Assembly (NCBI RefSeq): GCF_014651595.1
Contig: NZ_BMXE01000005.1
Coordinates: 248,001-312,000 of the forward strand
From: Pseudovibrio japonicus
GTDB lineage: Bacteria; Pseudomonadota; Alphaproteobacteria; Rhizobiales; Stappiaceae
Length of the DNA stretch: 64,000 nt
Direction of reading: 5' to 3'
Below are positions 1-64,000 of this stretch, one piece after another (within the stretch, counting starts at the first letter, position 1; each line of letters starts with the position of its first letter). The notes under the pieces were generated by a model. That model had not been told where the DNA came from. It worked only from the letters and a program-made list of their open reading frames with translations, and searched no databases. A program made the position numbers and the translations under genes.

Positions 1-221
1 CATCAGGCTTCAATCGGCCTTGTGCAATTTCATAAAAAGTACAGTGTGCCATAATGTCAGGATAACCTAAGCTTGCGCGCTTCGCTATCGGGTTGGGTTA
101 GGCGCACGGTTCTCAGTCTTTTCAGATCTGTTGTGCTTTTGGTAAAAAATGTGAGAGCGTGATGGGAAGTGCTGGTAATTCGATCCGCTCTGGCCTATAT
201 CAGCCTTTGCGTTGCTGCGCG

Positions 222-375
222 GTTCGTCAGGAGACACATATCCCCGGGGCCTTACGCATTCCTTAGGGAGCTGTTCCTTCCCTCGCTCGTGGGCTTGGGG
301 ACACGGCGCCCACCTACATAGTAGGTTCTCCGGGATTGCACATTCTCCAACGGCTGTTGTGGCACGCCCTTTCTT
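222..375 (+). ncRNA. ssrS: 6S RNA (SsrS), alphaproteobacterial type
   Basis: 6S RNA binds sigma70-RNA polymerase holoenzyme and damps transcription in stationary phase. The stretch has hairpins typical of the alphaproteobacterial form as I remember it: AGGGAG...CTTCCCT near 266-282, GTGGGC...GCCCAC near 289-313 and CCTAC/GTAGG near 313-325, then a GTTGTGGCACGCCC tail at about 356-370 followed by a T-rich run that may end transcription. Location supports the call: in many proteobacteria this gene precedes the 5-formyltetrahydrofolate cyclo-ligase gene, which lies here at about 1.9 kb, separated by an apparent insertion. No protein reading frame in the stretch looks real. Ends are approximate. 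Confidence 0.72.
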
Positions 376-384
376 TTTTGTCAG

Positions 385-530
385 CGCCGGTTTCCCTTGG
401 GGCGCAGACAATACCCATTCTCGGACAATTTGGTTCAGCTGGTTTTCTGAGCGGACATGCCTAACCTTGACGATTGGTGGGGGTGCAATGAGCATTTTCA
501 TGCAATTGCTTATGGGCTTCTGAAGAGAAC
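385..530 (-). pseudogene. Decayed 3' end of a P-loop kinase gene
   Basis: Translated on the minus strand this stretch gives a peptide closely matching the C-terminus of the intact kinase at 1192-1800: HVRSENQLNQIV here against HIRSRNQLNQIV there, then a shared LS-x-PQG. The DNA match continues past the stop into a TGACA(G/A)AAA run. Here about two bases are missing before the TGA, so the stop is out of frame. No Walker motif or N-terminal part is present. It is a relic of a duplicated or displaced kinase gene between the 6S RNA and the lipoprotein gene. Confidence 0.6.
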
Positions 531-616
531 GCCTTTTGATCAAATTGTTTATTGAATTGTTGAGATATCAACGCCTAAAGAACCCGATCAAACAATAATA
601 ATCAGGCGTTTTACTC

Positions 617-1054
617 ATGAATACTCTTGGTATCATTAAAGTTTGTTGTCTTGGTGGCTTTCTAGCTGGCTGTATAGGCGTGGGAGGAAGCGAATTGGCA
701 CAAGCAGATGTTACAGGACAGTTGGAAAATGGGCGCGAGACCTTCACTGGCCAAGTGGTGGGTGGTGACTTGACCCTAAGGGGTAGCAGTGGCCGCACCT
801 GCCAAGGAAGTGTAGACAATCTTTACTACGCGATTCTTGTCAGCTGTAGTGATGGAACGTCTGGATCAATATCAATGCAATTTGTCACTGCACGCGATCA
901 GGGAGCGATTGCTACAGGCACCATTGGCGACCAAAATGTAAACCTGTCGGTTGGTCCTTTTTCCTGCCCTAATGCAGACGGCATCGTGACTGGCTGCACT
1001 TTGGCGGTCGCGGATCGCTATGGTAATCGCACGGTAAATATCATTGGTGGTTAA
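617..1054 (+). CDS. Small secreted lipoprotein, function unknown
   Basis: A 145-residue protein with a signal peptide ending in a lipobox (L-A-G-C, Cys19), so it is probably lipidated and envelope-anchored. The mature part is rich in Gly, Thr, Ser and Val, with short alternating segments that suggest a beta structure. Four further cysteines (in RTCQGS, VSCSDG, FSCPN and GCTLA) could form disulfides in the periplasm. I recognise no family. The gene lies between a kinase relic and the intact kinase, so it looks like an insertion into the conserved 6S RNA to cyclo-ligase interval. The start ATG follows the sequence TTTTACTC, without a clear ribosome binding site, so translation efficiency is uncertain. 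Confidence 0.6.
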   Translation: MNTLGIIKVCCLGGFLAGCIGVGGSELAQADVTGQLENGRETFTGQVVGGDLTLRGSSGRTCQGSVDNLYYAILVSCSDGTSGSISMQFVTARDQGAIATGTIGDQNVNLSVGPFSCPNADGIVTGCTLAVADRYGNRTVNIIGG

Positions 1055-1191
1055 AGCAGTGCTTATTCGCGCTAGATTCGAGCAAAGACCTCAAGGCATA
1101 AAAAGTGGCGCTCCGGCAATCGTGCGCGTCAGAAAATGACTTCCGAAACGAGACCGTTGATAACGGGTTGAATACTCGGCCTTTCTTTCTG

Positions 1192-1800
1192 TCAGCTTCG
1201 ATTTTGGCCTTGGGGCTCAGACAACGCCAATTCAAAGACTATTTGGTTCAGCTGGTTTCTTGATCGGATATGGTGGACACTTAGATTTTGCTGGCGGCTT
1301 AGTTGCAATGAGATACTGTTGATCATTGCTTTGCGCTTTTTGAGGGCGTGAAAGGCAAAGCGGTATTGCTGCCACGGCCAATCGATGTTGCCGGGTGGTA
1401 ATTCTGGCCGTGTTTTGCCCCTATGTCGCCAAGGCCGAGAGAACAGCTGCCACGCTCTGATCCATTCAGGTGGATCTAACCAGATGACGCAGTCTGCTCT
1501 GGGTAAAGCGTGATGGAGCAGGCTCGGGCCGCCTTCGAGAATCCATTGGTCCTTTGCAATTGTGCTGAGCAGTGCTTGTTCGATTTCTGGTTCTGAGCGC
1601 TGCACCCAGTTTTGGGTTAGCTTTATTGAATCGAACGAGATTACCGGCAGGTCCGGCCGCTGTGTTGCAAAGCGGTGGGCTAAATGGCTTTTGCCTGTAC
1701 CGTTTGCGCCAGTGATGATGACACGTTGCAAAGGCTCTCTCAATAAATGATATGTGCTTTGGGAAACTAGCCCTCCCGAACGAGTATTTCCAGCCTTCAT
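1192..1800 (-). CDS. P-loop AAA-type small kinase (adenylate kinase / FlaR-like)
   Basis: A 202-residue protein with a Walker A motif GANGTGKSHL at about residues 31-40, followed by short strands and an acidic/aromatic segment (VIWLDPPEWIRAW) typical of small adenylate-kinase-like NTPases sometimes annotated as DNA topology modulation or FlaR proteins. Residues 115-150 carry several Arg and Trp residues expected in a lid region (RPWRHRGKTRPE). The substrate cannot be read from sequence. The gene is convergent with the lipoprotein gene and divergent from the folate enzyme. A decayed copy of its last ~40 codons lies at 385-530. The first ATG is used; an internal GTG (in GLVSQS) is an alternative start. 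Confidence 0.65.
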   Translation of the reverse strand: MKAGNTRSGGLVSQSTYHLLREPLQRVIITGANGTGKSHLAHRFATQRPDLPVISFDSIKLTQNWVQRSEPEIEQALLSTIAKDQWILEGGPSLLHHALPRADCVIWLDPPEWIRAWQLFSRPWRHRGKTRPELPPGNIDWPWQQYRFAFHALKKRKAMINSISLQLSRQQNLSVHHIRSRNQLNQIVFELALSEPQGQNRS

Positions 1801-1908
1801 CTATAAGTGCCGAGAGTAAGTGGCGCTGAGGAGGCTTTCTTTCTCCCCTCCGCTTGTGGCAAGATACCTCCCGGAATCTTTGGAAATTCAAGTGGAAACG
1901 AGTGGGTT

Positions 1909-2502
1909 TTGTCAAAAGCAGAGAATGTTGCCGGATCGCTGGTTGAGGTCAAAAAGGCAGTTCGTAAGGCTGGGCTTTCGGCGCGAGGGACGCTTTCGCC
2001 TGTGGAGCGGATTGAACACTCGCTGGGTCTTGTTGAGTTTGTAGCTGAGCTTGAGGTGGAACCGGGGTCTGTGGTTGCAGGGTTCTGGCCTATCCGGGAT
2101 GAGATTGATCCGCGGCCTTTGATGGATGCGCTCGCGCAGGCCGGATGTTCTTTGTGTCTTCCGATTGTTCTTGGTGATGATCTTGAGTTTCGCCTTTTGC
2201 AAAAGGACGGTCCATTGGTGCCTGCCAGCTTTGGAAGTATGGCACCGGGGCCGGAGGCGGAGGTGGTGCATCCCAACTTTGTGCTGGTGCCGCTCTCGGC
2301 GTTTGACCGGCGTTGCAACCGGATCGGCTATGGCAAAGGTTTTTACGATCGTGCATTGAGTGAGCTGGAAAAACTTACCAATCTCACCGCGATTGGGGTT
2401 GCATTTGCTGTTCAAGAGGTAGAAGAGGTTCCGATGGAACCGCATGATCGTCGGCTGGATGGCATCCTGACAGATCGTGGGCTTCTAAGAACTGGTGATT
2501 AG
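1909..2502 (+). CDS. 5-formyltetrahydrofolate cyclo-ligase
   Basis: Converts 5-formyl-THF to 5,10-methenyl-THF with ATP in one-carbon metabolism. The family signature GYGKGFYDR is present (NRIGYGKGFYDR), with the preceding VPLSAFDRRCNR and the C-terminal MEPHDRRLDGILTD block. The frame is open from a GTG at 1807, but the N-terminal 34 residues encoded there do not resemble the family; the TTG at 1909 gives about 197 residues, the usual size, with a weak purine-rich GGAAACGAG upstream. The start is therefore uncertain. The gene sits downstream of the 6S RNA as in many proteobacteria (ygfA locus) and upstream of ymdB, 315 bp away. Confidence 0.85.
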   Translation: MSKAENVAGSLVEVKKAVRKAGLSARGTLSPVERIEHSLGLVEFVAELEVEPGSVVAGFWPIRDEIDPRPLMDALAQAGCSLCLPIVLGDDLEFRLLQKDGPLVPASFGSMAPGPEAEVVHPNFVLVPLSAFDRRCNRIGYGKGFYDRALSELEKLTNLTAIGVAFAVQEVEEVPMEPHDRRLDGILTDRGLLRTGD

Positions 2503-2817
2503 AGCGACTTGCAGGGGTTTGAGCATCAGCGTTTCTTTTAAGAAACCAGCGCGATGTCTGAGCCTCTTGTTTTATGGTCATCCTTATCCGCAGGACCGTT
2601 GGGCACTTGCGGGGGATTGGCTTTAAAGCTGGCGGGGCTGCTTTGGTCCAATAGATGTGCGCGTATTCTTTCATCATTGAGCTTTGGGTCTGGAGTACGC
2701 GGCGGAGCATGTCTGCGTTTTTGTGAAATGACGCGTCATGCTCCTCGTTTTGTTTTATGCGTATCCTGATAGAAAGCCGAGCGGGCGTTTCGGGGGTACG
2801 CTTGAAAGGGTTTATAG
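2503..2817. other. Gene-free interval between cyclo-ligase and ymdB
   Basis: No convincing gene. A GTTTCTT/AAGAAAC inverted repeat at about 2529-2544 could fold but has no T tract suited to a terminator. The remaining sequence presumably carries the ymdB promoter; a purine-rich run just before the ATG at 2818 is not a strong ribosome binding site. Confidence 0.4.
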
Positions 2818-3654
2818 ATGCAGCTGCTGTTTCTTGGTGATCTGGTTGGGCGCGCTGGCCGCAATGCCGTGACTGACGAACTGCCTCAACTGATTGAAGA
2901 CAACCAGTTGGACTTCGTTGTTGTGAATGGCGAAAACTCCGCAGCAGGCTTTGGTATTACCGAAGAAATTCTCGAAAACGTGTTGGATGCGGGTGCAGAT
3001 GTTGTCACCACGGGTAACCACATCTGGGATCAGCGCGATACGCTTGTTTACATTGAGCGGCAGGAGCGGTTGCTTCGCCCGGCAAACTATCCGTCCGGCA
3101 CTCCGGGCAAGGGCGCAAACCTGTACCGTGCCCGTAATGGTGCTGATGTGCTGGTCGTAAATGTGATGGGCCGTGTTTACATGGATGCGCTGGATTGTCC
3201 GTTCACGGCTATTGACAAAATTCTGGCTGACTGCCCGCTGGGCGCTATGGCTGATGCGGTCATTATTGATATGCATGCTGAGGCGACCAGTGAGAAGCAG
3301 GCGATGGGGCATTTCTGCGATGGTCGTGCAACGCTGGTTGTTGGCACGCACACGCACGTTCCAACTGCTGATCATCAGGTTCTGGTGGGTGGCACGGCGT
3401 ATATGTCCGATGCGGGTATGTGCGGCGACTACGATTCTGTTTTGGGTATGGATAAGGAAGAGCCAGTCAACCGGTTCCTGCGCAAAATGAATGGTGCCCG
3501 TTTTACGCCTGCGCTGGGTGAGGCCACGATCTGCGGTGTTGCGGTTGAAACGGATGATCGTACTGGTCTGGCCAAACATGTGTCACCAGTGCGTATCGGC
3601 GGGCGTTTGTCGCAGATTATTCCGCCATTCTGGCCAAGTGCAGCTAACGGCTAA
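2818..3654 (+). CDS. ymdB: YmdB-family metallophosphoesterase
   Basis: A 278-residue dinuclear metal phosphoesterase of the YmdB family (TIGR00282), reported in Bacillus to hydrolyse 2',3'-cyclic nucleotides and cAMP. Metal-ligand motifs are visible: GDLVGRAGR near the N-terminus (Asp8), VVNGENSAAGFG (Asn/Glu), TTGNHIWDQRD (Asn-His), DMHAEATSEK and VGTHTHVPTAD with two histidines. The C-terminal GMCGDYDSVLGM block is also characteristic. Length matches the family. In many alphaproteobacteria this gene lies directly after the 5-formyl-THF cyclo-ligase and before yebC, as here. Confidence 0.9.
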   Translation: MQLLFLGDLVGRAGRNAVTDELPQLIEDNQLDFVVVNGENSAAGFGITEEILENVLDAGADVVTTGNHIWDQRDTLVYIERQERLLRPANYPSGTPGKGANLYRARNGADVLVVNVMGRVYMDALDCPFTAIDKILADCPLGAMADAVIIDMHAEATSEKQAMGHFCDGRATLVVGTHTHVPTADHQVLVGGTAYMSDAGMCGDYDSVLGMDKEEPVNRFLRKMNGARFTPALGEATICGVAVETDDRTGLAKHVSPVRIGGRLSQIIPPFWPSAANG

Positions 3655-3887
3655 CTCAGATAATATGTGCTGCTTGCATGGCGAATGGTGAGGAAGAGTG
3701 AGGCCGCGTTGTATCTGGCGGTTTCTTGCTCTGGATTTTGTCGTGTAAGCGTCTTATAAGCATTCAACAAATTGGCTCGACGTTATGCGACATTCCTGTC
3801 GGGGAGAGCGCTGTCCAAGCTATCAGCGGCTTGGTGAGCGCTCCTTTGGGCCCTACGTTTTATTCTAAACACAAGCCGGGAAGACCA

Positions 3888-4631
3888 ATGGCCGGACATT
3901 CAAAATTCAAAAACATCATGCACCGCAAGGGACGTCAGGATGCTGTACGTTCCAAGCTGTTCTCTCGTCTTTCTAAAGAGATCACCGTTGCTGCGAAAAT
4001 GGGTGATCCTGACCCGGACAAAAACCCGCGCCTGCGCCTCGCTGTACAGAACGCGAAGGGTCAGTCCATGCCAAAGGACAACATTGCCCGCGCGATTGCA
4101 AAGTCTCAGGGTGGTGATGGTGCTGATTACTCCGAGATCCGCTATGAGGGTTATGGCCCAGGCGGCACCGCGATTATTGTTGAAGTGCTGACTGACAACA
4201 AAAACCGCTCTGCTGCGAATGTGCGCTCCTACTTCACCAAGTACGGTGGGTCCATGGGTGAAACGGGTTCCGTTTCCTTCATGTTCGACCGTGTTGGCGA
4301 GCTTGTTTACAAGCCTGAAGCTGGTGATGCGGACGCTGTTATGGAAGCAGGCATTGAAGCTGGTGCTGATGATGTTGAGAGCGACGAAGATGGTCACACC
4401 ATCATCTGTGCTTTCGAAGATCTTTCCGAAGTCTCCAAGGGACTGGAGGAGGCGCTGGGCGAAGCTGAGTCTGTGAAGACCATCTGGAAGCCGCAGAACC
4501 TTGTGGAAGTGAACGAAGAGAAAGCTGGCACCATCATGAAACTGATGGATGCGCTGGAAGATGATGATGACGTGCAGAACGTCTACTCCAACTTCGATAT
4601 CTCTGAGGAAATCATGGCCAAGCTCGGCTAA
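3888..4631 (+). CDS. yebC: YebC/PmpR family protein
   Basis: A 247-residue member of the YebC family, described both as DNA-binding regulators and, more recently, as ribosome-associated factors helping translation of proline-rich stretches. The start [18 protein letters not shown] is diagnostic, so ATG 3888 is chosen although the frame is open further upstream. Conserved [30 protein letters not shown] and [18 protein letters not shown] blocks follow, and the acidic C-terminal domain ends [12 protein letters not shown]. It is followed by a strong terminator, so it is not co-transcribed with the next gene. In many alphaproteobacteria yebC directly precedes ruvC; here two genes separate them. 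Confidence 0.93.
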
Positions 4632-4654
4632 GCTAACTTCTTGATCAAGTTTTA

Positions 4655-4688
4655 AAGGCGGTGCGTTTTGCGTGCCGCCTTTTTTTTG
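4655..4688 (+). terminator. Rho-independent terminator after yebC
   Basis: AGGCGGTGCG-TTTTG-CGTGCCGCCT followed by eight T residues; the stem is nearly perfect and GC-rich. Confidence 0.85.
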
Positions 4689-4789
4689 CCCACCTGCTTG
4701 TGGAGGGTCGCCCCTGATTTCAATGGAATTGGCTTCATGAGTGCACTGTGAAACGCTTTTGTGGTCAGGATTTTGGTTGAGGCAGGCTG

Positions 4790-5374
4790 GTGAGTGACGA
4801 AAGCGATAAGGTTCGTGTGATCGAACATGCAATTGACTCGGCATGGCGACTGCATCTGCTTGCGATTGCCTATGCGGCTCTGCTGGTGATTGGAGCAGTG
4901 CTGGAGACACCTTCCGGTGTGTGGGAGGAGAGGGCGCCTCTGGTTGTGCGGGCCTATGGGTTCTGCGTTATGAGTGCGCCCTATGTGCTTGCCGTTGCCG
5001 GTTTGCTGACCGCGCTGTACCTGCGGCAGGCGGTGAACATTGCGCGAACCATGAAGGATCGCTGTTTGCTTGCGACCACGGCGATCCTGACGATGCCGAT
5101 CAACGGGTTTCATAAGGGAGACTGGTGGGTGTCGCTGTGTTCGGTCACGGTGACGGTTTTCCCGCCACTGCTCTACATCGGGCTTGTCTCACTGGGACAG
5201 CCCCTCTCCATCCTAGGATTGGGGCTTTGTATTGGTGCCTACCTATTTTGCCTTTATCAACGGCAGATGCTGCTTATCGCTCAAAACAGCAACTTTCTTC
5301 AGGAGCGGATCTCCGAGCTTGTCAGTATGGCACAGATCGTGACAGGCAAGAGCAAGAACAACGATGTTCCATAG
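4790..5374 (+). CDS. Multi-pass inner-membrane protein, unknown function
   Basis: A 194-residue protein with about five predicted membrane segments at residues ~20-38 (HLLAIAYAALLVIGAVL), ~58-76, ~93-102, ~112-130 and ~132-150, then a short cytoplasmic tail ending MAQIVTGKSKNNDVP. The GTG at 4790 is chosen because GAGGCAG precedes it by a suitable distance and the protein begins with a short charged stretch before the first membrane segment. No family recognised. It interrupts the usual yebC-ruvC order and ends 12 bp from the convergent Lrp-type regulator, so the two share a terminator-free tail-to-tail junction. Confidence 0.65.
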   Translation: MSDESDKVRVIEHAIDSAWRLHLLAIAYAALLVIGAVLETPSGVWEERAPLVVRAYGFCVMSAPYVLAVAGLLTALYLRQAVNIARTMKDRCLLATTAILTMPINGFHKGDWWVSLCSVTVTVFPPLLYIGLVSLGQPLSILGLGLCIGAYLFCLYQRQMLLIAQNSNFLQERISELVSMAQIVTGKSKNNDVP

Positions 5375-5386
5375 GGCCGTTGTGGT

Positions 5387-5884
5387 CTAATCGCTTTCGA
5401 CGATGGCCTCCAGATGCTGCAGTGGGAGCGGGCCGTTTGCCTTGAGCGTGCGGATCGCGAAGTTGGAGCGCACGTCTTCAACGCCATCGAGTGTCATCAG
5501 GAAGTCAGAGAGGAAGACGTCATAGGCTTCCAGTGTTGGAACAACGATTTCAGCAAGAATATCGGACTGACCGGAGACAAGGTGGCAGGAGACGACCTCT
5601 GGCTGGGAGGTGACGCGATCGATGATGGACATGATCTGCGCTCTGCTTTGCTTGCCCACGCGCATCTCAACAAAAACTGTCATGCCAAGGCCAACTGTTT
5701 TGCGGTTGACGGAGGCCTGATAGCCGTTGATCACGCCGCTGTCTTCAAGGTTTTTGACGCGGCGCAGGCATGGGGAGGGAGACAAGGCAACCTTGCCTGC
5801 CAGCTCTACATTGGTCAGGCGTCCGTCTTCCTGAAGGCTTTTCAGGATCTCTAGGTCAATCTTGTCGAGCGATGATTTTGGCAT
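5387..5884 (-). CDS. Lrp/AsnC-family transcriptional regulator
   Basis: A 165-residue regulator. The N-terminal winged helix-turn-helix reads LDKIDLEILKSLQEDGRLTN followed by VELAGKVALSPSPCLRRVKNL. The C-terminal RAM (AsnC_trans_reg) domain carries the effector-binding GQSDILAEIVV segment. Such proteins form octamers and sense amino acids. The ATG at 5884 puts the first helix a few residues in, as usual; a start 11 codons upstream (5917) is also open and neither has a good ribosome binding site. Nothing nearby indicates the ligand. An unusually long 5' region of over 600 bp lies upstream and may contain its autoregulatory sites. Confidence 0.88.
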   Translation of the reverse strand: MPKSSLDKIDLEILKSLQEDGRLTNVELAGKVALSPSPCLRRVKNLEDSGVINGYQASVNRKTVGLGMTVFVEMRVGKQSRAQIMSIIDRVTSQPEVVSCHLVSGQSDILAEIVVPTLEAYDVFLSDFLMTLDGVEDVRSNFAIRTLKANGPLPLQHLEAIVESD

Positions 5885-5917
5885 AAAAATATGATTTTCG
5901 TCTGTTTCGAGGGGCAT

Positions 5918-6560
5918 TATTGCGGAAGCTACGGCGTTTATACCAGTTCCGCAAGCTGTGTTAACTGTTCAGAGCGTCTTTCGATCTTCGTTCATGTGGG
6001 CTGTTTCTGGCTCATCTAAAAATTCCATTCAAAACTGACAGGTTCGTCACAACAGTTTCGGGTATGTACCGTGGTTGCGCGCACCTTCAAGAAGGTCGGG
6101 TTAAAACGATCTGATTGGAAGGATTATAAATTACGAAGGTGCCATCCTCCAATCGGGACGATCGGCTGAATTGTCGAGAATTTCTCAATGACTTTGCTTA
6201 GGGAAGCTTCTTTTCCTGCTCAACTATGAAGAATTACTAGGGTTAGTCAGGGCTGTTGGGGATGAACTGGTGGGACGTTTGGCTATGGTGTGTGTTCAGG
6301 GGATGATCTGTACAGCGAGGCGATTGGCCCGTTTCTGGTGCGGGTCTGACAAGACTGTGCCTCAAACCAGTGAGACGAATGGTTTTGGTGTCCGGACACA
6401 ACCCAAACGTGGGGAGTGTTGCTGAGACTTCAATCATACCGAGATCTTGCCAGTAGCTTTTGCAGGAACGCGTGGATTACTCCTGAATTTGTGCGCATTA
6501 GGCGATTGGTCGAGGTTACCGGCTAGCGTCTGCGGAGATTTTTCGTTACCGGTTTGTTCT
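5918..6560. other. 643-bp gene-free interval with hairpins
   Basis: Divergent promoter region between the Lrp regulator and ruvC. No credible protein gene; the open frame leading into ruvC from 6447 lacks ruvC homology and a ribosome binding site. Two foldable elements are visible: ACCTTC-AA-GAAGGT at about 6083-6096, and GATTGGAAGGA / TCCTCCAATC at 6113-6154 with a ~21-nt loop. Neither is followed by a T tract. Confidence 0.4.
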
Positions 6561-7082
6561 ATGGATCATTCAATTCGAATCATGGGTGTGGACCCAGGTC
6601 TGCGCAACACCGGTTGGGGCATTCTTGATGCCAAAGGCAATCGCGTCAGCTTTGTTGCAAGTGGCACCATCCGCTCCAACAGCAAGTCCTCCCTCGCAGA
6701 ACGTCTCAAGCAGTTGTACAGTGGCTTGCAGGAGGTGATTGAACGTCATGATCCGGCAGAGGCTGCCGTAGAGAATACGTTTGTGAACAAGGATGCAGGT
6801 GCAACGCTTAAACTGGGACAGGCGAGGGGGATCGCTCTGCTTGTGCCATCCCTGCATAATCTCGTGGTTTCAGAATACGCTCCCAATCTGGTGAAGAAGA
6901 CTGTGGTGGGCACGGGGCATGCTGATAAAGAACAGATCCGTATGATGGTGAAAGTGTTGATGCCGAAAGCGACGTTTAATTCGGACGATGCGGCGGATGC
7001 GCTGGCGATTGCAATCTGCCATAGTCACCACAGAGGTAGTATAACGGGCCGTCTGGCCGCAGCGGAGGCGCTTTTGAAATGA
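6561..7082 (+). CDS. ruvC: Holliday junction endonuclease RuvC
   Basis: A 173-residue resolvase that cleaves Holliday junctions after RuvAB branch migration. Acidic active-site residues are in [14 protein letters not shown] (Asp), [15 protein letters not shown] (Glu) and [15 protein letters not shown] (Asp pair). The conserved [14 protein letters not shown] block is also present. The ATG at 6561 is chosen because homology begins at once ([13 protein letters not shown]), although the frame continues upstream. The stop overlaps the ruvA start by four bases (ATGA), implying translational coupling in a ruvC-ruvA-ruvB operon. Confidence 0.95.
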
Positions 7083-7693
7083 TCGGAAAACTCAAGGGTG
7101 TCGTTGACAGTTACGGCGATGATTTTGTGCTGCTGGACGTGCATGGTGTTTGCTATCAGGTGCATTGCCCGTCGCGCGTGCTGCAGCAGTTGCCGCGTGT
7201 GGGCGAAGCTGCCGTGTTGGCTATTGAGACCATGGTGCGTGAAGACATGATCAAGCTCTTCGGTTTCTCCGAGGACAGTGAGCGTGAGTGGTTCCGTATC
7301 TTGATGACAGTTCAGGGTGTTGGTGCAAAGGTTGCGCTGGGCATTCTGGGCATCATGAAGGCGTCTGAAGTGGCGAATGCGATTGCGCTGGGCGATAAGA
7401 CCGCGATCACGCGGGCGCCGGGTGTTGGCAAGCGTGTGGCAGAACGCATCGTGACGGAGCTGAAAGATAAGGCACCGGCCTTTGCCTCCGTTGAAGATGA
7501 CACCATTGCTGTTTCCCAAAGCGTTGCGGAAAATGTGGCGTCCCGTCCGGTGGCAGATGCAGTGTCTGCCCTTTCTAATTTGGGCTACCAGCCCGCTCAG
7601 GCTTCTGCTGCTGTAGCAGCTGCTGTGAAAACAGCGGGTGAAGATGCGAGCGCTGAAATACTTATTCGCCTCGGCCTTAAGGAACTTGCATAA
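7079..7693 (+). CDS. ruvA: Holliday junction branch-migration protein RuvA
   Basis: A 204-residue tetrameric junction-binding subunit. It opens [20 protein letters not shown] (OB-fold domain I), has helix-hairpin-helix segments with [15 protein letters not shown] and [16 protein letters not shown] (domain II), a flexible acidic linker at ~140-160, and a small C-terminal three-helix domain ([14 protein letters not shown]...[12 protein letters not shown]) that contacts RuvB. Starts on the ruvC stop (ATGA) and ends TAATG, sharing one base with the ruvB start. Confidence 0.95.
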
Positions 7694-8739
7694 TGAATGA
7701 GGGTGAGGATCGCCTTGTTACTCCGGAAATTCGGGGCGACGAAATCGACAGTGGTATACGTCCGCAATCGCTGGATGAATTTACCGGACAGGCGCAGGCG
7801 CGTGAGAACCTGAAGATTTTCATCGGCGCGGCCAAGGCACGGAACGAAGCGCTGGACCATGTGTTGTTCGTGGGGCCTCCGGGTCTTGGTAAGACGACGC
7901 TGGCGCAGATCATGGCGCGTGAGCTTGGTGTGAACTTTCGCGCGACCTCCGGTCCTGTGATTGCAAAGGCTGGTGACCTTGCTGCTTTGCTGACCAATCT
8001 GGAAGACCGGGACGTTCTGTTTATTGACGAAATCCACCGTCTCAACCCTGCGGTTGAAGAGGTGCTGTATCCGGCCATGGAAGATTATCAGCTCGACCTG
8101 ATCATCGGTGAGGGGCCTGCTGCGCGGTCGGTGAAGATCGATCTGGCTAAGTTTACGCTGGTTGCTGCGACCACTCGTATCGGCTTGTTGACCACGCCAT
8201 TGCGCGACCGCTTCGGTATTCCGGTTCGTCTGGAGTTTTATACGCCGCAGGAGCTTGAGCTGATTGTAAAGCGTGGCGCGCGTCTGCTTGGAATCGGCAT
8301 GAGCGATGATGGTGCGACAGAGATTGCCAAGCGCTCGCGTGGTACGCCGCGTATTGCTGGCCGGTTGCTGCGCCGCGTGCGTGACTTTGCGATTGTGGCG
8401 GGTGATGCTGACATTGATTCAGGTCTTGCAGACCGGGCTTTGGGGCAGCTGGAGGTGGACAGTGCTGGCTTTGACAGTCTGGATCGCCGCTATCTGAAGC
8501 AGATTGCCATGAATTTTGGTGGTGGTCCAGTTGGCATTGAGACGATTGCCGCTGCGCTTTCTGAACCACGAGATGCGATTGAAGAGATTGTTGAGCCCTA
8601 TCTGATCCAGAATGGGTATTTGCAACGCACGCCACGCGGGCGAATTTTGACGCCAATCGCCTTCAAGCATCTTGGTTTGGCGGTGCCGGATAATCCAAAT
8701 GCGCCGCAAATGGCCCTCTTTGAACATGATGAAGACTAA
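7693..8739 (+). CDS. ruvB: Holliday junction helicase RuvB
   Basis: A 348-residue AAA+ hexameric motor that drives branch migration with RuvA. Seen: N-terminal [12 protein letters not shown], Walker [13 protein letters not shown], Walker [15 protein letters not shown], sensor 1 [19 protein letters not shown] with the arginine finger, sensor 2 [19 protein letters not shown], and the C-terminal winged helix with [12 protein letters not shown]. Full length for the family. The start codon overlaps the ruvA stop by one base. Confidence 0.96.
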
Positions 8740-8748
8740 TCGACAGCC

Positions 8749-9210
8749 ATGAGCCAGAAAAAAACTGAGACAAATTGGCCCGATCTGACAGGGCGGATTG
8801 ACGGCAACGAGCATATTTTGCCGGTGCGTGTGTATTACGAGGATACAGACTTCTCAGGGGTGGTCTACCATGCGGCCTATCTGAAGTTCATGGAGCGTGG
8901 ACGGACCGAGCTGTTGCGCATGCTGGGTGTCCATCATCATGAGTTGGATGCAGGCAAGCACGGGGAGCCTTTGGCCTTTGCAGTGCGTCACATGGATATT
9001 GATTTTCTCAAACCTGCTCGAATCGACGATGTGCTGGAAGTGCATACGGTCATTAGCGAAATAAAAGGTGTCCGGTTGATTATCAGGCAGCGCGTGATGC
9101 GTGGTGACGAAATTTTGATCAAAGCCTGCGTGACTGCTGTGGCTATTTCTGAAGAGGGAAAACCGCGCAGATTGCCGAAAGCCATGATTACGCAAATGAA
9201 GGGCGAATAA
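8749..9210 (+). CDS. ybgC: Tol-Pal-associated acyl-CoA thioesterase YbgC
   Basis: A 153-residue hotdog-fold thioesterase. The family motif YYEDTDFSGVVYHAAYLKFMERGR shows the catalytic Asp in DTDFSGVVYH. In E. coli the enzyme acts on short-chain acyl-CoAs or acyl-ACP, and its gene opens the tol-pal cluster, as here. It begins nine bases after ruvB, so it may be transcribed from the ruv promoter, and lies 245 bp before tolQ. Confidence 0.92.
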   Translation: MSQKKTETNWPDLTGRIDGNEHILPVRVYYEDTDFSGVVYHAAYLKFMERGRTELLRMLGVHHHELDAGKHGEPLAFAVRHMDIDFLKPARIDDVLEVHTVISEIKGVRLIIRQRVMRGDEILIKACVTAVAISEEGKPRRLPKAMITQMKGE

Positions 9211-9455
9211 GCCCAGAAACCCTTGTCAAAAATCACCGATATTTATTCAAAGTAATAGGGACTAGTCGTCTTTTAATCCTTCAGTAACCTTAAGCAGGTC
9301 TTTTCATTTATGCCTTCAATGCTGGCTGTAGTCGAAGTTTCGCCAAATTCGACAGGCAGGAAGGCTACTAAATGTTTAATAGACTGGTTGTGTTCATGGC
9401 AGGGGTACTACCGTGAGCCGGTCTTTGGGTTATCAGGGCAAGAGGTCCTTATTAC

Positions 9456-10241
9456 ATGAACTGTAAGGTGATGAAACTCGTTGTGGCCGTGAGCACAGCG
9501 CTGGCAAGCACTATGCCATTGGCAGCAATGGCGCAGGGCGTTGAGTCCGTTGAGCTGGGCGCAGCTCCTGGTGCGGGCTTGTCCTATATCTCGCTCTTTA
9601 TGGAAGCAGACATTGTCGTCAAGCTGGTGATGATCGGTCTGATTGCTGCTTCTGTATGGAGCTGGGCGATTATCTTTGACAAGATCGTCCTTTATTCCCG
9701 TTCCCGTCGCCAGATGAGCCGTTTTGAGAACGTGTTCTGGTCCGGTCAGTCTCTTGAAGAGCTGTATAAGTCCTTATCATCGCGCGCAAACAACGGTATG
9801 TCCGCCTTGTTTGTGGCGGCGATGCGTGAATGGAAGCGCTCCCACGAAGGTGAGCACCCTGCGATTGCCAGCCTGCAGCAGCGTATCGACCGTGTGATGG
9901 ATCTGACCATCTCCCGCGAAGTTGAACGTCTTGAGAAGCGTCTGTTGTTCCTTGCGACCATCGGCAGTGCGGCTCCGTTTGTCGGCCTGTTTGGTACGGT
10001 TTGGGGCATCATGAATGCGTTTACTTCCATCGCCGCTTCAAAGAACACGAACCTTGCTGTTGTGGCACCGGGTATTGCCGAGGCGCTTTTTGCGACCGGT
10101 TTGGGCCTGATTGCCGCTATTCCGGCGGTTATTGCCTATAACAAGCTACAGAGTGACTCCGGGAAGCTGGCTGCGCGCATGGAAGGGTTCGCAGACGAGT
10201 TTTCTGCAATCTTGTCCCGCCGTATCGATGAGCGAGCATAA
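9456..10241 (+). CDS. tolQ: Tol-Pal proton channel subunit TolQ
   Basis: A 261-residue MotA/ExbB-family inner-membrane protein. With TolR it forms a proton channel that energises TolA during outer-membrane constriction at division. Three membrane segments are visible: ~54-74 (VVKLVMIGLIAASVWSWAII), ~164-187 (LFLATIGSAAPFVGLFGTVW) and ~205-230 (ALFATGLGLIAAIPAVIAYN). The GTVWGIMNAF motif is conserved. Unusually, an extra N-terminal segment (residues 1-27, MKLVVAVSTALASTMPLAAMAQ) resembles a cleavable signal peptide, making it longer than the usual ~230 residues. An AGAGG lies upstream of ATG 9456. tolR starts 3 bp after the stop. Confidence 0.94.
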   Translation: MNCKVMKLVVAVSTALASTMPLAAMAQGVESVELGAAPGAGLSYISLFMEADIVVKLVMIGLIAASVWSWAIIFDKIVLYSRSRRQMSRFENVFWSGQSLEELYKSLSSRANNGMSALFVAAMREWKRSHEGEHPAIASLQQRIDRVMDLTISREVERLEKRLLFLATIGSAAPFVGLFGTVWGIMNAFTSIAASKNTNLAVVAPGIAEALFATGLGLIAAIPAVIAYNKLQSDSGKLAARMEGFADEFSAILSRRIDERA

Positions 10242-10244
10242 CCC

Positions 10245-10700
10245 ATGGGTATGAGCACAGGAGCGGCCGGTGGTGGACGTGCAGGCGGCAGACGTGGTCG
10301 TCGCAGGCACTCTCATGCACCGATGAGCGAGATCAACGTAACGCCGATGGTGGACGTGATGCTGGTGCTGCTGATCATCTTTATGGTGGCGGCTCCCTTG
10401 CTGACAGTTGGCGTGCCGATTGATCTGCCTGAAACCCGCGCTAAGGCGATGGAAGGCGATACCGAGCCGATAGCGATTTCGGTGAAGTCTGACGGGGCCG
10501 TGTACATTCAGGACACTGAGATCCCGGTTGATGAGCTGATCGCGAAACTCGGGGCAATTGCCGAGAATGGTTACAACGAGCGTATCTATGTGCGCGGTGA
10601 TCAGGACGCTGATTATGGGATCATCATGAAAGTCATGGGCCAGATCAATGCTGCCGGATACAAGCGCATTGGGCTCGTCACTCTAGAGGAGCAGGGTTAA
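10245..10700 (+). CDS. tolR: Tol-Pal proton channel subunit TolR
   Basis: A 151-residue ExbD-family protein. A basic cytoplasmic N-terminus (GGRRGRRRHSH) is followed by MSEINVTPMVDVMLVLLIIF, with the membrane Asp proposed to carry protons, and a periplasmic domain of about 95 residues ending LVTLEEQG. The Gly/Arg-rich N-terminal extension of ~25 residues is typical of alphaproteobacterial TolR. It follows tolQ by 3 bp and precedes tolA by 6 bp, so tolQRA are a tight operon. Confidence 0.95.
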   Translation: MGMSTGAAGGGRAGGRRGRRRHSHAPMSEINVTPMVDVMLVLLIIFMVAAPLLTVGVPIDLPETRAKAMEGDTEPIAISVKSDGAVYIQDTEIPVDELIAKLGAIAENGYNERIYVRGDQDADYGIIMKVMGQINAAGYKRIGLVTLEEQG

Positions 10701-10706
10701 CCGGGA

Positions 10707-11645
10707 ATGCGTGCAGGCCTTATCGCATCGCTAGTTGTTCACGTGGTCGTGCTTGTTGCCGGAGCGGTGTCGCTCAATTTCGGCAAAGAGTTGGTCACGA
10801 CCCCGGTGGATTCACTGCCTGTGGATCTGGTGCCCGTCAGCGAGCTAACCAAGCTGCAGCTGGGTACAACAGAGGCGAAGGAAATCAAAGAAGCTGCGTT
10901 GCAGCCAACCAAGAAGCCTGCAGAGAAGCCAGAGCCGGAGAAAAAGACCGGTGAAGCCAAGAAAGAGGTGAAGAAGGTTCAGGAAGCCGCGAGGGAAGTG
11001 CAGCAGGCAGAAGCGCCGCCGCCGCCTCCACCTGAACCTGCGGAACCAGAGCCAGCCCCAAAGGAACAGCCAAAAGAGAAGGCTCCTGCGGAAACTGCAG
11101 AACTTGGTCCTGAGGTAGAGAAAGTCGAAGAACCGAAGAAACTCGTCACCGTTCGTCCTCGCACCAAACCGACTCCTCCAGCGCGCCCAAAGGTGGAAAA
11201 GAAGGAAGAGCCGAAGAAAAAGGACGACTTCAATACGAAGATGGCGGCTTTGCTAAACAAGACCAATGAGAAGTCGAGCGGGACTGCAAAGTCCACCAAA
11301 CCGGCTTCCCTCGGGTCTGAACAGGGTCATACCAACGTGACGATGAGCCAGTCTGAACTGGACGCGCTTCGCGGGCAGGTCGCACAGTGCTGGAACCCTC
11401 CTATGGGGGCAGCTGGAGCGGAAGATCTGACCGTTCGTCTACAATTCAACCTGAGCCGCACCGGTGAGGTTGAGGGGCAGACGCGGGTGCTGAACTCAAG
11501 CAATAACCCTGCATTCAACGCAGCTGCAAGCAGTGCAGAGCGCGCAGTTTACCGCTGTGGTCCGTATTCTCTGCCAGCGGCGAAGTATGAAGCATGGGAA
11601 ACAGTTATCCTGAATTTTGATCCTCGCGAGATGCTTGGATACTGA
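10707..11645 (+). CDS. tolA: Envelope integrity protein TolA
   Basis: A 312-residue bitopic protein linking the TolQR motor to TolB/Pal at the outer membrane. One membrane helix at ~7-24 (ASLVVHVVVLVAGAVSL), a long Lys/Glu/Pro/Ala-rich periplasmic domain at ~60-185 with a proline run (PPPPPPEP), then a globular domain III at ~215-312. Domain III keeps two cysteines (QCWNPP and RCGPYSLP) that in E. coli TolA form a disulfide, and ends FDPREMLGY. That last domain is duplicated in the next gene. Starts ATGCGTGCAGG six bases after tolR. Confidence 0.92.
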   Translation: MRAGLIASLVVHVVVLVAGAVSLNFGKELVTTPVDSLPVDLVPVSELTKLQLGTTEAKEIKEAALQPTKKPAEKPEPEKKTGEAKKEVKKVQEAAREVQQAEAPPPPPPEPAEPEPAPKEQPKEKAPAETAELGPEVEKVEEPKKLVTVRPRTKPTPPARPKVEKKEEPKKKDDFNTKMAALLNKTNEKSSGTAKSTKPASLGSEQGHTNVTMSQSELDALRGQVAQCWNPPMGAAGAEDLTVRLQFNLSRTGEVEGQTRVLNSSNNPAFNAAASSAERAVYRCGPYSLPAAKYEAWETVILNFDPREMLGY

Positions 11646-11655
11646 CGGAGTGGCT

Positions 11656-12066
11656 ATGGAAATGGAGCGAGCTGGCAAGGCAGGTAAGGTTAGGATTGGG
11701 CTGGGCCTGATGCTCTCTGGAGGCGTTCTGGCTGGCTGCAGCGTAACGGGCGGGGTTGGCTATTTCACCTTCTCTACGGACGGTGAGGAAGTCGCGGCTC
11801 TTCGTAATCAAGTTGCTCGTTGCTGGGTCCCTCCGCTCAACGCTGATGAAGAGGTCCAGCTGCGCTTCGATCTTAACCGGTCAGGAGAGCTTGTAGGAGT
11901 TCCAACGGTATTGAGCTCGGGCACTACGCCTGAGGACGAGGCCGTCGAAGATAGTGCAGTGAGAGCTCTAGTTCGCTGTGCGCCATATTCCCTTCCGGCT
12001 GAAACGTATGAGTCTTGGAAGACGATTACACTGAGTTTTGATCCTCGCGATTTGCGTGGATACTAG
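11656..12066 (+). CDS. Lipoprotein carrying a free-standing TolA domain III
   Basis: A 136-residue protein not part of the standard tol operon. A short N-terminus leads to a lipobox (LAGCSVTGG, Cys at ~29); the residue after Cys is Ser, so Lol sorting to the outer membrane is expected. The rest matches TolA domain III of the upstream gene: ALRNQVARCWVPP against ALRGQVAQCWNPP, RCAPYSLPAETYESW against RCGPYSLPAAKYEAW, and FDPRDLRGY against FDPREMLGY. Both cysteines are kept; I estimate 40-45% identity by eye. ATG 11656 is preceded by GGAG at 11647-11650, ten bases after the tolA stop. It probably arose by duplication of the tolA 3' end. A partner for TolB or Pal, or a TolA competitor, is inference. 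Confidence 0.85.
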   Translation: MEMERAGKAGKVRIGLGLMLSGGVLAGCSVTGGVGYFTFSTDGEEVAALRNQVARCWVPPLNADEEVQLRFDLNRSGELVGVPTVLSSGTTPEDEAVEDSAVRALVRCAPYSLPAETYESWKTITLSFDPRDLRGY

Positions 12067-12094
12067 GAATTGAGATTGAAAGGAGTTTAGGTCG

Positions 12095-13459
12095 ATGTCC
12101 TTTGTGATGGGGCTTAACCCAAAGCGTACAACAGGAATCAAACAGCTGTGGCGTCGTGCGTGCGGCCTTGTGGCTGCTGTAGTTGCTGTTGCTGCGATCT
12201 CTCAACCTGCATACGCCCTGATTGAGCTTGATATTACTCAGGGCAACGTTGAACCGATGCCGATTGCAATCTCTCCCTTTGCTGGCTCCGGCGTGCAGGA
12301 AGATATGGCGGGGCAGATTTCTGAAGTGGTTGCCGCTGATTTGCAGCGCTCTGGGCTGTTCCGGCCCATCGACAATGCAGCGCATATCCAGCAGGGCATG
12401 AACGTTGGCACTATGCCGCGCTTTGGTGACTGGAGAACCATCGGCTCTCAGGCTTTGGTGACCGGTTCTATTGCGCAGCAGCCGAATGGGCAGATTCGCG
12501 CGGAGTTTCGGTTGTGGGATGTGTTTGCAGGTCAGCAGCTGATCGGCCAGCAGTTCTACACCTCACCTGAGAACTGGCGCCGTCTGGCGCATATCATTTC
12601 TGATGCGGTTTACCAGCGTCTGACGGGTGAAAAGGGCTACTTTGATACTCGTGTTGTCTTCATTGACGAGAGCGGTCCAAAGGATGCTCGCCGGAAACGT
12701 CTGGCGATTATGGATCAGGACGGCGCGAATGTGCGGTATCTGACACGTGGTGATGATCTGGTGCTGACACCGCGGTTCTCTCCTGTGTCACAGGAAGTCA
12801 CCTACATGTCATATGTGGGCGGTAATCCGCAGGTTTACCTGTTCAACATCGAGACCGGACAACGTGAAGTTCTGGGCAACTTCCCCGGTATGACGTTTGC
12901 GCCGCGCTTTTCGCCGGATGGCCAGAAGGTGATCATGAGTTTGCAGCAGGGCAGCAATGCGAACCTCTATCTTATGGATCTGCGGACACGCCGGACAACC
13001 CGTCTGACTAATACGGCTGCGATTGATACCAGCCCGTCCTTCTCTCCCGATGGACGCCGGGTGGTGTTTGAGAGTGACCGTGGCGGCTCGCAGCAGCTTT
13101 ATGTGATGAATGCGAATGGCAGCGGTGCGGAGCGTATCTCCTTTGGGCCGGGTCAGTATTCCACACCTGTGTGGTCTCCTCGCGGTGACTTGATTGCCTT
13201 TACCAAGGTGCACCAGGGCCGCTTCATGATCGGCGTTATCCGTCCTGACGGTAAGGGGGAACGTATCCTCACAGAGGGTTATCACAATGAGGGACCAGCC
13301 TGGTCTCCAAACGGGCGTGTCCTAACCTTCTTCCGCGATACGATGGGTGAACAGGGTGGACCTCAGGTCTGGACTGTTGATCTGACCGGCTACAACGAAC
13401 AGGTGGTTCAGACACCAAACTTTGCATCAGATCCAGCGTGGTCACCGCTGCTCGACTAA
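12095..13459 (+). CDS. tolB: Tol-Pal translocation protein TolB
   Basis: A 454-residue periplasmic protein that binds Pal and TolA. A signal peptide with a long n-region ends near AISQPAYA (~45), followed by the mature N-terminus that contacts TolA ([21 protein letters not shown]), an N-terminal alpha/beta domain to ~190 and a six-bladed propeller with repeated FSPDG-type PD40 motifs ([51 protein letters not shown]). Lies 28 bp after the TolA-like lipoprotein gene and is followed by a stem-loop before pal. Confidence 0.95.
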
Positions 13460-13471
13460 TCGTGAAGTTAG

Positions 13472-13503
13472 ACCCCCCAAATTCTTACGGGATTTTGGGG
13501 GGA
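13472..13503 (+). terminator. Stem-loop between tolB and pal
   Basis: CCCCCCAAA / TTTGGGGGG stem of 9 bp with a ~13-nt loop, about 13 bp after the tolB stop. It lacks a clean T tract, so it may be a partial attenuator or an mRNA-stabilising hairpin giving pal a different expression level from tolQRAB. Confidence 0.5.
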
Positions 13504-13601
13504 TTAGGACTTCATTAACCAGTGAAATCAAGTTACCCTGATCCAAGATGGACTAGGGCTTTGTTAGACCCTCGGGGTTTGAGGGACAGGAGATTCAATA
13601 A

Positions 13602-14084
13602 ATGTCAAAGACACAGTTCGCGCGCGGAGCGCGTTTTGCCGCTGTCGTGGGTCTGTGCCTCGTTGCTGCAGCTTGTGCGCAGACGCGCCCTGAACTTAAT
13701 GGGACTAATAGTTCCGTTGCGGCTGGCTCCGGCCAGGACTTCGTTGTGAATGTTGGGGATCGTGTATTCTTCCTGAACAACCAGAGTTCTCTTAGTGCTG
13801 CTGCTCGCGGTGTGCTCGACAAGCAGGCCCGTTGGCTGGAACACTACAAGAACTACTCTATCACGATTGAAGGTCACGCTGATGAGCGCGGCACCCGCCA
13901 GTACAACATTGCACTGGGTGCACGTCGTGCTTCTGCTGTTCGGGAATACCTTGTTGCTAAGGGCATTGACCCGTCCCGCATCAAGACAATCTCTTACGGT
14001 AAAGAGCGTCCGGTTGCAGTATGTAACGCGGCTTCCTGTTGGAGTCAGAACCGTCGTGCTGTGACCGTTCTGAATGGTCAGTAA
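13602..14084 (+). CDS. pal: Peptidoglycan-associated lipoprotein Pal
   Basis: A 160-residue outer-membrane lipoprotein that binds peptidoglycan and TolB. The signal peptide ends in VAAAC (lipid Cys ~25). The OmpA-like domain follows, with the ITIEGHADERGTRQYNIALG peptidoglycan-binding motif and the arginine-rich GARRASAVREYL helix. The C-terminus has a cysteine pair (VCNAASCW) seen in alphaproteobacterial Pal. GGGACAGGAGATT lies just upstream of the ATG. Followed by a terminator. Confidence 0.95.
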   Translation: MSKTQFARGARFAAVVGLCLVAAACAQTRPELNGTNSSVAAGSGQDFVVNVGDRVFFLNNQSSLSAAARGVLDKQARWLEHYKNYSITIEGHADERGTRQYNIALGARRASAVREYLVAKGIDPSRIKTISYGKERPVAVCNAASCWSQNRRAVTVLNGQ

Positions 14085-14111
14085 GTGGTTTCGATAGGCT
14101 AATATAAGGAT

Positions 14112-14139
14112 AGGCCTCTCCAATCTTGGGGAGGCCTTT
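14112..14139 (+). terminator. Rho-independent terminator after pal
   Basis: AGGCCTCTCC-AATCT-TGGGGAGGCCT followed by TTC; a strong stem with a short T run. Confidence 0.65.
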
Positions 14140-14301
14140 CTGATCAAACTCCTGCACAGTTGTGGGAGAACTGGAATTGGCCGGGGAGAAGCCGCAAATA
14201 GGCGAGAAACACTGAGTTTGTGCCCTATTTTCGTCTTTTCCTCTTGCCAAGAGATGAGAAGATCCGACCCGGACTCTTAAGGGTGTCTCAGGAGAAAATT
14301 G

Positions 14302-15192
14302 ATGGCTCTTTACCGACGTATTGCAACAGGTGTTGTTGTTCTGGCGATTGCAACCTCTACAAGTTTACCTGCGTCTGCGCAGCTGTTTGGCGGTTCCAAA
14401 AATCAGGAAACTGCTCAAAATACTGCACGTCTTGGTCAGCTTGAGGAGCAAATTCGTCTGCTGACAGGCCAGGTTGAAGAGCTCAATCATAAGCTGCGGC
14501 TGACAGAAGATCAGTTGCGCCGCTCACGGGAAGATGTGGACTATCGTTTGCAACAGTTGGAGAACCCGGGGCAGACGCCACGTGTTGTTCAGCCTCCTGT
14601 TGTTGAAGCGCCAAACACCGCTCCTCCTGCTGATCGTAGCCAGCAGCTTTCTACGCTGAACACTCCGGCACAGGGCACCAATGGCGGGCCGCTTGACCTT
14701 TCCCAGATCGCACGTGGCAATACGACTGCTTCTACGGGATCAACAGCTGCTGCGCCGGGCTCTGGCACACTGCAGTTTTCCGGAAGTGTAAACTCGCTAC
14801 TGACTGGTGAGCCAACAGCGGACTATAATGCGATTTATGGCTTGATGGTTGATGGCAACTACCCGGCTGCCACCGAAGGGTTTGATACTTTTGTGGGTAT
14901 GTATCCGGACCACGAGCTGACTGCAAATGCACAGCATTGGCTTGGCGAAAGCCTGTTGGCGCAACGTCAGTACGAGAGTGCGGCACAGGCCTTCCTGAAG
15001 AGTTATGCTGATTTTCCCGAGAGTGAGTTGGCTCCCGAGAGCTTGCTGAAACTGGGTACTGCCCTTACAGGTATGGGGAATGCGTCCGCTGCCTGTGAAA
15101 CCTATGAGCAGCTTCTCGCTACTTTCCAGTTTGCAGCACCAGCTGTGCTGGAGCAGGCCAAGGCTCAGCAAAAACGTGACAACTGCGTCTAA
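14302..15192 (+). CDS. cpoB: Cell division coordinator CpoB (YbgF)
   Basis: A 296-residue periplasmic protein coordinating peptidoglycan synthesis with Tol-driven constriction. A signal peptide ends near SLPASAQ. A coiled coil at ~40-90 (LGQLEEQIRLLTGQVEELNH...) drives trimerisation, then a Pro/Thr/Gly-rich linker, then TPR repeats from ~175 (YNAIYGLMVDGNYPAATEGF, HWLGESLLAQRQYESAAQAF, LKLGTALTGMGNASAACETY). ATG 14302 is preceded by CAGGAGAAAA. Its end overlaps the probable tilS start. Confidence 0.92.
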   Translation: MALYRRIATGVVVLAIATSTSLPASAQLFGGSKNQETAQNTARLGQLEEQIRLLTGQVEELNHKLRLTEDQLRRSREDVDYRLQQLENPGQTPRVVQPPVVEAPNTAPPADRSQQLSTLNTPAQGTNGGPLDLSQIARGNTTASTGSTAAAPGSGTLQFSGSVNSLLTGEPTADYNAIYGLMVDGNYPAATEGFDTFVGMYPDHELTANAQHWLGESLLAQRQYESAAQAFLKSYADFPESELAPESLLKLGTALTGMGNASAACETYEQLLATFQFAAPAVLEQAKAQQKRDNCV

Positions 15193-16501
15193 TCAACCAA
15201 GTGGTTTCTCCTCCGAAGAGCTTAATGAGCTTTTCGGGGACTATAAGTCTTTCCGTCGGATCGCCGTTGGTGTGTCCGGCGGTGTTGATTCTATGGCGCT
15301 GCTTTATCTTCTGAAGCAGTGGACGGAGGAGTTGGGTGCTTCTGCTCCCGAGCTTTATGCCTTTACGGTCAATCACGGTCTGAGGGCTGAGGCGGTTACT
15401 GAAGCTGCTGGTGTCCGACAATATTGTACGCACCTTGAAGTGCCCCATGAGACTTTGGAGTGGATTGGCGAGAAGCCATCTTCCAACATCCAGTCTGAAG
15501 CGCGCAATGCGCGGCACGCTCTTTTGCGGCAGGCTGCTGAAGATCATGGGTGCGCAGCACTGTTTCTGGCACATCATCTGGAAGATCAGGCCGAGACGTT
15601 CCTGACGCGTCTGGCGCGGGGCAGTGGGGTCTATGGGCTTGCGGGCATTCGCAGGGATCGCGAGCTGGATGGGTTCCACATTTGTCGTCCGCTTCTCACT
15701 GTCAGCAAGGTGCGGCTCAAAGCGCTGCTTCAGGCTGAGCAGGTGCCATGGTTTGATGACCCTTCTAACGAGGATGAACAATTTACTCGGGTGAAGTTTC
15801 GCCAAGCGCAGGCAGAGCTGGATGAACTTGGTCTGACTGCGACGAAGCTTTCTGACACAGCGCGGCGCATGGCGCGCGCAGCCGATGCGATTGATGTTTG
15901 GGTTGATGAGGTGGCTGAGAAGTCCTGCACGTTTCACAGTGCAGGGCCGGTGCGGTTTGACAGTTCCTGCCTTGAGTATGTTCCAGATGAAATCGGCCTG
16001 AGACTGGTTGGTAGGCTTGTTCGTTATATCTCCGGTGCTGCGTATATGCCCCGTCTTGCCAAGCTGGAGGGGCTCTATGACGTCCTGAAAGCGGGCGAGG
16101 GCGCCAGAGCTGCCACACTGGGTGGTGTCAGGTTTGCATTGTCTAAGCCTCATGAGGCTGCCATGTGGTTTTGCTTCCGAGAGGCCGGTCGAAACGGCAT
16201 GCCGGAGGTTGATGTGAAGCCGGGGGACGAGGGAATTTGGGATGCGCGCTGGCGCTTCAAAGCGGCGCATTCGGCCAAGGAATTTCGAATCACATCGGTT
16301 CAAAAGGAGTTTTGTGGAGATTTTGACCTTGGAATCCCCGCGAACTGGCCGAAAACAGCATTTCAGACGGCTCCGCTTATTGTTTTTGCCGACGGGGTAT
16401 CCTACATGCCTTGGAAGAAGATTGGTCACACTGCTGCCGATGCAGAGGTGAGATCACGGACCTACGGAATTTCGATGGTCCCAGTAAGCAGAACATTTTG
16501 A
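15176..16501 (+). CDS. tilS: tRNA(Ile)-lysidine synthase TilS
   Basis: Converts C34 of the CAT-anticodon tRNA-Ile to lysidine, changing its specificity from Met to Ile codons. The PP-loop VGVSGGVDSMALLYLL is at about residues 30-45, followed by TVNHGLRAEA, a HHLEDQAETFLTRLARGSG block and the FDDPSNED segment. Total about 441 residues from GTG 15176, which overlaps the last 17 bases of cpoB; the frame is open from 15080, but the N-terminal residues encoded there look like cpoB out of frame. No clear ribosome binding site marks the start, so coupling to cpoB translation is likely. Confidence 0.9.
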   Translation: MTTASNQPSGFSSEELNELFGDYKSFRRIAVGVSGGVDSMALLYLLKQWTEELGASAPELYAFTVNHGLRAEAVTEAAGVRQYCTHLEVPHETLEWIGEKPSSNIQSEARNARHALLRQAAEDHGCAALFLAHHLEDQAETFLTRLARGSGVYGLAGIRRDRELDGFHICRPLLTVSKVRLKALLQAEQVPWFDDPSNEDEQFTRVKFRQAQAELDELGLTATKLSDTARRMARAADAIDVWVDEVAEKSCTFHSAGPVRFDSSCLEYVPDEIGLRLVGRLVRYISGAAYMPRLAKLEGLYDVLKAGEGARAATLGGVRFALSKPHEAAMWFCFREAGRNGMPEVDVKPGDEGIWDARWRFKAAHSAKEFRITSVQKEFCGDFDLGIPANWPKTAFQTAPLIVFADGVSYMPWKKIGHTAADAEVRSRTYGISMVPVSRTF

Positions 16502-16771
16502 ATAAATCTTGGTTTTGCTGGCGTTCTGTTAAATCTATGCATTTATGCTTTATGGGAATGCAAACCGAACGTTGGGGCTGGTAATGTCGGAATTAGCGGA
16601 GCTTCAATCCTGAATTATCAGGGGTGACCGACAAAATTCCGTTGGCCTTAAGAAAACTGAGAAAGAATCTGTGTCATTCTCAGGAAAACATAGAAAGCTC
16701 GTTAGGGTTCGCTATGATCTTGATAGAGACACGTGCGAGGATCGCCGCCACCTTGCGGTAAAGGGATCGAA

Positions 16772-18697
16772 ATGAACACCAATTTCCGGAATTTTGCCCT
16801 CTGGGTGATTATCGGTCTGTTGCTGATAGCGCTGTTCCAGCTCTTTCAGAATCCGACCTCACGAAGCAATACGAATGAGATTGCCTATTCTCAGTTCATC
16901 AATCAGGCTGAGCAGGGTGATATCCGTGAGGTCACGATTCAAGAGCAAGAGATCACCGGCAAGTACAGCAATGGCGGTACGTTCCAGACTTATGCGCCTA
17001 GCGATGCTGAATATGTAAATGTGTTGCAGGACAAAGGTGTTCTGATCAACGCGAAACCACCTGCTGATAATTTCTCCTTGCTGGGCGCGCTGATCTCATG
17101 GCTGCCTATGCTGTTGATCCTCGGTATCTGGATCTTTGTGATGCGTCAGATGCAGGGTTCTGGTGGTAAAGCAATGGGCTTTGGTAAGTCTAAAGCTAAA
17201 CTGCTGAACGAAGCTTCTGGCCGTGTGACTTTCGAAGATGTTGCCGGTATTGATGAAGCGAAGGAAGACCTTCAGGAGATTGTTGAGTTCCTGCGTGACC
17301 CGCAGAAGTTCCAGCGTCTTGGTGGTCGTATTCCTCGCGGCGTGCTGCTTGTTGGTCCTCCAGGTACTGGTAAGACCCTGACCGCCCGTGCGGTGGCTGG
17401 TGAGGCGAACGTACCGTTCTTCACCATTTCCGGTTCTGACTTCGTTGAAATGTTTGTTGGTGTTGGTGCATCGCGTGTTCGTGACATGTTTGAACAGGCG
17501 AAGAAGAACTCCCCATGCATTATCTTCATCGATGAGATCGATGCCGTTGGCCGTCATCGTGGTGCAGGCCTTGGCGGTGGTAACGATGAACGCGAACAGA
17601 CCCTTAACCAGCTCCTTGTTGAGATGGATGGCTTTGAAGCCAATGAGGGTGTGATCATAATCGCGGCAACCAACCGTCCTGACGTTCTTGACCCAGCGCT
17701 TCTGCGTCCGGGCCGCTTTGACCGTCAGATCGTTGTGCCAAATCCGGATGTGATGGGCCGTGAGAAGATCCTCAAAGTCCACATGCGCAAAGTGCCTCTG
17801 GCTCCGGATGTGAATGTGCATACGCTTGCTCGTGGTACTCCGGGCTTCTCCGGTGCTGACCTGATGAACCTTGTGAACGAAGCTGCGCTTCTTGCTGCAC
17901 GCCGCTCCAAGCGTCTGGTCACCATGGCTGAGTTTGAAGATGCAAAAGACAAGGTGATGATGGGTGCGGAGCGTCGTACGCTGGTCATGACCGAAGAAGA
18001 GAAGAAGCTGACTGCTTATCACGAAGCTGGCCACGCGTTGGTTGCGATGCATATGCCTGCTTCTGATCCGGTTCACAAAGCAACGATTATCCCTCGTGGT
18101 CGGGCGCTTGGTATGGTGATGCGTTTGCCTGAGAAGGATCAGGTTTCTCTGACCCGTGCGAAGTGTAAAGCTGACCTTGCTGTTGCCATGGGTGGTCGTG
18201 TGGCTGAAGAAATGATCTTCGGCTACGAGAAAGTGACCTCTGGTGCATCTGGTGACATCCAAATGGCGACCAAGCTTGCAAAAGCGATGGCTACCCAGTT
18301 TGGTATGTCTGATAAGCTTGGCCCGCTGCTGTATGGCGAAAACCAGGAAGAGGTCTTCCTCGGTCACTCCGTTGCAAAGAGCCAGAACGTGTCTGATGAA
18401 ACTCAGAAGATGGTTGATGCGGAAGTTAAGAGCTTCGTGAACCAGGGTTATGAGACCGCAAACAAGTTGCTGCGTGAACATGAGGATCAATTGCATTTGA
18501 TCGCACAAGGCTTGCTTGAATATGAAACTCTCTCCGGTGACGAAATCCGTAAGATGCTTGACGGTGAGCAACCTGTGCGTGACACGGGTGATGATACGCC
18601 TTCGACACCGCGTTCGACTGGTGTGCCGACCGCTGGCGCTAAAAAGCACGGTGGTGGTGAGTCGTCTGATGGACTTAAGCCACAGCCGCAGAGCTAA
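16772..18697 (+). CDS. ftsH: ATP-dependent zinc metalloprotease FtsH
   Basis: A 641-residue membrane-anchored AAA+ protease that degrades misfolded membrane proteins and, in other proteobacteria, RpoH and LpxC. Two N-terminal membrane helices at ~6-24 and ~103-123 flank a periplasmic domain. Then Walker [14 protein letters not shown] (~195), pore loop [11 protein letters not shown], Walker [16 protein letters not shown], the second region of homology [20 protein letters not shown], and the zinc site HEAGHA (~420). The C-terminus is a Gly/Ser-rich tail. ATG 16772 follows AAAGGGATCGAA. The tilS-ftsH-glmM order is conserved in alphaproteobacteria. Confidence 0.96.
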
Positions 18698-18730
18698 TAT
18701 CCAGCCTTTTAGCGGCGCTTAAGAGAATTG

Positions 18731-18760
18731 AAATGCCCGGCTGTTAAGTCGGGCATTTGT
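18731..18760 (+). terminator. Terminator after ftsH
   Basis: AAATGCCCG-(10 nt)-CGGGCATTT stem followed by GTCATTTT; moderate T content. Confidence 0.65.
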
Positions 18761-18949
18761 CATTTTAGTTCAGATGTTTGGATTTCTGTTGGGGTGAGGC
18801 TGGGAGTGCTGTGCCGCGAATTTCGGTTGATCCGTAACAATCAGACACATGATTTGACGGGACCAAATGTGAGCGAAGGTGTATCACGGTTTCAACTAGA
18901 GATATGGAGAGCTGTGCGCTCCGCCTTTGAGAATTCAGGGAAACGATAA

Positions 18950-20299
18950 ATGTCGCAAAAATACTTTGGCACTGATGGGATACGCGGAGCTGCGAACAAG
19001 TGGCCTATGACCGCCGAAGTGGCGCTTAAAGTTGGGATGGCAGCAGGTGTGGTTTTCCGGCGTGGAAAGTATCGACACCGGGTGGTAATCGGTAAGGATA
19101 CGCGTCTTTCCGGTTATATGATTGAGAATGCTCTGGTGGCTGGTTTTACAGCTATGGGAATGGATGTGTTCTTACTCGGCCCGACGCCGACACCAGCCGT
19201 TGCAATGCTGACACGATCTATGCGGGCTGATATTGGTGTGATGATTTCGGCAAGTCACAACCCGTTCCAGGATAATGGCATCAAGTTCTTTGGCCCCGAT
19301 GGCTATAAGCTTTCCGATGAAGTCGAGCTGGAAATTGAGCGCCTGATCGACAGTGATATGAGTGCGAACCTGTCGCCCCCTGATGCGATTGGCCGCGCGA
19401 CGCGCATTGATAGTACCCGTGACCGCTACATTGAATTTGCTAAACATTCTTTGCCTCGTCACCTTTCGCTGGAAGGCATGCGGATTGTGATCGACTGTGC
19501 GCATGGCGCTGCGTACAAGGTTGCCCCCGAGATTCTTTGGGAGCTTGGTGCCGAAGTGTTCCCGATGGGTGTGGAGCCTAATGGTATCAACATTAATAGC
19601 GGGTGTGGGTCTACCAAACCCGAGAAGCTTGCGCGGAAAGTTCACGAAGTGCGTGCGGATATCGGTATCGCACTGGATGGGGATGCGGACCGCGTGATCA
19701 TCGTGGACGAGAACAGCAAGGTGGTCGATGGCGATCAGCTTATGGCAGTGATCGCTGAGTTCTGGAAAGATGAGGGCCGCCTCTCTGCACCGGGCATTGT
19801 GGCTACTGTGATGTCAAACCTGGGTTTGGAACGTTATCTGAAGAGCCTCGGACTTGCTCTCGAACGTACCAAGGTTGGCGACCGCTATGTTGTTGAGCGT
19901 ATGCGGGAAGGCGGCTTCAATGTGGGTGGTGAGCAGTCCGGGCACATTGTTATGTCTGACTTCGGTACAACGGGTGATGGCCTCGTTGCAGCGCTGCAGA
20001 TTCTCGCGTGTGTGACGAAGATGAAAAAACCGGTGTCAGAGGTGTGTAATCGGTTCGTTCCTGTGCCTCAGGTGCTTAAGAATGTGCGTTACGAGAGCGG
20101 AGAACCGCTCGCGGACAAGGCGGTTAAGGCGGCGATCAAGGCTGGTGAGGAAAAACTTGCTGATCAGGGGCGCCTTGTTATCCGCGCCTCCGGTACCGAG
20201 CCGCTCATTCGTGTGATGGGCGAGGCGGATGATGCACGGCTTCTGAATAAGGTTGTCGACAGTATCGTTGATGCCGTCCAGAAGGCGGCAGCCAATTAA
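18950..20299 (+). CDS. glmM: Phosphoglucosamine mutase GlmM
   Basis: A 449-residue enzyme interconverting glucosamine-6-phosphate and glucosamine-1-phosphate for peptidoglycan and LPS precursors. The N-terminus [18 protein letters not shown], phosphoserine loop [18 protein letters not shown] (Ser ~102), metal loop [13 protein letters not shown], sugar-binding GGEQSGHIV and phosphate-binding [14 protein letters not shown] are all present. The ATG is preceded by CAGGGAAACGATAA. Ends before a strong terminator. Confidence 0.96.
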
Positions 20300-20327
20300 C
20301 TGAAATTATTGAACTTTATAGAGTAAG

Positions 20328-20358
20328 AAGGCAAGCATGTGCACATGCTTGCCTTTTT
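20328..20358 (+). terminator. Rho-independent terminator after glmM
   Basis: A perfect palindromic stem from AAGGCAAGC to GCTTGCCTT (28 nt) centred on TGCA, followed by TTTT. Confidence 0.85.
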
Positions 20359-20566
20359 TGGTTTGTAATCTGCGAGATGCATAAGTAAACGTAAGTTAAC
20401 TATTGGTGGTTTGCTATTTGCGTGCCGTTAGTTATTTGTTAGTAATAAATATTAGGGTTAAAAATACTAGTTAATTTATAGGTAATTCTTTCCCTGTAAA
20501 AAATGCTTAGGTTTTATTTAATGGCTACTGTCTTGCTGGGCGGGTGCCGTTTGAGAGGACATAAGC

Positions 20567-21376
20567 ATGAAGTATTTTAGTAATTTGCTGTCTTTGACCG
20601 CAGCTGCGGTGGTTTCGTCTACAGTTGCTTATGCGGCCGATCTTCCTGCACCTGTTTTCGTGGAAGAGCCGGAGCTGCCACAAGTGGAAATCGGCGGTGG
20701 CTGGTACCTGCGTGGAGATATTGGGTACAAGATCTATAAAAGTCCGAAGACAAACTTTGCCAGCATTAACTTCAAGGATGAAGAGCTTGATCCAACTGGT
20801 GTGGTTGGTGTCGGTGTTGGTTACCGTGTAAATGATTTTCTCCGCACGGATGTCACGCTGGATTACGAATGGGATTCGGATTTTACCGGGCATGTTGACT
20901 GTCCAGGGTTGTGCGACAGTTCCTCCGGTCGCTCTGATGAATTTGCTACGTTGGATGTGTGGACAGTTCTTTGGAATGCTTATGCTGATCTGGGCTACTA
21001 CAATGGCTTTACCCCTTATGTGGGGGCAGGCATTGGTGCATCTTATGTGAATGTGAAGAATGTACGCGCGACCAACGCCGACGGGCGCCGTGTCGAGTAT
21101 CCGAAAGGACACAACTGGAATTTATCCTGGGCACTCATGGCAGGTACGTCCTACGAGATTGACGAGAACTGGAAGATTGATGCTGGTTATCGTTATCTCC
21201 ATATCGGAGAAGTTCAAACCAAGTCATTTGACAGCTCTGGCTACGTGACTGGGATTAAGTACGACAAACTTGCAGCACATGAAGTCCGTGTGGGTCTACG
21301 TTACGAATTTGGTGGCTCTGCGGACGGCGGCTACAGTGATGTTGGGTACGACGATACGCTCGTTACAAAATACTAG
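20567..21376 (+). CDS. Outer-membrane beta-barrel protein (Omp25/Omp31-like)
   Basis: A 269-residue protein with a signal peptide cut after AYAADLPAP, the same ADLP start as alphaproteobacterial Omp25/RopB-type barrels. The mature part alternates hydrophobic and polar residues with many aromatic strand ends (GGWYLRGDIGYKIYK, NAYADLGYYNGFTPYVGAG, KIDAGYRYLHIGEVQ, AHEVRVGLRYEFGG), consistent with an eight-stranded barrel. One cysteine pair (DCPGLC) lies in a predicted surface loop. The final residue is Tyr rather than the usual terminal Phe, with ...RYEFGG followed by a 20-residue tail. Monocistronic between two terminators, with a long AT-rich upstream region. Confidence 0.82.
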   Translation: MKYFSNLLSLTAAAVVSSTVAYAADLPAPVFVEEPELPQVEIGGGWYLRGDIGYKIYKSPKTNFASINFKDEELDPTGVVGVGVGYRVNDFLRTDVTLDYEWDSDFTGHVDCPGLCDSSSGRSDEFATLDVWTVLWNAYADLGYYNGFTPYVGAGIGASYVNVKNVRATNADGRRVEYPKGHNWNLSWALMAGTSYEIDENWKIDAGYRYLHIGEVQTKSFDSSGYVTGIKYDKLAAHEVRVGLRYEFGGSADGGYSDVGYDDTLVTKY

Positions 21377-21424
21377 GTCACATACTGGAGCGCCTCCAGT
21401 TTAAGCGTTGACCGTACGACTTGA

Positions 21425-21454
21425 GAGCCTGTTCTGTAACAGGCTCTTTTTTTT
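21425..21454 (+). terminator. Rho-independent terminator after the barrel gene
   Basis: GAGCCTGTT-CTGT-AACAGGCTC stem with an eight-T tail. Confidence 0.88.
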
Positions 21455-21563
21455 GCGCAAACCAGATTGAAATATTGGTTATCCACCGAGCCACACGGCG
21501 AATATTTCTAACTGTACGTTGCGTTTTATCGGTTGATTGTTGCTTTGCAAAAAAACATTTGTT

Positions 21564-21640
21564 GACGGGATAAGGTGTTTCGCTTAGACCCGTCGGCGGG
21601 ACACCCCTCCCCAACGAGGGGCGCCTATCTGAGAGGGTAG
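21564..21640 (+). promoter_or_regulatory. serC leader RNA element
   Basis: Just before serC two hairpins are stacked: GACGGG (21564-21569) pairs with CCCGTC (21589-21594), and directly after it GGCG...CCCCTC (21595-21609) pairs with GAGGGG...CGCC (21616-21625). The position, size and hairpin style fit the serC RNA motif described in alphaproteobacteria upstream of serC-serA. No ligand is known for that motif, and the assignment is from memory rather than a covariance search. Confidence 0.65.
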
Positions 21641-21645
21641 TCATA

Positions 21646-22818
21646 ATGACAGATACGAAGATGCCGGCCACAAAACCGGCAAACCCGAACTTTTCTTCGG
21701 GTCCATGTGCCAAGCGTCCGGGCTGGACACCTGCAGTACTAACAGGTGCGCCTCTTGGCAGATCTCACCGTGCAAAAATTGGTAAGGCGAAGCTGAAAGA
21801 AGCTATCGAGTTGACGCGTGAAGTCCTCGAAGTGCCTGCTGATTACAAAATCGGAATTGTTCCTGCATCTGATACCGGTGCCGTTGAAATGGCACTCTGG
21901 TCGCTGCTTGGTGCGCGCCCAGTGGATATGGTTGCGTGGGAAAGCTTTGGTTCCGGCTGGGTTAGCGATGTTATGAAGCAGCTCAAACTTGCGGATGCCC
22001 GTAAGATTGAAGCTGGTTATGGCGAACTGCCGGACCTGAATTCCATCAATTTTGACCACGACGTGGTCTTCACTTGGAACGGCACCACCTCAGGTGTTCG
22101 CGTTCCAAATGGTGATTTCATTCCAGCTGACCGTAAAGGTCTGACCATCAGTGATGCGACTTCTGCTGCTTTTGCGCAGGAGCTGGAATTCGACAAGCTG
22201 GATGTGGTGACTTTCTCCTGGCAGAAAGTGTTGGGCGGTGAAGCTGCTCACGGCATTCTGATCCTGTCTCCACGTGCTGTTGAGCGTCTTGAGAGCTACA
22301 CACCTGCGTGGCCTCTCCCGAAGATCTTCCGCCTGACCAAAGGCGGAAAGCTGATTGACGGTATCTTTGAAGGTGCCACCATCAACACACCGAGCATGCT
22401 TTGCGTTGAAGATTATCTGGATGCTTTGGGTTGGGCCAAAGAGCTGGGTGGTCTGAAAGCACTTATCGCTCGCGCCGATGCCAACACTGCTGCGATCACC
22501 GACTGGGTTCAAAATACCGATTGGGTAGATTTCCTCGCAGTCGATCCGGCAACCCGTTCCAACACTTCTGTTTGCCTGAAGATTGTTGATCCGGAGATCA
22601 CGAAGCTTGATGAAGGTGCACAAGCTGCCTTCGCAAAAGCAATCGTGGGCCTGCTGGACAAGCAAGAAGTGGCATTTGATATTGGTGCGTACCGTGATGC
22701 GCCGTCCGGTCTTCGGATCTGGTGTGGGGCGACGGTTGAAACGGCCAATGTGGAAGCGCTAATTCCTTGGTTGGATTATGCTTTTGCCGCTGAAAAAGCG
22801 AAGCTGGTTTCTGCTTAA
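21646..22818 (+). CDS. serC: Phosphoserine aminotransferase SerC
   Basis: A 390-residue PLP enzyme making 3-phosphoserine from 3-phosphohydroxypyruvate, the second step of serine synthesis. [15 protein letters not shown] is the alphaproteobacterial-type N-terminus; the PLP lysine is in [16 protein letters not shown] (Lys ~194), with [12 protein letters not shown] upstream. Such longer SerC proteins form a distinct subfamily (TIGR01365 type). Preceded by the leader RNA and a GAGAGGGTAG ribosome binding site; serA follows 128 bp later, likely in the same transcript. Confidence 0.94.
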
Positions 22819-22946
22819 ACCTCCTTTTCCAAGTGAGAAAATTCCGGTCGCCTCGTGTGACCGGTTAACCTGACGCAAGAAGTGTATCTGGCGCCCCTAA
22901 AAAAGAGAATGGGCGGGTACCTTCGTTGACTTGAAAGGTTAGCCCG

Positions 22947-24545
22947 ATGGCTCCTAAAGTTCTTATTTCCGACAAGCTCTCCGAAAAAGCAGTTCAGATT
23001 TTTAAAGATCGCGGCTGCGACGTAGATTTCCTGCCTGACGTTGGCAAGGACAAAGAGAAGCTGGAAGAAATCATCGGCCAATACGATGGTCTGGCGATCC
23101 GCTCTGCGACCAAGGCAACCGAGAAGATTATCAAAGCAGCGACCAACCTTAAGGTTATTGGCCGCGCTGGTATCGGTGTCGATAACGTTGATATTCCGGC
23201 GGCAACTGCCAAAGGTGTCGTTGTCATGAACACCCCGTTCGGCAATGCGATCACCACGGCGGAACATGCCATTGCAATGATGTTTGCAGTGACTCGTCAG
23301 ATCCCTGCTGCGGATGTGTCTACGCAGGCTGGTAAGTGGGAGAAGTCCCGCTTTATGGGTAACGAAGTCACCTCCAAGACATTGGGTCTGATCGGCTGCG
23401 GTAACATCGGTTCTATTGTAGCTGACCGCGCAATTGGCCTAAAAATGAAGGTGCTTGCGTTCGACCCGTTCCTGTCTCCAGAACGTGCGATTGATCTAGG
23501 CGTTGAGAAGGTTGAGCTGGAGGACCTGTTCAAGCGCGCGGACTTCATTACTCTGCATACGCCACTGACCGACCGTACCCGCAACATCGTTGATGCAGAC
23601 GCAATCGCGATGATGAAGGACGGTGTTTACCTCATCAACTGTGCCCGCGGTGGTTTGGTTGACGAAACTGCTCTGCGCGCTGCGCTTGACAGCGGCAAGG
23701 TTGCAGGTGCTGCGGTAGACGTGTTTGCCGAAGAGCCAGCAAAAGAGAACGTTCTGTTTGGTGCACCAAATCTTGTTTGTACACCGCACCTTGGTGCGTC
23801 GACCTCTGAAGCTCAGGAAAACGTTGCGCTTCAGGTGGCTGAGCAGATGTCCGATTATCTGGTCAACGGCGCAGTCACCAACGCATTGAACATGCCATCG
23901 ATCTCCGCAGAAGAGGCGCCTCGTCTTGCTCCGTTTGTGAAGCTGGCTGAACAGCTTGGCTCCTTTGCAGGTCAGGCGACAGAGACTGGCATCAAGGGTA
24001 TTCGTATTGAATACGAAGGTGATGTTGCCGAGATGAACGTGAAGGCGATGACCGCCGCTGCGCTCACCGGTGTTCTGCGTCCTTTGCTACAGACCGTGAA
24101 CATGGTCTCTGCTCCTGAAGTTGCGAAAGAGCGTGGCATTGTCATTGAAGATGTTCGCCGTGAGCAGCATGGTGCTTATGAAAACTACATCCGCCTGACT
24201 GTTATCACCGAGCGTCAGGAACGTTCTGTTGCTGGTACTGTCTTTGGTGACCAGAAGCCACGTATCATTCAGATCAAGGGCATCAACATGGAAGCCGAGC
24301 TTGGTGAGAACATGCTCTATGTGACCAACCAGGATAAGCCGGGCTTCATCGGTCAGCTGGGTTCCATCCTTGGTGATGCGCAGATCAATATTGCGACGTT
24401 TAACCTTGGCCGTAAGGTTGAGGGCGAGGAGGCGATCTGTCTCGTTGAGATTGATGGCGAGATCTCCGAGGAGAGCGTGAACGAGATCGCTGCGATTGAG
24501 CAGGTGAAACAGGCGAAGCTTCTGCACTTCCCTCAGCAGGGCTAA
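22947..24545 (+). CDS. serA: D-3-phosphoglycerate dehydrogenase SerA
   Basis: A 532-residue NAD-dependent dehydrogenase catalysing the first step of serine synthesis. N-terminal substrate domain (MAPKVLISDKLSEKAVQIF), Rossmann motif GLIGCGNIGSIVADRA (~145-160), catalytic Arg/Glu/His in NCARGGLVDE, FAEEP and CTPHLGASTSEAQ, an intervening domain at ~320-450, and a C-terminal ACT domain (VTNQDKPGFIGQLGSILGD) that in other SerA proteins binds serine for feedback inhibition. It forms the serC-serA operon with the preceding gene and ends at a terminator. Confidence 0.96.
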   Translation: MAPKVLISDKLSEKAVQIFKDRGCDVDFLPDVGKDKEKLEEIIGQYDGLAIRSATKATEKIIKAATNLKVIGRAGIGVDNVDIPAATAKGVVVMNTPFGNAITTAEHAIAMMFAVTRQIPAADVSTQAGKWEKSRFMGNEVTSKTLGLIGCGNIGSIVADRAIGLKMKVLAFDPFLSPERAIDLGVEKVELEDLFKRADFITLHTPLTDRTRNIVDADAIAMMKDGVYLINCARGGLVDETALRAALDSGKVAGAAVDVFAEEPAKENVLFGAPNLVCTPHLGASTSEAQENVALQVAEQMSDYLVNGAVTNALNMPSISAEEAPRLAPFVKLAEQLGSFAGQATETGIKGIRIEYEGDVAEMNVKAMTAAALTGVLRPLLQTVNMVSAPEVAKERGIVIEDVRREQHGAYENYIRLTVITERQERSVAGTVFGDQKPRIIQIKGINMEAELGENMLYVTNQDKPGFIGQLGSILGDAQINIATFNLGRKVEGEEAICLVEIDGEISEESVNEIAAIEQVKQAKLLHFPQQG

Positions 24546-24570
24546 GCTATTTAGCGAAAATAGATGAATT

Positions 24571-24602
24571 AAAGGCGGCCTTTGGGCCGCCTTTTCTTTT
24601 TC
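24571..24602 (+). terminator. Rho-independent terminator after serA
   Basis: AAAGGCGGCC-TTT-GGGCCGCCTTTT followed by CTTTTTCCC; a compact GC-rich stem. Confidence 0.88.
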
Positions 24603-24689
24603 CCTAGGTCATATTGCTGACAGAAATTGCTTATGTTTTAGAGGGAAGCCATGATGTGCAGTGATTCCAATTTAAAGTAGAAAGCCATT

Positions 24690-25736
24690 ATGAATATTGA
24701 TTTGCTACGTCGCCTCTGTGAAACCCCAGGCGTCCCTGGGCATGAGCATCGAGTGCGTGATCTTATTCTGAAGGAAATCGAAGGCGTGTTTGACGATGTT
24801 CAAACGGATGCCATGGGTTCCCTCATTTGCCGCCGTGATGCACGCAAACCTTCCCCAAATGGTGAGAAGCCGAAGAAGGTTATGCTGCTTTGTCATATGG
24901 ATGAGATTGGTTTTCTGGTCTCTCATATCACAGACAAGGGGTTCGTTTACGTCCAGCCAGTTGGCGGATTCGATCCACGTAATCTGTTTTCCCGCCGTAT
25001 TCTGGTTTCGACCGATGAAGGCGACCTGAAAGGGGTTATGAACCCAGCAGGCCGGCCTGTTCATATTGCTACGCCGGAAGACCGCAAAAAAATCCCGGAA
25101 GTGACCGAGTTCATTATCGATATGGGCCTTGGTGAAAAGACCAGGGATGTGGTCAAGGTTGGCGACATGGTGACCCTTGATGAGCCACTAATTGAGGTTG
25201 GTGAAAAGGTTGTATCCAAAGCGCTTGATAACCGGGTGGCGTGCTGGCTTGGCATTGAGGCTATGCGGGCTCTGGGGGATGCGGATCATTCCTGCGAGAT
25301 TTATGTTGCCTTTACCAGTCAGGAAGAAGTTGGTTTGCGCGGCGCGAAAACTGCTGCCTATGCCATCAAGCCTGATATCGGATTGGGCATTGATATTACG
25401 CTTGCTTGCGATACGCCGGGTGTTCCTGAACAGGATCAGACAACCGAGCAGGGCAAGGGTTTTGGGCTTCATGTGAAGGACAGTTCTTTCATTGCTGATC
25501 TACAGCTTGTGAAAGATATCGAAGAGCTGGCCAAGTCAGAAAAGATTCCTTATCAGCGCACCATGCTTCGCTCTGGTGGTCAGGACGGAGCTGCGGCACA
25601 GCAGGCTGCAGCTGGCGCAAAGGCTATCGGTATTGTGGTTGGTACACGTTATGTACACACTGTGACCGAGATGATTGATAAGGGCGATCTGATTGCTGCA
25701 CGCGACATTCTGGCAGCCTATCTGAAGCACAACTGA
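24690..25736 (+). CDS. M42-family metallopeptidase (aminopeptidase/deblocking type)
   Basis: A 348-residue cytosolic dimetal aminopeptidase of the M42 family, usually dodecameric. Metal and catalytic motifs: LCHMDEIGFLV (His-x-Asp), KALDNRVACW (Asp), AFTSQEEVGLRGA (catalytic Glu-Glu), GIDITLACDTPG (Asp) and a late VVGTRYVHTVTE (His). N-terminus LLRRLCETPGVPGHEHRVR is typical. It stands alone between terminators after serA; substrate unknown, sometimes annotated as endoglucanase M or FrvX by homology. Confidence 0.88.
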   Translation: MNIDLLRRLCETPGVPGHEHRVRDLILKEIEGVFDDVQTDAMGSLICRRDARKPSPNGEKPKKVMLLCHMDEIGFLVSHITDKGFVYVQPVGGFDPRNLFSRRILVSTDEGDLKGVMNPAGRPVHIATPEDRKKIPEVTEFIIDMGLGEKTRDVVKVGDMVTLDEPLIEVGEKVVSKALDNRVACWLGIEAMRALGDADHSCEIYVAFTSQEEVGLRGAKTAAYAIKPDIGLGIDITLACDTPGVPEQDQTTEQGKGFGLHVKDSSFIADLQLVKDIEELAKSEKIPYQRTMLRSGGQDGAAAQQAAAGAKAIGIVVGTRYVHTVTEMIDKGDLIAARDILAAYLKHN

Positions 25737-25763
25737 TTTCCTCAGTCGTTGCTTGAAAAGTTT

Positions 25764-25806
25764 TGCCTCCAGGCCCCAATCTCAACGGGTCTGGAGGCTT
25801 TTTTGT
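25764..25806 (+). terminator. Terminator after the M42 peptidase gene
   Basis: GCCTCCAG...CTGGAGGC stem with CCCC/GGG extension, followed by six T residues. It may also serve the convergent DMT gene on the other strand. Confidence 0.85.
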
Positions 25807-26735
25807 TAGGCGGGTACCTTTGCTTTGCCTGTCAATCTTTTGGTGAGGCGACCATCAATGAGCAGGAGGGCCGTGAAGATGGCGGCCATGCCGATCCAGT
25901 GATTGGATTCCAATCGTTCATTGAGGAAGATCGCGCCCAGAATGATTGCGCTGACCGGGATGACCAGAGTTACGGAGGCTGCGTTGGTGGCTCCGGCGAG
26001 TTTGAACAGCTGGATGTACAAAATGAAGGCAAAGCCGGTGCATGCGAGTGCGAGAATGAGGACGCTTGCCCATGTAATCGCAGAAGCCTGCATTAGTTGC
26101 TGGGCTGGTGCCACATAGAGGACTGCGGGTATCAGCAGGATTGTGGAGGCTGTGAGCTGGCCGGTTGCTAGTGCGGTAGGTGGCAGCTTGCGCAGGCGCA
26201 TAATGACAAAAGCGCCGAAGGCATAACACAGGGCTGCTCCCAAAACTGCGATTTGTGGCAGGACTTGGCTGCTGGCTCCACTGAGTGCATCTGCGCCAAC
26301 CATGATCGCCACTCCGATAATTCCAATCGTGGCTGCAACGAGCTTGGTTGCGGTCAACTTTTCTTCGTTACTTAGCACCTGCATGACAAGCATCGTGAAG
26401 ATTGGGGTGAAAGCGTTGAGAACGGATGCAAGTCCGGCTGCGATGTATTGCTGGCCCCAGAAGATGAGCGAGAAGGGGACGACGTTATTGATGAAGCCTA
26501 GCAGGAGGAAGCTGCCAATCCACTTTGCCGAAAGCGGGATGGATTGTTTTGTAATGAGCAGGTAACCCCACATGCCCACTGCTGCAATTCCTACCCGAAG
26601 GAAGACGAGAGTGATGGGAGCAATTTCTTCCAGTGCAACTTTAGCAAAAAAGAATGAGCCGCCCCACAGGGTGCCCAGCAGCAAGAGAATAGACCAGCCG
26701 AGCCAGTCAAGTTTTTGTGCATTCATAAAGTACAT
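25806..26735 (-). CDS. DMT-family (EamA) transporter
   Basis: A 309-residue inner-membrane protein with about ten membrane helices arranged as two EamA repeats (first ~15-145, second ~160-295). The first repeat begins ILLLLGTLWGGSFFFAKVAL; the second carries GAALCYAFGAFVIMRL and ends WIGMAAIFTALLLID. EamA proteins export amino acids or small metabolites; the substrate cannot be read here. A start three codons later (MNAQKLDW) is equally possible. It is divergent from purA and convergent with the M42 peptidase gene. A second, distinct DMT gene lies at 50.8 kb. Confidence 0.85.
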   Translation of the reverse strand: MYFMNAQKLDWLGWSILLLLGTLWGGSFFFAKVALEEIAPITLVFLRVGIAAVGMWGYLLITKQSIPLSAKWIGSFLLLGFINNVVPFSLIFWGQQYIAAGLASVLNAFTPIFTMLVMQVLSNEEKLTATKLVAATIGIIGVAIMVGADALSGASSQVLPQIAVLGAALCYAFGAFVIMRLRKLPPTALATGQLTASTILLIPAVLYVAPAQQLMQASAITWASVLILALACTGFAFILYIQLFKLAGATNAASVTLVIPVSAIILGAIFLNERLESNHWIGMAAIFTALLLIDGRLTKRLTGKAKVPA

Positions 26736-27050
26736 TCATCTTGGTGAAATTTCTTGCAGTATGTGCAAAAAAAAATGAGTGATAGGACCTGAACTTAGTA
26801 ATAACACTGGGTCTTGTTCGTGTGCCACCCGTTTTGCGAGAGAAACAATCAACAGAGGTTCACCGCGAGCGCAAAATTTATTGGTCACAGCCCAATTTTG
26901 AAGGAAAAAGGCTCGTATTTGAGGGATTGACAGATTATAAGGCGCTGTAACTGCGCCCCGGCTTTTACGCTGGGGTTTCTTATGTTGTCTCTCACGATTT
27001 GCGTTCTGAGCTGACAAGCCACTTTAAACGGAAAAGCAAATCGTATGACG
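26736..27050. other. Divergent promoter region DMT gene / purA
   Basis: No gene seen. It presumably carries both promoters; the purA-proximal part continues into the leader hairpins listed separately. Confidence 0.4.
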
Positions 27051-27090
27051 GCGTATTTCAGAAATACGCTGGCAGCCGCAGGAGGGCTGA
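27051..27090 (+). promoter_or_regulatory. Tandem hairpins folding the purA ribosome binding site
   Basis: First hairpin GCGTATTT-CAG-AAATACGC (27051-27069, 8-bp stem). Three bases later CAGCC (27073-27077) pairs with GGCTG (27085-27089) around the loop GCAGGAG, so the Shine-Dalgarno AGGAGG (27080-27085) lies mostly in the loop and runs into the stem. The purA ATG is at 27097. The geometry could modulate translation; the function is inference. Confidence 0.5.
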
Positions 27091-27096
27091 AGAATC

Positions 27097-28389
27097 ATGG
27101 CCAACGTTGTCGTAGTTGGGTCACAATGGGGTGACGAAGGTAAGGGTAAACTTGTCGACTGGCTCTCCGAGCAAGCCGACGTTGTTGTACGCTTCCAAGG
27201 CGGGCACAATGCAGGCCATACGCTTGTTATTGACGGCACGAGCTACAAGCTGGCACTGCTGCCATCTGGTGTTGTTCGTGGGAAACTCTCTGTCATTGGT
27301 AATGGCGTTGTGATTGACCCTCATGCTCTGGTGGCCGAGATTGCGCGCCTTGAAGAGCAGGGCGTTAAAATCTCCCCGGAAATCCTGCGCGTTGCTGACA
27401 ATGCTACGCTTATTTTGAGCCTGCACCGCGAGCTTGACGCTTTGCGTGAAGATGCAAGCCCAGCTGGCACCAAGATCGGCACCACCAAGCGCGGTATTGG
27501 CCCAGCTTATGAAGATAAAGTCGGTCGCCGCGCTATCCGCGTGATGGATCTGGCAAACATGAGCACACTGCCAGCGAAGATTGACCGTCTGCTGACCCAC
27601 CACAACGCTATTCTGCGTGGTTTGGGCCGTGACGAGATCGCTCCAGAGACCATCTACAAGGAACTGGAAAGCGTTGCTGACAAGATCCTGCCGTACATGG
27701 ATAAAGCTTGGTACATGCTGGATAAAGCGCGCCGCGAAGGCAAGCGTTTGTTGTTTGAAGGTGCACAGGGTGCGCTGCTGGACAACGACCACGGCACTTA
27801 TCCGTTCGTAACTTCCTCCAATACAGTTGCAGGTCAGGCTGCAGCTGGTAGTGGTCTTGGTCCAAACTCAATCGATTACGTGCTTGGCATCACCAAAGCC
27901 TACACCACTCGTGTTGGTGAAGGCCCGTTCCCGACTGAACAGGAGAACGAAGTTGGTGAGTTCCTCGGTACCCGTGGACACGAGTTTGGAACGAACACCG
28001 GTCGTCGTCGTCGATGTGGCTGGTTTGACGCTGTGATTGTTCGTCAAACAGTTTGCACCAGCGGAATCAATGGGATTGCATTGACAAAGCTTGACGTTTT
28101 GGACGGACTGGATGAAATTAAGATCTGTGTTGGTTATGAACTCGACGGTGAGCGAATCGATTACCTTCCGGCATCCCAGGGTGCGCAGGCGCGGGTTGTT
28201 CCAATTTATGAAACCCTGCCTGGTTGGAAAGAATCGACCAAAGGCGCTCGTACCTGGGCGGAATTGCCTGCACAGGCAGTGAAATACGTGCGGCATGTTG
28301 AAGAGCTGATTGGCGCGCCAGTTGCTCTGTTGTCAACAAGCCCTGAACGTGATGACACAATCCTGGTTCAAAATCCTTTCCAGGATTAA
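27097..28389 (+). CDS. purA: Adenylosuccinate synthetase PurA
   Basis: A 430-residue GTP-dependent enzyme making adenylosuccinate from IMP and aspartate, the committed step to [20 protein letters not shown] holds the catalytic Asp and P-loop, then GGHNAGHT (catalytic His), [44 protein letters not shown] and the C-terminal base-binding [11 protein letters not shown]. Full family length. Preceded by foldable leader sequence; the next gene begins 37 bp downstream. Confidence 0.97.
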
Positions 28390-28426
28390 GTCGTAGGATA
28401 AAGCTCTGGGAGCAATGGGCAGTTAA

Positions 28427-30208
28427 ATGGCGGACTATAATTCCGTTCTGAAAAAGGCGGTAGCTGGTTTACAAGAGAACACTGGTTCTGCACGGCGTGC
28501 AGTTTATCAGCGTGCGCGAAACGCAATTGTAAAGCAACTCAAGAGTTACGACCCACCACTGTCACCCTCCCAGATTACTGAGGAGCAGCTGAAGCTTGAG
28601 GAGGCCATTCGTAAGGTCGAAGCCGAAGCTGCTCGTGAGTCTCTCGGGTTGGGGCGGCCTAAAACCACCCCAGCTCCAAGTGCGCCGCCGCCCGCGGCCA
28701 CTGAGGCAGCTCCTGCTCCGTCGGCAGATGAAAAGCCCAAAGCGGGCCGTAAGCCGAAAGCTCCAGCTAAGGAAGAGCCGAAAGCGCCTGCCTCTAAAGC
28801 AGATGTGTTTAAAGAGGCCGTTCGCGCTGCGCAGGATCTTGGTAGTGCCGCGCATCAAGCCAACCAGATGGCGCGCGATCAGTTACCAGAAACGCCTGGT
28901 GAGCCGAAAGCGCCCAAAGAGCGCAAAGAGCCAGAACTTGGCGCTGCCAGCGGGAGTGTTTCGGATGAGCCCGCCGGTGTACTGCCGACCAAGGGTACTG
29001 TTGAGACAAGCGCTGAAGAGCGCGCCTGGGTGCCAGGTGAGGCTCGTCGTTCCAAGAAGGAAACAAAAGGCAAGTCGGTTCCCGAGATTGACGAACCTGC
29101 CAAGGTTAAGCCAAAATCACCCCGCAAACCTGCTTCTTCCCGCAAACCTGTTCTCGCACAGCGTGTTGGCGATGGCATTGAGCAGGAAGAGGGGCTGAAG
29201 CCATCCAACGCACGCCGCTTTGTGACTCTGATCATTGTGGCTGTCGTTATTCTTGGTGTTGCAGCAGGCGTTTACAGCCAGCGCGACACAATTCTCTCTT
29301 TGATCCTGCCGGTTGAGACAAGCGACAGCGGCGGCGCTGACGGCGTGACACCGAGTGCGGATGAACCGCTCCGGGTAGAGCCAGAGCGCACGCCAAAGAA
29401 AAACACTGATCGTTTGTTGCCATCTGACGAAGAAGCCAAAGTTGCTCCGGATGCAACGCGTGTTACAACGACCCGGATCACCCGGAACTCTTCGAGCGCG
29501 TCACAAGCAGAAACTTCAGCACAGCCGTCCGTGGTGCAGGCTCCTGATATTCCAGCTGTTCCTGTAGAAGAAGCGCCAGCTGCTCAGGTTCTACCGGTTT
29601 CAGAGCCGGAACAGCAGGTTACTGCTGTAGAGACTAATTCGGTCCCGCCAGCGGAGAGCGTTGGAACGAAAGCTGCGATCTCTCCTATGGCGCAGCAGAG
29701 CATTCTTTATGAGGAAGCTTTGAGTCAGGGCGGAGCAGGTTCTGCATCGCGTGGGAATGTGGTCTGGACACTGGATGAAGCGGATGGGGTTTCGGTCATC
29801 AAAGCGGTGGCGACGCTTCCAGCCCGGGATCTTGCGGTCGAAATGACGCTGAAGCCAAACAAAGACCAGTCCCTTCCTGCAAGCCATCTGCTTGAGCTGA
29901 ACTTCCTCTTTCCCCCAGGATTTGATGGCAAGGGTGTTGAACAGGTTCCGGGCCTAATCCTCAAGACCAGCGAGTCTGCGCCTGGTGAACCTCTTGATGG
30001 TGCTGCTGTGAAGGTCTCTGACACGCTCTTCTGGATTGCGCTTTCTGATCGGGCTGAAGATCGCGAAAAGAACCTGAAGCGACTCGTGGAGCGTGAATGG
30101 ATTGATGTGCCGCTGCTTTACAACACTGGTCGCCGGGCGATGCTGACCTTTGAAAAGGGTACGACCGGTAACAAGGTGATCGCTCAGGCTATCAAGAACT
30201 GGCAGTAA
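28427..30208 (+). CDS. Large single-TM protein with disordered Pro/Ala/Lys-rich region
   Basis: A 593-residue protein of unknown function. A conserved-looking helical N-terminus (residues 1-75, MADYNSVLKKAVAGLQENTG...) is followed by a low-complexity Pro/Ala/Lys/Glu segment (76-260), one membrane helix at 264-284 (FVTLIIVAVVILGVAAGVYS), a second disordered Ser/Pro/Glu-rich stretch (295-415) and a globular C-terminal domain (~420-593) starting MAQQSILYEEALSQGG and ending VIAQAIKNWQ. Topology suggests a cytoplasmic N-terminus and a periplasmic C-terminal domain. I recall homologues next to purA in other alphaproteobacteria but recognise no named family. It begins 37 bp after purA, probably co-transcribed. 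Confidence 0.75.
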   Translation: MADYNSVLKKAVAGLQENTGSARRAVYQRARNAIVKQLKSYDPPLSPSQITEEQLKLEEAIRKVEAEAARESLGLGRPKTTPAPSAPPPAATEAAPAPSADEKPKAGRKPKAPAKEEPKAPASKADVFKEAVRAAQDLGSAAHQANQMARDQLPETPGEPKAPKERKEPELGAASGSVSDEPAGVLPTKGTVETSAEERAWVPGEARRSKKETKGKSVPEIDEPAKVKPKSPRKPASSRKPVLAQRVGDGIEQEEGLKPSNARRFVTLIIVAVVILGVAAGVYSQRDTILSLILPVETSDSGGADGVTPSADEPLRVEPERTPKKNTDRLLPSDEEAKVAPDATRVTTTRITRNSSSASQAETSAQPSVVQAPDIPAVPVEEAPAAQVLPVSEPEQQVTAVETNSVPPAESVGTKAAISPMAQQSILYEEALSQGGAGSASRGNVVWTLDEADGVSVIKAVATLPARDLAVEMTLKPNKDQSLPASHLLELNFLFPPGFDGKGVEQVPGLILKTSESAPGEPLDGAAVKVSDTLFWIALSDRAEDREKNLKRLVEREWIDVPLLYNTGRRAMLTFEKGTTGNKVIAQAIKNWQ

Positions 30209-30341
30209 GCCGATTTTCTTTATTTCACTTGAATTTCAAGGGTCTTGGTTCTCTCGGAGCTGAGGCCTTTTTTCTTATATCGAATTTGCTTATCGGAAAA
30301 TTTCCTTGCAAACACGCGTGGAAACGCGCATGGTCTGGCTA

Positions 30342-30432
30342 ATCCGAGGGGTGCTTTTCTTCAAGAAAAGCTGAGATTGCGTTGAGCTAACCCTTTGAAC
30401 CTGATCCGGGTAATGCCGGCGAAGGGACGGGA
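30342..30432 (+). promoter_or_regulatory. TPP riboswitch (THI element)
   Basis: The conserved thi-box features are all present: GAGGGGTGC at 30346-30354, GCTGAGAT at 30370-30377, ACCCTTTGAACCTGATCCGG at 30389-30408, then GGTAATGCCGGCGAAGGGA. It binds thiamine pyrophosphate and lies about 135 bp upstream of the permease gene. Between the aptamer and the gene a GATCTCC / GGAGATC pair (about 30450-30485) could be part of the expression platform. Confidence 0.95.
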
Positions 30433-30565
30433 CCTGAGCTATTTTCCCCGGATCTCCATTTCTGCATTTCTGTAGTGGGAGATCTTGCGCGGAAAATTCC
30501 AGAAATTAAGTCAAGCTCCGTTCTTCCGCCCGTTTTGATGCCCAATGCCATTGTTGGGAGCTGAC

Positions 30566-31324
30566 ATGCTGAAGCGAGCTGTAAAACGAATTCTTCGAAG
30601 TTTGTTCGGGATTTTGCTTTTTGTCCTCCTCTGGGAAAGTGTGGTTCGGATTGGAGAGTTTCCTCCGTTTCTGTTGCCAGGTCCGGCGGCGGTTTGGGCC
30701 GCTTTTCTCAATCAGGGTGCGTTTTTGTTGTATCACGCAGGGATTACTGCCTGGGAAACTGTTCTGGGCTTTATCTTTGGCGTGAGTGCAGGGGCATTGC
30801 TGGCCATTTTGCTGTCTATGTCCCAACGGGTGCGTTCATTTCTGCTTCCGCCCATTGCGGCAATTCAATCTCTTCCGGTCTTTGCGATTGCGCCACTGCT
30901 GGTGCTGTGGTTCGGCTTTGGGCTGTCTTCCAAGGTGGTGATGGCTGTGATTGTGATCTTCTTTTCTGTTACCTCAACCTTCTTCGATGGCTTGCGGAGG
31001 ACGGATCAGTCGCTGCTTGATCTTGGAAAGCTTCATGGCCTCAATCGTTGGCAGATGCTGCGGTATATCCGCATTCCGGCTGCCTTGCCGTCGCTGGCGT
31101 CAGGCATGCGGATTGCAGCGGTTTTTGCGCCGATCGGAGCGGTGATTGGAGAGTGGGTTGGTGCAAAGGGAGGACTGGCTTTCATCATGTTGCAATCCAA
31201 TGCGCGTATGCAAACGGCGACTATGTTTGCGGCGTTGATCCTGCTTGCATTGATGGTGCTGAGCCTGCGGGCGGTTGTTGAGTTTGCCACTTCTCGGATG
31301 ATTTATTGGCAAAAAGAGAGCTAG
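30566..31324 (+). CDS. thiX: Thiamine-precursor ABC transporter permease (ThiX-type)
   Basis: A 252-residue binding-protein-dependent permease (BPD_transp_1) with about six membrane helices. The EAA loop that docks the ATPase is at ~165-190 (LGKLHGLNRWQMLRYIRIPAAL). ATG 30566 is preceded by GGGAG five bases upstream; the frame is open from 30545. The TPP riboswitch upstream and the NMT1-type binding protein downstream point to hydroxymethylpyrimidine uptake, as in ThiXYZ systems. No ATPase gene (thiZ) is adjacent; the downstream gene after thiY is on the opposite strand. Confidence 0.85.
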   Translation: MLKRAVKRILRSLFGILLFVLLWESVVRIGEFPPFLLPGPAAVWAAFLNQGAFLLYHAGITAWETVLGFIFGVSAGALLAILLSMSQRVRSFLLPPIAAIQSLPVFAIAPLLVLWFGFGLSSKVVMAVIVIFFSVTSTFFDGLRRTDQSLLDLGKLHGLNRWQMLRYIRIPAALPSLASGMRIAAVFAPIGAVIGEWVGAKGGLAFIMLQSNARMQTATMFAALILLALMVLSLRAVVEFATSRMIYWQKES

Positions 31325-31350
31325 CTCTCAGAGTGTGAGGACATAACCTT

Positions 31351-32289
31351 ATGAAAAAACTAGGTATGCTGTTTGGTGCGGCGATGCTTGCAAGCACAGT
31401 TCAGGTGCAGGCGGCGGATAAGCTGACTGTGTTGCTGGACTGGTTTGCAAACCCGGACCATGCACCAATTGTGGTGGCGAAGGCGCGCGGCTTTTTTGAG
31501 AAGGAAGGTCTTGATGTTGAGCTGATTGAGCCGGCTGATCCGTCCATGCCGCCAAAGCTTGTTGCAGCGGGGCAGGGGGATATTGCCGTTTCCTATCAGC
31601 AGACGCTGCATCCGCAAATTGATGAGGGCATGCCGTTGATGCGTATCGGGACGTTGGTGTCAACGCCTCTGAATACTCTTATCGTTCTGGAAGATGGGCC
31701 GATCAAGACAATTGCAGACCTGAAGGGCAAGCGGATTGGCTATTCCACATCCGGTTTTGAGAGCGCCATGCTTGGCAAGATGCTTTCCACTGCTGGCCTG
31801 AGCTCAGATGATGTGGAGATGATCAATGTGAATTTCTCGCTGTCTCCTTCCTTGATGACAGGTCAGGTTGATGGGGTGATTGGTGGTTACCGCAATTTTG
31901 AGCTGAACCAGATGGAGATTGAGGGCGCAAAAGGGCGTGCGTTCTATCCGGAAGAAAATGGTGTGCCGGTTTATGATGAGCTGATTTATGTGGTGCACAA
32001 AGATAAACTTGATGACCCACGGCTGAAGAAGTTTATGAACGCTATTGAAGCGGCAACCGTTTACCTGCTGAATAACCCGCAGGATTCATGGCAGGGGTTC
32101 CTTGAGGTCTACCCAAATCTTGATGATGAGCTGAACAAGCGGGCATGGGCTGACACGCTTCCACGCTTCGCGAGCCGTCCGGCTGCGCTGGACGTTGGGC
32201 GTTATGAGCGGTTTGCGAACTTCCTGATAGCACAGGGGCTCATTAAAACAGCGCCCCCGGTTGAAACTTACGCGGTTGAACTGCGCTAA
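31351..32289 (+). CDS. thiY: Pyrimidine-precursor binding protein (ThiY / NMT1 family)
   Basis: A 312-residue periplasmic binding protein. A signal peptide is cut near VQVQAADKL; the mature protein begins KLTVLLDWFANPDHAPIVVA, the LDWxxNxxHxxIxxA signature of the ThiY/THI5 family that binds hydroxymethylpyrimidine or formylaminopyrimidine. Further conserved segments: GDIAVSYQQ, GKRIGYSTSGFESAML and VDGVIGGYRNFELNQM. Starts 26 bp after the permease with a GTGAGGACA ribosome binding site, so both are under the TPP riboswitch. Ends at a terminator. Confidence 0.88.
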   Translation: MKKLGMLFGAAMLASTVQVQAADKLTVLLDWFANPDHAPIVVAKARGFFEKEGLDVELIEPADPSMPPKLVAAGQGDIAVSYQQTLHPQIDEGMPLMRIGTLVSTPLNTLIVLEDGPIKTIADLKGKRIGYSTSGFESAMLGKMLSTAGLSSDDVEMINVNFSLSPSLMTGQVDGVIGGYRNFELNQMEIEGAKGRAFYPEENGVPVYDELIYVVHKDKLDDPRLKKFMNAIEAATVYLLNNPQDSWQGFLEVYPNLDDELNKRAWADTLPRFASRPAALDVGRYERFANFLIAQGLIKTAPPVETYAVELR

Positions 32290-32312
32290 CCCATATAGGT
32301 CTAAACTAATTT

Positions 32313-32345
32313 GAGAGCCTCCGAGTTTCGGGGGCTCTCTTTATT
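32313..32345 (+). terminator. Terminator after thiY
   Basis: GAGAGCCTCCG-AGTTT-CGGGGGCTCTC followed by TTTATTTG; an 11-bp stem with one mismatch. Confidence 0.82.
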
Positions 32346-32361
32346 TGTTTGCCAAATGCTA

Positions 32362-34440
32362 TTACTGCGCTGCATCCTTGATCGCTTCGTGCTCAGCCAG
32401 ATCGCTGAAGATGTATTTTTCAAAGGCGGCGTAGATGGAGTGGTATTCCCCCTCAGAGAGTGATTTACATTCATCCATCAGGGTGAGCGCCTTTTTCTTA
32501 TCGTTCTCCTCGAAGAGTGCGTAGACCATGCTGCAATGGGTGTTCTTGAGCTTGAGGAAGCTTTCCGAGAAGGCCAGAGAGGGATCTCCCAGCAACGCAA
32601 AGGAACGCATCTCGTAGCGACTGGTTTTGACGGGAATGGTCTCCAGCATGGCCAGTTCCTGCATCTGGCCCCGAGTGGTTTCGCAGATAAGGAGGTTGTG
32701 GCCTGCTTCTTTGCAGTGGCGGGCCAGATCGTCGGCCAGATCAACGCATTTGCCAAGCGGGGCGTATCTGAAATGCCGCCGTGTGCCGGTTTCGCCAAGT
32801 GTGGCTAATCCGGTTGCGATGCCGATGTCGAGGGTGACCGCGTGGTCTTTCATATTCTTATGATTGAAATTGAAGCGGTCCTTAAGGTTGAAGCGTTTCA
32901 TCTGCTTCAGCATTTCGAATGCCGTACGGCAGGCGTGGGATGCGTGGAAGGGATCATCAAGCGGAGCGTTCCAGTAGGCGCTCAGGCCAGCGGTACCCAT
33001 AGTGTTCAGTGTGCCATCGTGCACATGTACCTCGTCCAGATGGGCGCTTTGGAAGCCGTTGGAGAAGCCTGCAAGGTCCTGAGGAGATAAACCCTCATAG
33101 TAGCGGTGAAAGTGCCTGATATGGGTCGAGAGGCTCGTGATCTCGCGCTGTTGGCCTTCCAGGGGTAACGGGTCGGCGTTTGAGAGCAGGCGCTGCATTT
33201 GTTTTGGTGAGAGGATGCCCGTAAACCGCTCAGTGGTTTGGGTGCGGTGGCTCTTGAAGGTAACCCGCCTGATTGTGCTGGAGAGCGTGAAGATGAGCAG
33301 AATGATAAGCGACGGATAGAAGGGTTCGAGAAGCCTGTTCTCAAGTGCAAACTGGTGGAATGCGGCGGCGTTTATTGTGAAGAGAGCGAGCAGGGTGAGG
33401 GTGAGAGCCGTCCGGAAACTCTGCCTTGCTGAAATGACGGCAATGACGCCTCCAAACAGGAATAGTGCGGCAATTTCAGCGTACTGTGCCCATGATGGGA
33501 TGGCGACGAAGTTGCCGGTGTGCAGTGTGTGGAGTGCCTGTGCGTGTCGCTGTGAGCTTCTGGATTGTGTGCCGATGACAAAGATGCTGCCCTCGGCAGG
33601 GGGCCAGTTTTTGAGGGTGGCACTGTCCGTCAGGATTTGCTCGGCGCTGAGGATATAATCAGAGGCTGCTCGCGGATTGAAGATCATCATTTCGCTGTTT
33701 GCGCTGACAGGAATGTCGAGTGACGGGCTTTCCAGTTGATAGCCTTGTGCAGTCTTGGTGAGTTGGAATTGCTGCGCTGCAGATGGGTTTGCCTGCTTCC
33801 AGGCTTGTAAGGCGAGCGAGGCGTGATGCTCTGTTTTACCTTTGAATTGAAGAGGGTAGAGCAGGGCGGAAGAGCCATGTACATAGTCATCGTTGCTCTG
33901 GTATCCAACCGCTTGGGAGAACCTTAAGTAGTTGGAAAGAGGCGGTTTTTTTGCGACTGCCTCAGCTTCAGGCCGGTTCAGAATGACTGGGTAATGCGAG
34001 ATTATGGTTTGCAGGAGTAGGTCGTGATTTGGGTAGGTCGCCCTTAAGGAGGGCTGTAGCGTGTCGTAGATTCGGCTTCGCAGAGTGGGCGAGGCAAGAT
34101 CAGCTTTTCTGAGGTCAGCATCGATGATCAGAAGCTTGGGATTATGCTCCCCCAGCTTTTGAAGGATTTGCGCGAGCTGCAGACGCTGATACACCGGCTC
34201 CTGCGCTGGATCGGCTGATTCCGGGCTTAGGTAAATTGTGTAGACTGGTGCGCCTGACGTGGTGTTGGGCCACGCCAATTGCAGTGCAGTTTGGCTGAAG
34301 TATCCGACATTCTCTAATACCTGCGGGTAGAGGATGCGGACAAGTATAGCTATTGCTATGAGTATAAAGGATAGGACCGCAGCGAGTGCGCGGTTGGTCT
34401 TTGATAGCCAGCCAGAGCCGAACATGTCATTTCCCCCCAA
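32362..34440 (-). CDS. CHASE2 membrane protein with degenerate class III cyclase domain
   Basis: A 692-residue protein: one membrane helix at ~17-37, an extracytoplasmic CHASE2-like sensor at ~40-315, three helices at ~320-400 and a cytoplasmic class III nucleotide cyclase-like domain at ~425-620, then a ~70-residue helical tail. The cyclase fold is recognisable (REITSLSTHIRHFHRYYEGL, HDGTLNTMGTAGLSAYWNAP, DIGIATGLATLGETG), but the two metal-binding aspartates are gone: the usual FADIRGFT reads STHIRHFH, and the usual IGDAxMAFW reads TAGLSAYW. The adenine-selecting Lys is also lost. Catalysis is therefore unlikely; a binding or regulatory role is inference. It stands alone between thiXY and rpoH. 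Confidence 0.8.
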   Translation of the reverse strand: MGGNDMFGSGWLSKTNRALAAVLSFILIAIAILVRILYPQVLENVGYFSQTALQLAWPNTTSGAPVYTIYLSPESADPAQEPVYQRLQLAQILQKLGEHNPKLLIIDADLRKADLASPTLRSRIYDTLQPSLRATYPNHDLLLQTIISHYPVILNRPEAEAVAKKPPLSNYLRFSQAVGYQSNDDYVHGSSALLYPLQFKGKTEHHASLALQAWKQANPSAAQQFQLTKTAQGYQLESPSLDIPVSANSEMMIFNPRAASDYILSAEQILTDSATLKNWPPAEGSIFVIGTQSRSSQRHAQALHTLHTGNFVAIPSWAQYAEIAALFLFGGVIAVISARQSFRTALTLTLLALFTINAAAFHQFALENRLLEPFYPSLIILLIFTLSSTIRRVTFKSHRTQTTERFTGILSPKQMQRLLSNADPLPLEGQQREITSLSTHIRHFHRYYEGLSPQDLAGFSNGFQSAHLDEVHVHDGTLNTMGTAGLSAYWNAPLDDPFHASHACRTAFEMLKQMKRFNLKDRFNFNHKNMKDHAVTLDIGIATGLATLGETGTRRHFRYAPLGKCVDLADDLARHCKEAGHNLLICETTRGQMQELAMLETIPVKTSRYEMRSFALLGDPSLAFSESFLKLKNTHCSMVYALFEENDKKKALTLMDECKSLSEGEYHSIYAAFEKYIFSDLAEHEAIKDAAQ

Positions 34441-34695
34441 GAGGGGAAGCGACCCTACTCACCTAACATCCCCTCATTAATTAACCTTAGGAGAGGCCTG
34501 AGGGTACGACAAGCTTGGCTGTTTATTTAAAAGCGCGTTCTTACAAGTTATTTGTATTTTAGATTAATTCAATTCAACTTTTATGCATTTGCGCCACTTA
34601 AAGCCTTTTGCAGGCTTCTGGGCCTGACAAACTGCTTTAAGGTTTGTCTCTGTGTGTAGTTGACAGTAACCCGATCCCCCGTAGGGGAGCAGGTA

Positions 34696-35589
34696 TTATG
34701 CGCCCGCTTGCTGACCAGCCATGGCCATTGCGCTTTCCTGAACGGCCTTTTGAACTTTTTCGAAAGCTCGCACTTCAATTTGGCGTACGCGTTCGCGGCT
34801 AACACCAAACTCGGTTGAGAGTTCTTCCAGAGTAATCGGGTTCTCGGAAAGGCGGCGTGCCTCGAAGATACGTGTTTCACGCTCGTTCAGAACGCTCATT
34901 GCACTTTTCAGCATATCGCGGCGCACGTCGTATTCTTCCTTTTCAGCCAGAATAGCTTCCTGACTTTCGGATTCATCGACGAGCCAATCCTGCCATTCAC
35001 TGGATTCACCCTCGCTGGAGCGCAGTGGTGCGTTCAGAGAGGAGTCACCACCCAGGCGGCGGTTCATGGAAACGACTTCTTTTTCGGTCACGCCAAGCGT
35101 TGTCGCAATCTGCTCGACCTGATCGGGACGCAGATCACCATCCTCAAACGCCTGAATCTTGCCTTTGACGCGACGCAGGTTGAAGAACAGGCGTTTTTGA
35201 TTGGCAGTGGTGCCCATTTTCACGAGCGACCATGTGCGCAGGATATATTCCTGAATGGATGCCTTGATCCACCACATGGCGTAGGTTGCCAGACGGAAGC
35301 CTTTGTCCGGCTCAAAACGTTTTACAGCCTGCATGAGGCCTACGTTACCTTCGGAGATGACTTCGCCCAGTGGCAAGCCATAACCGCGGTAACCCATTGC
35401 GATTTTAGCAACGAGGCGCAGGTGAGAATTTACAAGCCTTTCGGCAGCTTTAGGTTCGTCGTGTTCCCGGTAGCGCTTGGCGAGCATGTACTCTTCCTGC
35501 GGCTGAAGCATCGGGAATTTTCTAATCTCATCTAAATAGCGGCTTAGACCGCCTTCGCCACCCGTGAGGGCTGGTAGGTTACGGGCCAT
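34696..35589 (-). CDS. rpoH: Heat-shock sigma factor RpoH (sigma32)
   Basis: A 297-residue group 3 sigma factor directing heat-shock transcription. Region 1.2/2.1 starts LSRYLDEIRKFPMLQPQEEY; region 2 has GNVGLMQAVKRFEPDKGFRLATYAMWWI (sequence split here for length: the Trp pair melts the -10), and the RpoH box TANQKRLFFNLRRVKGK lies at ~127-143. Region 4.2 helix-turn-helix is LEELSTEFGVSRERVRQIEV. A very strong GGAGGGGTG ribosome binding site precedes the ATG. A typical alphaproteobacterial neighbour is rluD, just upstream on the same strand. Confidence 0.94.
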   Translation of the reverse strand: MARNLPALTGGEGGLSRYLDEIRKFPMLQPQEEYMLAKRYREHDEPKAAERLVNSHLRLVAKIAMGYRGYGLPLGEVISEGNVGLMQAVKRFEPDKGFRLATYAMWWIKASIQEYILRTWSLVKMGTTANQKRLFFNLRRVKGKIQAFEDGDLRPDQVEQIATTLGVTEKEVVSMNRRLGGDSSLNAPLRSSEGESSEWQDWLVDESESQEAILAEKEEYDVRRDMLKSAMSVLNERETRIFEARRLSENPITLEELSTEFGVSRERVRQIEVRAFEKVQKAVQESAMAMAGQQAGA

Positions 35590-35737
35590 AAAGCACCCCT
35601 CCTTGCTTAGTGTTCCCGCCTGATCGGAGGATCAGGCTTTTCGGCAAACACACTGGTGCCTTCAGATAAAGCGCACCTGAAGCTTTTATATGGGAACATT
35701 GTGGCCAAAACGCTACCAGATTGGTAATTTTTTTGGC

Positions 35738-36787
35738 CTAAATTTTTCGTAATGATTCAAGAATTCCAGCAAAATCAGCGGGTAAGGCCGATTCAAACTT
35801 CATGAATTCCTGCGTTCTTGGGTGTGCAAACGCCAGAAGACCTGCATGAAGGGCCTGACGCTTGAATTCCTCTAACTGGCTTTTCAATGGTTCCTGAAAT
35901 TTATTATATTTTGTTCTGAAGCCAGATCCGTAATCCATATCACCTATTAGCGGATTTCCGATATGGGACATGTGCACCCGAATTTGGTGGGTTCGGCCCG
36001 TTTCCAGACGGCATTCAATCAGGCTTGCGACTGGCACTTCATCTTGCGGACCAAATCTCTCTTGAACCTGCCAGTGGGTGATTGCATGGCGTCCACCTGT
36101 CTTTAGGACCGATATCTTCTGGCGGTTTGCAGTTGAGCGGGCAAGGTTGGCGTCTACTGTGCCTTTGATGGCTGTCGGGGCGCCCCAGACAAGTGCTTTA
36201 TAGGCGCGTTCCAGTGGGCCAGTTTTGCCGTGGTCTGCAAACTGGGCGGCGAGGCCCTGATGCGCCATGTCGTTTTTGGCGACGACGAGCAGGCCTGTTG
36301 TGTCTTTATCAATGCGGTGCACGATGCCGGGGCGTTTGACACCGCCAATGCCGGACAGTGACGTGCCGCAATGATGGATCAGGGCGTTGACCAGTGTGCC
36401 GGTTGGGTTGCCTGCACCCGGATGAACGACGAGGCCTGCGGGTTTGTCGATGACAATGAGGTCGTCATCCTCATAAACAATCGTAAGCGGTATATCTTCC
36501 GGCTGGGGTTCAGCAGCTTCTGGCTCAGGCACAATAAGAGTGATTGTATCTCCGGCAGAGACTCTATATTTAGGCTCCAACACCGTGCGCTGGCCAATTT
36601 GAACCTGACCAGCCCGGATCAGGGCTTGAAGTCGGTTGCGGCTGAAGTCATCTACATGCGCAGCAAGCACAGCGTCCAGACGGCGACCAGTATCTTCTGG
36701 TTCCGGCACAATGACTGTTGGTTGTTGCTCGTTGGTAATCATAGAGTTTGTGAGTGGCTGGATGCCCTCAGGAGATTTATCGTTCAT
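35738..36787 (-). CDS. rluD: 23S rRNA pseudouridine synthase RluD
   Basis: A 349-residue enzyme modifying U1911/U1915/U1917 of helix 69 in 23S rRNA. N-terminal S4 RNA-binding domain at ~32-100 (RRLDAVLAAHVDDFSRNRLQALIRAGQVQIG), catalytic motif GIVHRIDKDTTGLLVVAK with the nucleophilic Asp, and the RLETGRTHQIRVHMSHIGNPLIGD block. The ATG at 36787 has AGGAT seven bases upstream; a second ATG 15 codons later is an alternative. The start codon overlaps that of the divergent gene at 36786 in the tetranucleotide CATG. Confidence 0.93.
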   Translation of the reverse strand: MNDKSPEGIQPLTNSMITNEQQPTVIVPEPEDTGRRLDAVLAAHVDDFSRNRLQALIRAGQVQIGQRTVLEPKYRVSAGDTITLIVPEPEAAEPQPEDIPLTIVYEDDDLIVIDKPAGLVVHPGAGNPTGTLVNALIHHCGTSLSGIGGVKRPGIVHRIDKDTTGLLVVAKNDMAHQGLAAQFADHGKTGPLERAYKALVWGAPTAIKGTVDANLARSTANRQKISVLKTGGRHAITHWQVQERFGPQDEVPVASLIECRLETGRTHQIRVHMSHIGNPLIGDMDYGSGFRTKYNKFQEPLKSQLEEFKRQALHAGLLAFAHPRTQEFMKFESALPADFAGILESLRKI

Positions 36788-37142
36788 GCGTGATCCTAAT
36801 AATGACAGCGATGAAACTGTACAGGACGAACTTGATCCAGCAGCTTTGCGGCTTCAAGGAAAGCTGCGTCGCCTTTTGATGGGGTCAAGCCTTGTCATGG
36901 TGCTCGGCTTATTGGCTGTCTTTGCGGCTATCTTCTATAAGATTAATGCCAATAATTCCAATGTTAGCGCAGATAATATTGCTGCAACCATTGCTATTGG
37001 CCCTGAAGCACAGGTTGTTTCCGTCACTCAGATGGACGGAAAACTCGTGGTCTTGATCAGAGAAGGTGCGGGTCAGGCGCTGGTCTATATTGACCCAGTT
37101 ACCGGACGACAAATCGCTCGTACAGATTTTGTTGCGAGATAG
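36786..37142 (+). CDS. Small single-TM protein divergent from rluD
   Basis: A 118-residue protein: a charged N-terminus, one membrane helix at ~32-54 (LLMGSSLVMVLGLLAVFAAIFYKI) and a periplasmic tail of about 60 residues with short strands (EAQVVSVTQMDGKLVVLIREG, ALVYIDPVTGRQIARTDF). I believe such proteins are conserved divergently from rluD in alphaproteobacteria (possibly the DUF6476 group), but that is memory, not a search. ATG 36786 has AGGAGA nine bases upstream. The frame is open further upstream inside rluD, but only this start fits. Confidence 0.75.
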   Translation: MRDPNNDSDETVQDELDPAALRLQGKLRRLLMGSSLVMVLGLLAVFAAIFYKINANNSNVSADNIAATIAIGPEAQVVSVTQMDGKLVVLIREGAGQALVYIDPVTGRQIARTDFVAR

Positions 37143-37232
37143 GTGGATAAACCCCCTTTTCTTTTGAGGAGGGGGCTTGCCAAGGGCGGAATTAGCAAAT
37201 ATACCCCCGTCCATCGCGAGAGCGAAGCCTAG

Positions 37233-37307
37233 GCGCCCATCGTCTAGCGGTTAGGACGCCGCCCTTTCACGGCGGAAACAGGGGTTCGATTCCCCTTGGG
37301 CGTACCA
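37233..37307 (+). tRNA. tRNA-Glu (TTC), copy 1
   Basis: A 75-nt cloverleaf with encoded CCA: acceptor GCGCCCA/TGGGCGT, D arm GTCTAGCGGTTAGGAC, anticodon stem CCGCC-CTTTCAC-GGCGG (anticodon TTC), T arm AGGGG-TTCGATT-CCCCT. Identity elements fit Glu. Confidence 0.97.
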
Positions 37308-37380
37308 AAGGCTTCTTTTGCGATACCAAGCAGTTATCTGCTTGAAGGCAGGACTTTTAAAAGTCTTCTCACTTTGGTGA

Positions 37381-37455
37381 GCGCCCATCGTCTAGCGGTT
37401 AGGACGCCGCCCTTTCACGGCGGAAACAGGGGTTCGATTCCCCTTGGGCGTACCA
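37381..37455 (+). tRNA. tRNA-Glu (TTC), copy 2
   Basis: Identical in sequence to copy 1, 73 bp downstream of its end; 75 nt with encoded CCA and anticodon TTC. Confidence 0.97.
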
Positions 37456-37527
37456 TAGTTGTCTTCACAACCCCGAGTGGTCATCCGCTCGAAGACAGAG
37501 CTTTTTGTAAGTTCTCTCACTTTGTGA

Positions 37528-37602
37528 GCGCCCATCGTCTAGCGGTTAGGACGCCGCCCTTTCACGGCGGAAACAGGGGTTCGATTCCCCTTGGGCGTAC
37601 CA
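37528..37602 (+). tRNA. tRNA-Glu (TTC), copy 3
   Basis: Identical to copies 1 and 2; 72 bp after copy 2. The three are probably processed from one transcript. Confidence 0.97.
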
Positions 37603-37794
37603 CTTCTTTTCTTCCCACTACATCGTTATGGTCTTTCTTGCTGGCAACGGTTCAAACATCGTGTCTGACGCACATTTGTGTGCCGGATTGTCTGCTGTGT
37701 GTTTTGATGCGTCCGGTAACGCTATATGGCCGCCCCCGAGGTGGGGGATGCTGCGCCTTCACAGGAATGGGTGGAATTTGAAGCAGGTGCGGTT

Positions 37795-38058
37795 TTAGAA
37801 CCAGCGTCCGTTTAGTCCTGCGCCGAGGTGGTGGTCGTCCTTGTCCACATCTGCCCAGAGCTTGTCGTCTGCCTGCGTTTCCGTGGTGATGACTTTTTTA
37901 AGACTTTCGCTGAGCTGAGCATTCATTTCTTTAAGATCATCGATGTTATCGAGAACTTCGATGCGGGCCTCAGCAGTCTGGAGTTCGTTTTTCAATGCAG
38001 CCTTTTTCTTTCCAAAATACCTATCGGCATTGTATTGCCGTTCCATTACCCGAGTCAC
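37795..38058 (-). CDS. Small coiled-coil protein, unknown function
   Basis: An 87-residue hydrophilic protein, with Lys/Glu/Ala/Leu heptad-like pattern at ~17-60 (KKKAALKNELQTAEARIEVL, DDLKEMNAQLSESLKKVI) predicting a coiled coil, and an Asp/His-rich C-terminus ending GAGLNGRWF. A GAGGGA lies seven bases before the GTG start. An opposite-strand frame over the same bases reads as hydrophobic nonsense, so this strand is preferred. No family recognised; no neighbour suggests a role. Confidence 0.5.
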   Translation of the reverse strand: MTRVMERQYNADRYFGKKKAALKNELQTAEARIEVLDNIDDLKEMNAQLSESLKKVITTETQADDKLWADVDKDDHHLGAGLNGRWF

Positions 38059-38348
38059 AATTTGTCCCTCTTCGCTTTTCTAGCTGAACTTTGATAAGAC
38101 AGTGTATTGATCCGCCCGAGGTTTAACGAGTTTCTTTGGGCGGTATCATGACAAACATGGAATAAGTTGCAGCTTGTCCCCCTTTTGTGGACTAGTAATA
38201 CTAACTGTAGGGGAGGTGAGGCAAGAGAACTTTTGTTTTAACTGATCTAATAGTTCTCTGGCTGCATCTGTGCTTTTGGCTATACTGCTGTGAATCATCG
38301 CAGAATACGACTGGTGGCAATGTATAAAAAAAATATCGGGGCTGTTTC

Positions 38349-39161
38349 ATGATGCTGGTTTCACGCCACAACTCTATTCTTGATATCGCGAGAGAGAGCG
38401 GGAAAGTGGAAGTTGACGAGCTTGCCGCGCGGTTCTCCGTCTCGCCTCAAACAATCCGCAAGGATCTGAAAGAGTTGAGCGACCAAGGCTTGCTGACCCG
38501 TGTGCATGGCGGTGCGTTGCTGGCGTTTGGTGTTGAGAACCTGGGCTATTCCGCTCGTAAGGATCTGGCTGGAAAAGAGAAAGAGGCAATCGGTCAGACG
38601 GCAGCGGGGCTGATCCCGGATCGTGCATCCTTATTTGTGAATATTGGGACCACCACAGAAGCGGTGGCGCGGGCGCTGATCCAGCGTAGTGGTCTCATGA
38701 TCATCACCAACAACCTGAATGTGGCGAGTACGCTGCGGCCATTTTCGGAAAATGAAGTCATCATCTGCGGCGGTCATGTGCGTGCCACTGATGGCGGCAT
38801 CGTAGGCGAGGCTGCAGCCGACTTCATTCGGCAGTTCAAGGTGGATTTTGCCGTCATTGGCGTGTCTGCTCTGGATAGTGATGGGGCGCTGCTGGATTAT
38901 GATTACCGCGAGGTCTGCGTCGCACAGGCGATCATAGAGAATGCGCGGCATGTTATTCTGGTGGCTGATCAGACCAAGTTCGAGCGTTCGGCGCCGGTGC
39001 GCATCGGTCACATCTCTCAGGTGGATACGTTTGTGACGGATACGCTGGTTTCTGATGAGTGCCGGAAGCTTCTGAAGGAACATGAGGTTCGGTTGGTAGA
39101 AGTGGATGGCAACGGGCCGCAGGAGCCGGAAGGTGGCGTTGTGAGCGCCAGTGACGCGTGA
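38349..39161 (+). CDS. glpR: Glycerol-3-phosphate regulon repressor GlpR (DeoR family)
   Basis: A 270-residue DeoR-family repressor. N-terminal helix-turn-helix: VDELAARFSVSPQTIRKDLK then LLTRVHGGA. The effector domain closely follows E. coli GlpR: FVNIGTTTEAVARALI, ITNNLNVASTLRPF, GGHVRATDGGIVGEAA, LLDYDYREV and IIENARHVILVADQTKF. Glycerol-3-phosphate is the expected inducer. The gene stands alone, ~19 kb from glpD and glpK, which are its likely targets. The C-terminal ~20 residues (NGPQEPEGGVVSASDA) are an extra tail. Ends at a terminator. Confidence 0.85.
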   Translation: MMLVSRHNSILDIARESGKVEVDELAARFSVSPQTIRKDLKELSDQGLLTRVHGGALLAFGVENLGYSARKDLAGKEKEAIGQTAAGLIPDRASLFVNIGTTTEAVARALIQRSGLMIITNNLNVASTLRPFSENEVIICGGHVRATDGGIVGEAAADFIRQFKVDFAVIGVSALDSDGALLDYDYREVCVAQAIIENARHVILVADQTKFERSAPVRIGHISQVDTFVTDTLVSDECRKLLKEHEVRLVEVDGNGPQEPEGGVVSASDA

Positions 39162-39200
39162 ACCTGATGTTCCGATAGCCCATTAATGAGATTACAAAAG

Positions 39201-39223
39201 AGGCGCCCTGAGGCGCCTTTTTA
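39201..39223 (+). terminator. Terminator after glpR
   Basis: AGGCGCC-CTGA-GGCGCCT followed by five T residues. Confidence 0.82.
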
Positions 39224-39267
39224 ATTGGTGTGAGTGGTGTAGTAGCCGGAGTGTGCCGCCTTGCGCA

Positions 39268-40560
39268 TCAAGCGCGTGAGTTGCCTGTCTTTCTGGCCTC
39301 TGCAATGCGCTCGGCCAGATCTTTGTCAGGCTCTGGGGCAGGAGATGCCTTGTCGGCCTTTTCCGAGGGCGCACTTTTGGGTGCTGCTGGTTTGCGGGTG
39401 CGCGGCTTTGTGGTTTTGGTCGCGGTGCGTTTGGCGCGTGTCGTCTTTGGCTTTGCTTCTGCCTTTGGCGTGCTGGCAGCAATGGAGCTGAGGTCTTTCA
39501 GGACTTCATCATACTTTTCCGAGAGCGGTGGATTTTCTGCGATTGCTTTTGCCGTGATTTGGGCTGCCAAGTCTTTCAGTTCGTTACGCAGGTCGACTGC
39601 TTCTGCGATCTTGGAGCTGCTGTTGACTCTGTCCTCGAGCTGCTTTGTCAGCTTTTCGATGGTTTTCTTTGCTTTTTCCAGATCGTTCTCGAGAGTTTTC
39701 ATAGGCCCGGGCGTTTTTATATTTGGATTTTGGGAGGTGCGTTTGGCAGCTTTTTCAAGCTGGAGCGCGTGTTTGAGGTTGTCGCGCTCTCGTTCGAGCG
39801 AACTGTAGCGGCTCTTGAGCTTTGTAAAGGACTGGGTGGCGAGTTCGGCAGCTTCCGCAGGTGAGGTGGGTTTGTGCTTGGTTTCCGCCTCAGCGGTCAT
39901 CTCTGACACTTGTTTTGAGATCTGGGTCGCCAGCTCTGCCAGTGGATTGTCCATGTCCTGAATGTCGGATGTGTCGATTGGGGTAACAGGCTTGGTTGTG
40001 CCTTCTTCCTCATTCAGTTCCGTATCCAGCTCACGGATTTTATCGCCAGCGGCCTGCTCGTTGAGTTGGATGATCTCGGCAGATGCGGCCTGATTGGTAG
40101 CTTGTGCCGGGGTGTCATCCTTGGCTTCGACCTCTGGCTCCGTGGTGATACGATCATCAGCGGAGAACGGGATTGGGTCTGATGGATTTCTGCGGCGGAG
40201 GAAGCGTGTGGCTTTCTGGGCCATGTTTTTGCGTTCGCGGGCTGACCTGAGCTGTACGACGCTGAGCTCTTCCTTAAGCTCAGCAAGCTGGGCTTCTGCG
40301 GTTGCGCGGGCGGAGGCGTTTTGCGCGAGTTTTTCCATCATGCCCTCGAGGCGGACCTCCATCTGACGGATCGCGATGGCATGTTGAGCGCGCAGTGCAT
40401 CCTTTGCCATGGTGGCACGGGCATAGCTTATGGGGTTGGACGTCTCGATCGCTTTGCGCGTGAGGCGTACAGCACGGCCCCAGATAAAGGGGAGGGCGGC
40501 GAGTGCTAGAATGCTCGCGAGAAAGAAGCCCAGTGCAATGTATAGTGCAATTTCAATCAC
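39268..40560 (-). CDS. Membrane-anchored coiled-coil protein with basic C-terminal tail
   Basis: A 430-residue protein: membrane helix at ~5-29 (ALYIALGFFLASILALAALPFIW), a coiled coil at ~60-115, an acidic disordered region (~135-215), further coiled coils at ~240-345 (SRYSSLERERDNLKHALQLE and LENDLEKAKKTIEKLTKQLE) and a Lys/Ala/Pro/Thr-rich tail at ~370-410 (KTTRAKRTATKTTKPRTRKP) resembling DNA- or polyanion-binding tails. Such proteins occur in Hyphomicrobiales without known function. Convergent with glpR; upstream is eipA on the same strand, 106 bp away. Confidence 0.7.
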   Translation of the reverse strand: MIEIALYIALGFFLASILALAALPFIWGRAVRLTRKAIETSNPISYARATMAKDALRAQHAIAIRQMEVRLEGMMEKLAQNASARATAEAQLAELKEELSVVQLRSARERKNMAQKATRFLRRRNPSDPIPFSADDRITTEPEVEAKDDTPAQATNQAASAEIIQLNEQAAGDKIRELDTELNEEEGTTKPVTPIDTSDIQDMDNPLAELATQISKQVSEMTAEAETKHKPTSPAEAAELATQSFTKLKSRYSSLERERDNLKHALQLEKAAKRTSQNPNIKTPGPMKTLENDLEKAKKTIEKLTKQLEDRVNSSSKIAEAVDLRNELKDLAAQITAKAIAENPPLSEKYDEVLKDLSSIAASTPKAEAKPKTTRAKRTATKTTKPRTRKPAAPKSAPSEKADKASPAPEPDKDLAERIAEARKTGNSRA

Positions 40561-40666
40561 AAACTATGCCTGATCTGTTGAACGGGTGTGAGGGACTGCT
40601 GCAGACTCAAGCGCATTCTCTCACACTCTAACTTGCCAAAATATAACTAACGCAGGGTTAGTTATA

Positions 40667-41263
40667 TCAGAAAGGATTCCATGTTGGCTTCCTAGTAAAT
40701 TTCAAATAGCCCATATTGACGCCAAGACGGGCTCCAACACCTGCGCGAACAGGGACAACGAAGATATCGTTGTTGGACAGAACCTGCATACCAAAGCCGC
40801 CAACGAAGTAGGCTGAGCCCTTCGCGCCAACGTAGCGGCGATAGATGGCGTCCACGCTTGGCAGGTCGTAGACCAGCATCATAACGCGGGCACCGTCGCC
40901 GCCCACATCAAAGCCCAATGAGGGGCCTTGCCAGAAAATCTGGTGGTTGCCGGCGTTGCGTGTGTACAGCGTTCCTTCGCCGTAAGCAGCGCCTGCGAAG
41001 AAGGCGGCGGAGCCTTCCTGTCCAAGAATGTAGCCGTTTGGCTCACCGTACTGTTGAACAGCACGCTCAACGACCTTTGCGAGGCCGGTGGAGATGGAGC
41101 CGAAAAACTCGCTGCCTGCTGTGAGGATATCTTTCTGGTGGTAACGCGATTGATCAACAGGCGTTTGTGCAAATGAATGTGTGTTCAGCGCCAGCAGAGC
41201 GAAAATGGCGCAAAGGACGATTGCAGCTTTGTTGCGCATATTGGCGAACAGGCTCGTCATCAT
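40667..41263 (-). CDS. eipA: EipA-like periplasmic envelope integrity protein (DUF1134)
   Basis: A 198-residue secreted protein; signal peptide to about residue 32 (...LNTHSFAQTP). The DUF1134 domain is unmistakable: GSEFFGSISTGLAKVVERAV, GEPNGYILGQEGSAAFFAG, YGEGTLYTRNAGNHQIFWQG, PSLGFDVGGDGARVMMLVY and a terminal GARLGVNMGYLKFTRKP. The Brucella homologue EipA is periplasmic and important for envelope integrity. ATG 41263 is chosen over a TTG six codons upstream; GGAGACATTGGC precedes it. Confidence 0.88.
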   Translation of the reverse strand: MMTSLFANMRNKAAIVLCAIFALLALNTHSFAQTPVDQSRYHQKDILTAGSEFFGSISTGLAKVVERAVQQYGEPNGYILGQEGSAAFFAGAAYGEGTLYTRNAGNHQIFWQGPSLGFDVGGDGARVMMLVYDLPSVDAIYRRYVGAKGSAYFVGGFGMQVLSNNDIFVVPVRAGVGARLGVNMGYLKFTRKPTWNPF

Positions 41264-41492
41264 GCCAATGTCTCCTTCCAAGAAACCCGAGTATTTGGAT
41301 TGTTCAGAGCAATCTCAATCTTAAGGGCATAGTGCAATTTTTAAGTACAACAAGTTAAAATGCTTTACATCTACCCAATGGTTAGTCGGGGTATAGCTGG
41401 GTAAATGATGCGTATCCCGTTGGCAGCTGTTGCTAATTTCGTAACTGTGTCGAACTTGCCCATTTAGTTAATGCAGGTGATTCGGACTCTGG

Positions 41493-41978
41493 ATGGACAT
41501 TCCCATGATTTCTGATGTTTTCTACAGAAAATTTGCTCGAACGGCCAAAATTCTCGGTGTTTCGATGGTTTTTCTGTCCAGTGCCTCGGTTCTTGCCGCA
41601 GAGCAGGAGCGGTACACCTATACGCTTTCCATGAGTGATCCAGTGTCCTATCAGGTCTCGGAAATTCCCGAAAAAGGGCGTGAAGACGTTACGCTGGCGT
41701 GGGGCGGACGGATCTGGGCGTTTACCAATGAGGGCAATCGGGAGGCGTTTCGACTTGATCCGGAGGTCTATGCCCCATTATTTCAGGGATGCGATGCCCT
41801 CTCACTTGCGCAAGGCTATCGAGCTGAAGGATTGGCGAAAATCTACCTTGTTTATGACCAGCGGTTGTTGCTGTTTCAGAGCCGGGAAAACCGGGCTTTG
41901 TTTCTAACCGCACCGGATATATTACTTGCCAAAGCACAAAATCGTGCAAGTGATGTAAAATGCGGTCCATATCAATGA
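41493..41978 (+). CDS. Secreted YHS-domain-like protein
   Basis: A 161-residue protein with a signal peptide cut near SVLAAEQ (~36). The mature part contains a YHS-like segment at ~70-105: LAWGGRIWAFTNEGNREAF followed by RLDPEVYAPLFQGCDAL, the pattern of YHS domains (G-x-x-W/Y-x-F-x-x-x-x-x-x-x-F-x-x-x-P-x-x-Y). Two cysteines (GCDAL and KCGPY) could form a disulfide. The function of periplasmic YHS proteins is unclear; metal binding is possible. It lies 93 bp upstream of chpT on the same strand. Confidence 0.72.
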   Translation: MDIPMISDVFYRKFARTAKILGVSMVFLSSASVLAAEQERYTYTLSMSDPVSYQVSEIPEKGREDVTLAWGGRIWAFTNEGNREAFRLDPEVYAPLFQGCDALSLAQGYRAEGLAKIYLVYDQRLLLFQSRENRALFLTAPDILLAKAQNRASDVKCGPYQ

Positions 41979-42071
41979 TGTCCTGCTTGGAATTAAACTG
42001 GCAGGAATGTACCTTTTTCGCCACATCTCGAATCAATCATAGGGCCAGTTGGCCAACGTTCTGGAGCGGTT

Positions 42072-42728
42072 ATGTCAGTATTTAAGGATTTGTCTTCTCT
42101 TGATCTTTCCGCACTTCTTGTGAGCCGCGTGTGTCACGACATCATTTCACCTGTCGGCGCCATCACTAACGGTCTGGAAGTGCTGGATGAAGAAGGCAAT
42201 GAGGACATGGCAGATTTTGCGATGGATCTTATTCGCAAATCAGCGCGCCATGCTTCGGCTAAACTGCAGTTCGCGCGCCTTGCGTTCGGTGCTGCCGGAT
42301 CTGCTGGCGCCTCCATTGATACGGGGGATGCGCAGGAAGTTGCTGTTGGATACATGAGCACTGAGAAGGCAAATCTGGAGTGGAACGTTCCGCGTCTGCT
42401 TTTGCCGAAAAATCAGGTCAAGCTGATCCTGAACCTTCTGTTGCTCACCAAGCAGTGCGTTCCACGGGGCGGGACCATTACCATCAGCATGGATGGAGAT
42501 GAAAGCGCACCAAACTTTGTCCTGAAAGCGGAAGGCACGAATGCGCGAATCCCTCAGGATGTGAGCGAGATTCTTTCCGGACAAGAGCCTGAGCGCATTG
42601 ATGCCCACACTGTTCAACCGATATATGCGGTTTTGTTGGCAGCAGAAGCAGGGGTAAATGTGGAGCTGCTGAAAGACGGTGATGCTGTCATATGCAAGGC
42701 AAATACTCAGGTTGCGGAGTCTGTGTGA
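42072..42728 (+). CDS. chpT: Histidine phosphotransferase ChpT
   Basis: A 218-residue dimeric phosphotransferase that relays phosphate from the hybrid kinase CckA to CtrA and CpdR. The phospho-accepting His22 lies in SRVCHDIISPVGAITNGLEV, followed by the second dimerisation helix (MADFAMDLIRKSARHASAKL) and a degenerate HATPase-like domain without ATP motifs. Its partner ctrA is about 9 kb downstream. It directly precedes cheA (~150 bp), placing a cell-cycle phosphorelay gene at the head of the chemotaxis cluster. Confidence 0.9.
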   Translation: MSVFKDLSSLDLSALLVSRVCHDIISPVGAITNGLEVLDEEGNEDMADFAMDLIRKSARHASAKLQFARLAFGAAGSAGASIDTGDAQEVAVGYMSTEKANLEWNVPRLLLPKNQVKLILNLLLLTKQCVPRGGTITISMDGDESAPNFVLKAEGTNARIPQDVSEILSGQEPERIDAHTVQPIYAVLLAAEAGVNVELLKDGDAVICKANTQVAESV

Positions 42729-42876
42729 TTACCTGACAAAAACACCCACTGATTGTGGGTTGGATGAATCTTGCAATTTTTCAACCTATGTTAACCGTTT
42801 CGCTTAACACTCAACCTTAGTTAAATTTTGGAGTCTCGTGTTTGGGGCTCCCCTAAGCATTGAGTGGGTGCGGGCC

Positions 42877-45627
42877 ATGGACGATCTTCTCAGAGAGTTT
42901 CTCACTGAGACAAATGAAAGCCTGGATGTTGTCGACGTTGAGTTGGTGAAGTTTGAGCAAGAGCCGAACAATGCCACCATTCTGAATAACATTTTCAGGT
43001 TAGTGCATACAATCAAGGGCACTTGTGGGTTCCTCGGCCTGCCGCGTCTGGAAGCGATTGCTCATGCTGCTGAAACTCTTATGGGCAAGTTCCGCGACGG
43101 TGTTCCTGTAACACATGACGCGGTAACCCTTGTCCTTGCTTCTATTGATCGCATTAAAGATATTCTTGCAGACCTTGAGGCTGCCAACGGTACAGAGCCT
43201 GAGGGCACAGACCGTGATCTTATTGACCAGTTGGAGCACCTTTCCTTAAGCGCTGACAATGCTGATAACGCCGAGATCGATGAGATGGCGGCGGCTATGG
43301 CCGAAGAAAAAGCTGCTGAGGAAGCGGAAGGCACTGACGTCTATCAGGTTCTGGAACGGCCTTTGCGCCCCGGTGAAGTATCGCTGGACGAATTGGAACG
43401 CGCCTTCCAGGAAGCCGAGGTTGAGATCGACCTTCCGGTAGAGGCTGCTGAAGATGTAATTGAAGCTGCTGCCGAGGTTCCGTCTAAGGCTGCAGCCCCG
43501 ACTGTGACGCGGGAAGAGGCTAAGCCGAAGAACCCAAGCTCGAAGGGCAAGGCCTCTCAGCAAGGGGTTTCCAACCAGTCTATTCGTGTGAACGTGGAGA
43601 CGCTTGAGCACCTGATGACCATGGTGTCCGAGCTGGTGCTGACACGGAACCAGCTGCTGGAGATTGTTCGTCGTCATGAAGACAGCGAATTCAAGGTTCC
43701 ACTGCAGCGCCTGTCCAATGTCACCGGTGAGTTGCAGGAAGGGGTCATGAAGACCCGCATGCAGCCAATCGGGAATGCATGGCAGAAGCTTCCGCGTATT
43801 GTGCGCGATCTTTCGCAGGAACTTGATAAGCCAATCGGCCTTGAGATGATTGGTGCAGAGACCGAACTTGATCGTCAGGTTCTGGAGCTCATCAAGGATC
43901 CACTGACGCATATGATCCGCAACTCTGCCGACCATGGTCTGGAAGAACCTGCTGATCGTATTGCTGCTGGCAAGCCCGAGAAGGGTCTGATTACCCTGTC
44001 CGCTTATCATGAAGGCGGTCACATCATCATCGAAGTGAAAGATGATGGTCGTGGGCTGGATATTGAGCGGATCAAGGAAAAAGCGCTTCGAAACGGTGTG
44101 ACCACCGAAGCTGAACTTGAAAAGATGCCGGATCAGCAGATCTACAAGTTCATCTTTGCTGCAGGCTTCTCCACCGCGACCAATGTGACCAGCGTGTCGG
44201 GCCGCGGCGTTGGCATGGACGTTGTGCGCAACAATGTGGAGCTGATTGGCGGTTCCATTGACCTGCGCTCCACACCGGGCAAAGGCTCCAGCTTTATCAT
44301 CAAGATCCCGCTTACTCTGGCGATTGTTTCTACGTTGATCGTGGAGGCCGGTGGGGATCGTTATGCTATTCCGCAGCTGTCTGTTGTTGAGCTGGTTCGT
44401 GTCCAGTCCAATTCCGAGCACCGCATTGAGCGCCTCAAGGATCGTCCGGTGCTGCGCTTGCGCAACAAGCTTTTGCCGCTGGTCCATATGTCCCAGCTGC
44501 TGGGACAGGCTGAAGAAGGTGATCTTGACGAGGACAATGGCTTCATTGTTGTCATGCAGGTTGGCAGCCAGTCCTTTGGTGTTGTGGTGGACGGCGTGTT
44601 CCACACTGAAGAGATTGTTGTGAAGCCAATGTCTTCCATGCTGCGCAACATCAATATGTTCTCTGGAAACACCATCCTAGGTGATGGTGCCGTGATCATG
44701 ATTATTGATCCGAATGGTGTGGCAAGTGCTATGGCAAGCCATGCGTCCGGCACACTGACTGATACATTCGAGGATGAGCAGGACAGTGAAGAAGCTCTTG
44801 TTGTTGACGCGGATGCGCCAATTTCACTGTTGCTGTTCCGCGCAGGTTCTGAGGAGCCGAAGGCTGTACCGCTGTCACTGGTGACACGTCTTGAAGAGTT
44901 CGATGTTTCCAAGATTGAGCGCTCCAACGGTCGTGATCTGGTTCAGTACCGTGGATCACTGATGCCACTCGTCTACGTGAACGAAGGGGATCGTCACAAG
45001 TCCGAGGGCGCTCAGCCGATGCTGGTGTTCTCTGATAACGGTCGTTCAATGGGTCTGGTGGTTGATCAGATCGTGGACATTGTTGAAGACCGGATGAGCA
45101 TCGAAGTGGTCTCCGAGCGTCCAGGTGTTCTTGGCTCTGCGATCATTCGTGAGCGGGCAACGGAAGTGATTGACCTTGGCTACTATCTGCCATTGGCCTT
45201 TGATGACTGGTTTATGCGCAAGGAGATTGACTCGGCGACCAAGACGAGAAAACTGCTCTTCCTGGATGACAGTGCTTTTTTCCGCAACATGCTGACACCG
45301 GTTCTGAAAGCGGCTGGTTACGATGTGACCGTTTGTTCCAGTGCCCAGAGTGCTTACGAGCTGCTGGAAAAAGGGACCGAGTTTTCTGCGATTGTGACGG
45401 ATATCGAGATGCCGACGATCAGCGGCCATGAGTTCTGTGAGAGCCTGCGCCGTGATACCCGCTTCCGTCATTTGCCGATTATAGCGCTTTCCGCTGTGGT
45501 GACACCTGCGTCTATTGAAAAAGGTCGTCAGGCCGGGTTCGATGATTATGTGGCCAAGTTTGACAGGCCGGGTTTGCTGGCAGCGCTTAAAGATGTTTTG
45601 ACCAGTGATATGGGAGTTGCAGCATGA
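42877..45627 (+). CDS. cheA: Chemotaxis histidine kinase CheA with two CheW domains and a receiver
   Basis: A 916-residue hybrid. P1 phosphotransfer domain at ~1-105 with His44 (RLVHTIKGTCGFLG); a Glu/Ala-rich linker without a clear P2; dimerisation P3 at ~230-295; ATPase P4 at ~300-470 with the N box HMIRNSADHGLEEP, KDDGRGLD and GRGVGMDVV; P5 CheW-like domain at ~480-610; a second CheW-like domain at ~630-770 (LVQYRGSLMPLVYVN, MGLVVDQIVDIVED); and a C-terminal receiver at ~790-910 with LFLDDSAFFRNM, VTDIEMPTISG and VAKFD, so its Asp and Lys are present. ATG 42877 is chosen as the homology start; the frame is open from a GTG at 42838. Its stop overlaps the cheW start (ATGA). Confidence 0.93.
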   Translation: MDDLLREFLTETNESLDVVDVELVKFEQEPNNATILNNIFRLVHTIKGTCGFLGLPRLEAIAHAAETLMGKFRDGVPVTHDAVTLVLASIDRIKDILADLEAANGTEPEGTDRDLIDQLEHLSLSADNADNAEIDEMAAAMAEEKAAEEAEGTDVYQVLERPLRPGEVSLDELERAFQEAEVEIDLPVEAAEDVIEAAAEVPSKAAAPTVTREEAKPKNPSSKGKASQQGVSNQSIRVNVETLEHLMTMVSELVLTRNQLLEIVRRHEDSEFKVPLQRLSNVTGELQEGVMKTRMQPIGNAWQKLPRIVRDLSQELDKPIGLEMIGAETELDRQVLELIKDPLTHMIRNSADHGLEEPADRIAAGKPEKGLITLSAYHEGGHIIIEVKDDGRGLDIERIKEKALRNGVTTEAELEKMPDQQIYKFIFAAGFSTATNVTSVSGRGVGMDVVRNNVELIGGSIDLRSTPGKGSSFIIKIPLTLAIVSTLIVEAGGDRYAIPQLSVVELVRVQSNSEHRIERLKDRPVLRLRNKLLPLVHMSQLLGQAEEGDLDEDNGFIVVMQVGSQSFGVVVDGVFHTEEIVVKPMSSMLRNINMFSGNTILGDGAVIMIIDPNGVASAMASHASGTLTDTFEDEQDSEEALVVDADAPISLLLFRAGSEEPKAVPLSLVTRLEEFDVSKIERSNGRDLVQYRGSLMPLVYVNEGDRHKSEGAQPMLVFSDNGRSMGLVVDQIVDIVEDRMSIEVVSERPGVLGSAIIRERATEVIDLGYYLPLAFDDWFMRKEIDSATKTRKLLFLDDSAFFRNMLTPVLKAAGYDVTVCSSAQSAYELLEKGTEFSAIVTDIEMPTISGHEFCESLRRDTRFRHLPIIALSAVVTPASIEKGRQAGFDDYVAKFDRPGLLAALKDVLTSDMGVAA

Positions 45628-46121
45628 CCCCGCAAAATCTTGGCACCGTCAACGGCGATGACACCCGTCAGGGTCTTGCCGAACACATCCAGTATGTGAC
45701 TGTTGTGATTGGTAGCCAGTTGTTCGGACTGCCGATCTCTCAGGTTCATGATGTTTTTGTTCCTGAAAAAGTTACCCAAGTTCCTTTAGCACCGCCTGAA
45801 GTGGAAGGCGTGCTGAACTTGCGTGGACGCATTGTGACTGCGATCAATATGCGTCGCAAACTCCACCTCAAGCCAAATGACAGCGATCAGGGCATGATGG
45901 CTGTTGGTATTGAGTACAAAGGGGAGTCCTACGGTCTCGTGATTGATGCCGTAGGAGAAGTACTCAGCTTACCGAGGCATGAGATGGAAGCGAACCCATC
46001 CAATTTGGATTTCCGCTGGGCTGAAATCTCGGGTGGAGTGCATCGTCTGGACGGGCGACTGATGGTGGTCCTTGATGTGGACCGTCTGCTTAGCTCCCTG
46101 ATTGAACCTAAAGCCGCATAA
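45624..46121 (+). CDS. cheW: Chemotaxis adaptor CheW
   Basis: A 165-residue scaffold coupling receptors to CheA. After ~22 N-terminal residues the CheW fold is clear: YVTVVIGSQLFGLPISQVHD, PEVEGVLNLRGRIVTAINMR (receptor-contact loop with NLRGR), YKGESYGLVIDAVGEVLSLP and GVHRLDGRLMVVLDVDRLL. Starts within the cheA stop (ATGA overlap). Confidence 0.95.
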   Translation: MTPQNLGTVNGDDTRQGLAEHIQYVTVVIGSQLFGLPISQVHDVFVPEKVTQVPLAPPEVEGVLNLRGRIVTAINMRRKLHLKPNDSDQGMMAVGIEYKGESYGLVIDAVGEVLSLPRHEMEANPSNLDFRWAEISGGVHRLDGRLMVVLDVDRLLSSLIEPKAA

Positions 46122-46152
46122 AGCATACCTTCGAAGCGAGAGAGCCGAGTTA

Positions 46153-46518
46153 ATGAAAAAGTGTCTGGTTGTTGACGATTCCAGCGTAATCCGCAAAGTG
46201 GCGCGCCGCATTCTGGAGGACATTGGATTTGAAGTCACCGAGGCTGAGGACGGGCAAAAGGCACTTGATGCTTGCATAGCGTCTATGCCGGATGCTGTTT
46301 TGCTGGACTGGAACATGCCTGTCATGGACGGGCTGGAGTTTTTGGGCAGACTGCGTGAAGAGCATGGCGGTGATGAGCCGGTTGTTGTGTTCTGTACCAC
46401 GGAGAATGATGTTGCTCACATCACCAAGGCGATCCGGGCCGGAGCGAACGAATACATCATGAAACCGTTTGATCGGGAGATCCTTTCCGCGAAATTTCAG
46501 GAAGTTGGATTGGTCTAA
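46153..46518 (+). CDS. cheY: Chemotaxis response regulator CheY
   Basis: A 121-residue single-domain receiver. Acidic pair in LVVDDSSVIRK, phospho-acceptor in LLDWNMPVMDGLEF, Thr in FCTTENDVAH and Lys in IMKPFDREI are all present. ATG 46153 is chosen since the homology starts MKKCLVVDD; the frame is open upstream to 46102 inside the intergenic gap. Lies 31 bp after cheW and 3 bp before cheB. Confidence 0.94.
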   Translation: MKKCLVVDDSSVIRKVARRILEDIGFEVTEAEDGQKALDACIASMPDAVLLDWNMPVMDGLEFLGRLREEHGGDEPVVVFCTTENDVAHITKAIRAGANEYIMKPFDREILSAKFQEVGLV

Positions 46519-46521
46519 ATA

Positions 46522-47778
46522 ATGGATATGGGCCGGTTGGGAATGTATACAAAAACTGAGGAGCCGAAAAAGGAGAAATCCAATCAAACGGCACCTATCC
46601 GGGTCATGGTCGTTGATGATTCTGTTGTCATTCGTGGGTTGTTCAGCCGGTGGATCGAAGCCGATCCGGAGCTTGAGGTTGTTGCAACCCACCGTAATGG
46701 CGATCTGGCTGTAAAAGACATCGAGCGCAGCAACCCTGATGTGGTTGTGCTTGATGTTGAAATGCCGGTGATGGATGGCCTGACGGCTCTTCCGAAACTT
46801 CTTGAGAAGAAACGCGATCTTATCATCGTGATGGCTTCCACGCTGACGCGCCGAAATGCCGAAACGAGTTTGAAGGCACTTTCTCTTGGTGCCACCGACT
46901 ATGTGGCCAAGCCTGAAACAACGCGCCAGACCGCTGGTGCGGCTGATTTCCAGCGGGAGCTGCTGGAAAAGCTGCGGATGCTTGGGCGCGGGGGGAAGCG
47001 CCAGAAACGCACCAGAACGTCAACCGAGCCTGTTCGCAGGATGCGTGCGGAGATCGTCAATGATCCACACCAGCGTCCGGCTGAGACCACTGCTGAGCGC
47101 GCCGAGGCGCGAGCTGCCATACGGCGTTCGCGAGCGGCAGGGTTGCAGGGCGCTGGAAAGCAAGAGGTTACGCTGCGGCCCTATTCTTCCGTCGTGCCGC
47201 GGGTTCTTGCGATTGGCAGCTCTACAGGGGGCCCACAGGCGCTCCAGCGTGTGCTGACTGATGCGCGCGATGGTTTGCTCAAGGTTCCTGTTGTGATTAC
47301 GCAGCATATGCCGCGTACGTTCACGACAATTCTGGCGGAGCATTTGCATAAACAACTTCAGCTTCCCTCCAAAGAAGCTGAACATATGGATGTATTGAAA
47401 CCTGGGCACGTCTATATCGCTCCAGGCGGAATTCATTTGAAAATCGGCAAGCAGAACGGGCAGGCGGTTTCGCTGCTTGAAGACGGTGCGCCCGTCAATT
47501 TCTGTAAGCCATCTGTGGATCCACTTTTTGAAAGTGCAGCCGAAGTTTTCGGGACCGCGTGTCTGGCACTCGTTTTGACCGGTATGGGCAGTGATGGCGC
47601 GTATGGCGTCAATGCGATTGCCGGTAAGGGCGGAAGCGTCATTGCGCAGGATGAGGCCTCGAGTGTTGTCTGGGGGATGCCGGGTGCTGCTGCCCGTACA
47701 GGGAACTGTAGCGGTATCGTGCCTCTCGATCAGATGGGTGCACAAGTCAAGCGTATCTTAAAAGGAGCCGCGCGATGA
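46522..47778 (+). CDS. cheB: Chemotaxis methylesterase/deamidase CheB
   Basis: A 418-residue two-domain protein. Receiver at ~25-150 with VMVVDDSVVIRGLF, VLDVEMPVMDGLTALPKL and DYVAKPE; a long basic linker (~160-225, Arg-rich KRQKRTRTSTEPVRRMR); methylesterase at ~230-415 with Ser in AIGSSTGGPQAL, His in VITQHMPRTFT and Asp in TGMGSDGAYGV. The linker is longer and more basic than in E. coli CheB. A second ATG seven codons in (MYTKTEEP) is an alternative start. The stop overlaps the cheR start by four bases. Confidence 0.94.
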   Translation: MDMGRLGMYTKTEEPKKEKSNQTAPIRVMVVDDSVVIRGLFSRWIEADPELEVVATHRNGDLAVKDIERSNPDVVVLDVEMPVMDGLTALPKLLEKKRDLIIVMASTLTRRNAETSLKALSLGATDYVAKPETTRQTAGAADFQRELLEKLRMLGRGGKRQKRTRTSTEPVRRMRAEIVNDPHQRPAETTAERAEARAAIRRSRAAGLQGAGKQEVTLRPYSSVVPRVLAIGSSTGGPQALQRVLTDARDGLLKVPVVITQHMPRTFTTILAEHLHKQLQLPSKEAEHMDVLKPGHVYIAPGGIHLKIGKQNGQAVSLLEDGAPVNFCKPSVDPLFESAAEVFGTACLALVLTGMGSDGAYGVNAIAGKGGSVIAQDEASSVVWGMPGAAARTGNCSGIVPLDQMGAQVKRILKGAAR

Positions 47779-48692
47779 TGACTTCTGAATATGATTTCTT
47801 AAAGAAATTTCTGAAATCCCGTAGCGGCCTCGTTCTTTCCGATGAAAAGCAGTATCTGGTTGAAAGCCGCTTGATGCCGGTGGCACGACGTCACAACCTC
47901 AACGGCCTGAGCGAGCTTATTCTTGCGATCAGCAAGCCGGGCTCCATGATGTTGCAGAGTGACGTTGTCGAAGCGATGACGACGAACGAGTCCTTCTTCT
48001 TCCGTGACAAGAGCCCCTTCGAGAATTTTCGTAAGGTGATGCTTCCTCATCTGCTTGAGGCCCGAAAGTCGCGTCGGAGCGCCCGCATCTGGTGCGCGGC
48101 AGCGTCTACAGGGCAGGAGCCTTATTCGCTGAGCATGTATCTGAAGGAAGACAAGGCCAAGGTTGGTGGGTTCCGGTTTGAAATACTGGGAACCGACATC
48201 TCCAACGAGGTGCTGGAGAAGGCGCGGACGGGGATTTACAGCCAGTTCGAAGTTCAGCGTGGTCTGCCTATTCAGATGCTGTTGAAGTACTTTTCGCAGC
48301 AGGGTGAGTTGTGGCAGATGGCTCCGGAGATCCGGGCAATGGTGCAGTGGCGCAAGCTGAACCTTCTGGAGAACTTCAGTCATCTGGGTGAGTTTGACAT
48401 CATCTTCTGCCGGAACGTGCTGATCTATTTTGACCAGCAGACCAAGATTGATGTGCTGAACCGCATATATCGACAGCTTCCTGATGATGGGTTCCTTGTG
48501 CTTGGTGCTGCGGAAACCGTGGTTGGGCTGACTGATAGCTTTGAGCCTTATCCAGATCTGCGTGGTGTTTATCGTAAGAAGCAGGCGGCAAGCCGTCCAG
48601 CAGGTTCGACCAACCGTCCTGAGCGGCCTTCTGCGAAGCCATCCACGTCGCGGTCTTCCATTCAGGCTCTTGCGGGCGGCTCCCGCTTCTAG
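47775..48692 (+). CDS. cheR: Chemotaxis receptor methyltransferase CheR
   Basis: A 305-residue SAM-dependent glutamate methyltransferase for chemoreceptors. N-terminal helical domain (FLKKFLKSRSGLVLSDEKQY), TTNESFFFRD active region, SAM motif CAAASTGQEPYSLSM, acidic loop ILGTDISNEVLEKARTGIY and FDIIFCRNVLIYFD. The C-terminal ~35 residues are Ser/Pro-rich and extra to the fold. Last gene of cheA-W-Y-B-R before a terminator; no receptor, cheD or CheY phosphatase gene is in the window. Confidence 0.94.
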   Translation: MMTSEYDFLKKFLKSRSGLVLSDEKQYLVESRLMPVARRHNLNGLSELILAISKPGSMMLQSDVVEAMTTNESFFFRDKSPFENFRKVMLPHLLEARKSRRSARIWCAAASTGQEPYSLSMYLKEDKAKVGGFRFEILGTDISNEVLEKARTGIYSQFEVQRGLPIQMLLKYFSQQGELWQMAPEIRAMVQWRKLNLLENFSHLGEFDIIFCRNVLIYFDQQTKIDVLNRIYRQLPDDGFLVLGAAETVVGLTDSFEPYPDLRGVYRKKQAASRPAGSTNRPERPSAKPSTSRSSIQALAGGSRF

Positions 48693-48709
48693 GGGCGAAT
48701 AACAAGGCG

Positions 48710-48736
48710 GGTCAGCATTGTGCTGACCTTTTTTAT
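48710..48736 (+). terminator. Terminator of the che operon
   Basis: GGTCAGCA-TTG-TGCTGACC followed by six T residues. Confidence 0.88.
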
Positions 48737-48868
48737 TGCTTCAGCAACTGGTAATCACTCGCAATTCAAATCCAATGCGAGTGAATTCCTCCAAAAGTTC
48801 ATCAGAGTTTCCCTTTAAATTTGCCAGTGCTTGGCTGTGTTCGCAGTCAGTTGGTTAGGGAGTATGTG

Positions 48869-49873
48869 ATGAGTTCTCGTGATTTCATGAAGCTGAGCAG
48901 ACGAGGTGCGCTTGCTTTGGGGGCAGGCGGGTTGCTTGCGACCGGGGTGAGAAGTTCGGAGGTTGCCGCTGAAATCCCGATGGAAACTTCCAGCCAGCAC
49001 GCGCCTGCGACTGAATTCCAGCTTGGCGAATTCAAGGTGTACACCTTGCTGGATGGCAGCTTTGTTGCCGAGCATCCGCAGGACACGTTTGGCATGGACC
49101 AAACGAGCGAAGTGTTTGCGCAGGCGAGTCACGATCATTTTATTCCCGACGACAAGTTTAGAGGTTTCTTCACGCCGACCCTTGTGAACACGGGCGATAC
49201 GCTGGTGTTGTTTGATACGGGGAGGGGGACTCTTGCCCAGCCGGAAAGTGGCAACTTGCTCAGGGCGCTTAATACCGCAGGCATTCGGCCCGGAGAAATT
49301 GATGTTGTGGTGCTGACGCATATGCATGCGGACCATACTGGTGGGCTGATGCACAATGATGCGCCGACCTTTCCAAGAGCGCGGTATGTGACGAGCCCTA
49401 TTGAGTTTGACTATTGGGAACAGCTTGGTCCCGCCGCCAACCAGAGTGCGCGGGTGTTTGCGGATAATGTACTTCCGCTGAGAGAGAAATTCACCTTCAT
49501 TGAGCCGGGAGGCGAGGTGGTTCCCGGCATCACTGCGGTTGAGGCTTATGGCCATACGCCGGGACATATGGCGTATTCGGTGGAAGCCAATGGGCAGAAA
49601 CTCATGCTCACTGCTGATACGGCCAATCACTTTGCGTGGTCTCTGGCCTATCCGGACTGGCGTGTTGTGTTTGATATCGACAAAGCCCGCGCCGCAGAAA
49701 CGCGCCGTCGCATCTTCGGAATGATTGCCGAAGAGCGGATTCCGTTTATTGGCTACCATATGCCGTTCCCCGCGCTCGGGTTTGTTGAAGCTGTGGGCGA
49801 CGGGTTCCGGTACATACCGGGCACTTATCAGCTGCAGCTTGGCAATGAGGATGAGCAGAACAGGCCGGAGTAA
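48869..49873 (+). CDS. Exported MBL-fold metallohydrolase (Tat signal)
   Basis: A 334-residue protein. The N-terminus (FMKLSRRGALALGAGGLLAT) is a twin-arginine signal, so it is probably exported folded with its metals. The metallo-beta-lactamase motif is HMHADHTGG (~152-160), with later metal ligands in YGHTPGHMAYS, LTADTANHFAW and a final GYHMPFP. It resembles the MBL group that includes lactonases and alkylsulfatase-like or quorum-quenching hydrolases; the substrate is not evident. ATG 48869 is preceded by TAGGGAG. Its last codons and stop form one copy of a 19-bp direct repeat that recurs after the next gene. Confidence 0.82.
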   Translation: MSSRDFMKLSRRGALALGAGGLLATGVRSSEVAAEIPMETSSQHAPATEFQLGEFKVYTLLDGSFVAEHPQDTFGMDQTSEVFAQASHDHFIPDDKFRGFFTPTLVNTGDTLVLFDTGRGTLAQPESGNLLRALNTAGIRPGEIDVVVLTHMHADHTGGLMHNDAPTFPRARYVTSPIEFDYWEQLGPAANQSARVFADNVLPLREKFTFIEPGGEVVPGITAVEAYGHTPGHMAYSVEANGQKLMLTADTANHFAWSLAYPDWRVVFDIDKARAAETRRRIFGMIAEERIPFIGYHMPFPALGFVEAVGDGFRYIPGTYQLQLGNEDEQNRPE

Positions 49874-49877
49874 CTAT
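49859..49877 (+). repeat. Direct repeat, left copy (methyltransferase boundary)
   Basis: AACAGGCCGGAGTAACTAT, spanning the stop codon of the MBL gene. The same 19 bases with one C/T change recur at 50778-50796, 919 bp downstream. Confidence 0.8.
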
Positions 49878-49928
49878 CCTTTGGTCCATTCCGTTCCGCC
49901 GGCGGGTCCGGCCAGCTGGAGTGTCAAA

Positions 49929-50765
49929 ATGACTGTTCGAACCCAATGGCGTCGGTTATGGCAGGGATTGCAGACAATCAGCGGGTTGCGTCGGCAAGGT
50001 TTCTTCATTCCGTACAGATATGCGGAAAGTGTCTCGCCCGAGTCCTATCCGGCACTCGAACCGCTGTTTCGCGAAGCTGAGCCGGATATGCGGCGGCTCA
50101 TGGATGTCATCGATCAGTACGCAACAGACTTGGCAGGGTTTGATGGTCCACCACCCCGGCCGCGAATTGCTCAGAACTGGTTTGCACGGCTTGACGCCGG
50201 AGCAGCTTATGCGATGGTGCGTTGCCAGCAGCCAAAAACCATAATTGAAATCGGATCCGGGCACTCCACCCGCTTCATGGCGCAGGCGGTCACTGATGGG
50301 TCTTGCCGGTCGCGTATCATATGTATCGATCCCGCCCCGCGTGCAACAATCTCGGGCCTCGCGCTGGATCATATACCCAAGGTCCTCAGTGACGCAGATC
50401 CGTCGGTTTTCAGTCAACTTCAGGCTGGCGACGTGCTTTTCGTTGATTCAAGCCATATCTCCATGCCGGGAACCGATGTCGATACGGTGTTCGCCAGTAT
50501 TCTTCCTGCGCTTCCGGCAGGTGTTCTGGTTCACGTCCACGATGTCGTGCTTCCCGACGCTTATCCGGCAGATTGGGACTGGCGCGCCTATAACGAACAA
50601 CTTCCCGTTGCCTGTCTCCTGCAAGGTGGATACCGGCTTTTATGGTCAAGTCACTGGGTCGCCACACGGCAAAAAGCCTGGGTTGCGGAGGGGCCGGTTG
50701 CGACAATTCCTATGCGGGAGGAGGCGCTGGAGACCAGCATCTGGATGGAAAAGCGGGAAACTTAG
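49929..50765 (+). CDS. Class I SAM-dependent methyltransferase
   Basis: A 278-residue protein of the Methyltransf_24-like type. SAM-binding motif I is TIIEIGSGHSTRFMAQAVT at ~105-122, followed by ICIDPAPR (acidic loop), GDVLFVDSSHISMPGTDVD and VLVHVHDVVLPDAYP (motifs with Asp/His as in metal-dependent class members). The N-terminal ~90 residues are extra (RRLWQGLQTISGLRRQGFFI). Methyl acceptor unknown; homologues often act in surface polysaccharide or secondary metabolism. ATG 49929 has GGAG eight bases upstream; the frame runs upstream through the MBL gene, but those residues are shadow. The gene is bounded by a 19-bp direct repeat and seems inserted between two formerly adjacent convergent genes. 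Confidence 0.78.
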   Translation: MTVRTQWRRLWQGLQTISGLRRQGFFIPYRYAESVSPESYPALEPLFREAEPDMRRLMDVIDQYATDLAGFDGPPPRPRIAQNWFARLDAGAAYAMVRCQQPKTIIEIGSGHSTRFMAQAVTDGSCRSRIICIDPAPRATISGLALDHIPKVLSDADPSVFSQLQAGDVLFVDSSHISMPGTDVDTVFASILPALPAGVLVHVHDVVLPDAYPADWDWRAYNEQLPVACLLQGGYRLLWSSHWVATRQKAWVAEGPVATIPMREEALETSIWMEKRET

Positions 50766-50777
50766 CAGCTCTGCACA

Positions 50778-50796
50778 AACAGGCCGGAGTAATTAT
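50778..50796 (+). repeat. Direct repeat, right copy (methyltransferase boundary)
   Basis: AACAGGCCGGAGTAATTAT; 18 of 19 bases equal the copy at 49859-49877. It overlaps the stop codon of the convergent DMT gene (TTA at 50793-50795). Confidence 0.8.
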
Positions 50797-51641
50797 TGTC
50801 TGGGCTTTGGTTTTCGTTGATAGGCAGAAATTGCGACGCCGCTCAGCACCATGAAGGCGGCAATGACGAACCGAAGATCGATGGTCTCTGCTAGGAATAC
50901 GATGCCACCGGCGGTTGCGATGATTGGGACGGTGAGCTGTGCTACTGCGGCCGTGCTTGTCTGCAACTTCGGGATAATGGAGTACCACAGTGCGTAGCCA
51001 AGACCGGAGGTGACCGCACCAGAGACGATGGCTAGTGCAATTCCGATTGTGGTGATTTGGTTTTCGTCTGGAAACAGCAGCATAGCGACTGCGACAATGG
51101 GGACCGCATAGACAAAGTTCATACCAGTGTCTTTGAGAGGGTTTGCTGCGCCTCTGCCGATGAGCGAGTAAATCCCCCAGCCAATTGCGGCAATTGTCAT
51201 CAATCCTGCTCCAAGTGGGTCAATGCCTGCGCTGGAAGGGGAGAGCAGGTAGGCAAGGCCGGAAAATGCGAGTGCTGCACCAATCCATTTTTGCAGCGTT
51301 ACGTTTTCGCGCTGCAGGATTGCGCCAATAAACATAGTGATTTGCACGACACCGAAGAGCAGAAGAGCACCGAAACCAGCATCAAGAGAAATGTAGGCTT
51401 GAGAGAAACCGATGATATAGGCGCAGAGCGCAAGTACCGCAGTGATATTGGGTTTTGAGAATGTGAACTTCTTTTGGTCTTTGAAGAGGATAAGTGCAAG
51501 GAGCATGACGGCTCCTGAAATCACACGGACACTTGCAAAAGCGGATGGCCCTATCTCCCCGTCAGCTAACGCCAGACGGTTGAGAACGGAATTGGCGGCA
51601 AACGCGACCATAACAATGGATGTAAGAAAAAAGAGCCTCAT
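50793..51641 (-). CDS. DMT-family (EamA) transporter
   Basis: A 282-residue inner-membrane protein with about ten helices in two EamA repeats, beginning MRLFFLTSIVMVAFAANSVL, with a conserved GFSQAYISLDAGFGALLLFG segment in the first repeat and YALWYSIIPKLQTSTAAVAQ in the second. The tail is basic (YQRKPKPRQ). Substrate unknown. ATG 51641 starts at the first membrane helix; the frame is open 12 codons further upstream. The gene end overlaps the right copy of the direct repeat, and the protein is not closely similar to the DMT protein at 25.8-26.7 kb. Confidence 0.83.
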   Translation of the reverse strand: MRLFFLTSIVMVAFAANSVLNRLALADGEIGPSAFASVRVISGAVMLLALILFKDQKKFTFSKPNITAVLALCAYIIGFSQAYISLDAGFGALLLFGVVQITMFIGAILQRENVTLQKWIGAALAFSGLAYLLSPSSAGIDPLGAGLMTIAAIGWGIYSLIGRGAANPLKDTGMNFVYAVPIVAVAMLLFPDENQITTIGIALAIVSGAVTSGLGYALWYSIIPKLQTSTAAVAQLTVPIIATAGGIVFLAETIDLRFVIAAFMVLSGVAISAYQRKPKPRQ

Positions 51642-51730
51642 GGCCGCACCATCACAACAAATGCGTCTGACTTGCAAGACACTTAGGCGTTATCCGAAAT
51701 GCTGTGGTTGCCACTGGTGAGGGCACACTC

Positions 51731-51770
51731 AAAAAGCCCTGTGTGGTGCGTACCAAACAGGGCTTTTACT
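51731..51770 (-). terminator. Terminator downstream of ctrA
   Basis: AAAAAGCCCTGT-(13 nt)-ACAGGGCTTTT. Read on the minus strand after the ctrA stop, it ends in a T run. Confidence 0.75.
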
Positions 51771-51813
51771 GAAACTTTTTGAAAGCCAGCTGAGTAAAAA
51801 GCGTTGAGCCGCT

Positions 51814-52503
51814 TTAGGCTGCTTTCTCTTCTGGTTCGCGCAGAACGTATCCGCGGCCCCATACTGTTTCGATGTAATTCTTGCCAGCAGTCGCAGAAGC
51901 GAGCTTCTTGCGGAGCTTACAGATAAACACATCGATGATTTTGAGCTCTGGCTCGTCCATACCGCCGTAGAGGTGGTTGAGGAACATTTCCTTGGTGAGG
52001 GTAGTGCCCTTACGAAGGGAGAGAAGCTCAAGCATCTGATATTCTTTACCAGTCAGATGGACGCGTTGACCGCCAACTTCAACAGTTTTGGTGTCGAGGT
52101 TCACAGTCAGGTCGCCAGTAACAATAACAGACTGGGCATGACCTTTAGAACGACGCACAATTGCATGAATACGTGCAATCAGCTCGTCCTTGTGGAATGG
52201 CTTCGTCATATAGTCGTCAGCGCCGAACCCAAGGCCACGAACCTTGTCTTCGATACCAGCCAAACCGGACAAAATAAGAATTGGCGTCTTCACCTTGGAG
52301 ACACGCAGTGTGCGCAGCACCTCATAACCGGACATGTCCGGCAGGTTCAGATCTAGCATGATGATGTCATAATCATACAATTTGCCGAGGTCGATGCCCT
52401 CTTCGCCGAGATCTGTCGTGTAGACATTAAAGTTCTCGGATTTGAGCATCAGTTCAATGCTTTGTGCAGTAGCACTATCGTCCTCGATCAACAATACACG
52501 CAT
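51814..52503 (-). CDS. ctrA: Cell-cycle response regulator CtrA
   Basis: A 229-residue OmpR-type master regulator of the cell cycle, motility and other functions in alphaproteobacteria. Receiver: [17 protein letters not shown], phospho-acceptor Asp51 in [17 protein letters not shown], Lys in [19 protein letters not shown]. The C-terminal winged helix includes [20 protein letters not shown] and [18 protein letters not shown] 52503 is preceded by GAGGGGATTAAC; the frame extends 18 codons upstream without homology. Divergent from fliI-fliJ. It is expected to be phosphorylated by ChpT, whose gene is at 42.1 kb. Confidence 0.95.
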
Positions 52504-52789
52504 GTTAATCCCCTCGTGTTGCCTTTCCTGGGCAGTCGCGCCGGCCAAAAAACACAAACCGTAGCGAAGGAATACTATAAACCCGACTCAACTGAATGAG
52601 TTTATGGTTAACAGAACTCGAATCGCTCCCGCAAGCGTTTTACTCCTACGTAGAACAGTCTTCTGGGTACAACCTAGAATTCAGGGGTGTAACCTTTCTT
52701 GTTCAACTTTTTTAGACCGGTTGGCTTTCAATCGAATCAAGTGCTAGTGAAAGCCGTGATTAGACGCTTCGTTTCCTTGAAAGGGCACT

Positions 52790-54202
52790 ATGCCATTCAA
52801 AGTCTCCCCAATAACATTAAGCAGAAGCGTAAACGATCGGTTACCATCGACGAAAATGATTAATAGGGAATCTGTCTTGGACTCGCTTTTTGCAGAAATC
52901 GAATCATGCCTCCCAACCGAAATTTACGGGAGAGTAGAAGCAGTTAAGGGACTTTTGATAGAGGTCGCAGGCCCTGTTTATGCAATGAGTGTCGGTGCGC
53001 GTCTACTAATAGAAATAGGGGAGAACGCGACGTCAATTCAAGCTGAAGTCGTCGGTTTTCGAGATGGAAGAGCACTTTGCATGCCATTTGGCGAGCTCGG
53101 AGGTGTGCGTCATGGTAGCAAGGCGAAACTGATTTCTCGCGAGAGTATTGTACATCCATCGACCGCCTGGCTGGGGCGCGTCGTTAACGCTTTGGGCGAG
53201 CCGATCGACGGAAAAGGACCGCTTCCGTTCGGATCAATTCCGAGAAAGTTGCGTGATTCACCACCTCCGGCTGCAGAAAGAGCGCGTGTCGGAGGCCCGA
53301 TTGATCTGGGAGTGAGAGCGCTTAATAGTTTTGTAACATGTTGTCAGGGGCAACGCCTCGGTATTTTTGCCGGGTCTGGCGTGGGCAAATCTGTCCTTAT
53401 GTCTATGCTTGCGCGCAATGCTGAAACGGAAGTCTCTGTCATCGGGCTGATCGGTGAGCGTGGCCGTGAGGTTCAGGAGTTCATCGAGGACGATCTTGGT
53501 GAGGAGGGGCTGGCGAAGTCCGTTGTGGTGGTTGCGACCTCCGATGAAAGCGTTTTGATGCGGCGGGAAGCGGCTTATCTCACTCTTACTCTCTCCGAGT
53601 ATTTTCGTGATGAAGGCAAGAACGTTCTTTGTATGATGGATTCGGTGACCCGCTTTGCCATGGCGCAGCGCGAGATTGGTCTTTCTGTCGGGGAGCCGCC
53701 TACATCTAAGGGGTATACGCCGACGGTTTTCACTGAACTCCCGAAATTGCTTGAACGGGCGGGGCCGGGTGCGGTTGGCAAAGGGACGGTGACAGCCCTC
53801 TTTACTGTGCTGGTGGAAGGCGACAATCATAATGAGCCGGTGGCTGATGCAGTGCGCGGTATCCTTGATGGACATATTGTTATGGAGCGCGCGATTGCAG
53901 AACGTGGTCGCTACCCGGCAATTAACGTGCTAAAATCCGTCAGTCGAACTATGCCGCGGTGCGTACCTGAAGAAGCTTTAGTGATTCTTCGGCGTGCCAA
54001 GCAGCTGATGTCTGCTTATGCGGACATGGAAGAACTGATCCGTCTGGGAGCATATAAAGAAGGCGCAGACCCCCTTGTCGACGAGGCAATTGCCAAAAAT
54101 GACGCCTTGGAAGCGTATTTAGGGCAAATGAAGGGGGAAAAAACTACAATTGAAGATGGATATATCCAACTCGCCAACCTTTTGGAAATGACTCAGGCGT
54201 AA
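52790..54202 (+). CDS. fliI: Flagellar export ATPase FliI
   Basis: A 470-residue hexameric ATPase of the flagellar type III export apparatus. N-terminal beta-barrel domain (~45-110), Walker [19 protein letters not shown] (~195-212), Walker [21 protein letters not shown] and the export-ATPase signature [18 protein letters not shown]. The first ~25 residues ([20 protein letters not shown]) are variable; the Met at residue 23 is an alternative start and homology begins near SLFAEIES. Divergent from ctrA with a 286-bp shared upstream region; fliJ follows at 30 bp. Confidence 0.95.
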
Positions 54203-54232
54203 GGTGACTCTTCGGTAAAGGGAGTATTGCGT

Positions 54233-54640
54233 ATGAAGAATCGTGAAGGCCTTTTGAAGCTGAAGAAGTTCAATGTTGATGAAAAGCGGCGTCAGGTGAC
54301 GCAGATTGAAACAATGTTGAGCGATTTCGATCGAATGGCTGAAGATCTGGAGAACCAGATTGTTCAGGAGCAAAAGCGTGTGGGCATTGATGATGTCTCC
54401 CATTTTGCATACCCAACATTCGCTCGCGCGGCTGCACAGCGCCGTGACAATCTGAAGAACTCGACGGAAGAGTTGAAAGCTCAGCTTGTGAAAGCGCAAG
54501 ATGAATTGACTGATGCCGTATCCGAACTGAAAAAGATCGAATTGATGGATGAACGCGACCAGATGCGTCAGCGGGCAGCTGTTGAAGCGATTGAACAAGA
54601 CGGAATGGACGACATTGCCGGACGGATGGCGCGTCGCTGA
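54233..54640 (+). CDS. fliJ: Flagellar export protein FliJ
   Basis: A 135-residue coiled-coil chaperone/escort that works with FliI. Nearly all helical: LLKLKKFNVDEKRRQVTQIE then a long heptad region (TMLSDFDRMAEDLENQIVQE) and RRDNLKNSTEELKAQLVKAQ, in line with FliJ; the length is slightly short. ATG 54233 has GGGAG nine bases upstream; the TTG two codons earlier is too close to it. Only fliI and fliJ of the flagellar regulon are in the window. Confidence 0.88.
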   Translation: MKNREGLLKLKKFNVDEKRRQVTQIETMLSDFDRMAEDLENQIVQEQKRVGIDDVSHFAYPTFARAAAQRRDNLKNSTEELKAQLVKAQDELTDAVSELKKIELMDERDQMRQRAAVEAIEQDGMDDIAGRMARR

Positions 54641-55034
54641 TTTGTCTTGGACCGGGAGCTTCCCTCTTTCTGTGCCATGGCGATTTGAGATTCTGGCTTT
54701 GACAGGAAGAGCTGAGCCTCTGGCGGTCCCAAACCGGTCTTAACTTCTTCACTATCCCTTATTAATCGCACTGCGCCTGTTCGCGGTGCGATTGCTCTTG
54801 CCTGCATTCTTCTCAACGTTGTTTGCTGCTGTCTGGCGGAGGTCGGCCTGTGCTGGGCTTATGCTGCCTTTGTGGTTGAGCGTAGCGCCAGATAGCTTCC
54901 CTACGGGTTCAAGCGGCGAAAACCTCGAATGTGCAGGGTTATTTTGCTGGTTTGTCTTCACCGGATCTTCTCGTTTATGGTGTAAAGCGATAGTGTCCGA
55001 CCAAATTTTGCTTGCTTCCATTTTTGGGTGATCC
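54641..55034. other. Gene-free interval fliJ / MscS gene
   Basis: No supportable gene or clear terminator. AT/GC composition is ordinary; it presumably carries the promoter of the mechanosensitive channel gene. Confidence 0.4.
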
Positions 55035-57293
55035 ATGCTTTTCCGGTTTCTAATTGCAGCGTTTGCTGCAGTCTTTCTGAGTTTTGCCAGTGCTGCGGTG
55101 GCGCAAGACTCTTCCTCTGCTGGCGAGAGTACGGCTGATGTTCAGCAAGCCAGGCAGGCGCTGATCAAGGTTCTTGAAGACCCGAAAGGGCGCGAAGAAC
55201 TTATCAAAATGCTGGAGGAGGAGCAGGCGAGTGGCTCCGGTACTCCGGCCAGCACTGGCAATGCTAACGCGACAATTGCTGCGCAGATTGGCACGTTTGT
55301 TCAGGGCGGTGTTTCCAGTTTCTATGAGTTTGGCAACCTGATTGTCTCGGGATTGTCCGGTTATGGCGATCTGCTGGATGATCAGTCCAATCTGGACAAC
55401 TCGCGTTTATGGGATGGTTTTCTCAGCATTGTGCGTGTGTTGTTACCTGCCTATATCGCGCTGATCATTCTGCATAAGGTCTCGATGGCTTACATGCGGC
55501 GTCACGAGAGGCGGGGGGAGCACCATTCGGTATTCTTCCGTGTCGGGTTGTTGGCGGTGACGTCTGCCTTTGATGCAGCGTTTGTTGGTGTGGCTTCCGG
55601 CGTTGGTTATTTGTCGGCCTCCCTGTTTTCGCTGAACCCGGCGGTGGCAGGCGTCGACAATGTGGAGCTGTTTGCGATCAATGCATTCTTCCTGATTGAG
55701 ATGTCGCGTGTGGTGATCCGCTTTGTGTTTGCGCCCCACAGGCCAGCGTTCCGGCTTTTGCCGTTTTCGGACTCTGAGTCGATTTTCTGGGCGCGGAATC
55801 TGGTCCTGATTGTTGGCATTCTTGGCTTTGGTATACGGCTGGCCGTGCCGATTGTGGCTGATAATTTTACGCCGGAACTGGCAGGTAGCGTTCGTGTGAC
55901 TGTTGTGCTGGTCTGTCTTATCTATCTGACGACGCTTATTTTTGGCTCACGGGTGCGCGTGCGTCACGCAATCAACGGATATGCGGAGAGCTTTACGGGG
56001 TCGAACTTCACGGTTCAGCTGTTCAAAGGCCTGGCGCATCTGTGGCATTGGCTGGCGCTGGCTTATGTGTTTGCGGTTATGGTTGCGTGGCTGCGCACGC
56101 CGCTTGATGCGATTGACTATATTGTCAAAACCAGTGCGATGTCGTTGCTCGTCATCTTTATTGGTCTGGGTATCATGATGTTGCTGACGCGGATCATTCG
56201 CAAGGGAGCGAATCTGCATCATGCGCTGGATCACATGTTGCCGACGTTTGAAGAGCGCCTGAACTCCTTCCTGCCGGCTGTGTGCATGGTGCTGCGGTTT
56301 GTTGTCGGTGTTTCCGTGATCATTGGTGTTCTGGAGGTCTGGGGTGTCGGAAGCTTCTGGCATTGGATCTGGACAGGGGACGGCATTACCTTTGCAAACT
56401 CGGTCCTTTCCGCAGTCATTGTCATCATAATTGGCTTTGCCCTGTGGCTGACGCTGATGTCGTGGATTGACCTGCGCATTCTGGAGCGTGAAGGCAAGAC
56501 TGTCTCCAACCGTACGAAAACGCTGTTCAAGCTGTTCAGCAATGCAATCTCAATCCTGATGATTGTAATGTTCACGCTATTGGCGCTTTCCGAGCTTGGT
56601 CTGCAGATCGGGCCGTTGATTGCCGGTGCCGGGGTTGTCGGTCTGGCGGTTTCATTCGGCTCTCAGAAGCTGGTGCAGGATGTGATTACCGGTGCCTTCA
56701 TTCAGCTTGAAAATGCGATGAATGAAGGGGACTTTGTTGAGGTTGGCGGTATCAGCGGCACAGTGGAGCGGATGAGCATTCGCAGTGTGAGCCTGCGTGA
56801 CCTGAACGGGACATCTCATATTATCCCGTTTTCTTCTGTCTCAAGCGTTTCCAACTCAACCCGAGACTTTGGCTATGCGGTTTGTGTGATGGGGGTCGCG
56901 TATGACGCCGATCTTGAGGAAGCCAAGGAAGCGATGCAGGAGGCGTTCCGCCGTTTGGAGGAAACGCCGCATAACACAGCGATCCTTGGAGCTCTGGAAA
57001 TGCATGGTGTTACTGCCTTCATGGATTCTGCCGTGAATATACGGGTGCGCATCAAAACGTTGCCGGGTAGCCAATGGGCCATTGGGCGCGCTTATAATGA
57101 GTTCGTGAAAATCGTGTTTGATGAGCGCGAGATCGAGATTCCGTTCCCACAAGTCACCTATCACGTTGCTGATGATAGTAAGCCAAAGGATGTTCCGCAG
57201 GTTGAGCAGAAGACTGCACCGCAGAAACCATCGCTACCCAAGAGCACGGGTGGTGAGGGCGAAGATATCCCGCCGGATGATGGCCCGAGTTGA
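55035..57293 (+). CDS. MscS-family mechanosensitive channel (YbiO-like)
   Basis: A 752-residue large MscS homologue. Signal peptide cut near SAAVAQDSS (~24), a helical periplasmic segment (~35-65), about ten membrane helices from ~125 to ~540, and the pore helix plus conserved MscS core at ~525-700: LSELGLQIGPLIAGAGVVGL then AVSFGSQKLVQDVITGAFIQ, with EGDFVEVGGISGTVERMSIR forming the beta domain. A Pro/Lys-rich disordered tail ends DDGPS. Size and layout match the YbiO-type moderate-conductance channels. It releases solutes on hypo-osmotic shock. Monocistronic, ending at a terminator. Confidence 0.87.
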   Translation: MLFRFLIAAFAAVFLSFASAAVAQDSSSAGESTADVQQARQALIKVLEDPKGREELIKMLEEEQASGSGTPASTGNANATIAAQIGTFVQGGVSSFYEFGNLIVSGLSGYGDLLDDQSNLDNSRLWDGFLSIVRVLLPAYIALIILHKVSMAYMRRHERRGEHHSVFFRVGLLAVTSAFDAAFVGVASGVGYLSASLFSLNPAVAGVDNVELFAINAFFLIEMSRVVIRFVFAPHRPAFRLLPFSDSESIFWARNLVLIVGILGFGIRLAVPIVADNFTPELAGSVRVTVVLVCLIYLTTLIFGSRVRVRHAINGYAESFTGSNFTVQLFKGLAHLWHWLALAYVFAVMVAWLRTPLDAIDYIVKTSAMSLLVIFIGLGIMMLLTRIIRKGANLHHALDHMLPTFEERLNSFLPAVCMVLRFVVGVSVIIGVLEVWGVGSFWHWIWTGDGITFANSVLSAVIVIIIGFALWLTLMSWIDLRILEREGKTVSNRTKTLFKLFSNAISILMIVMFTLLALSELGLQIGPLIAGAGVVGLAVSFGSQKLVQDVITGAFIQLENAMNEGDFVEVGGISGTVERMSIRSVSLRDLNGTSHIIPFSSVSSVSNSTRDFGYAVCVMGVAYDADLEEAKEAMQEAFRRLEETPHNTAILGALEMHGVTAFMDSAVNIRVRIKTLPGSQWAIGRAYNEFVKIVFDEREIEIPFPQVTYHVADDSKPKDVPQVEQKTAPQKPSLPKSTGGEGEDIPPDDGPS

Positions 57294-57340
57294 TGTGACC
57301 TGACGAAGACAGATCACCAAGGCTCTCTTGGTTTCGTTTG

Positions 57341-57378
57341 AAAAAGCGCGTTCGTTTCAAAAACGAGCGCGCTTTTTG
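57341..57378 (+). terminator. Terminator after the MscS gene
   Basis: AAAAAGCGCG..TCGT / ACGA.GCGCGCTTTTT; an almost perfect long stem, with A and T runs on both sides, so possibly bidirectional. Confidence 0.82.
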
Positions 57379-57450
57379 CTTTCCGCCCAACATTGCTCCA
57401 ACAAACCTGCGAAAACAGGCAAGAAAAAAGAATTTTCGCTGTCTTGCAGA

Positions 57451-57520
57451 AGTTTCGTTTTAATACATATGTATCATTATTGGTTTCGTTGACTTTCGAA
57501 ATTATTCGAATAGGTTCGTC
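57451..57520 (+). promoter_or_regulatory. Candidate GlpR operators upstream of glpD
   Basis: Several TTCG elements are clustered: AGTTTCGTTTTAA (57451-), TGGTTTCGTTGA (57481-), CTTTCGAAATTATTCGAAT (57493-) and GGTTCGTC. E. coli GlpR recognises TTCG-containing half-sites with AT-rich flanks, so these are plausible sites for the GlpR encoded at 38.3 kb. An ATACATATGTAT palindrome at about 57464-57475 lies among them. Inference only. Confidence 0.4.
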
Positions 57521-57581
57521 ATTATAGATATTCGTGCAATCACGGGTTCCTGTTCGCGAGCCGTGGATTTGAGGGCCAGTC

Positions 57582-59117
57582 ATGAGCAAGACTATGAATG
57601 AGAGCTATGATTTGTTTGTCATAGGAGGCGGGATTAACGGCTGCGGTATTGCTCGGGATGCTGCCGGGCGTGGGCTTTCGGTTTTTCTGGCGGAGAAGAC
57701 TGACTTTGCAAGCGCGACCTCTTCGGCCTCCACCAAATTGATCCATGGCGGTTTGCGCTATCTGGAATACTATGAGTTCCGTCTTGTGCGGGAAGCGCTA
57801 AAAGAGCGCGAAGTGCTGCTGAACATGGCGCCGCATATCATCTGGCCCATGCGCTTTATTCTTCCCCATCACAAAGGTTTGCGTCCGGCTTGGTTGTTGC
57901 GTCTTGGCCTGTTCATGTATGACCATCTGGGCGGGCGCAAACTGCTACCCGCGACCAAGATGGTCGCGCTAGATCGTGCACCCTACAATGACGGGCTGAA
58001 GTCCCTGTTTACTCGTGGTTTCGAATATTCCGATTGCTGGGTAGATGATGCGCGCCTTGTTGTGCTGACTGCACGCGATGCTGCTGCGCGTGGTGCAACT
58101 ATTCGCCGGAACACTGAAGTTATCCGTGCCACTCGTAGTAATGGCGGGTGGGAGATTGAAGTTCGCGACAGTGAAAGCGGTCAGACTGAACTGGTGCATG
58201 CAAAAGTGCTGGTCAACGCGGCAGGGCCTTGGGTCTCTCATGTTCTTCAATGTGCGCTTGGATTGAACAGCCGTGCGCATGTGCGCCTCGTGAAGGGCAG
58301 TCATATTATTGTGCCGAAGATGTTTGCACATGACCGCAGCTTTATCTTCCAGAATGGAGATGGGCGCATCGTCTTCGCGATTCCCTATGAACACGACTTC
58401 ACTTTGATCGGGACAACCGATGTTGATTATCAGGGCGAGCCTGCGGATGTGTCCTGTTCTGATAATGAGATCGCCTATCTGTGCAATGCTGTCAGTGAGT
58501 ACTTCTCCAAGGAAGTCACCCCCGATATGGTTGTACGCACCTATTCTGGTGTGCGACCACTTTATGATGATGGTGCCAGTGAAGCACGGGCTGCGACGCG
58601 CGATTATGTGCTGGAACTGGACGAAGGCGAGGGTAAGGCGCCGTTGCTGAGTGTGTTTGGTGGCAAGATCACCACTTACCGCCGTTTGGCTGAACATGCG
58701 TTGGAAAAGCTGGAAGGTGATCTGCCTCAGGCGGCCAGAAAGCATGCATGGACGAAGCATAGCATTTTACCGGGTGGTGACTTTGAGCCGGGTGACTTCA
58801 ACGCAAAGGTCTCTGCCTTGAAATCTGCTTATCGTTTTCTTGAGCATGACCATGCGACCCGCTTGGTGCGCTCCTATGGATCCGAGGCTGTGAAGATTCT
58901 TGGTACAGCCCAGACTGCGGATGATCTGGGCACTCACATTGGTGGTGATCTTTATTCCTGTGAGGTTGACTGGCTGATCGAGCAGGAATGGGCGATTACT
59001 GCTGAAGATATTTTGTGGCGCCGCTCCAAGCTGGGTTTGCATCTTCCCGCGGAGGCCATAGGCGTGCTGGAACGTTATCTAAGCGGTTACTTTGAAGGCA
59101 ACCGCATGGCGTGTTGA
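57582..59117 (+). CDS. glpD: Glycerol-3-phosphate dehydrogenase GlpD
   Basis: A 511-residue membrane-associated FAD enzyme oxidising glycerol-3-phosphate to DHAP and passing electrons to quinone. FAD motif VIGGGINGCGIARDAAGRG (~12-30), then AEKTDFASATSSASTKLIHG and GLRYLEYYEFRLVREALKER; substrate residues in YSGVRPLYDDG and the SVFGGKITTYRRLAEHAL C-terminal FAD block; a C-terminal cap domain (~390-511). GlpK follows 214 bp downstream in the same direction. Confidence 0.95.
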   Translation: MSKTMNESYDLFVIGGGINGCGIARDAAGRGLSVFLAEKTDFASATSSASTKLIHGGLRYLEYYEFRLVREALKEREVLLNMAPHIIWPMRFILPHHKGLRPAWLLRLGLFMYDHLGGRKLLPATKMVALDRAPYNDGLKSLFTRGFEYSDCWVDDARLVVLTARDAAARGATIRRNTEVIRATRSNGGWEIEVRDSESGQTELVHAKVLVNAAGPWVSHVLQCALGLNSRAHVRLVKGSHIIVPKMFAHDRSFIFQNGDGRIVFAIPYEHDFTLIGTTDVDYQGEPADVSCSDNEIAYLCNAVSEYFSKEVTPDMVVRTYSGVRPLYDDGASEARAATRDYVLELDEGEGKAPLLSVFGGKITTYRRLAEHALEKLEGDLPQAARKHAWTKHSILPGGDFEPGDFNAKVSALKSAYRFLEHDHATRLVRSYGSEAVKILGTAQTADDLGTHIGGDLYSCEVDWLIEQEWAITAEDILWRRSKLGLHLPAEAIGVLERYLSGYFEGNRMAC

Positions 59118-59298
59118 TTTTAATAGGCTCTGTCTTTTCATAGAGAAGGCAGGGCCTTCACTTATGTCGTGGTGCTGTTGATGGGGTGGTCTGACTAAGG
59201 TTGGTCTATACCTTATTATTTTGGTAAGTGACATTACAGGTTCATTTTCAGGTGGTTCGGGCACCTTCAGAAATTGTTTGGGTGCCACTTCAATTTTT

Positions 59299-59331
59299 TG
59301 AAGAGGGGAAACCTCTTCGACGGAGGAATAT
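59299..59331 (+). promoter_or_regulatory. Hairpin next to the glpK ribosome binding site
   Basis: GAAGAGG-GGAAA-CCTCTTC folds at about 59299-59318, directly before the Shine-Dalgarno GGAGGAAT and the ATG at 59332. A second stem GGCACC...GGTGCC lies just upstream. The role is unknown. Confidence 0.35.
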
Positions 59332-60831
59332 ATGACAGGGTGGGTGCTCTCCATTGATCAGGGTACGACGTCGACTCGTGCAATTATTTTCAATGACAGC
59401 TTTGAAACTGTAGGGATTGGACAGCGAGAGTTTCCGCAGCACTTTCCCCGTGAAGGCTGGGTGGAGCATGATCCTGAAGACCTTTGGGCGACCACCGTGG
59501 AGACATGCGGGGAGGCGATTACCCAGAGCGGTCTTTCTACTGACCAGATTATTGGCGTGGGCATCACCAATCAGCGAGAGACGACGCTGATCTGGGATCG
59601 TGCGACAGGTGAGCCGGTGTACAACGCGATTGTCTGGCAGGATCGGCGGACCGCTGCGTTCTGTAACACGCTGAAGGCGGCGGGGCATGAGGATATGTTT
59701 ACCCGCAAGACTGGCTTGCTGCTTGATCCTTATTTCTCCGGAACCAAGGTTGCGTGGATTTTGGATAATGTGGAGGGTGTGCGGGCACGAGCAGAAGCTG
59801 GCGAGCTGGCATTCGGCACAGTGGATACTTGGCTGATCTGGCGTTTGACCGGCGGAAAGTCTCATGTGACTGACGCGACCAATGCCTCCCGTACGCTTCT
59901 TTATAACATTGCCGAGAATTGCTGGGATGAGGAGCTGCTGACGCTGCTTAATATTCCACGGAGCCTGCTGCCTGAGGTGAAAGACTGCGCGGATGATTTC
60001 GGCACAATCACAGCAGACCTGTTTGGTTCTGAACTGCCAATTTATGGTGTGGCGGGCGACCAGCAAGCAGCGACGATGGGGCAGGCGTGCTTTAAGCAAG
60101 GCATGGTGAAGTCGACCTATGGCACTGGCTGCTTTGCCTTGGTGAACACGGGTGAGGAACTGGTTTATTCCAAGAACAGGCTGCTCTCGACCATTGCGTA
60201 TCGCCTTGACGGAAAGACGACCTATGCGCTTGAGGGTTCCATCTTTATCGCTGGTGCTGCTGTGCAGTGGTTGCGTGACGGGCTGAAGATTATTGACAGT
60301 GCGGCGCAGACGCAGGAGATGGCGGAGAACGCTGATCCGGAAAGTCATGTCTATATGGTGCCTGCGTTTGTTGGGCTGGGCGCTCCTTATTGGGACCCGG
60401 AGGCACGTGCTGCGATCTTCGGCATGACGCGCTCGACTGGTCAGAACGAAATTGCTCGGGCCGCACTGGAAAGTGTCGGTTATCAGACTGTGGATCTGAT
60501 CAGCTCCAAGTCTTCCGATATGGGATCCCCGCTGAATGGGGACACTGTGCTGCGTGTGGATGGGGGGATGGTTGCCTCGGATTGGACTATGCAGTTCCTT
60601 GCGGACATTCTTGGCCGTCCGGTGGATCGCCCGGTTGTTCAGGAGACCACTGCGCTGGGCGTTGCCTGGTTGGCGGGCATGAAGGCAGGTGTTTGGCCGA
60701 GCATGGATGAGTTTTCCAAGCGTTGGAATCTGGATCGCCGGTTTGAACCGAAGATGGATGAAGGCGAGCGTGAGAAGAGACTCGCTGGATGGCATGACGC
60801 GGTCTCAAGGACACGCTCTCAAGTTTCGTGA
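59332..60831 (+). CDS. glpK: Glycerol kinase GlpK
   Basis: A 499-residue FGGY-family kinase phosphorylating glycerol. [15 protein letters not shown] (ATP-binding), [29 protein letters not shown] (glycerol-binding Arg and Trp), [41 protein letters not shown] and [12 protein letters not shown] are all present. Full length. It feeds GlpD. The ribosome binding site GGAGGAAT is strong. Confidence 0.96.
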
Positions 60832-60942
60832 GGCTATGATTTTTGGCTGCGGATGGTGTGGTATTGCTAGTTACACACTTTCCGCAGCGTTATTAACTTT
60901 CTGAATTTATTGGTTTTCCACCGCTCATCGGAATTATTTGTT

Positions 60943-61009
60943 TTCAGATATATCACAGTATTGACCTTTGAAAGGTTGGAGTTCATATTGCCTGTAATAT
61001 ATCACAGGT
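60943..61009 (+). promoter_or_regulatory. Promoter and paired operators of the hydroxyproline operon
   Basis: A sigma70-like promoter is visible: TTGACC at 60961-60966, a 17-bp spacer and CATATT at 60984-60989. It is bracketed by two copies of ATATATCACAG: 60948-60958, just upstream of the -35, and 60997-61007, over the expected start of transcription. The downstream copy is part of an 18-bp palindrome CCTGTAATATATCACAGG (60991-61008). This layout fits repression by a GntR/FCD-type regulator, whose sites often read TGTnATATATnACA; the regulator gene is not in the window. Confidence 0.6.
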
Positions 61010-61013
61010 GAGG

Positions 61014-61940
61014 ATGATCAAGATGTGGACTGGTGTTTACCCGGCTGTCACGACCAAATTTACAGAGAACGATGAGCTTGATTTTGCAGAGATGGAGCGG
61101 TGCTTCCAGCTGCAGATGGATGCGGGCTGTGATGGTATTATCGTCTGCGGTTCACTTGGCGAGGCGATGGCGCTGGAGCCGGAAGAGAAGATCGAAATTC
61201 TCAGGATTGCCAAGAAGGTTTGTGGGTCCAAGCACGTCATCATGACTGTCTGCGAAAGCTCTACACGCCGCGCGATTATTGCTGCTGCGGATGCGGCGGC
61301 AGCTGGGGCAGATGGCCTGATGGTTCTGCCAGGTGTACCCTACCGTTCTGCTCCACATGAGACTGTGGCGCACATCAAAGCAGTTGCCAAAGGTGGCGGT
61401 ATTCCGGTGATGGTTTACAACAACCCGGTTGCTTACGGCGTTGACGTGACGCTGGATATGTTCGCTGAACTGGCAGACGAGCCGCTTATTGTGGCGATGA
61501 AGGAATCCACCGACGACATTCGCCGCGCGACCGAGGTAATCAACCGCTTTGGTGACCGTTTCAAGGTTCTGACCGGCGTTGACAACCTTGCGCTGGAAAG
61601 CCTGATGATGGGGGCTGATGGCTGGGTGGCCGGTCTTGTTGTTGCGTTCCCACGGGAAACAGTTGCGATCTATCAGTTGGCGAAGGCGGGTCGCTATGAG
61701 GAAGCGCGTGAGATTTACCGCTGGTTCCGTCCGCTGCTTGATCTGGATGTGTCCACCAATCTAGTCCAAAATATCAAGTTGGCAGAGATGGTTGCGATCG
61801 GTTCTAATGATCGTGTTCGCGCGCCGCGTCTGGCCTTGTCCGGTGCTGAGCGTGCGCGCGTCATCAAGGTGGTGGAAGATGCTATTGCATGCCGCCCGGA
61901 ACTGCCGGAGCTTAAAGAGCTATGCGACACATCCATGTAA
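61014..61940 (+). CDS. hypD: Pyrroline-4-hydroxy-2-carboxylate deaminase (DapA superfamily)
   Basis: A ~308-residue Schiff-base enzyme of the dihydrodipicolinate synthase superfamily. The TIM barrel starts WTGVYPAVTTKFTENDELDF; phosphate-loop-equivalent VCGSLGEAMALEPEEK; Tyr in VMVYNNPVAYG; Schiff-base Lys in IVAMKESTDDIRRA (Lys160 counted from the MWTG start). Context with D-hydroxyproline dehydrogenase and hydroxyproline epimerase indicates conversion of pyrroline-4-hydroxy-2-carboxylate to alpha-ketoglutarate semialdehyde rather than lysine synthesis. Possible starts are GTG 61008, ATG 61014 and ATG 61023; GGTGAGG best serves the last two. The end overlaps hypO by 19 bp. Confidence 0.85.
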   Translation: MIKMWTGVYPAVTTKFTENDELDFAEMERCFQLQMDAGCDGIIVCGSLGEAMALEPEEKIEILRIAKKVCGSKHVIMTVCESSTRRAIIAAADAAAAGADGLMVLPGVPYRSAPHETVAHIKAVAKGGGIPVMVYNNPVAYGVDVTLDMFAELADEPLIVAMKESTDDIRRATEVINRFGDRFKVLTGVDNLALESLMMGADGWVAGLVVAFPRETVAIYQLAKAGRYEEAREIYRWFRPLLDLDVSTNLVQNIKLAEMVAIGSNDRVRAPRLALSGAERARVIKVVEDAIACRPELPELKELCDTSM

Positions 61941-63157
61941 TCGGAGCCGGGGTTGTTGGATTGGCAACAGCCCTTCGCCTGCAGCAGGAAGGCTATGAGG
62001 TTGCTCTGATAGACCGCAATGGTCCGGGTGAGATGGCCAGCCGTGGGAATGCGGCTGGTATTGCATGGACCGATGTTGCGCCCCTGGCCTCCAAAGGCAT
62101 TTGGCGGAAGATGCCCGGCTGGTTGTTCGATCCGCTGGGCCCGCTTTCCGTGCGCCCGGCCTACGCACTCAAGATTCTGCCATGGATGCTGCGGTTCACG
62201 CGGGCATCTCTTCCGGATAAACTGAGACACACTGTTTTGGGCAAGGCGGCGATTAACAAAGCTGCTCTTCCTGCCTGGGAACGGCTGTGGCAGGCTTCGG
62301 GAACGCGTCATCATGTGTTTTTGAAGGGATGCCTTGAGGTCTTTACGCAGCAAAGCCAGATTGTGGATGCGCGTAAGGGCTGGCACCAGCAGCTTGAGCA
62401 CGGCATTGAGGTGCAGGAACTGAGCGGAGAACAGATTCGGGAGCTGGAGCCGGACTTTTCCGGGGACATTGTAGGCGGAGCATTGGTTCCGGGTTGGATC
62501 ACCGTTGATGATCCGCATGCGTTTTGCCTGAGCCTTGCGGAAGCGTTCGAGCGGAATGGGGGAACGATCTTCCGGAAGTCGGTTTCGCGCATTGAGCTGC
62601 AGGGGGATCAGGTTCTTCTCTATCTGGAAGGCGGGGAACAAATTCTGAGTGACCATGCGGTGATTGCGTGTGGTGCGTGGTCCAAGACGTTGGCGGCCCA
62701 GTTGGGAGACAAGGTGCCACTGGAGACGGAGCGCGGATACAACACGACATTTTCCGAGCCAAATGTTTCCCTCAAGCACGCCGTCATGGTGCCCGGAGAG
62801 GGGTTTGCCGTAACACAGCTTTCCTCTGGGCTGCGCGTTGGGGGTGCAGTTGAATTTGGAGGGCTGGAGCTGGAGGCCAACTGGAAGCGGGCGGATGTGA
62901 TGTCGGATAAGGCCGCGCGCTTGTTGCCGGGGCTGAACCGAGACAATGGTATTCGCTGGATGGGGCATCGTCCGTCTTTGCCGGATACGCTTCCGGTGAT
63001 CGGGCCTTCAAAGCAAAGCAAGCGGGTGACTTATGCGTTCGGGCATGGTCATCATGGACTGACACAGGCGGCGATTACGGCTGAGCTGGTGAGTGATATT
63101 GTTCAGGGTGAGGCACCTAGAATAGATTGCGCGGTTTATAGCGCGCAGCGGTTTTAA
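61922..63157 (+). CDS. hypO: FAD-dependent D-hydroxyproline dehydrogenase (DadA-like)
   Basis: A 411-residue D-amino-acid dehydrogenase-type flavoprotein. FAD motif HVIGAGVVGLATALRLQQEG at residues 4-23, then ALIDRNGPGEMASRGNAAGI; substrate domain with VPGWITVDDPHAF; C-terminal FAD contacts in WMGHRPSLPDTLPVIGPS and FGHGHHGLTQAAITAELV, the latter typical of DadA-like enzymes. Operon context points to cis-4-hydroxy-D-proline as substrate, giving pyrroline-4-hydroxy-2-carboxylate for the upstream enzyme. Starts within the end of hypD (19-bp overlap), implying coupling. Confidence 0.85.
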   Translation: MRHIHVIGAGVVGLATALRLQQEGYEVALIDRNGPGEMASRGNAAGIAWTDVAPLASKGIWRKMPGWLFDPLGPLSVRPAYALKILPWMLRFTRASLPDKLRHTVLGKAAINKAALPAWERLWQASGTRHHVFLKGCLEVFTQQSQIVDARKGWHQQLEHGIEVQELSGEQIRELEPDFSGDIVGGALVPGWITVDDPHAFCLSLAEAFERNGGTIFRKSVSRIELQGDQVLLYLEGGEQILSDHAVIACGAWSKTLAAQLGDKVPLETERGYNTTFSEPNVSLKHAVMVPGEGFAVTQLSSGLRVGGAVEFGGLELEANWKRADVMSDKAARLLPGLNRDNGIRWMGHRPSLPDTLPVIGPSKQSKRVTYAFGHGHHGLTQAAITAELVSDIVQGEAPRIDCAVYSAQRF

Positions 63158-63242
63158 AAGGAGTTGCCGGTGGAGAGAGAGGGCTCCATCGGGAGACAGG
63201 GGGCGTTTGGCTGAGATGCCAAGAAATAAGGGGGAGGGGGAC

Positions 63243-64000
63243 TTGGTCTCCAAGAGTTTTTTCTGTGTTGACGGGCATACCTGTGGCAACCCAGTGCGTC
63301 TGGTTTCAGGTGGTGTACCAGCCTTGCGCGGCAAGGATATGCTGGAGAAGAGGGCGGACTTTCTCCAGCGCTATGATTGGATCAGAACCGGCTTGATGTT
63401 TGAGCCGCGTGGCCACGACATGATGTCCGGCGCCATGCTTTTTCCGCCGACACGTCCCGATTGTGATGTGGCGGTTTTGTTTATTGAGACCTCCGGCTGC
63501 CTGCCCATGTGCGGGCACGGCACCATCGGCACCATTACGATGGCGCTGGAAGAGGGGCTGATTGAGCCTCGGGAGCCGGGCAAGGTGTATCTGGATACGC
63601 CCGCCGGACTGGTTGTTGCCGAGTATACGGAAAATGCCGGACACGTTGAGAGCGTTCGTCTGACGAATGTGCCGAGCTATCTGGCTGAGGCTGGCCTGAC
63701 GGTTGAGCTGCCGGGGCTGGGAGAGATCAGCGTTGACGTGGCCTATGGCGGCAACTTTTACGCCATTGTTGAGGAGCAGGAGAACTTTCCCGGTCTTGAG
63801 CATGTTGGCGCCAACGCGCTGTTGGACTGGAGCCCCCGTCTGCGGGCCGCACTGAATGATAAGTATAGAGTGACCCATGCAGAAGACGACCGCATTCAAG
63901 GCATCAGCCATATTCAATGGACGGGAAAGCCGAGTTCGCCAGCCGCTGACCGGCGTAATGCGGTGTTTTATGGTGACAAAGCCCTGGACCGCAGCCCCTG
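63243..64000 (+). CDS. hypRE: 4-hydroxyproline epimerase (partial, runs off window)
   Basis: First ~252 residues of a proline-racemase-family enzyme that epimerises trans-4-hydroxy-L-proline to cis-4-hydroxy-D-proline. N-terminus SFFCVDGHTCGNPVRLVSGG; first catalytic cysteine Cys90 in LPMCGHGTIG; substrate region VAYGGNFYAIV; then GDKALDRSP at the window edge. The window stops two bases (TG) into the next codon, where the family has the second catalytic Cys (DRSPCGTGT), so it is still intact as far as visible. The TTG at 63243 is preferred: GGGGGAGGGGG lies 2-12 bases upstream and the family N-terminus follows at once; ATG 63216 is the alternative. Confidence 0.88.
   Translation, partial: MVSKSFFCVDGHTCGNPVRLVSGGVPALRGKDMLEKRADFLQRYDWIRTGLMFEPRGHDMMSGAMLFPPTRPDCDVAVLFIETSGCLPMCGHGTIGTITMALEEGLIEPREPGKVYLDTPAGLVVAEYTENAGHVESVRLTNVPSYLAEAGLTVELPGLGEISVDVAYGGNFYAIVEEQENFPGLEHVGANALLDWSPRLRAALNDKYRVTHAEDDRIQGISHIQWTGKPSSPAADRRNAVFYGDKALDRSP

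Follow-up and report, generated by a model that had tools for sequence, protein, structure and literature searches.

The additional gene in the tol operon

The window analysed here, i.e. the whole stretch of 64,000 nucleotides from Pseudovibrio japonicus to which all positions refer unless another locus is named, contains a tol operon with an additional small gene, which encodes a free-standing copy of TolA domain III (DIII):

9456..10241, + strand: tolQ (Pfam MotA_ExbB, E 8.7e-37)
10245..10700, + strand: tolR (Pfam ExbD, E 7.9e-30)
10707..11645, + strand: tolA, 312 aa (match above cut-off to Pfam TonB_2 in residues 221-291; operon position)
11337..11642, + strand: DIII of TolA (49% identity match to the free-standing copy; alignment)
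11647..11650, + strand: GGAG ahead of the free-standing DIII gene, probably its ribosome-binding site (sequence)
11656..12066, + strand: gene of the free-standing TolA DIII lipoprotein, 136 aa (sequence, family match, model)
11656..11739, + strand: signal sequence and lipobox LAGC, with the Cys28 codon at 11737-11739 and Ser at +2 (by eye, sequence only)
11785..12063, + strand: predicted DIII fold of the lipoprotein, residues 44-136 (AlphaFold2 model, PDB matches)
12095..13459, + strand: tolB (TIGR02800, E 5.8e-144, above cut-off)
12218..12253, + strand: predicted TolA box, residues 1-12 of mature TolB (from the sequence, assuming cleavage after AYA; TolB N-termini compared)
13602..14084, + strand: pal (TIGR02802, E 8.3e-40, above cut-off)
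14299-15192: CpoB gene, named by its position after pal

The first-pass annotation had described a lipoprotein gene between tolA and tolB, and its frame and placement are borne out: the gene starts with the ATG at 11656, ten bases past the tolA stop (11643-11645), ends with the stop codon 12064-12066 and encodes 136 residues. Of the range originally given for the feature, the end at 12066 stands, whereas the start at 10979 falls within tolA (10707-11645). The GGAG and the ATG are five bases apart, and the gap to tolB (start 12095) comprises 28 bases. The lipobox L25-A-G-C28 is likewise as claimed; judged by eye, it ends a positively charged, hydrophobic signal, MEMERAGKAGKVRIGLGLMLSGGVLAGC. 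The N-terminus is a signal ending with LAGC and, by eye, contains neither a TolA motor helix nor an SHLS-like motif, and with just 15 residues separating Cys28 from the first DIII helix (residue 44), there is no periplasm-spanning domain II. The residue at +2 is not Asp, in line with the sorting rule for outer-membrane lipoproteins. Based on the sequence, the Pseudovibrio protein is probably anchored in the outer membrane, on its inner face, and it is presumably lipidated in vivo.

Homology and predicted fold

The likeness of the lipoprotein to TolA DIII is far beyond chance. Between its DIII and that of the adjacent TolA, the identity amounts to 49% (E 2.7e-26), and residues 47-130 of the lipoprotein match positions 282-362 of the NCBIfam TolA model TIGR02794 (E 3e-8), with a score of 33.3 bits that lies below the curated cut-off of 59.45. 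The alignment shows that the TolA C-terminal features recognized earlier are indeed kept, namely both cysteines (C56, C108) and the PYSLPA and FDPR blocks, and that the last strand is present as TLSFDPR. The comparison with TolA that the first-pass annotation had proposed gives the same picture: the AlphaFold2 model, with the elements H44-56, E67-73, E79-87, H92-108, H115-121, E123-128 and H130-133, folds as TolA DIII (PDB matches), and the protein has the TolA C-terminal domain III. It was the fold comparison that found TolA, while a profile sequence search of the PDB returned no TolA entry, only two chloroplast proteins at chance level. In Pfam and NCBIfam at E up to 1, the lipoprotein matches only TonB_2, TOBE_2, TolA and TonB, and no OmpA peptidoglycan-binding domain was found. 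With three free DIII copies as queries, none of the PHROGs phage families was matched at E up to 1. The accession PF27683 is precomputed for most of the protein matches.

Distribution within and beyond the family

Within the family, 4 of 87 genomes have a free-standing DIII copy, always between tolA and tolB. Two of them belong to the 16 Pseudovibrio genomes (G000, which is the genome of the window, and G021), and two to the five genomes of Pannonibacter (G008 and G009, which match P. indicus and P. phragmitetus). A database protein identical to the G021 copy is named from Pseudovibrio sp. Ad37. In all 14 genus members without the gene, a short gap between tolA and tolB was seen directly. The first-pass annotation had staked its proposal on conservation in close relatives, and on this point it fails: being absent from 14 of 16 genus genomes, the gene is not a conserved part of the lineage, and its patchy presence in genus and family indicates that it is dispensable. 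Such patchiness would suit a relic, i.e. a drifting and often lost tandem duplicate of the tolA 3' end, and it would also suit a decoy receptor that binds the tip proteins of phages or the translocation domains of bacteriocins and blocks their entry via TolA DIII.

An order-wide sample comprised 397 genomes, among which the 51 outside the family with at least two matches were searched again and the promising loci read. Eight genomes from five families (G433, G171, G463, G109, G453, G379, G290, G358) contain, in the tolA-tolB interval, a DIII gene whose start is of the export type; together with the four family carriers, this makes at least 12 of 397, with up to 10 candidates scored per genome. 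At 80 other loci of the order, taken from the best listed TolA matches and not randomly drawn, no second DIII was found between the two genes. In the class sample (123 genomes, with the second matches of G520 and G529 left out of the context reading), one further carrier from another order stood out, G544, whose gene overlaps the tolA stop with its start and the tolB start with its stop. Its protein matches the DIII profile with E 3.4e-11 and Pfam only below cut-off, with no match in NCBIfam. The second match of G502 lies on a different contig from its TolA. Among the matches listed for the phylum sample (150 genomes), G589 and G595, which are congeneric species from outside the class, encode between tolA and tolB proteins of 420 and 445 residues, respectively, in which a signal-like start is followed by three linker-joined DIII-type domains that are 25-34% identical to one another and to those of their TolA. 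The products of these triple-DIII genes (L188 3215-4477 and L189 2907-4244) exceed the cut-off of the TolA family. The gene is located directly before tolB in each of the 15 carriers. That the arrangement recurs in further families, a second order and a second class makes a selected role more likely than could be known from the single locus.

As for the lipoprotein reading of the first-pass annotation, the combination of lipobox and DIII in the tol operon holds, but lipidation is not the rule, as Pannonibacter and most carriers have no lipobox. By eye, the G021 copy has the lipobox LSGC, the G171 copy LLGC and the G544 copy LAGC, whereas the Pannonibacter copies have signal-like starts without lipobox and therefore should be soluble. 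In the other seven copies of the order, the start looks by eye like an ordinary signal, that of G358 being uncertain, and free DIII apparently is soluble in most other carrier lineages. Two metagenomic free-standing DIII proteins, P0018 and P0031, carry a VAGC lipobox and perhaps represent a further lipoprotein lineage.

Export-type small DIII-like proteins are also encoded outside the tol operon: L093 2135-3025 (G326, two in tandem), L094 2091-2471 (G342), L095 2157-2597 (G420), L098 1937-2431 (G383), L099 2390-2881 (G445) and L186 1484-1969 (G502). Some of their neighbours were inspected (pfkB, PEP mutase, proline racemase, phosphoesterase), and these have no common theme.

Exchange of a DIII cassette in Pseudovibrio

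G021 is the sister of G023, which does not have the gene, and G000 branches elsewhere with weak support. Compared codon-wise, tolA of G021 is 96.8% identical to that of G013 over the 666 bases before the DIII core, and only 62.5% over the 267-base core, and the sequence past the lipoprotein gene again equals that past the G013 tolA in 297 of 300 bases. The comparison with G023 gives the same pattern (97.3% before the core, 61.8% in the core, 291/300 after it). These identities had to be taken codon-wise, as in the DNA alignment the extra gene was placed inside DIII and the windows of low identity mix TolA and lipoprotein. The foreign block in G021, which comprises the TolA DIII core and the lipoprotein, corresponds to L032 4641-5376 and has sharp edges. 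Between G021 and G013, dS is 1.67 for TolA DIII and 0.09 for TolB, and the closest TolA DIII to that of G021 among the 87 genomes is only 70% identical. A foreign core between near-identical flanks, together with the dS contrast, indicates that G021 acquired this DIII from a relative outside the sample, and in the simplest case the lipoprotein would have come in together with it. Such a joint entry of TolA DIII and lipoprotein also would be in line with a decoy.

In the eight nearest non-carriers of the genus, the bases past the tolA stop (TAG GTATTGAG...) match those past the lipoprotein gene of the carriers, and they do not match those past the carriers' tolA. If the gene had been lost when its DIII recombined with that of tolA, this pattern would be the result, and it speaks for the relic explanation; a duplication that moved the stop would leave the same pattern.

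Origins and selection

One ancient orthologous family of free copies can be rejected: a forced clade of the 15 free rows versus the other 46 costs 67 log-likelihood units (p-AU 0.00083), in a test whose 61 DIII rows include several long branches and whose group was named after the first quick tree. One clade of the three lipobox lineages is rejected more weakly (p-AU 0.031). The one-family test, the quick tree and the careful tree left out G544 and the triple-DIII proteins; a grouping of the G544 copy with its own TolA is not rejected (p 0.41). In the careful tree, the copies of G379 and G171 are each placed beside the TolA of their own genome (99/98 and 100/90), and those of Pseudovibrio group with TolA of the same genus (87/92, not starred). 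Pseudovibrio-like and Pannonibacter copies are joined in the quick tree (92) and apart in the careful tree, with p 0.41 for one clade, and placing the Pannonibacter copies with Pannonibacter TolA fits slightly better than the free tree. Among 62 TolA DIII sequences, the own TolA is the top scorer for only 5 of 12 copies. More than one origin of free DIII is well supported by these trees, and the number of origins is unsure because there are few columns and long branches.

The pairwise dN/dS of the free copies is 0.27 for G008/G009 (mature part 0.18) and 0.32 for G000/G021 (mature part 0.21), the latter values being rough as dS is about 1. For TolA DIII, we obtained 0.035 (G008/G009), 0.11 (G000/G013) and 0.05 (G023/G013), or 0.21 and 0.15 when the foreign DIII of G021 was involved, and for TolB 0.02-0.05. 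In G000/G021, copy and TolA DIII are alike with 0.21 each, the TolA DIII of G021 being the foreign one. From these ratios, the free copies look as if they are kept by selection, and the constraint looks looser on the copy than on TolA, at least in Pannonibacter. With dN/dS values of 0.18-0.32, frames that are intact and have export-type starts (by eye) in the carriers, and more than one origin, it is very improbable that the gene is a mere relic, in spite of its patchy presence and of the traces that recombination could have left in the non-carriers.

Functional interpretation

What could an exported DIII do that, without a transmembrane anchor, has no contact with the motor? TolA DIII is known to disturb the E. 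coli Tol system when it is exported. According to the available text of the respective papers, TolA DIII uses its last strand for a weak binding to the TolB N-terminus, and the accessible part of PMC8928145 describes that this N-terminus becomes buried upon Pal binding. In E. coli, prolines in TolA beta3 at D418 or K420 break TolB binding and cause a tol phenotype (PMC4339652, as far as the text is available). Whether DIII touches Pal directly is a matter of dispute according to the available portion of PMC7391070.

Our preferred reading, which we hold with somewhat less than even confidence, is that free DIII is a passive competitor of TolA and functions as a rheostat of Pal mobilisation. What the analysis shows is the gene, its predicted fold, the export-type start, the operon position, the recurrence and the low dN/dS. 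By analogy to TolA DIII, we infer that the exported motorless domain would bind TolB at its free N-terminal strand, through beta-strand addition, and would thereby influence Pal. The bound TolB would feel no pull, and as the TolB strand reportedly is buried on Pal, a passive DIII should favour TolB off Pal, near the membrane. Pal would be freed to bind the cell wall, and the demand on energised TolA would shift. A short lipid tether on the membrane of Pal could make a weak affinity count.

This reading also has points against it. If DIII can hold TolB on Pal in a ternary complex, a passive copy need not release Pal. The patchy presence of a dispensable gene and the looser constraint on the G008/G009 copies also count against it. 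Moreover, in the 12 copies compared, the TolB-binding strand is not clearly better retained than in the TolA-TolA control, with a mean conservation difference between C-terminal part and rest of 0.156 versus 0.114 (s.d. 0.101) in the control; in 2 of the 12 copies (G290, G358), the C-terminal part is less alike than the rest.

With regard to the contact itself, within the family, aberrant TolA DIII domains in L048, L049, L050 and L051 (G028, G003, G001 and G070) go along with a changed TolB box, in which V/I-x-GGN replaces ITQG; the four family carriers have ITQG. The joint change fits a specificity of box and DIII for each other and suggests a co-switching of the contact halves.

A decoy function is rather unlikely in our view. 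In the periplasm, g3p and colicins target TolA DIII, as can be gathered from the available parts of PMC7391070 and PMC4339652. A soluble protein that carries three DIII domains would be well suited to a multivalent ligand, which adds to the above-mentioned patchiness and the foreign block in G021. The Zot family PF05707, which marks filamentous phages, was found in 0/15 carriers (0/12 and 0/3) as compared to 3/46 comparison genomes (1/41 and 2/5), which counts against a decoy, although the absence of prophages is weak evidence either way. A filamentous phage link via zot thus finds no support in these 15 carriers and 46 comparison genomes.

DIII could also have taken a new partner and function as passive outer-membrane adaptor that accepts a beta-strand of a TonB-type transporter, of CpoB or of a lipoprotein. 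The divergence from TolA DIII at a dN/dS still well below 1 and the DIII-like proteins outside the tol operon, such as the tandem in G326, are in favour of this idea, and the looser constraint in G008/G009 (0.18-0.27 versus 0.035) fits a drift to other partners. We nevertheless consider it unlikely, as the position directly before tolB in every carrier points to the Tol system itself.

Returning to the competitor reading, a more comprehensive version, which we propose only tentatively and with less confidence than the rheostat as such, is that motorless DIII is a repeatedly invented un-energised competitor of TolA, be it lipid-anchored, soluble or triple, that would tune the TolA-TolB engagement and thereby the deployment of Pal, and that the pair of DIII and lipoprotein may be exchanged between strains as a cassette. 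In view of the patchy additions in other bacteria and of more than one origin, an unpowered grasping domain seems to be repeatedly useful to bacteria.

The Tol machine pulls the outer membrane inward at division, and it is commonly drawn as a system of fixed parts in which the force passes through one TolA. If the proposal is true, the operon itself would encode, with its un-energised DIII, a natural competitor of TolA and thereby an inherent control of outer-membrane constriction. Alternatively, free DIII would be a new type of entry decoy. Either role would make the regulation of TolA-TolB engagement approachable through a small, deletable gene.

Comparison with known systems

We found no free-standing DIII Tol component in the literature searched, in which subscription papers are thinly covered, and the accessible part of a survey of proteobacterial tol operons (PMC12204202) mentions no such gene. 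The closest known systems are TolA itself, Pal, CpoB and the TonB C-terminal domain. With TolA DIII (PDB 1lr0, 6s3w, 2x9a), the lipoprotein shares the predicted fold, both cysteines and the C-terminal strand; unlike TolA, it has neither the transmembrane anchor nor domain II, and has a signal with lipobox instead. Pal likewise is a small lipoprotein from the same operon, and neither of the two has Asp at +2, but the OmpA domain of the separately encoded Pal (13602-14084) is not found in the free DIII lipoprotein. CpoB (YbgF) is a TPR protein with a fold unrelated to free DIII, and it is encoded after pal. Similar to free DIII, it is an accessory Tol protein that is predicted to be a lipoprotein in some lineages and not in others (in 20% of 70 proteobacterial sequences according to the available text of PMC12204202). 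The new aspect is the form that a familiar domain takes here: DIII is motorless, exported and encoded within the tol operon itself, and this form has arisen more than once.
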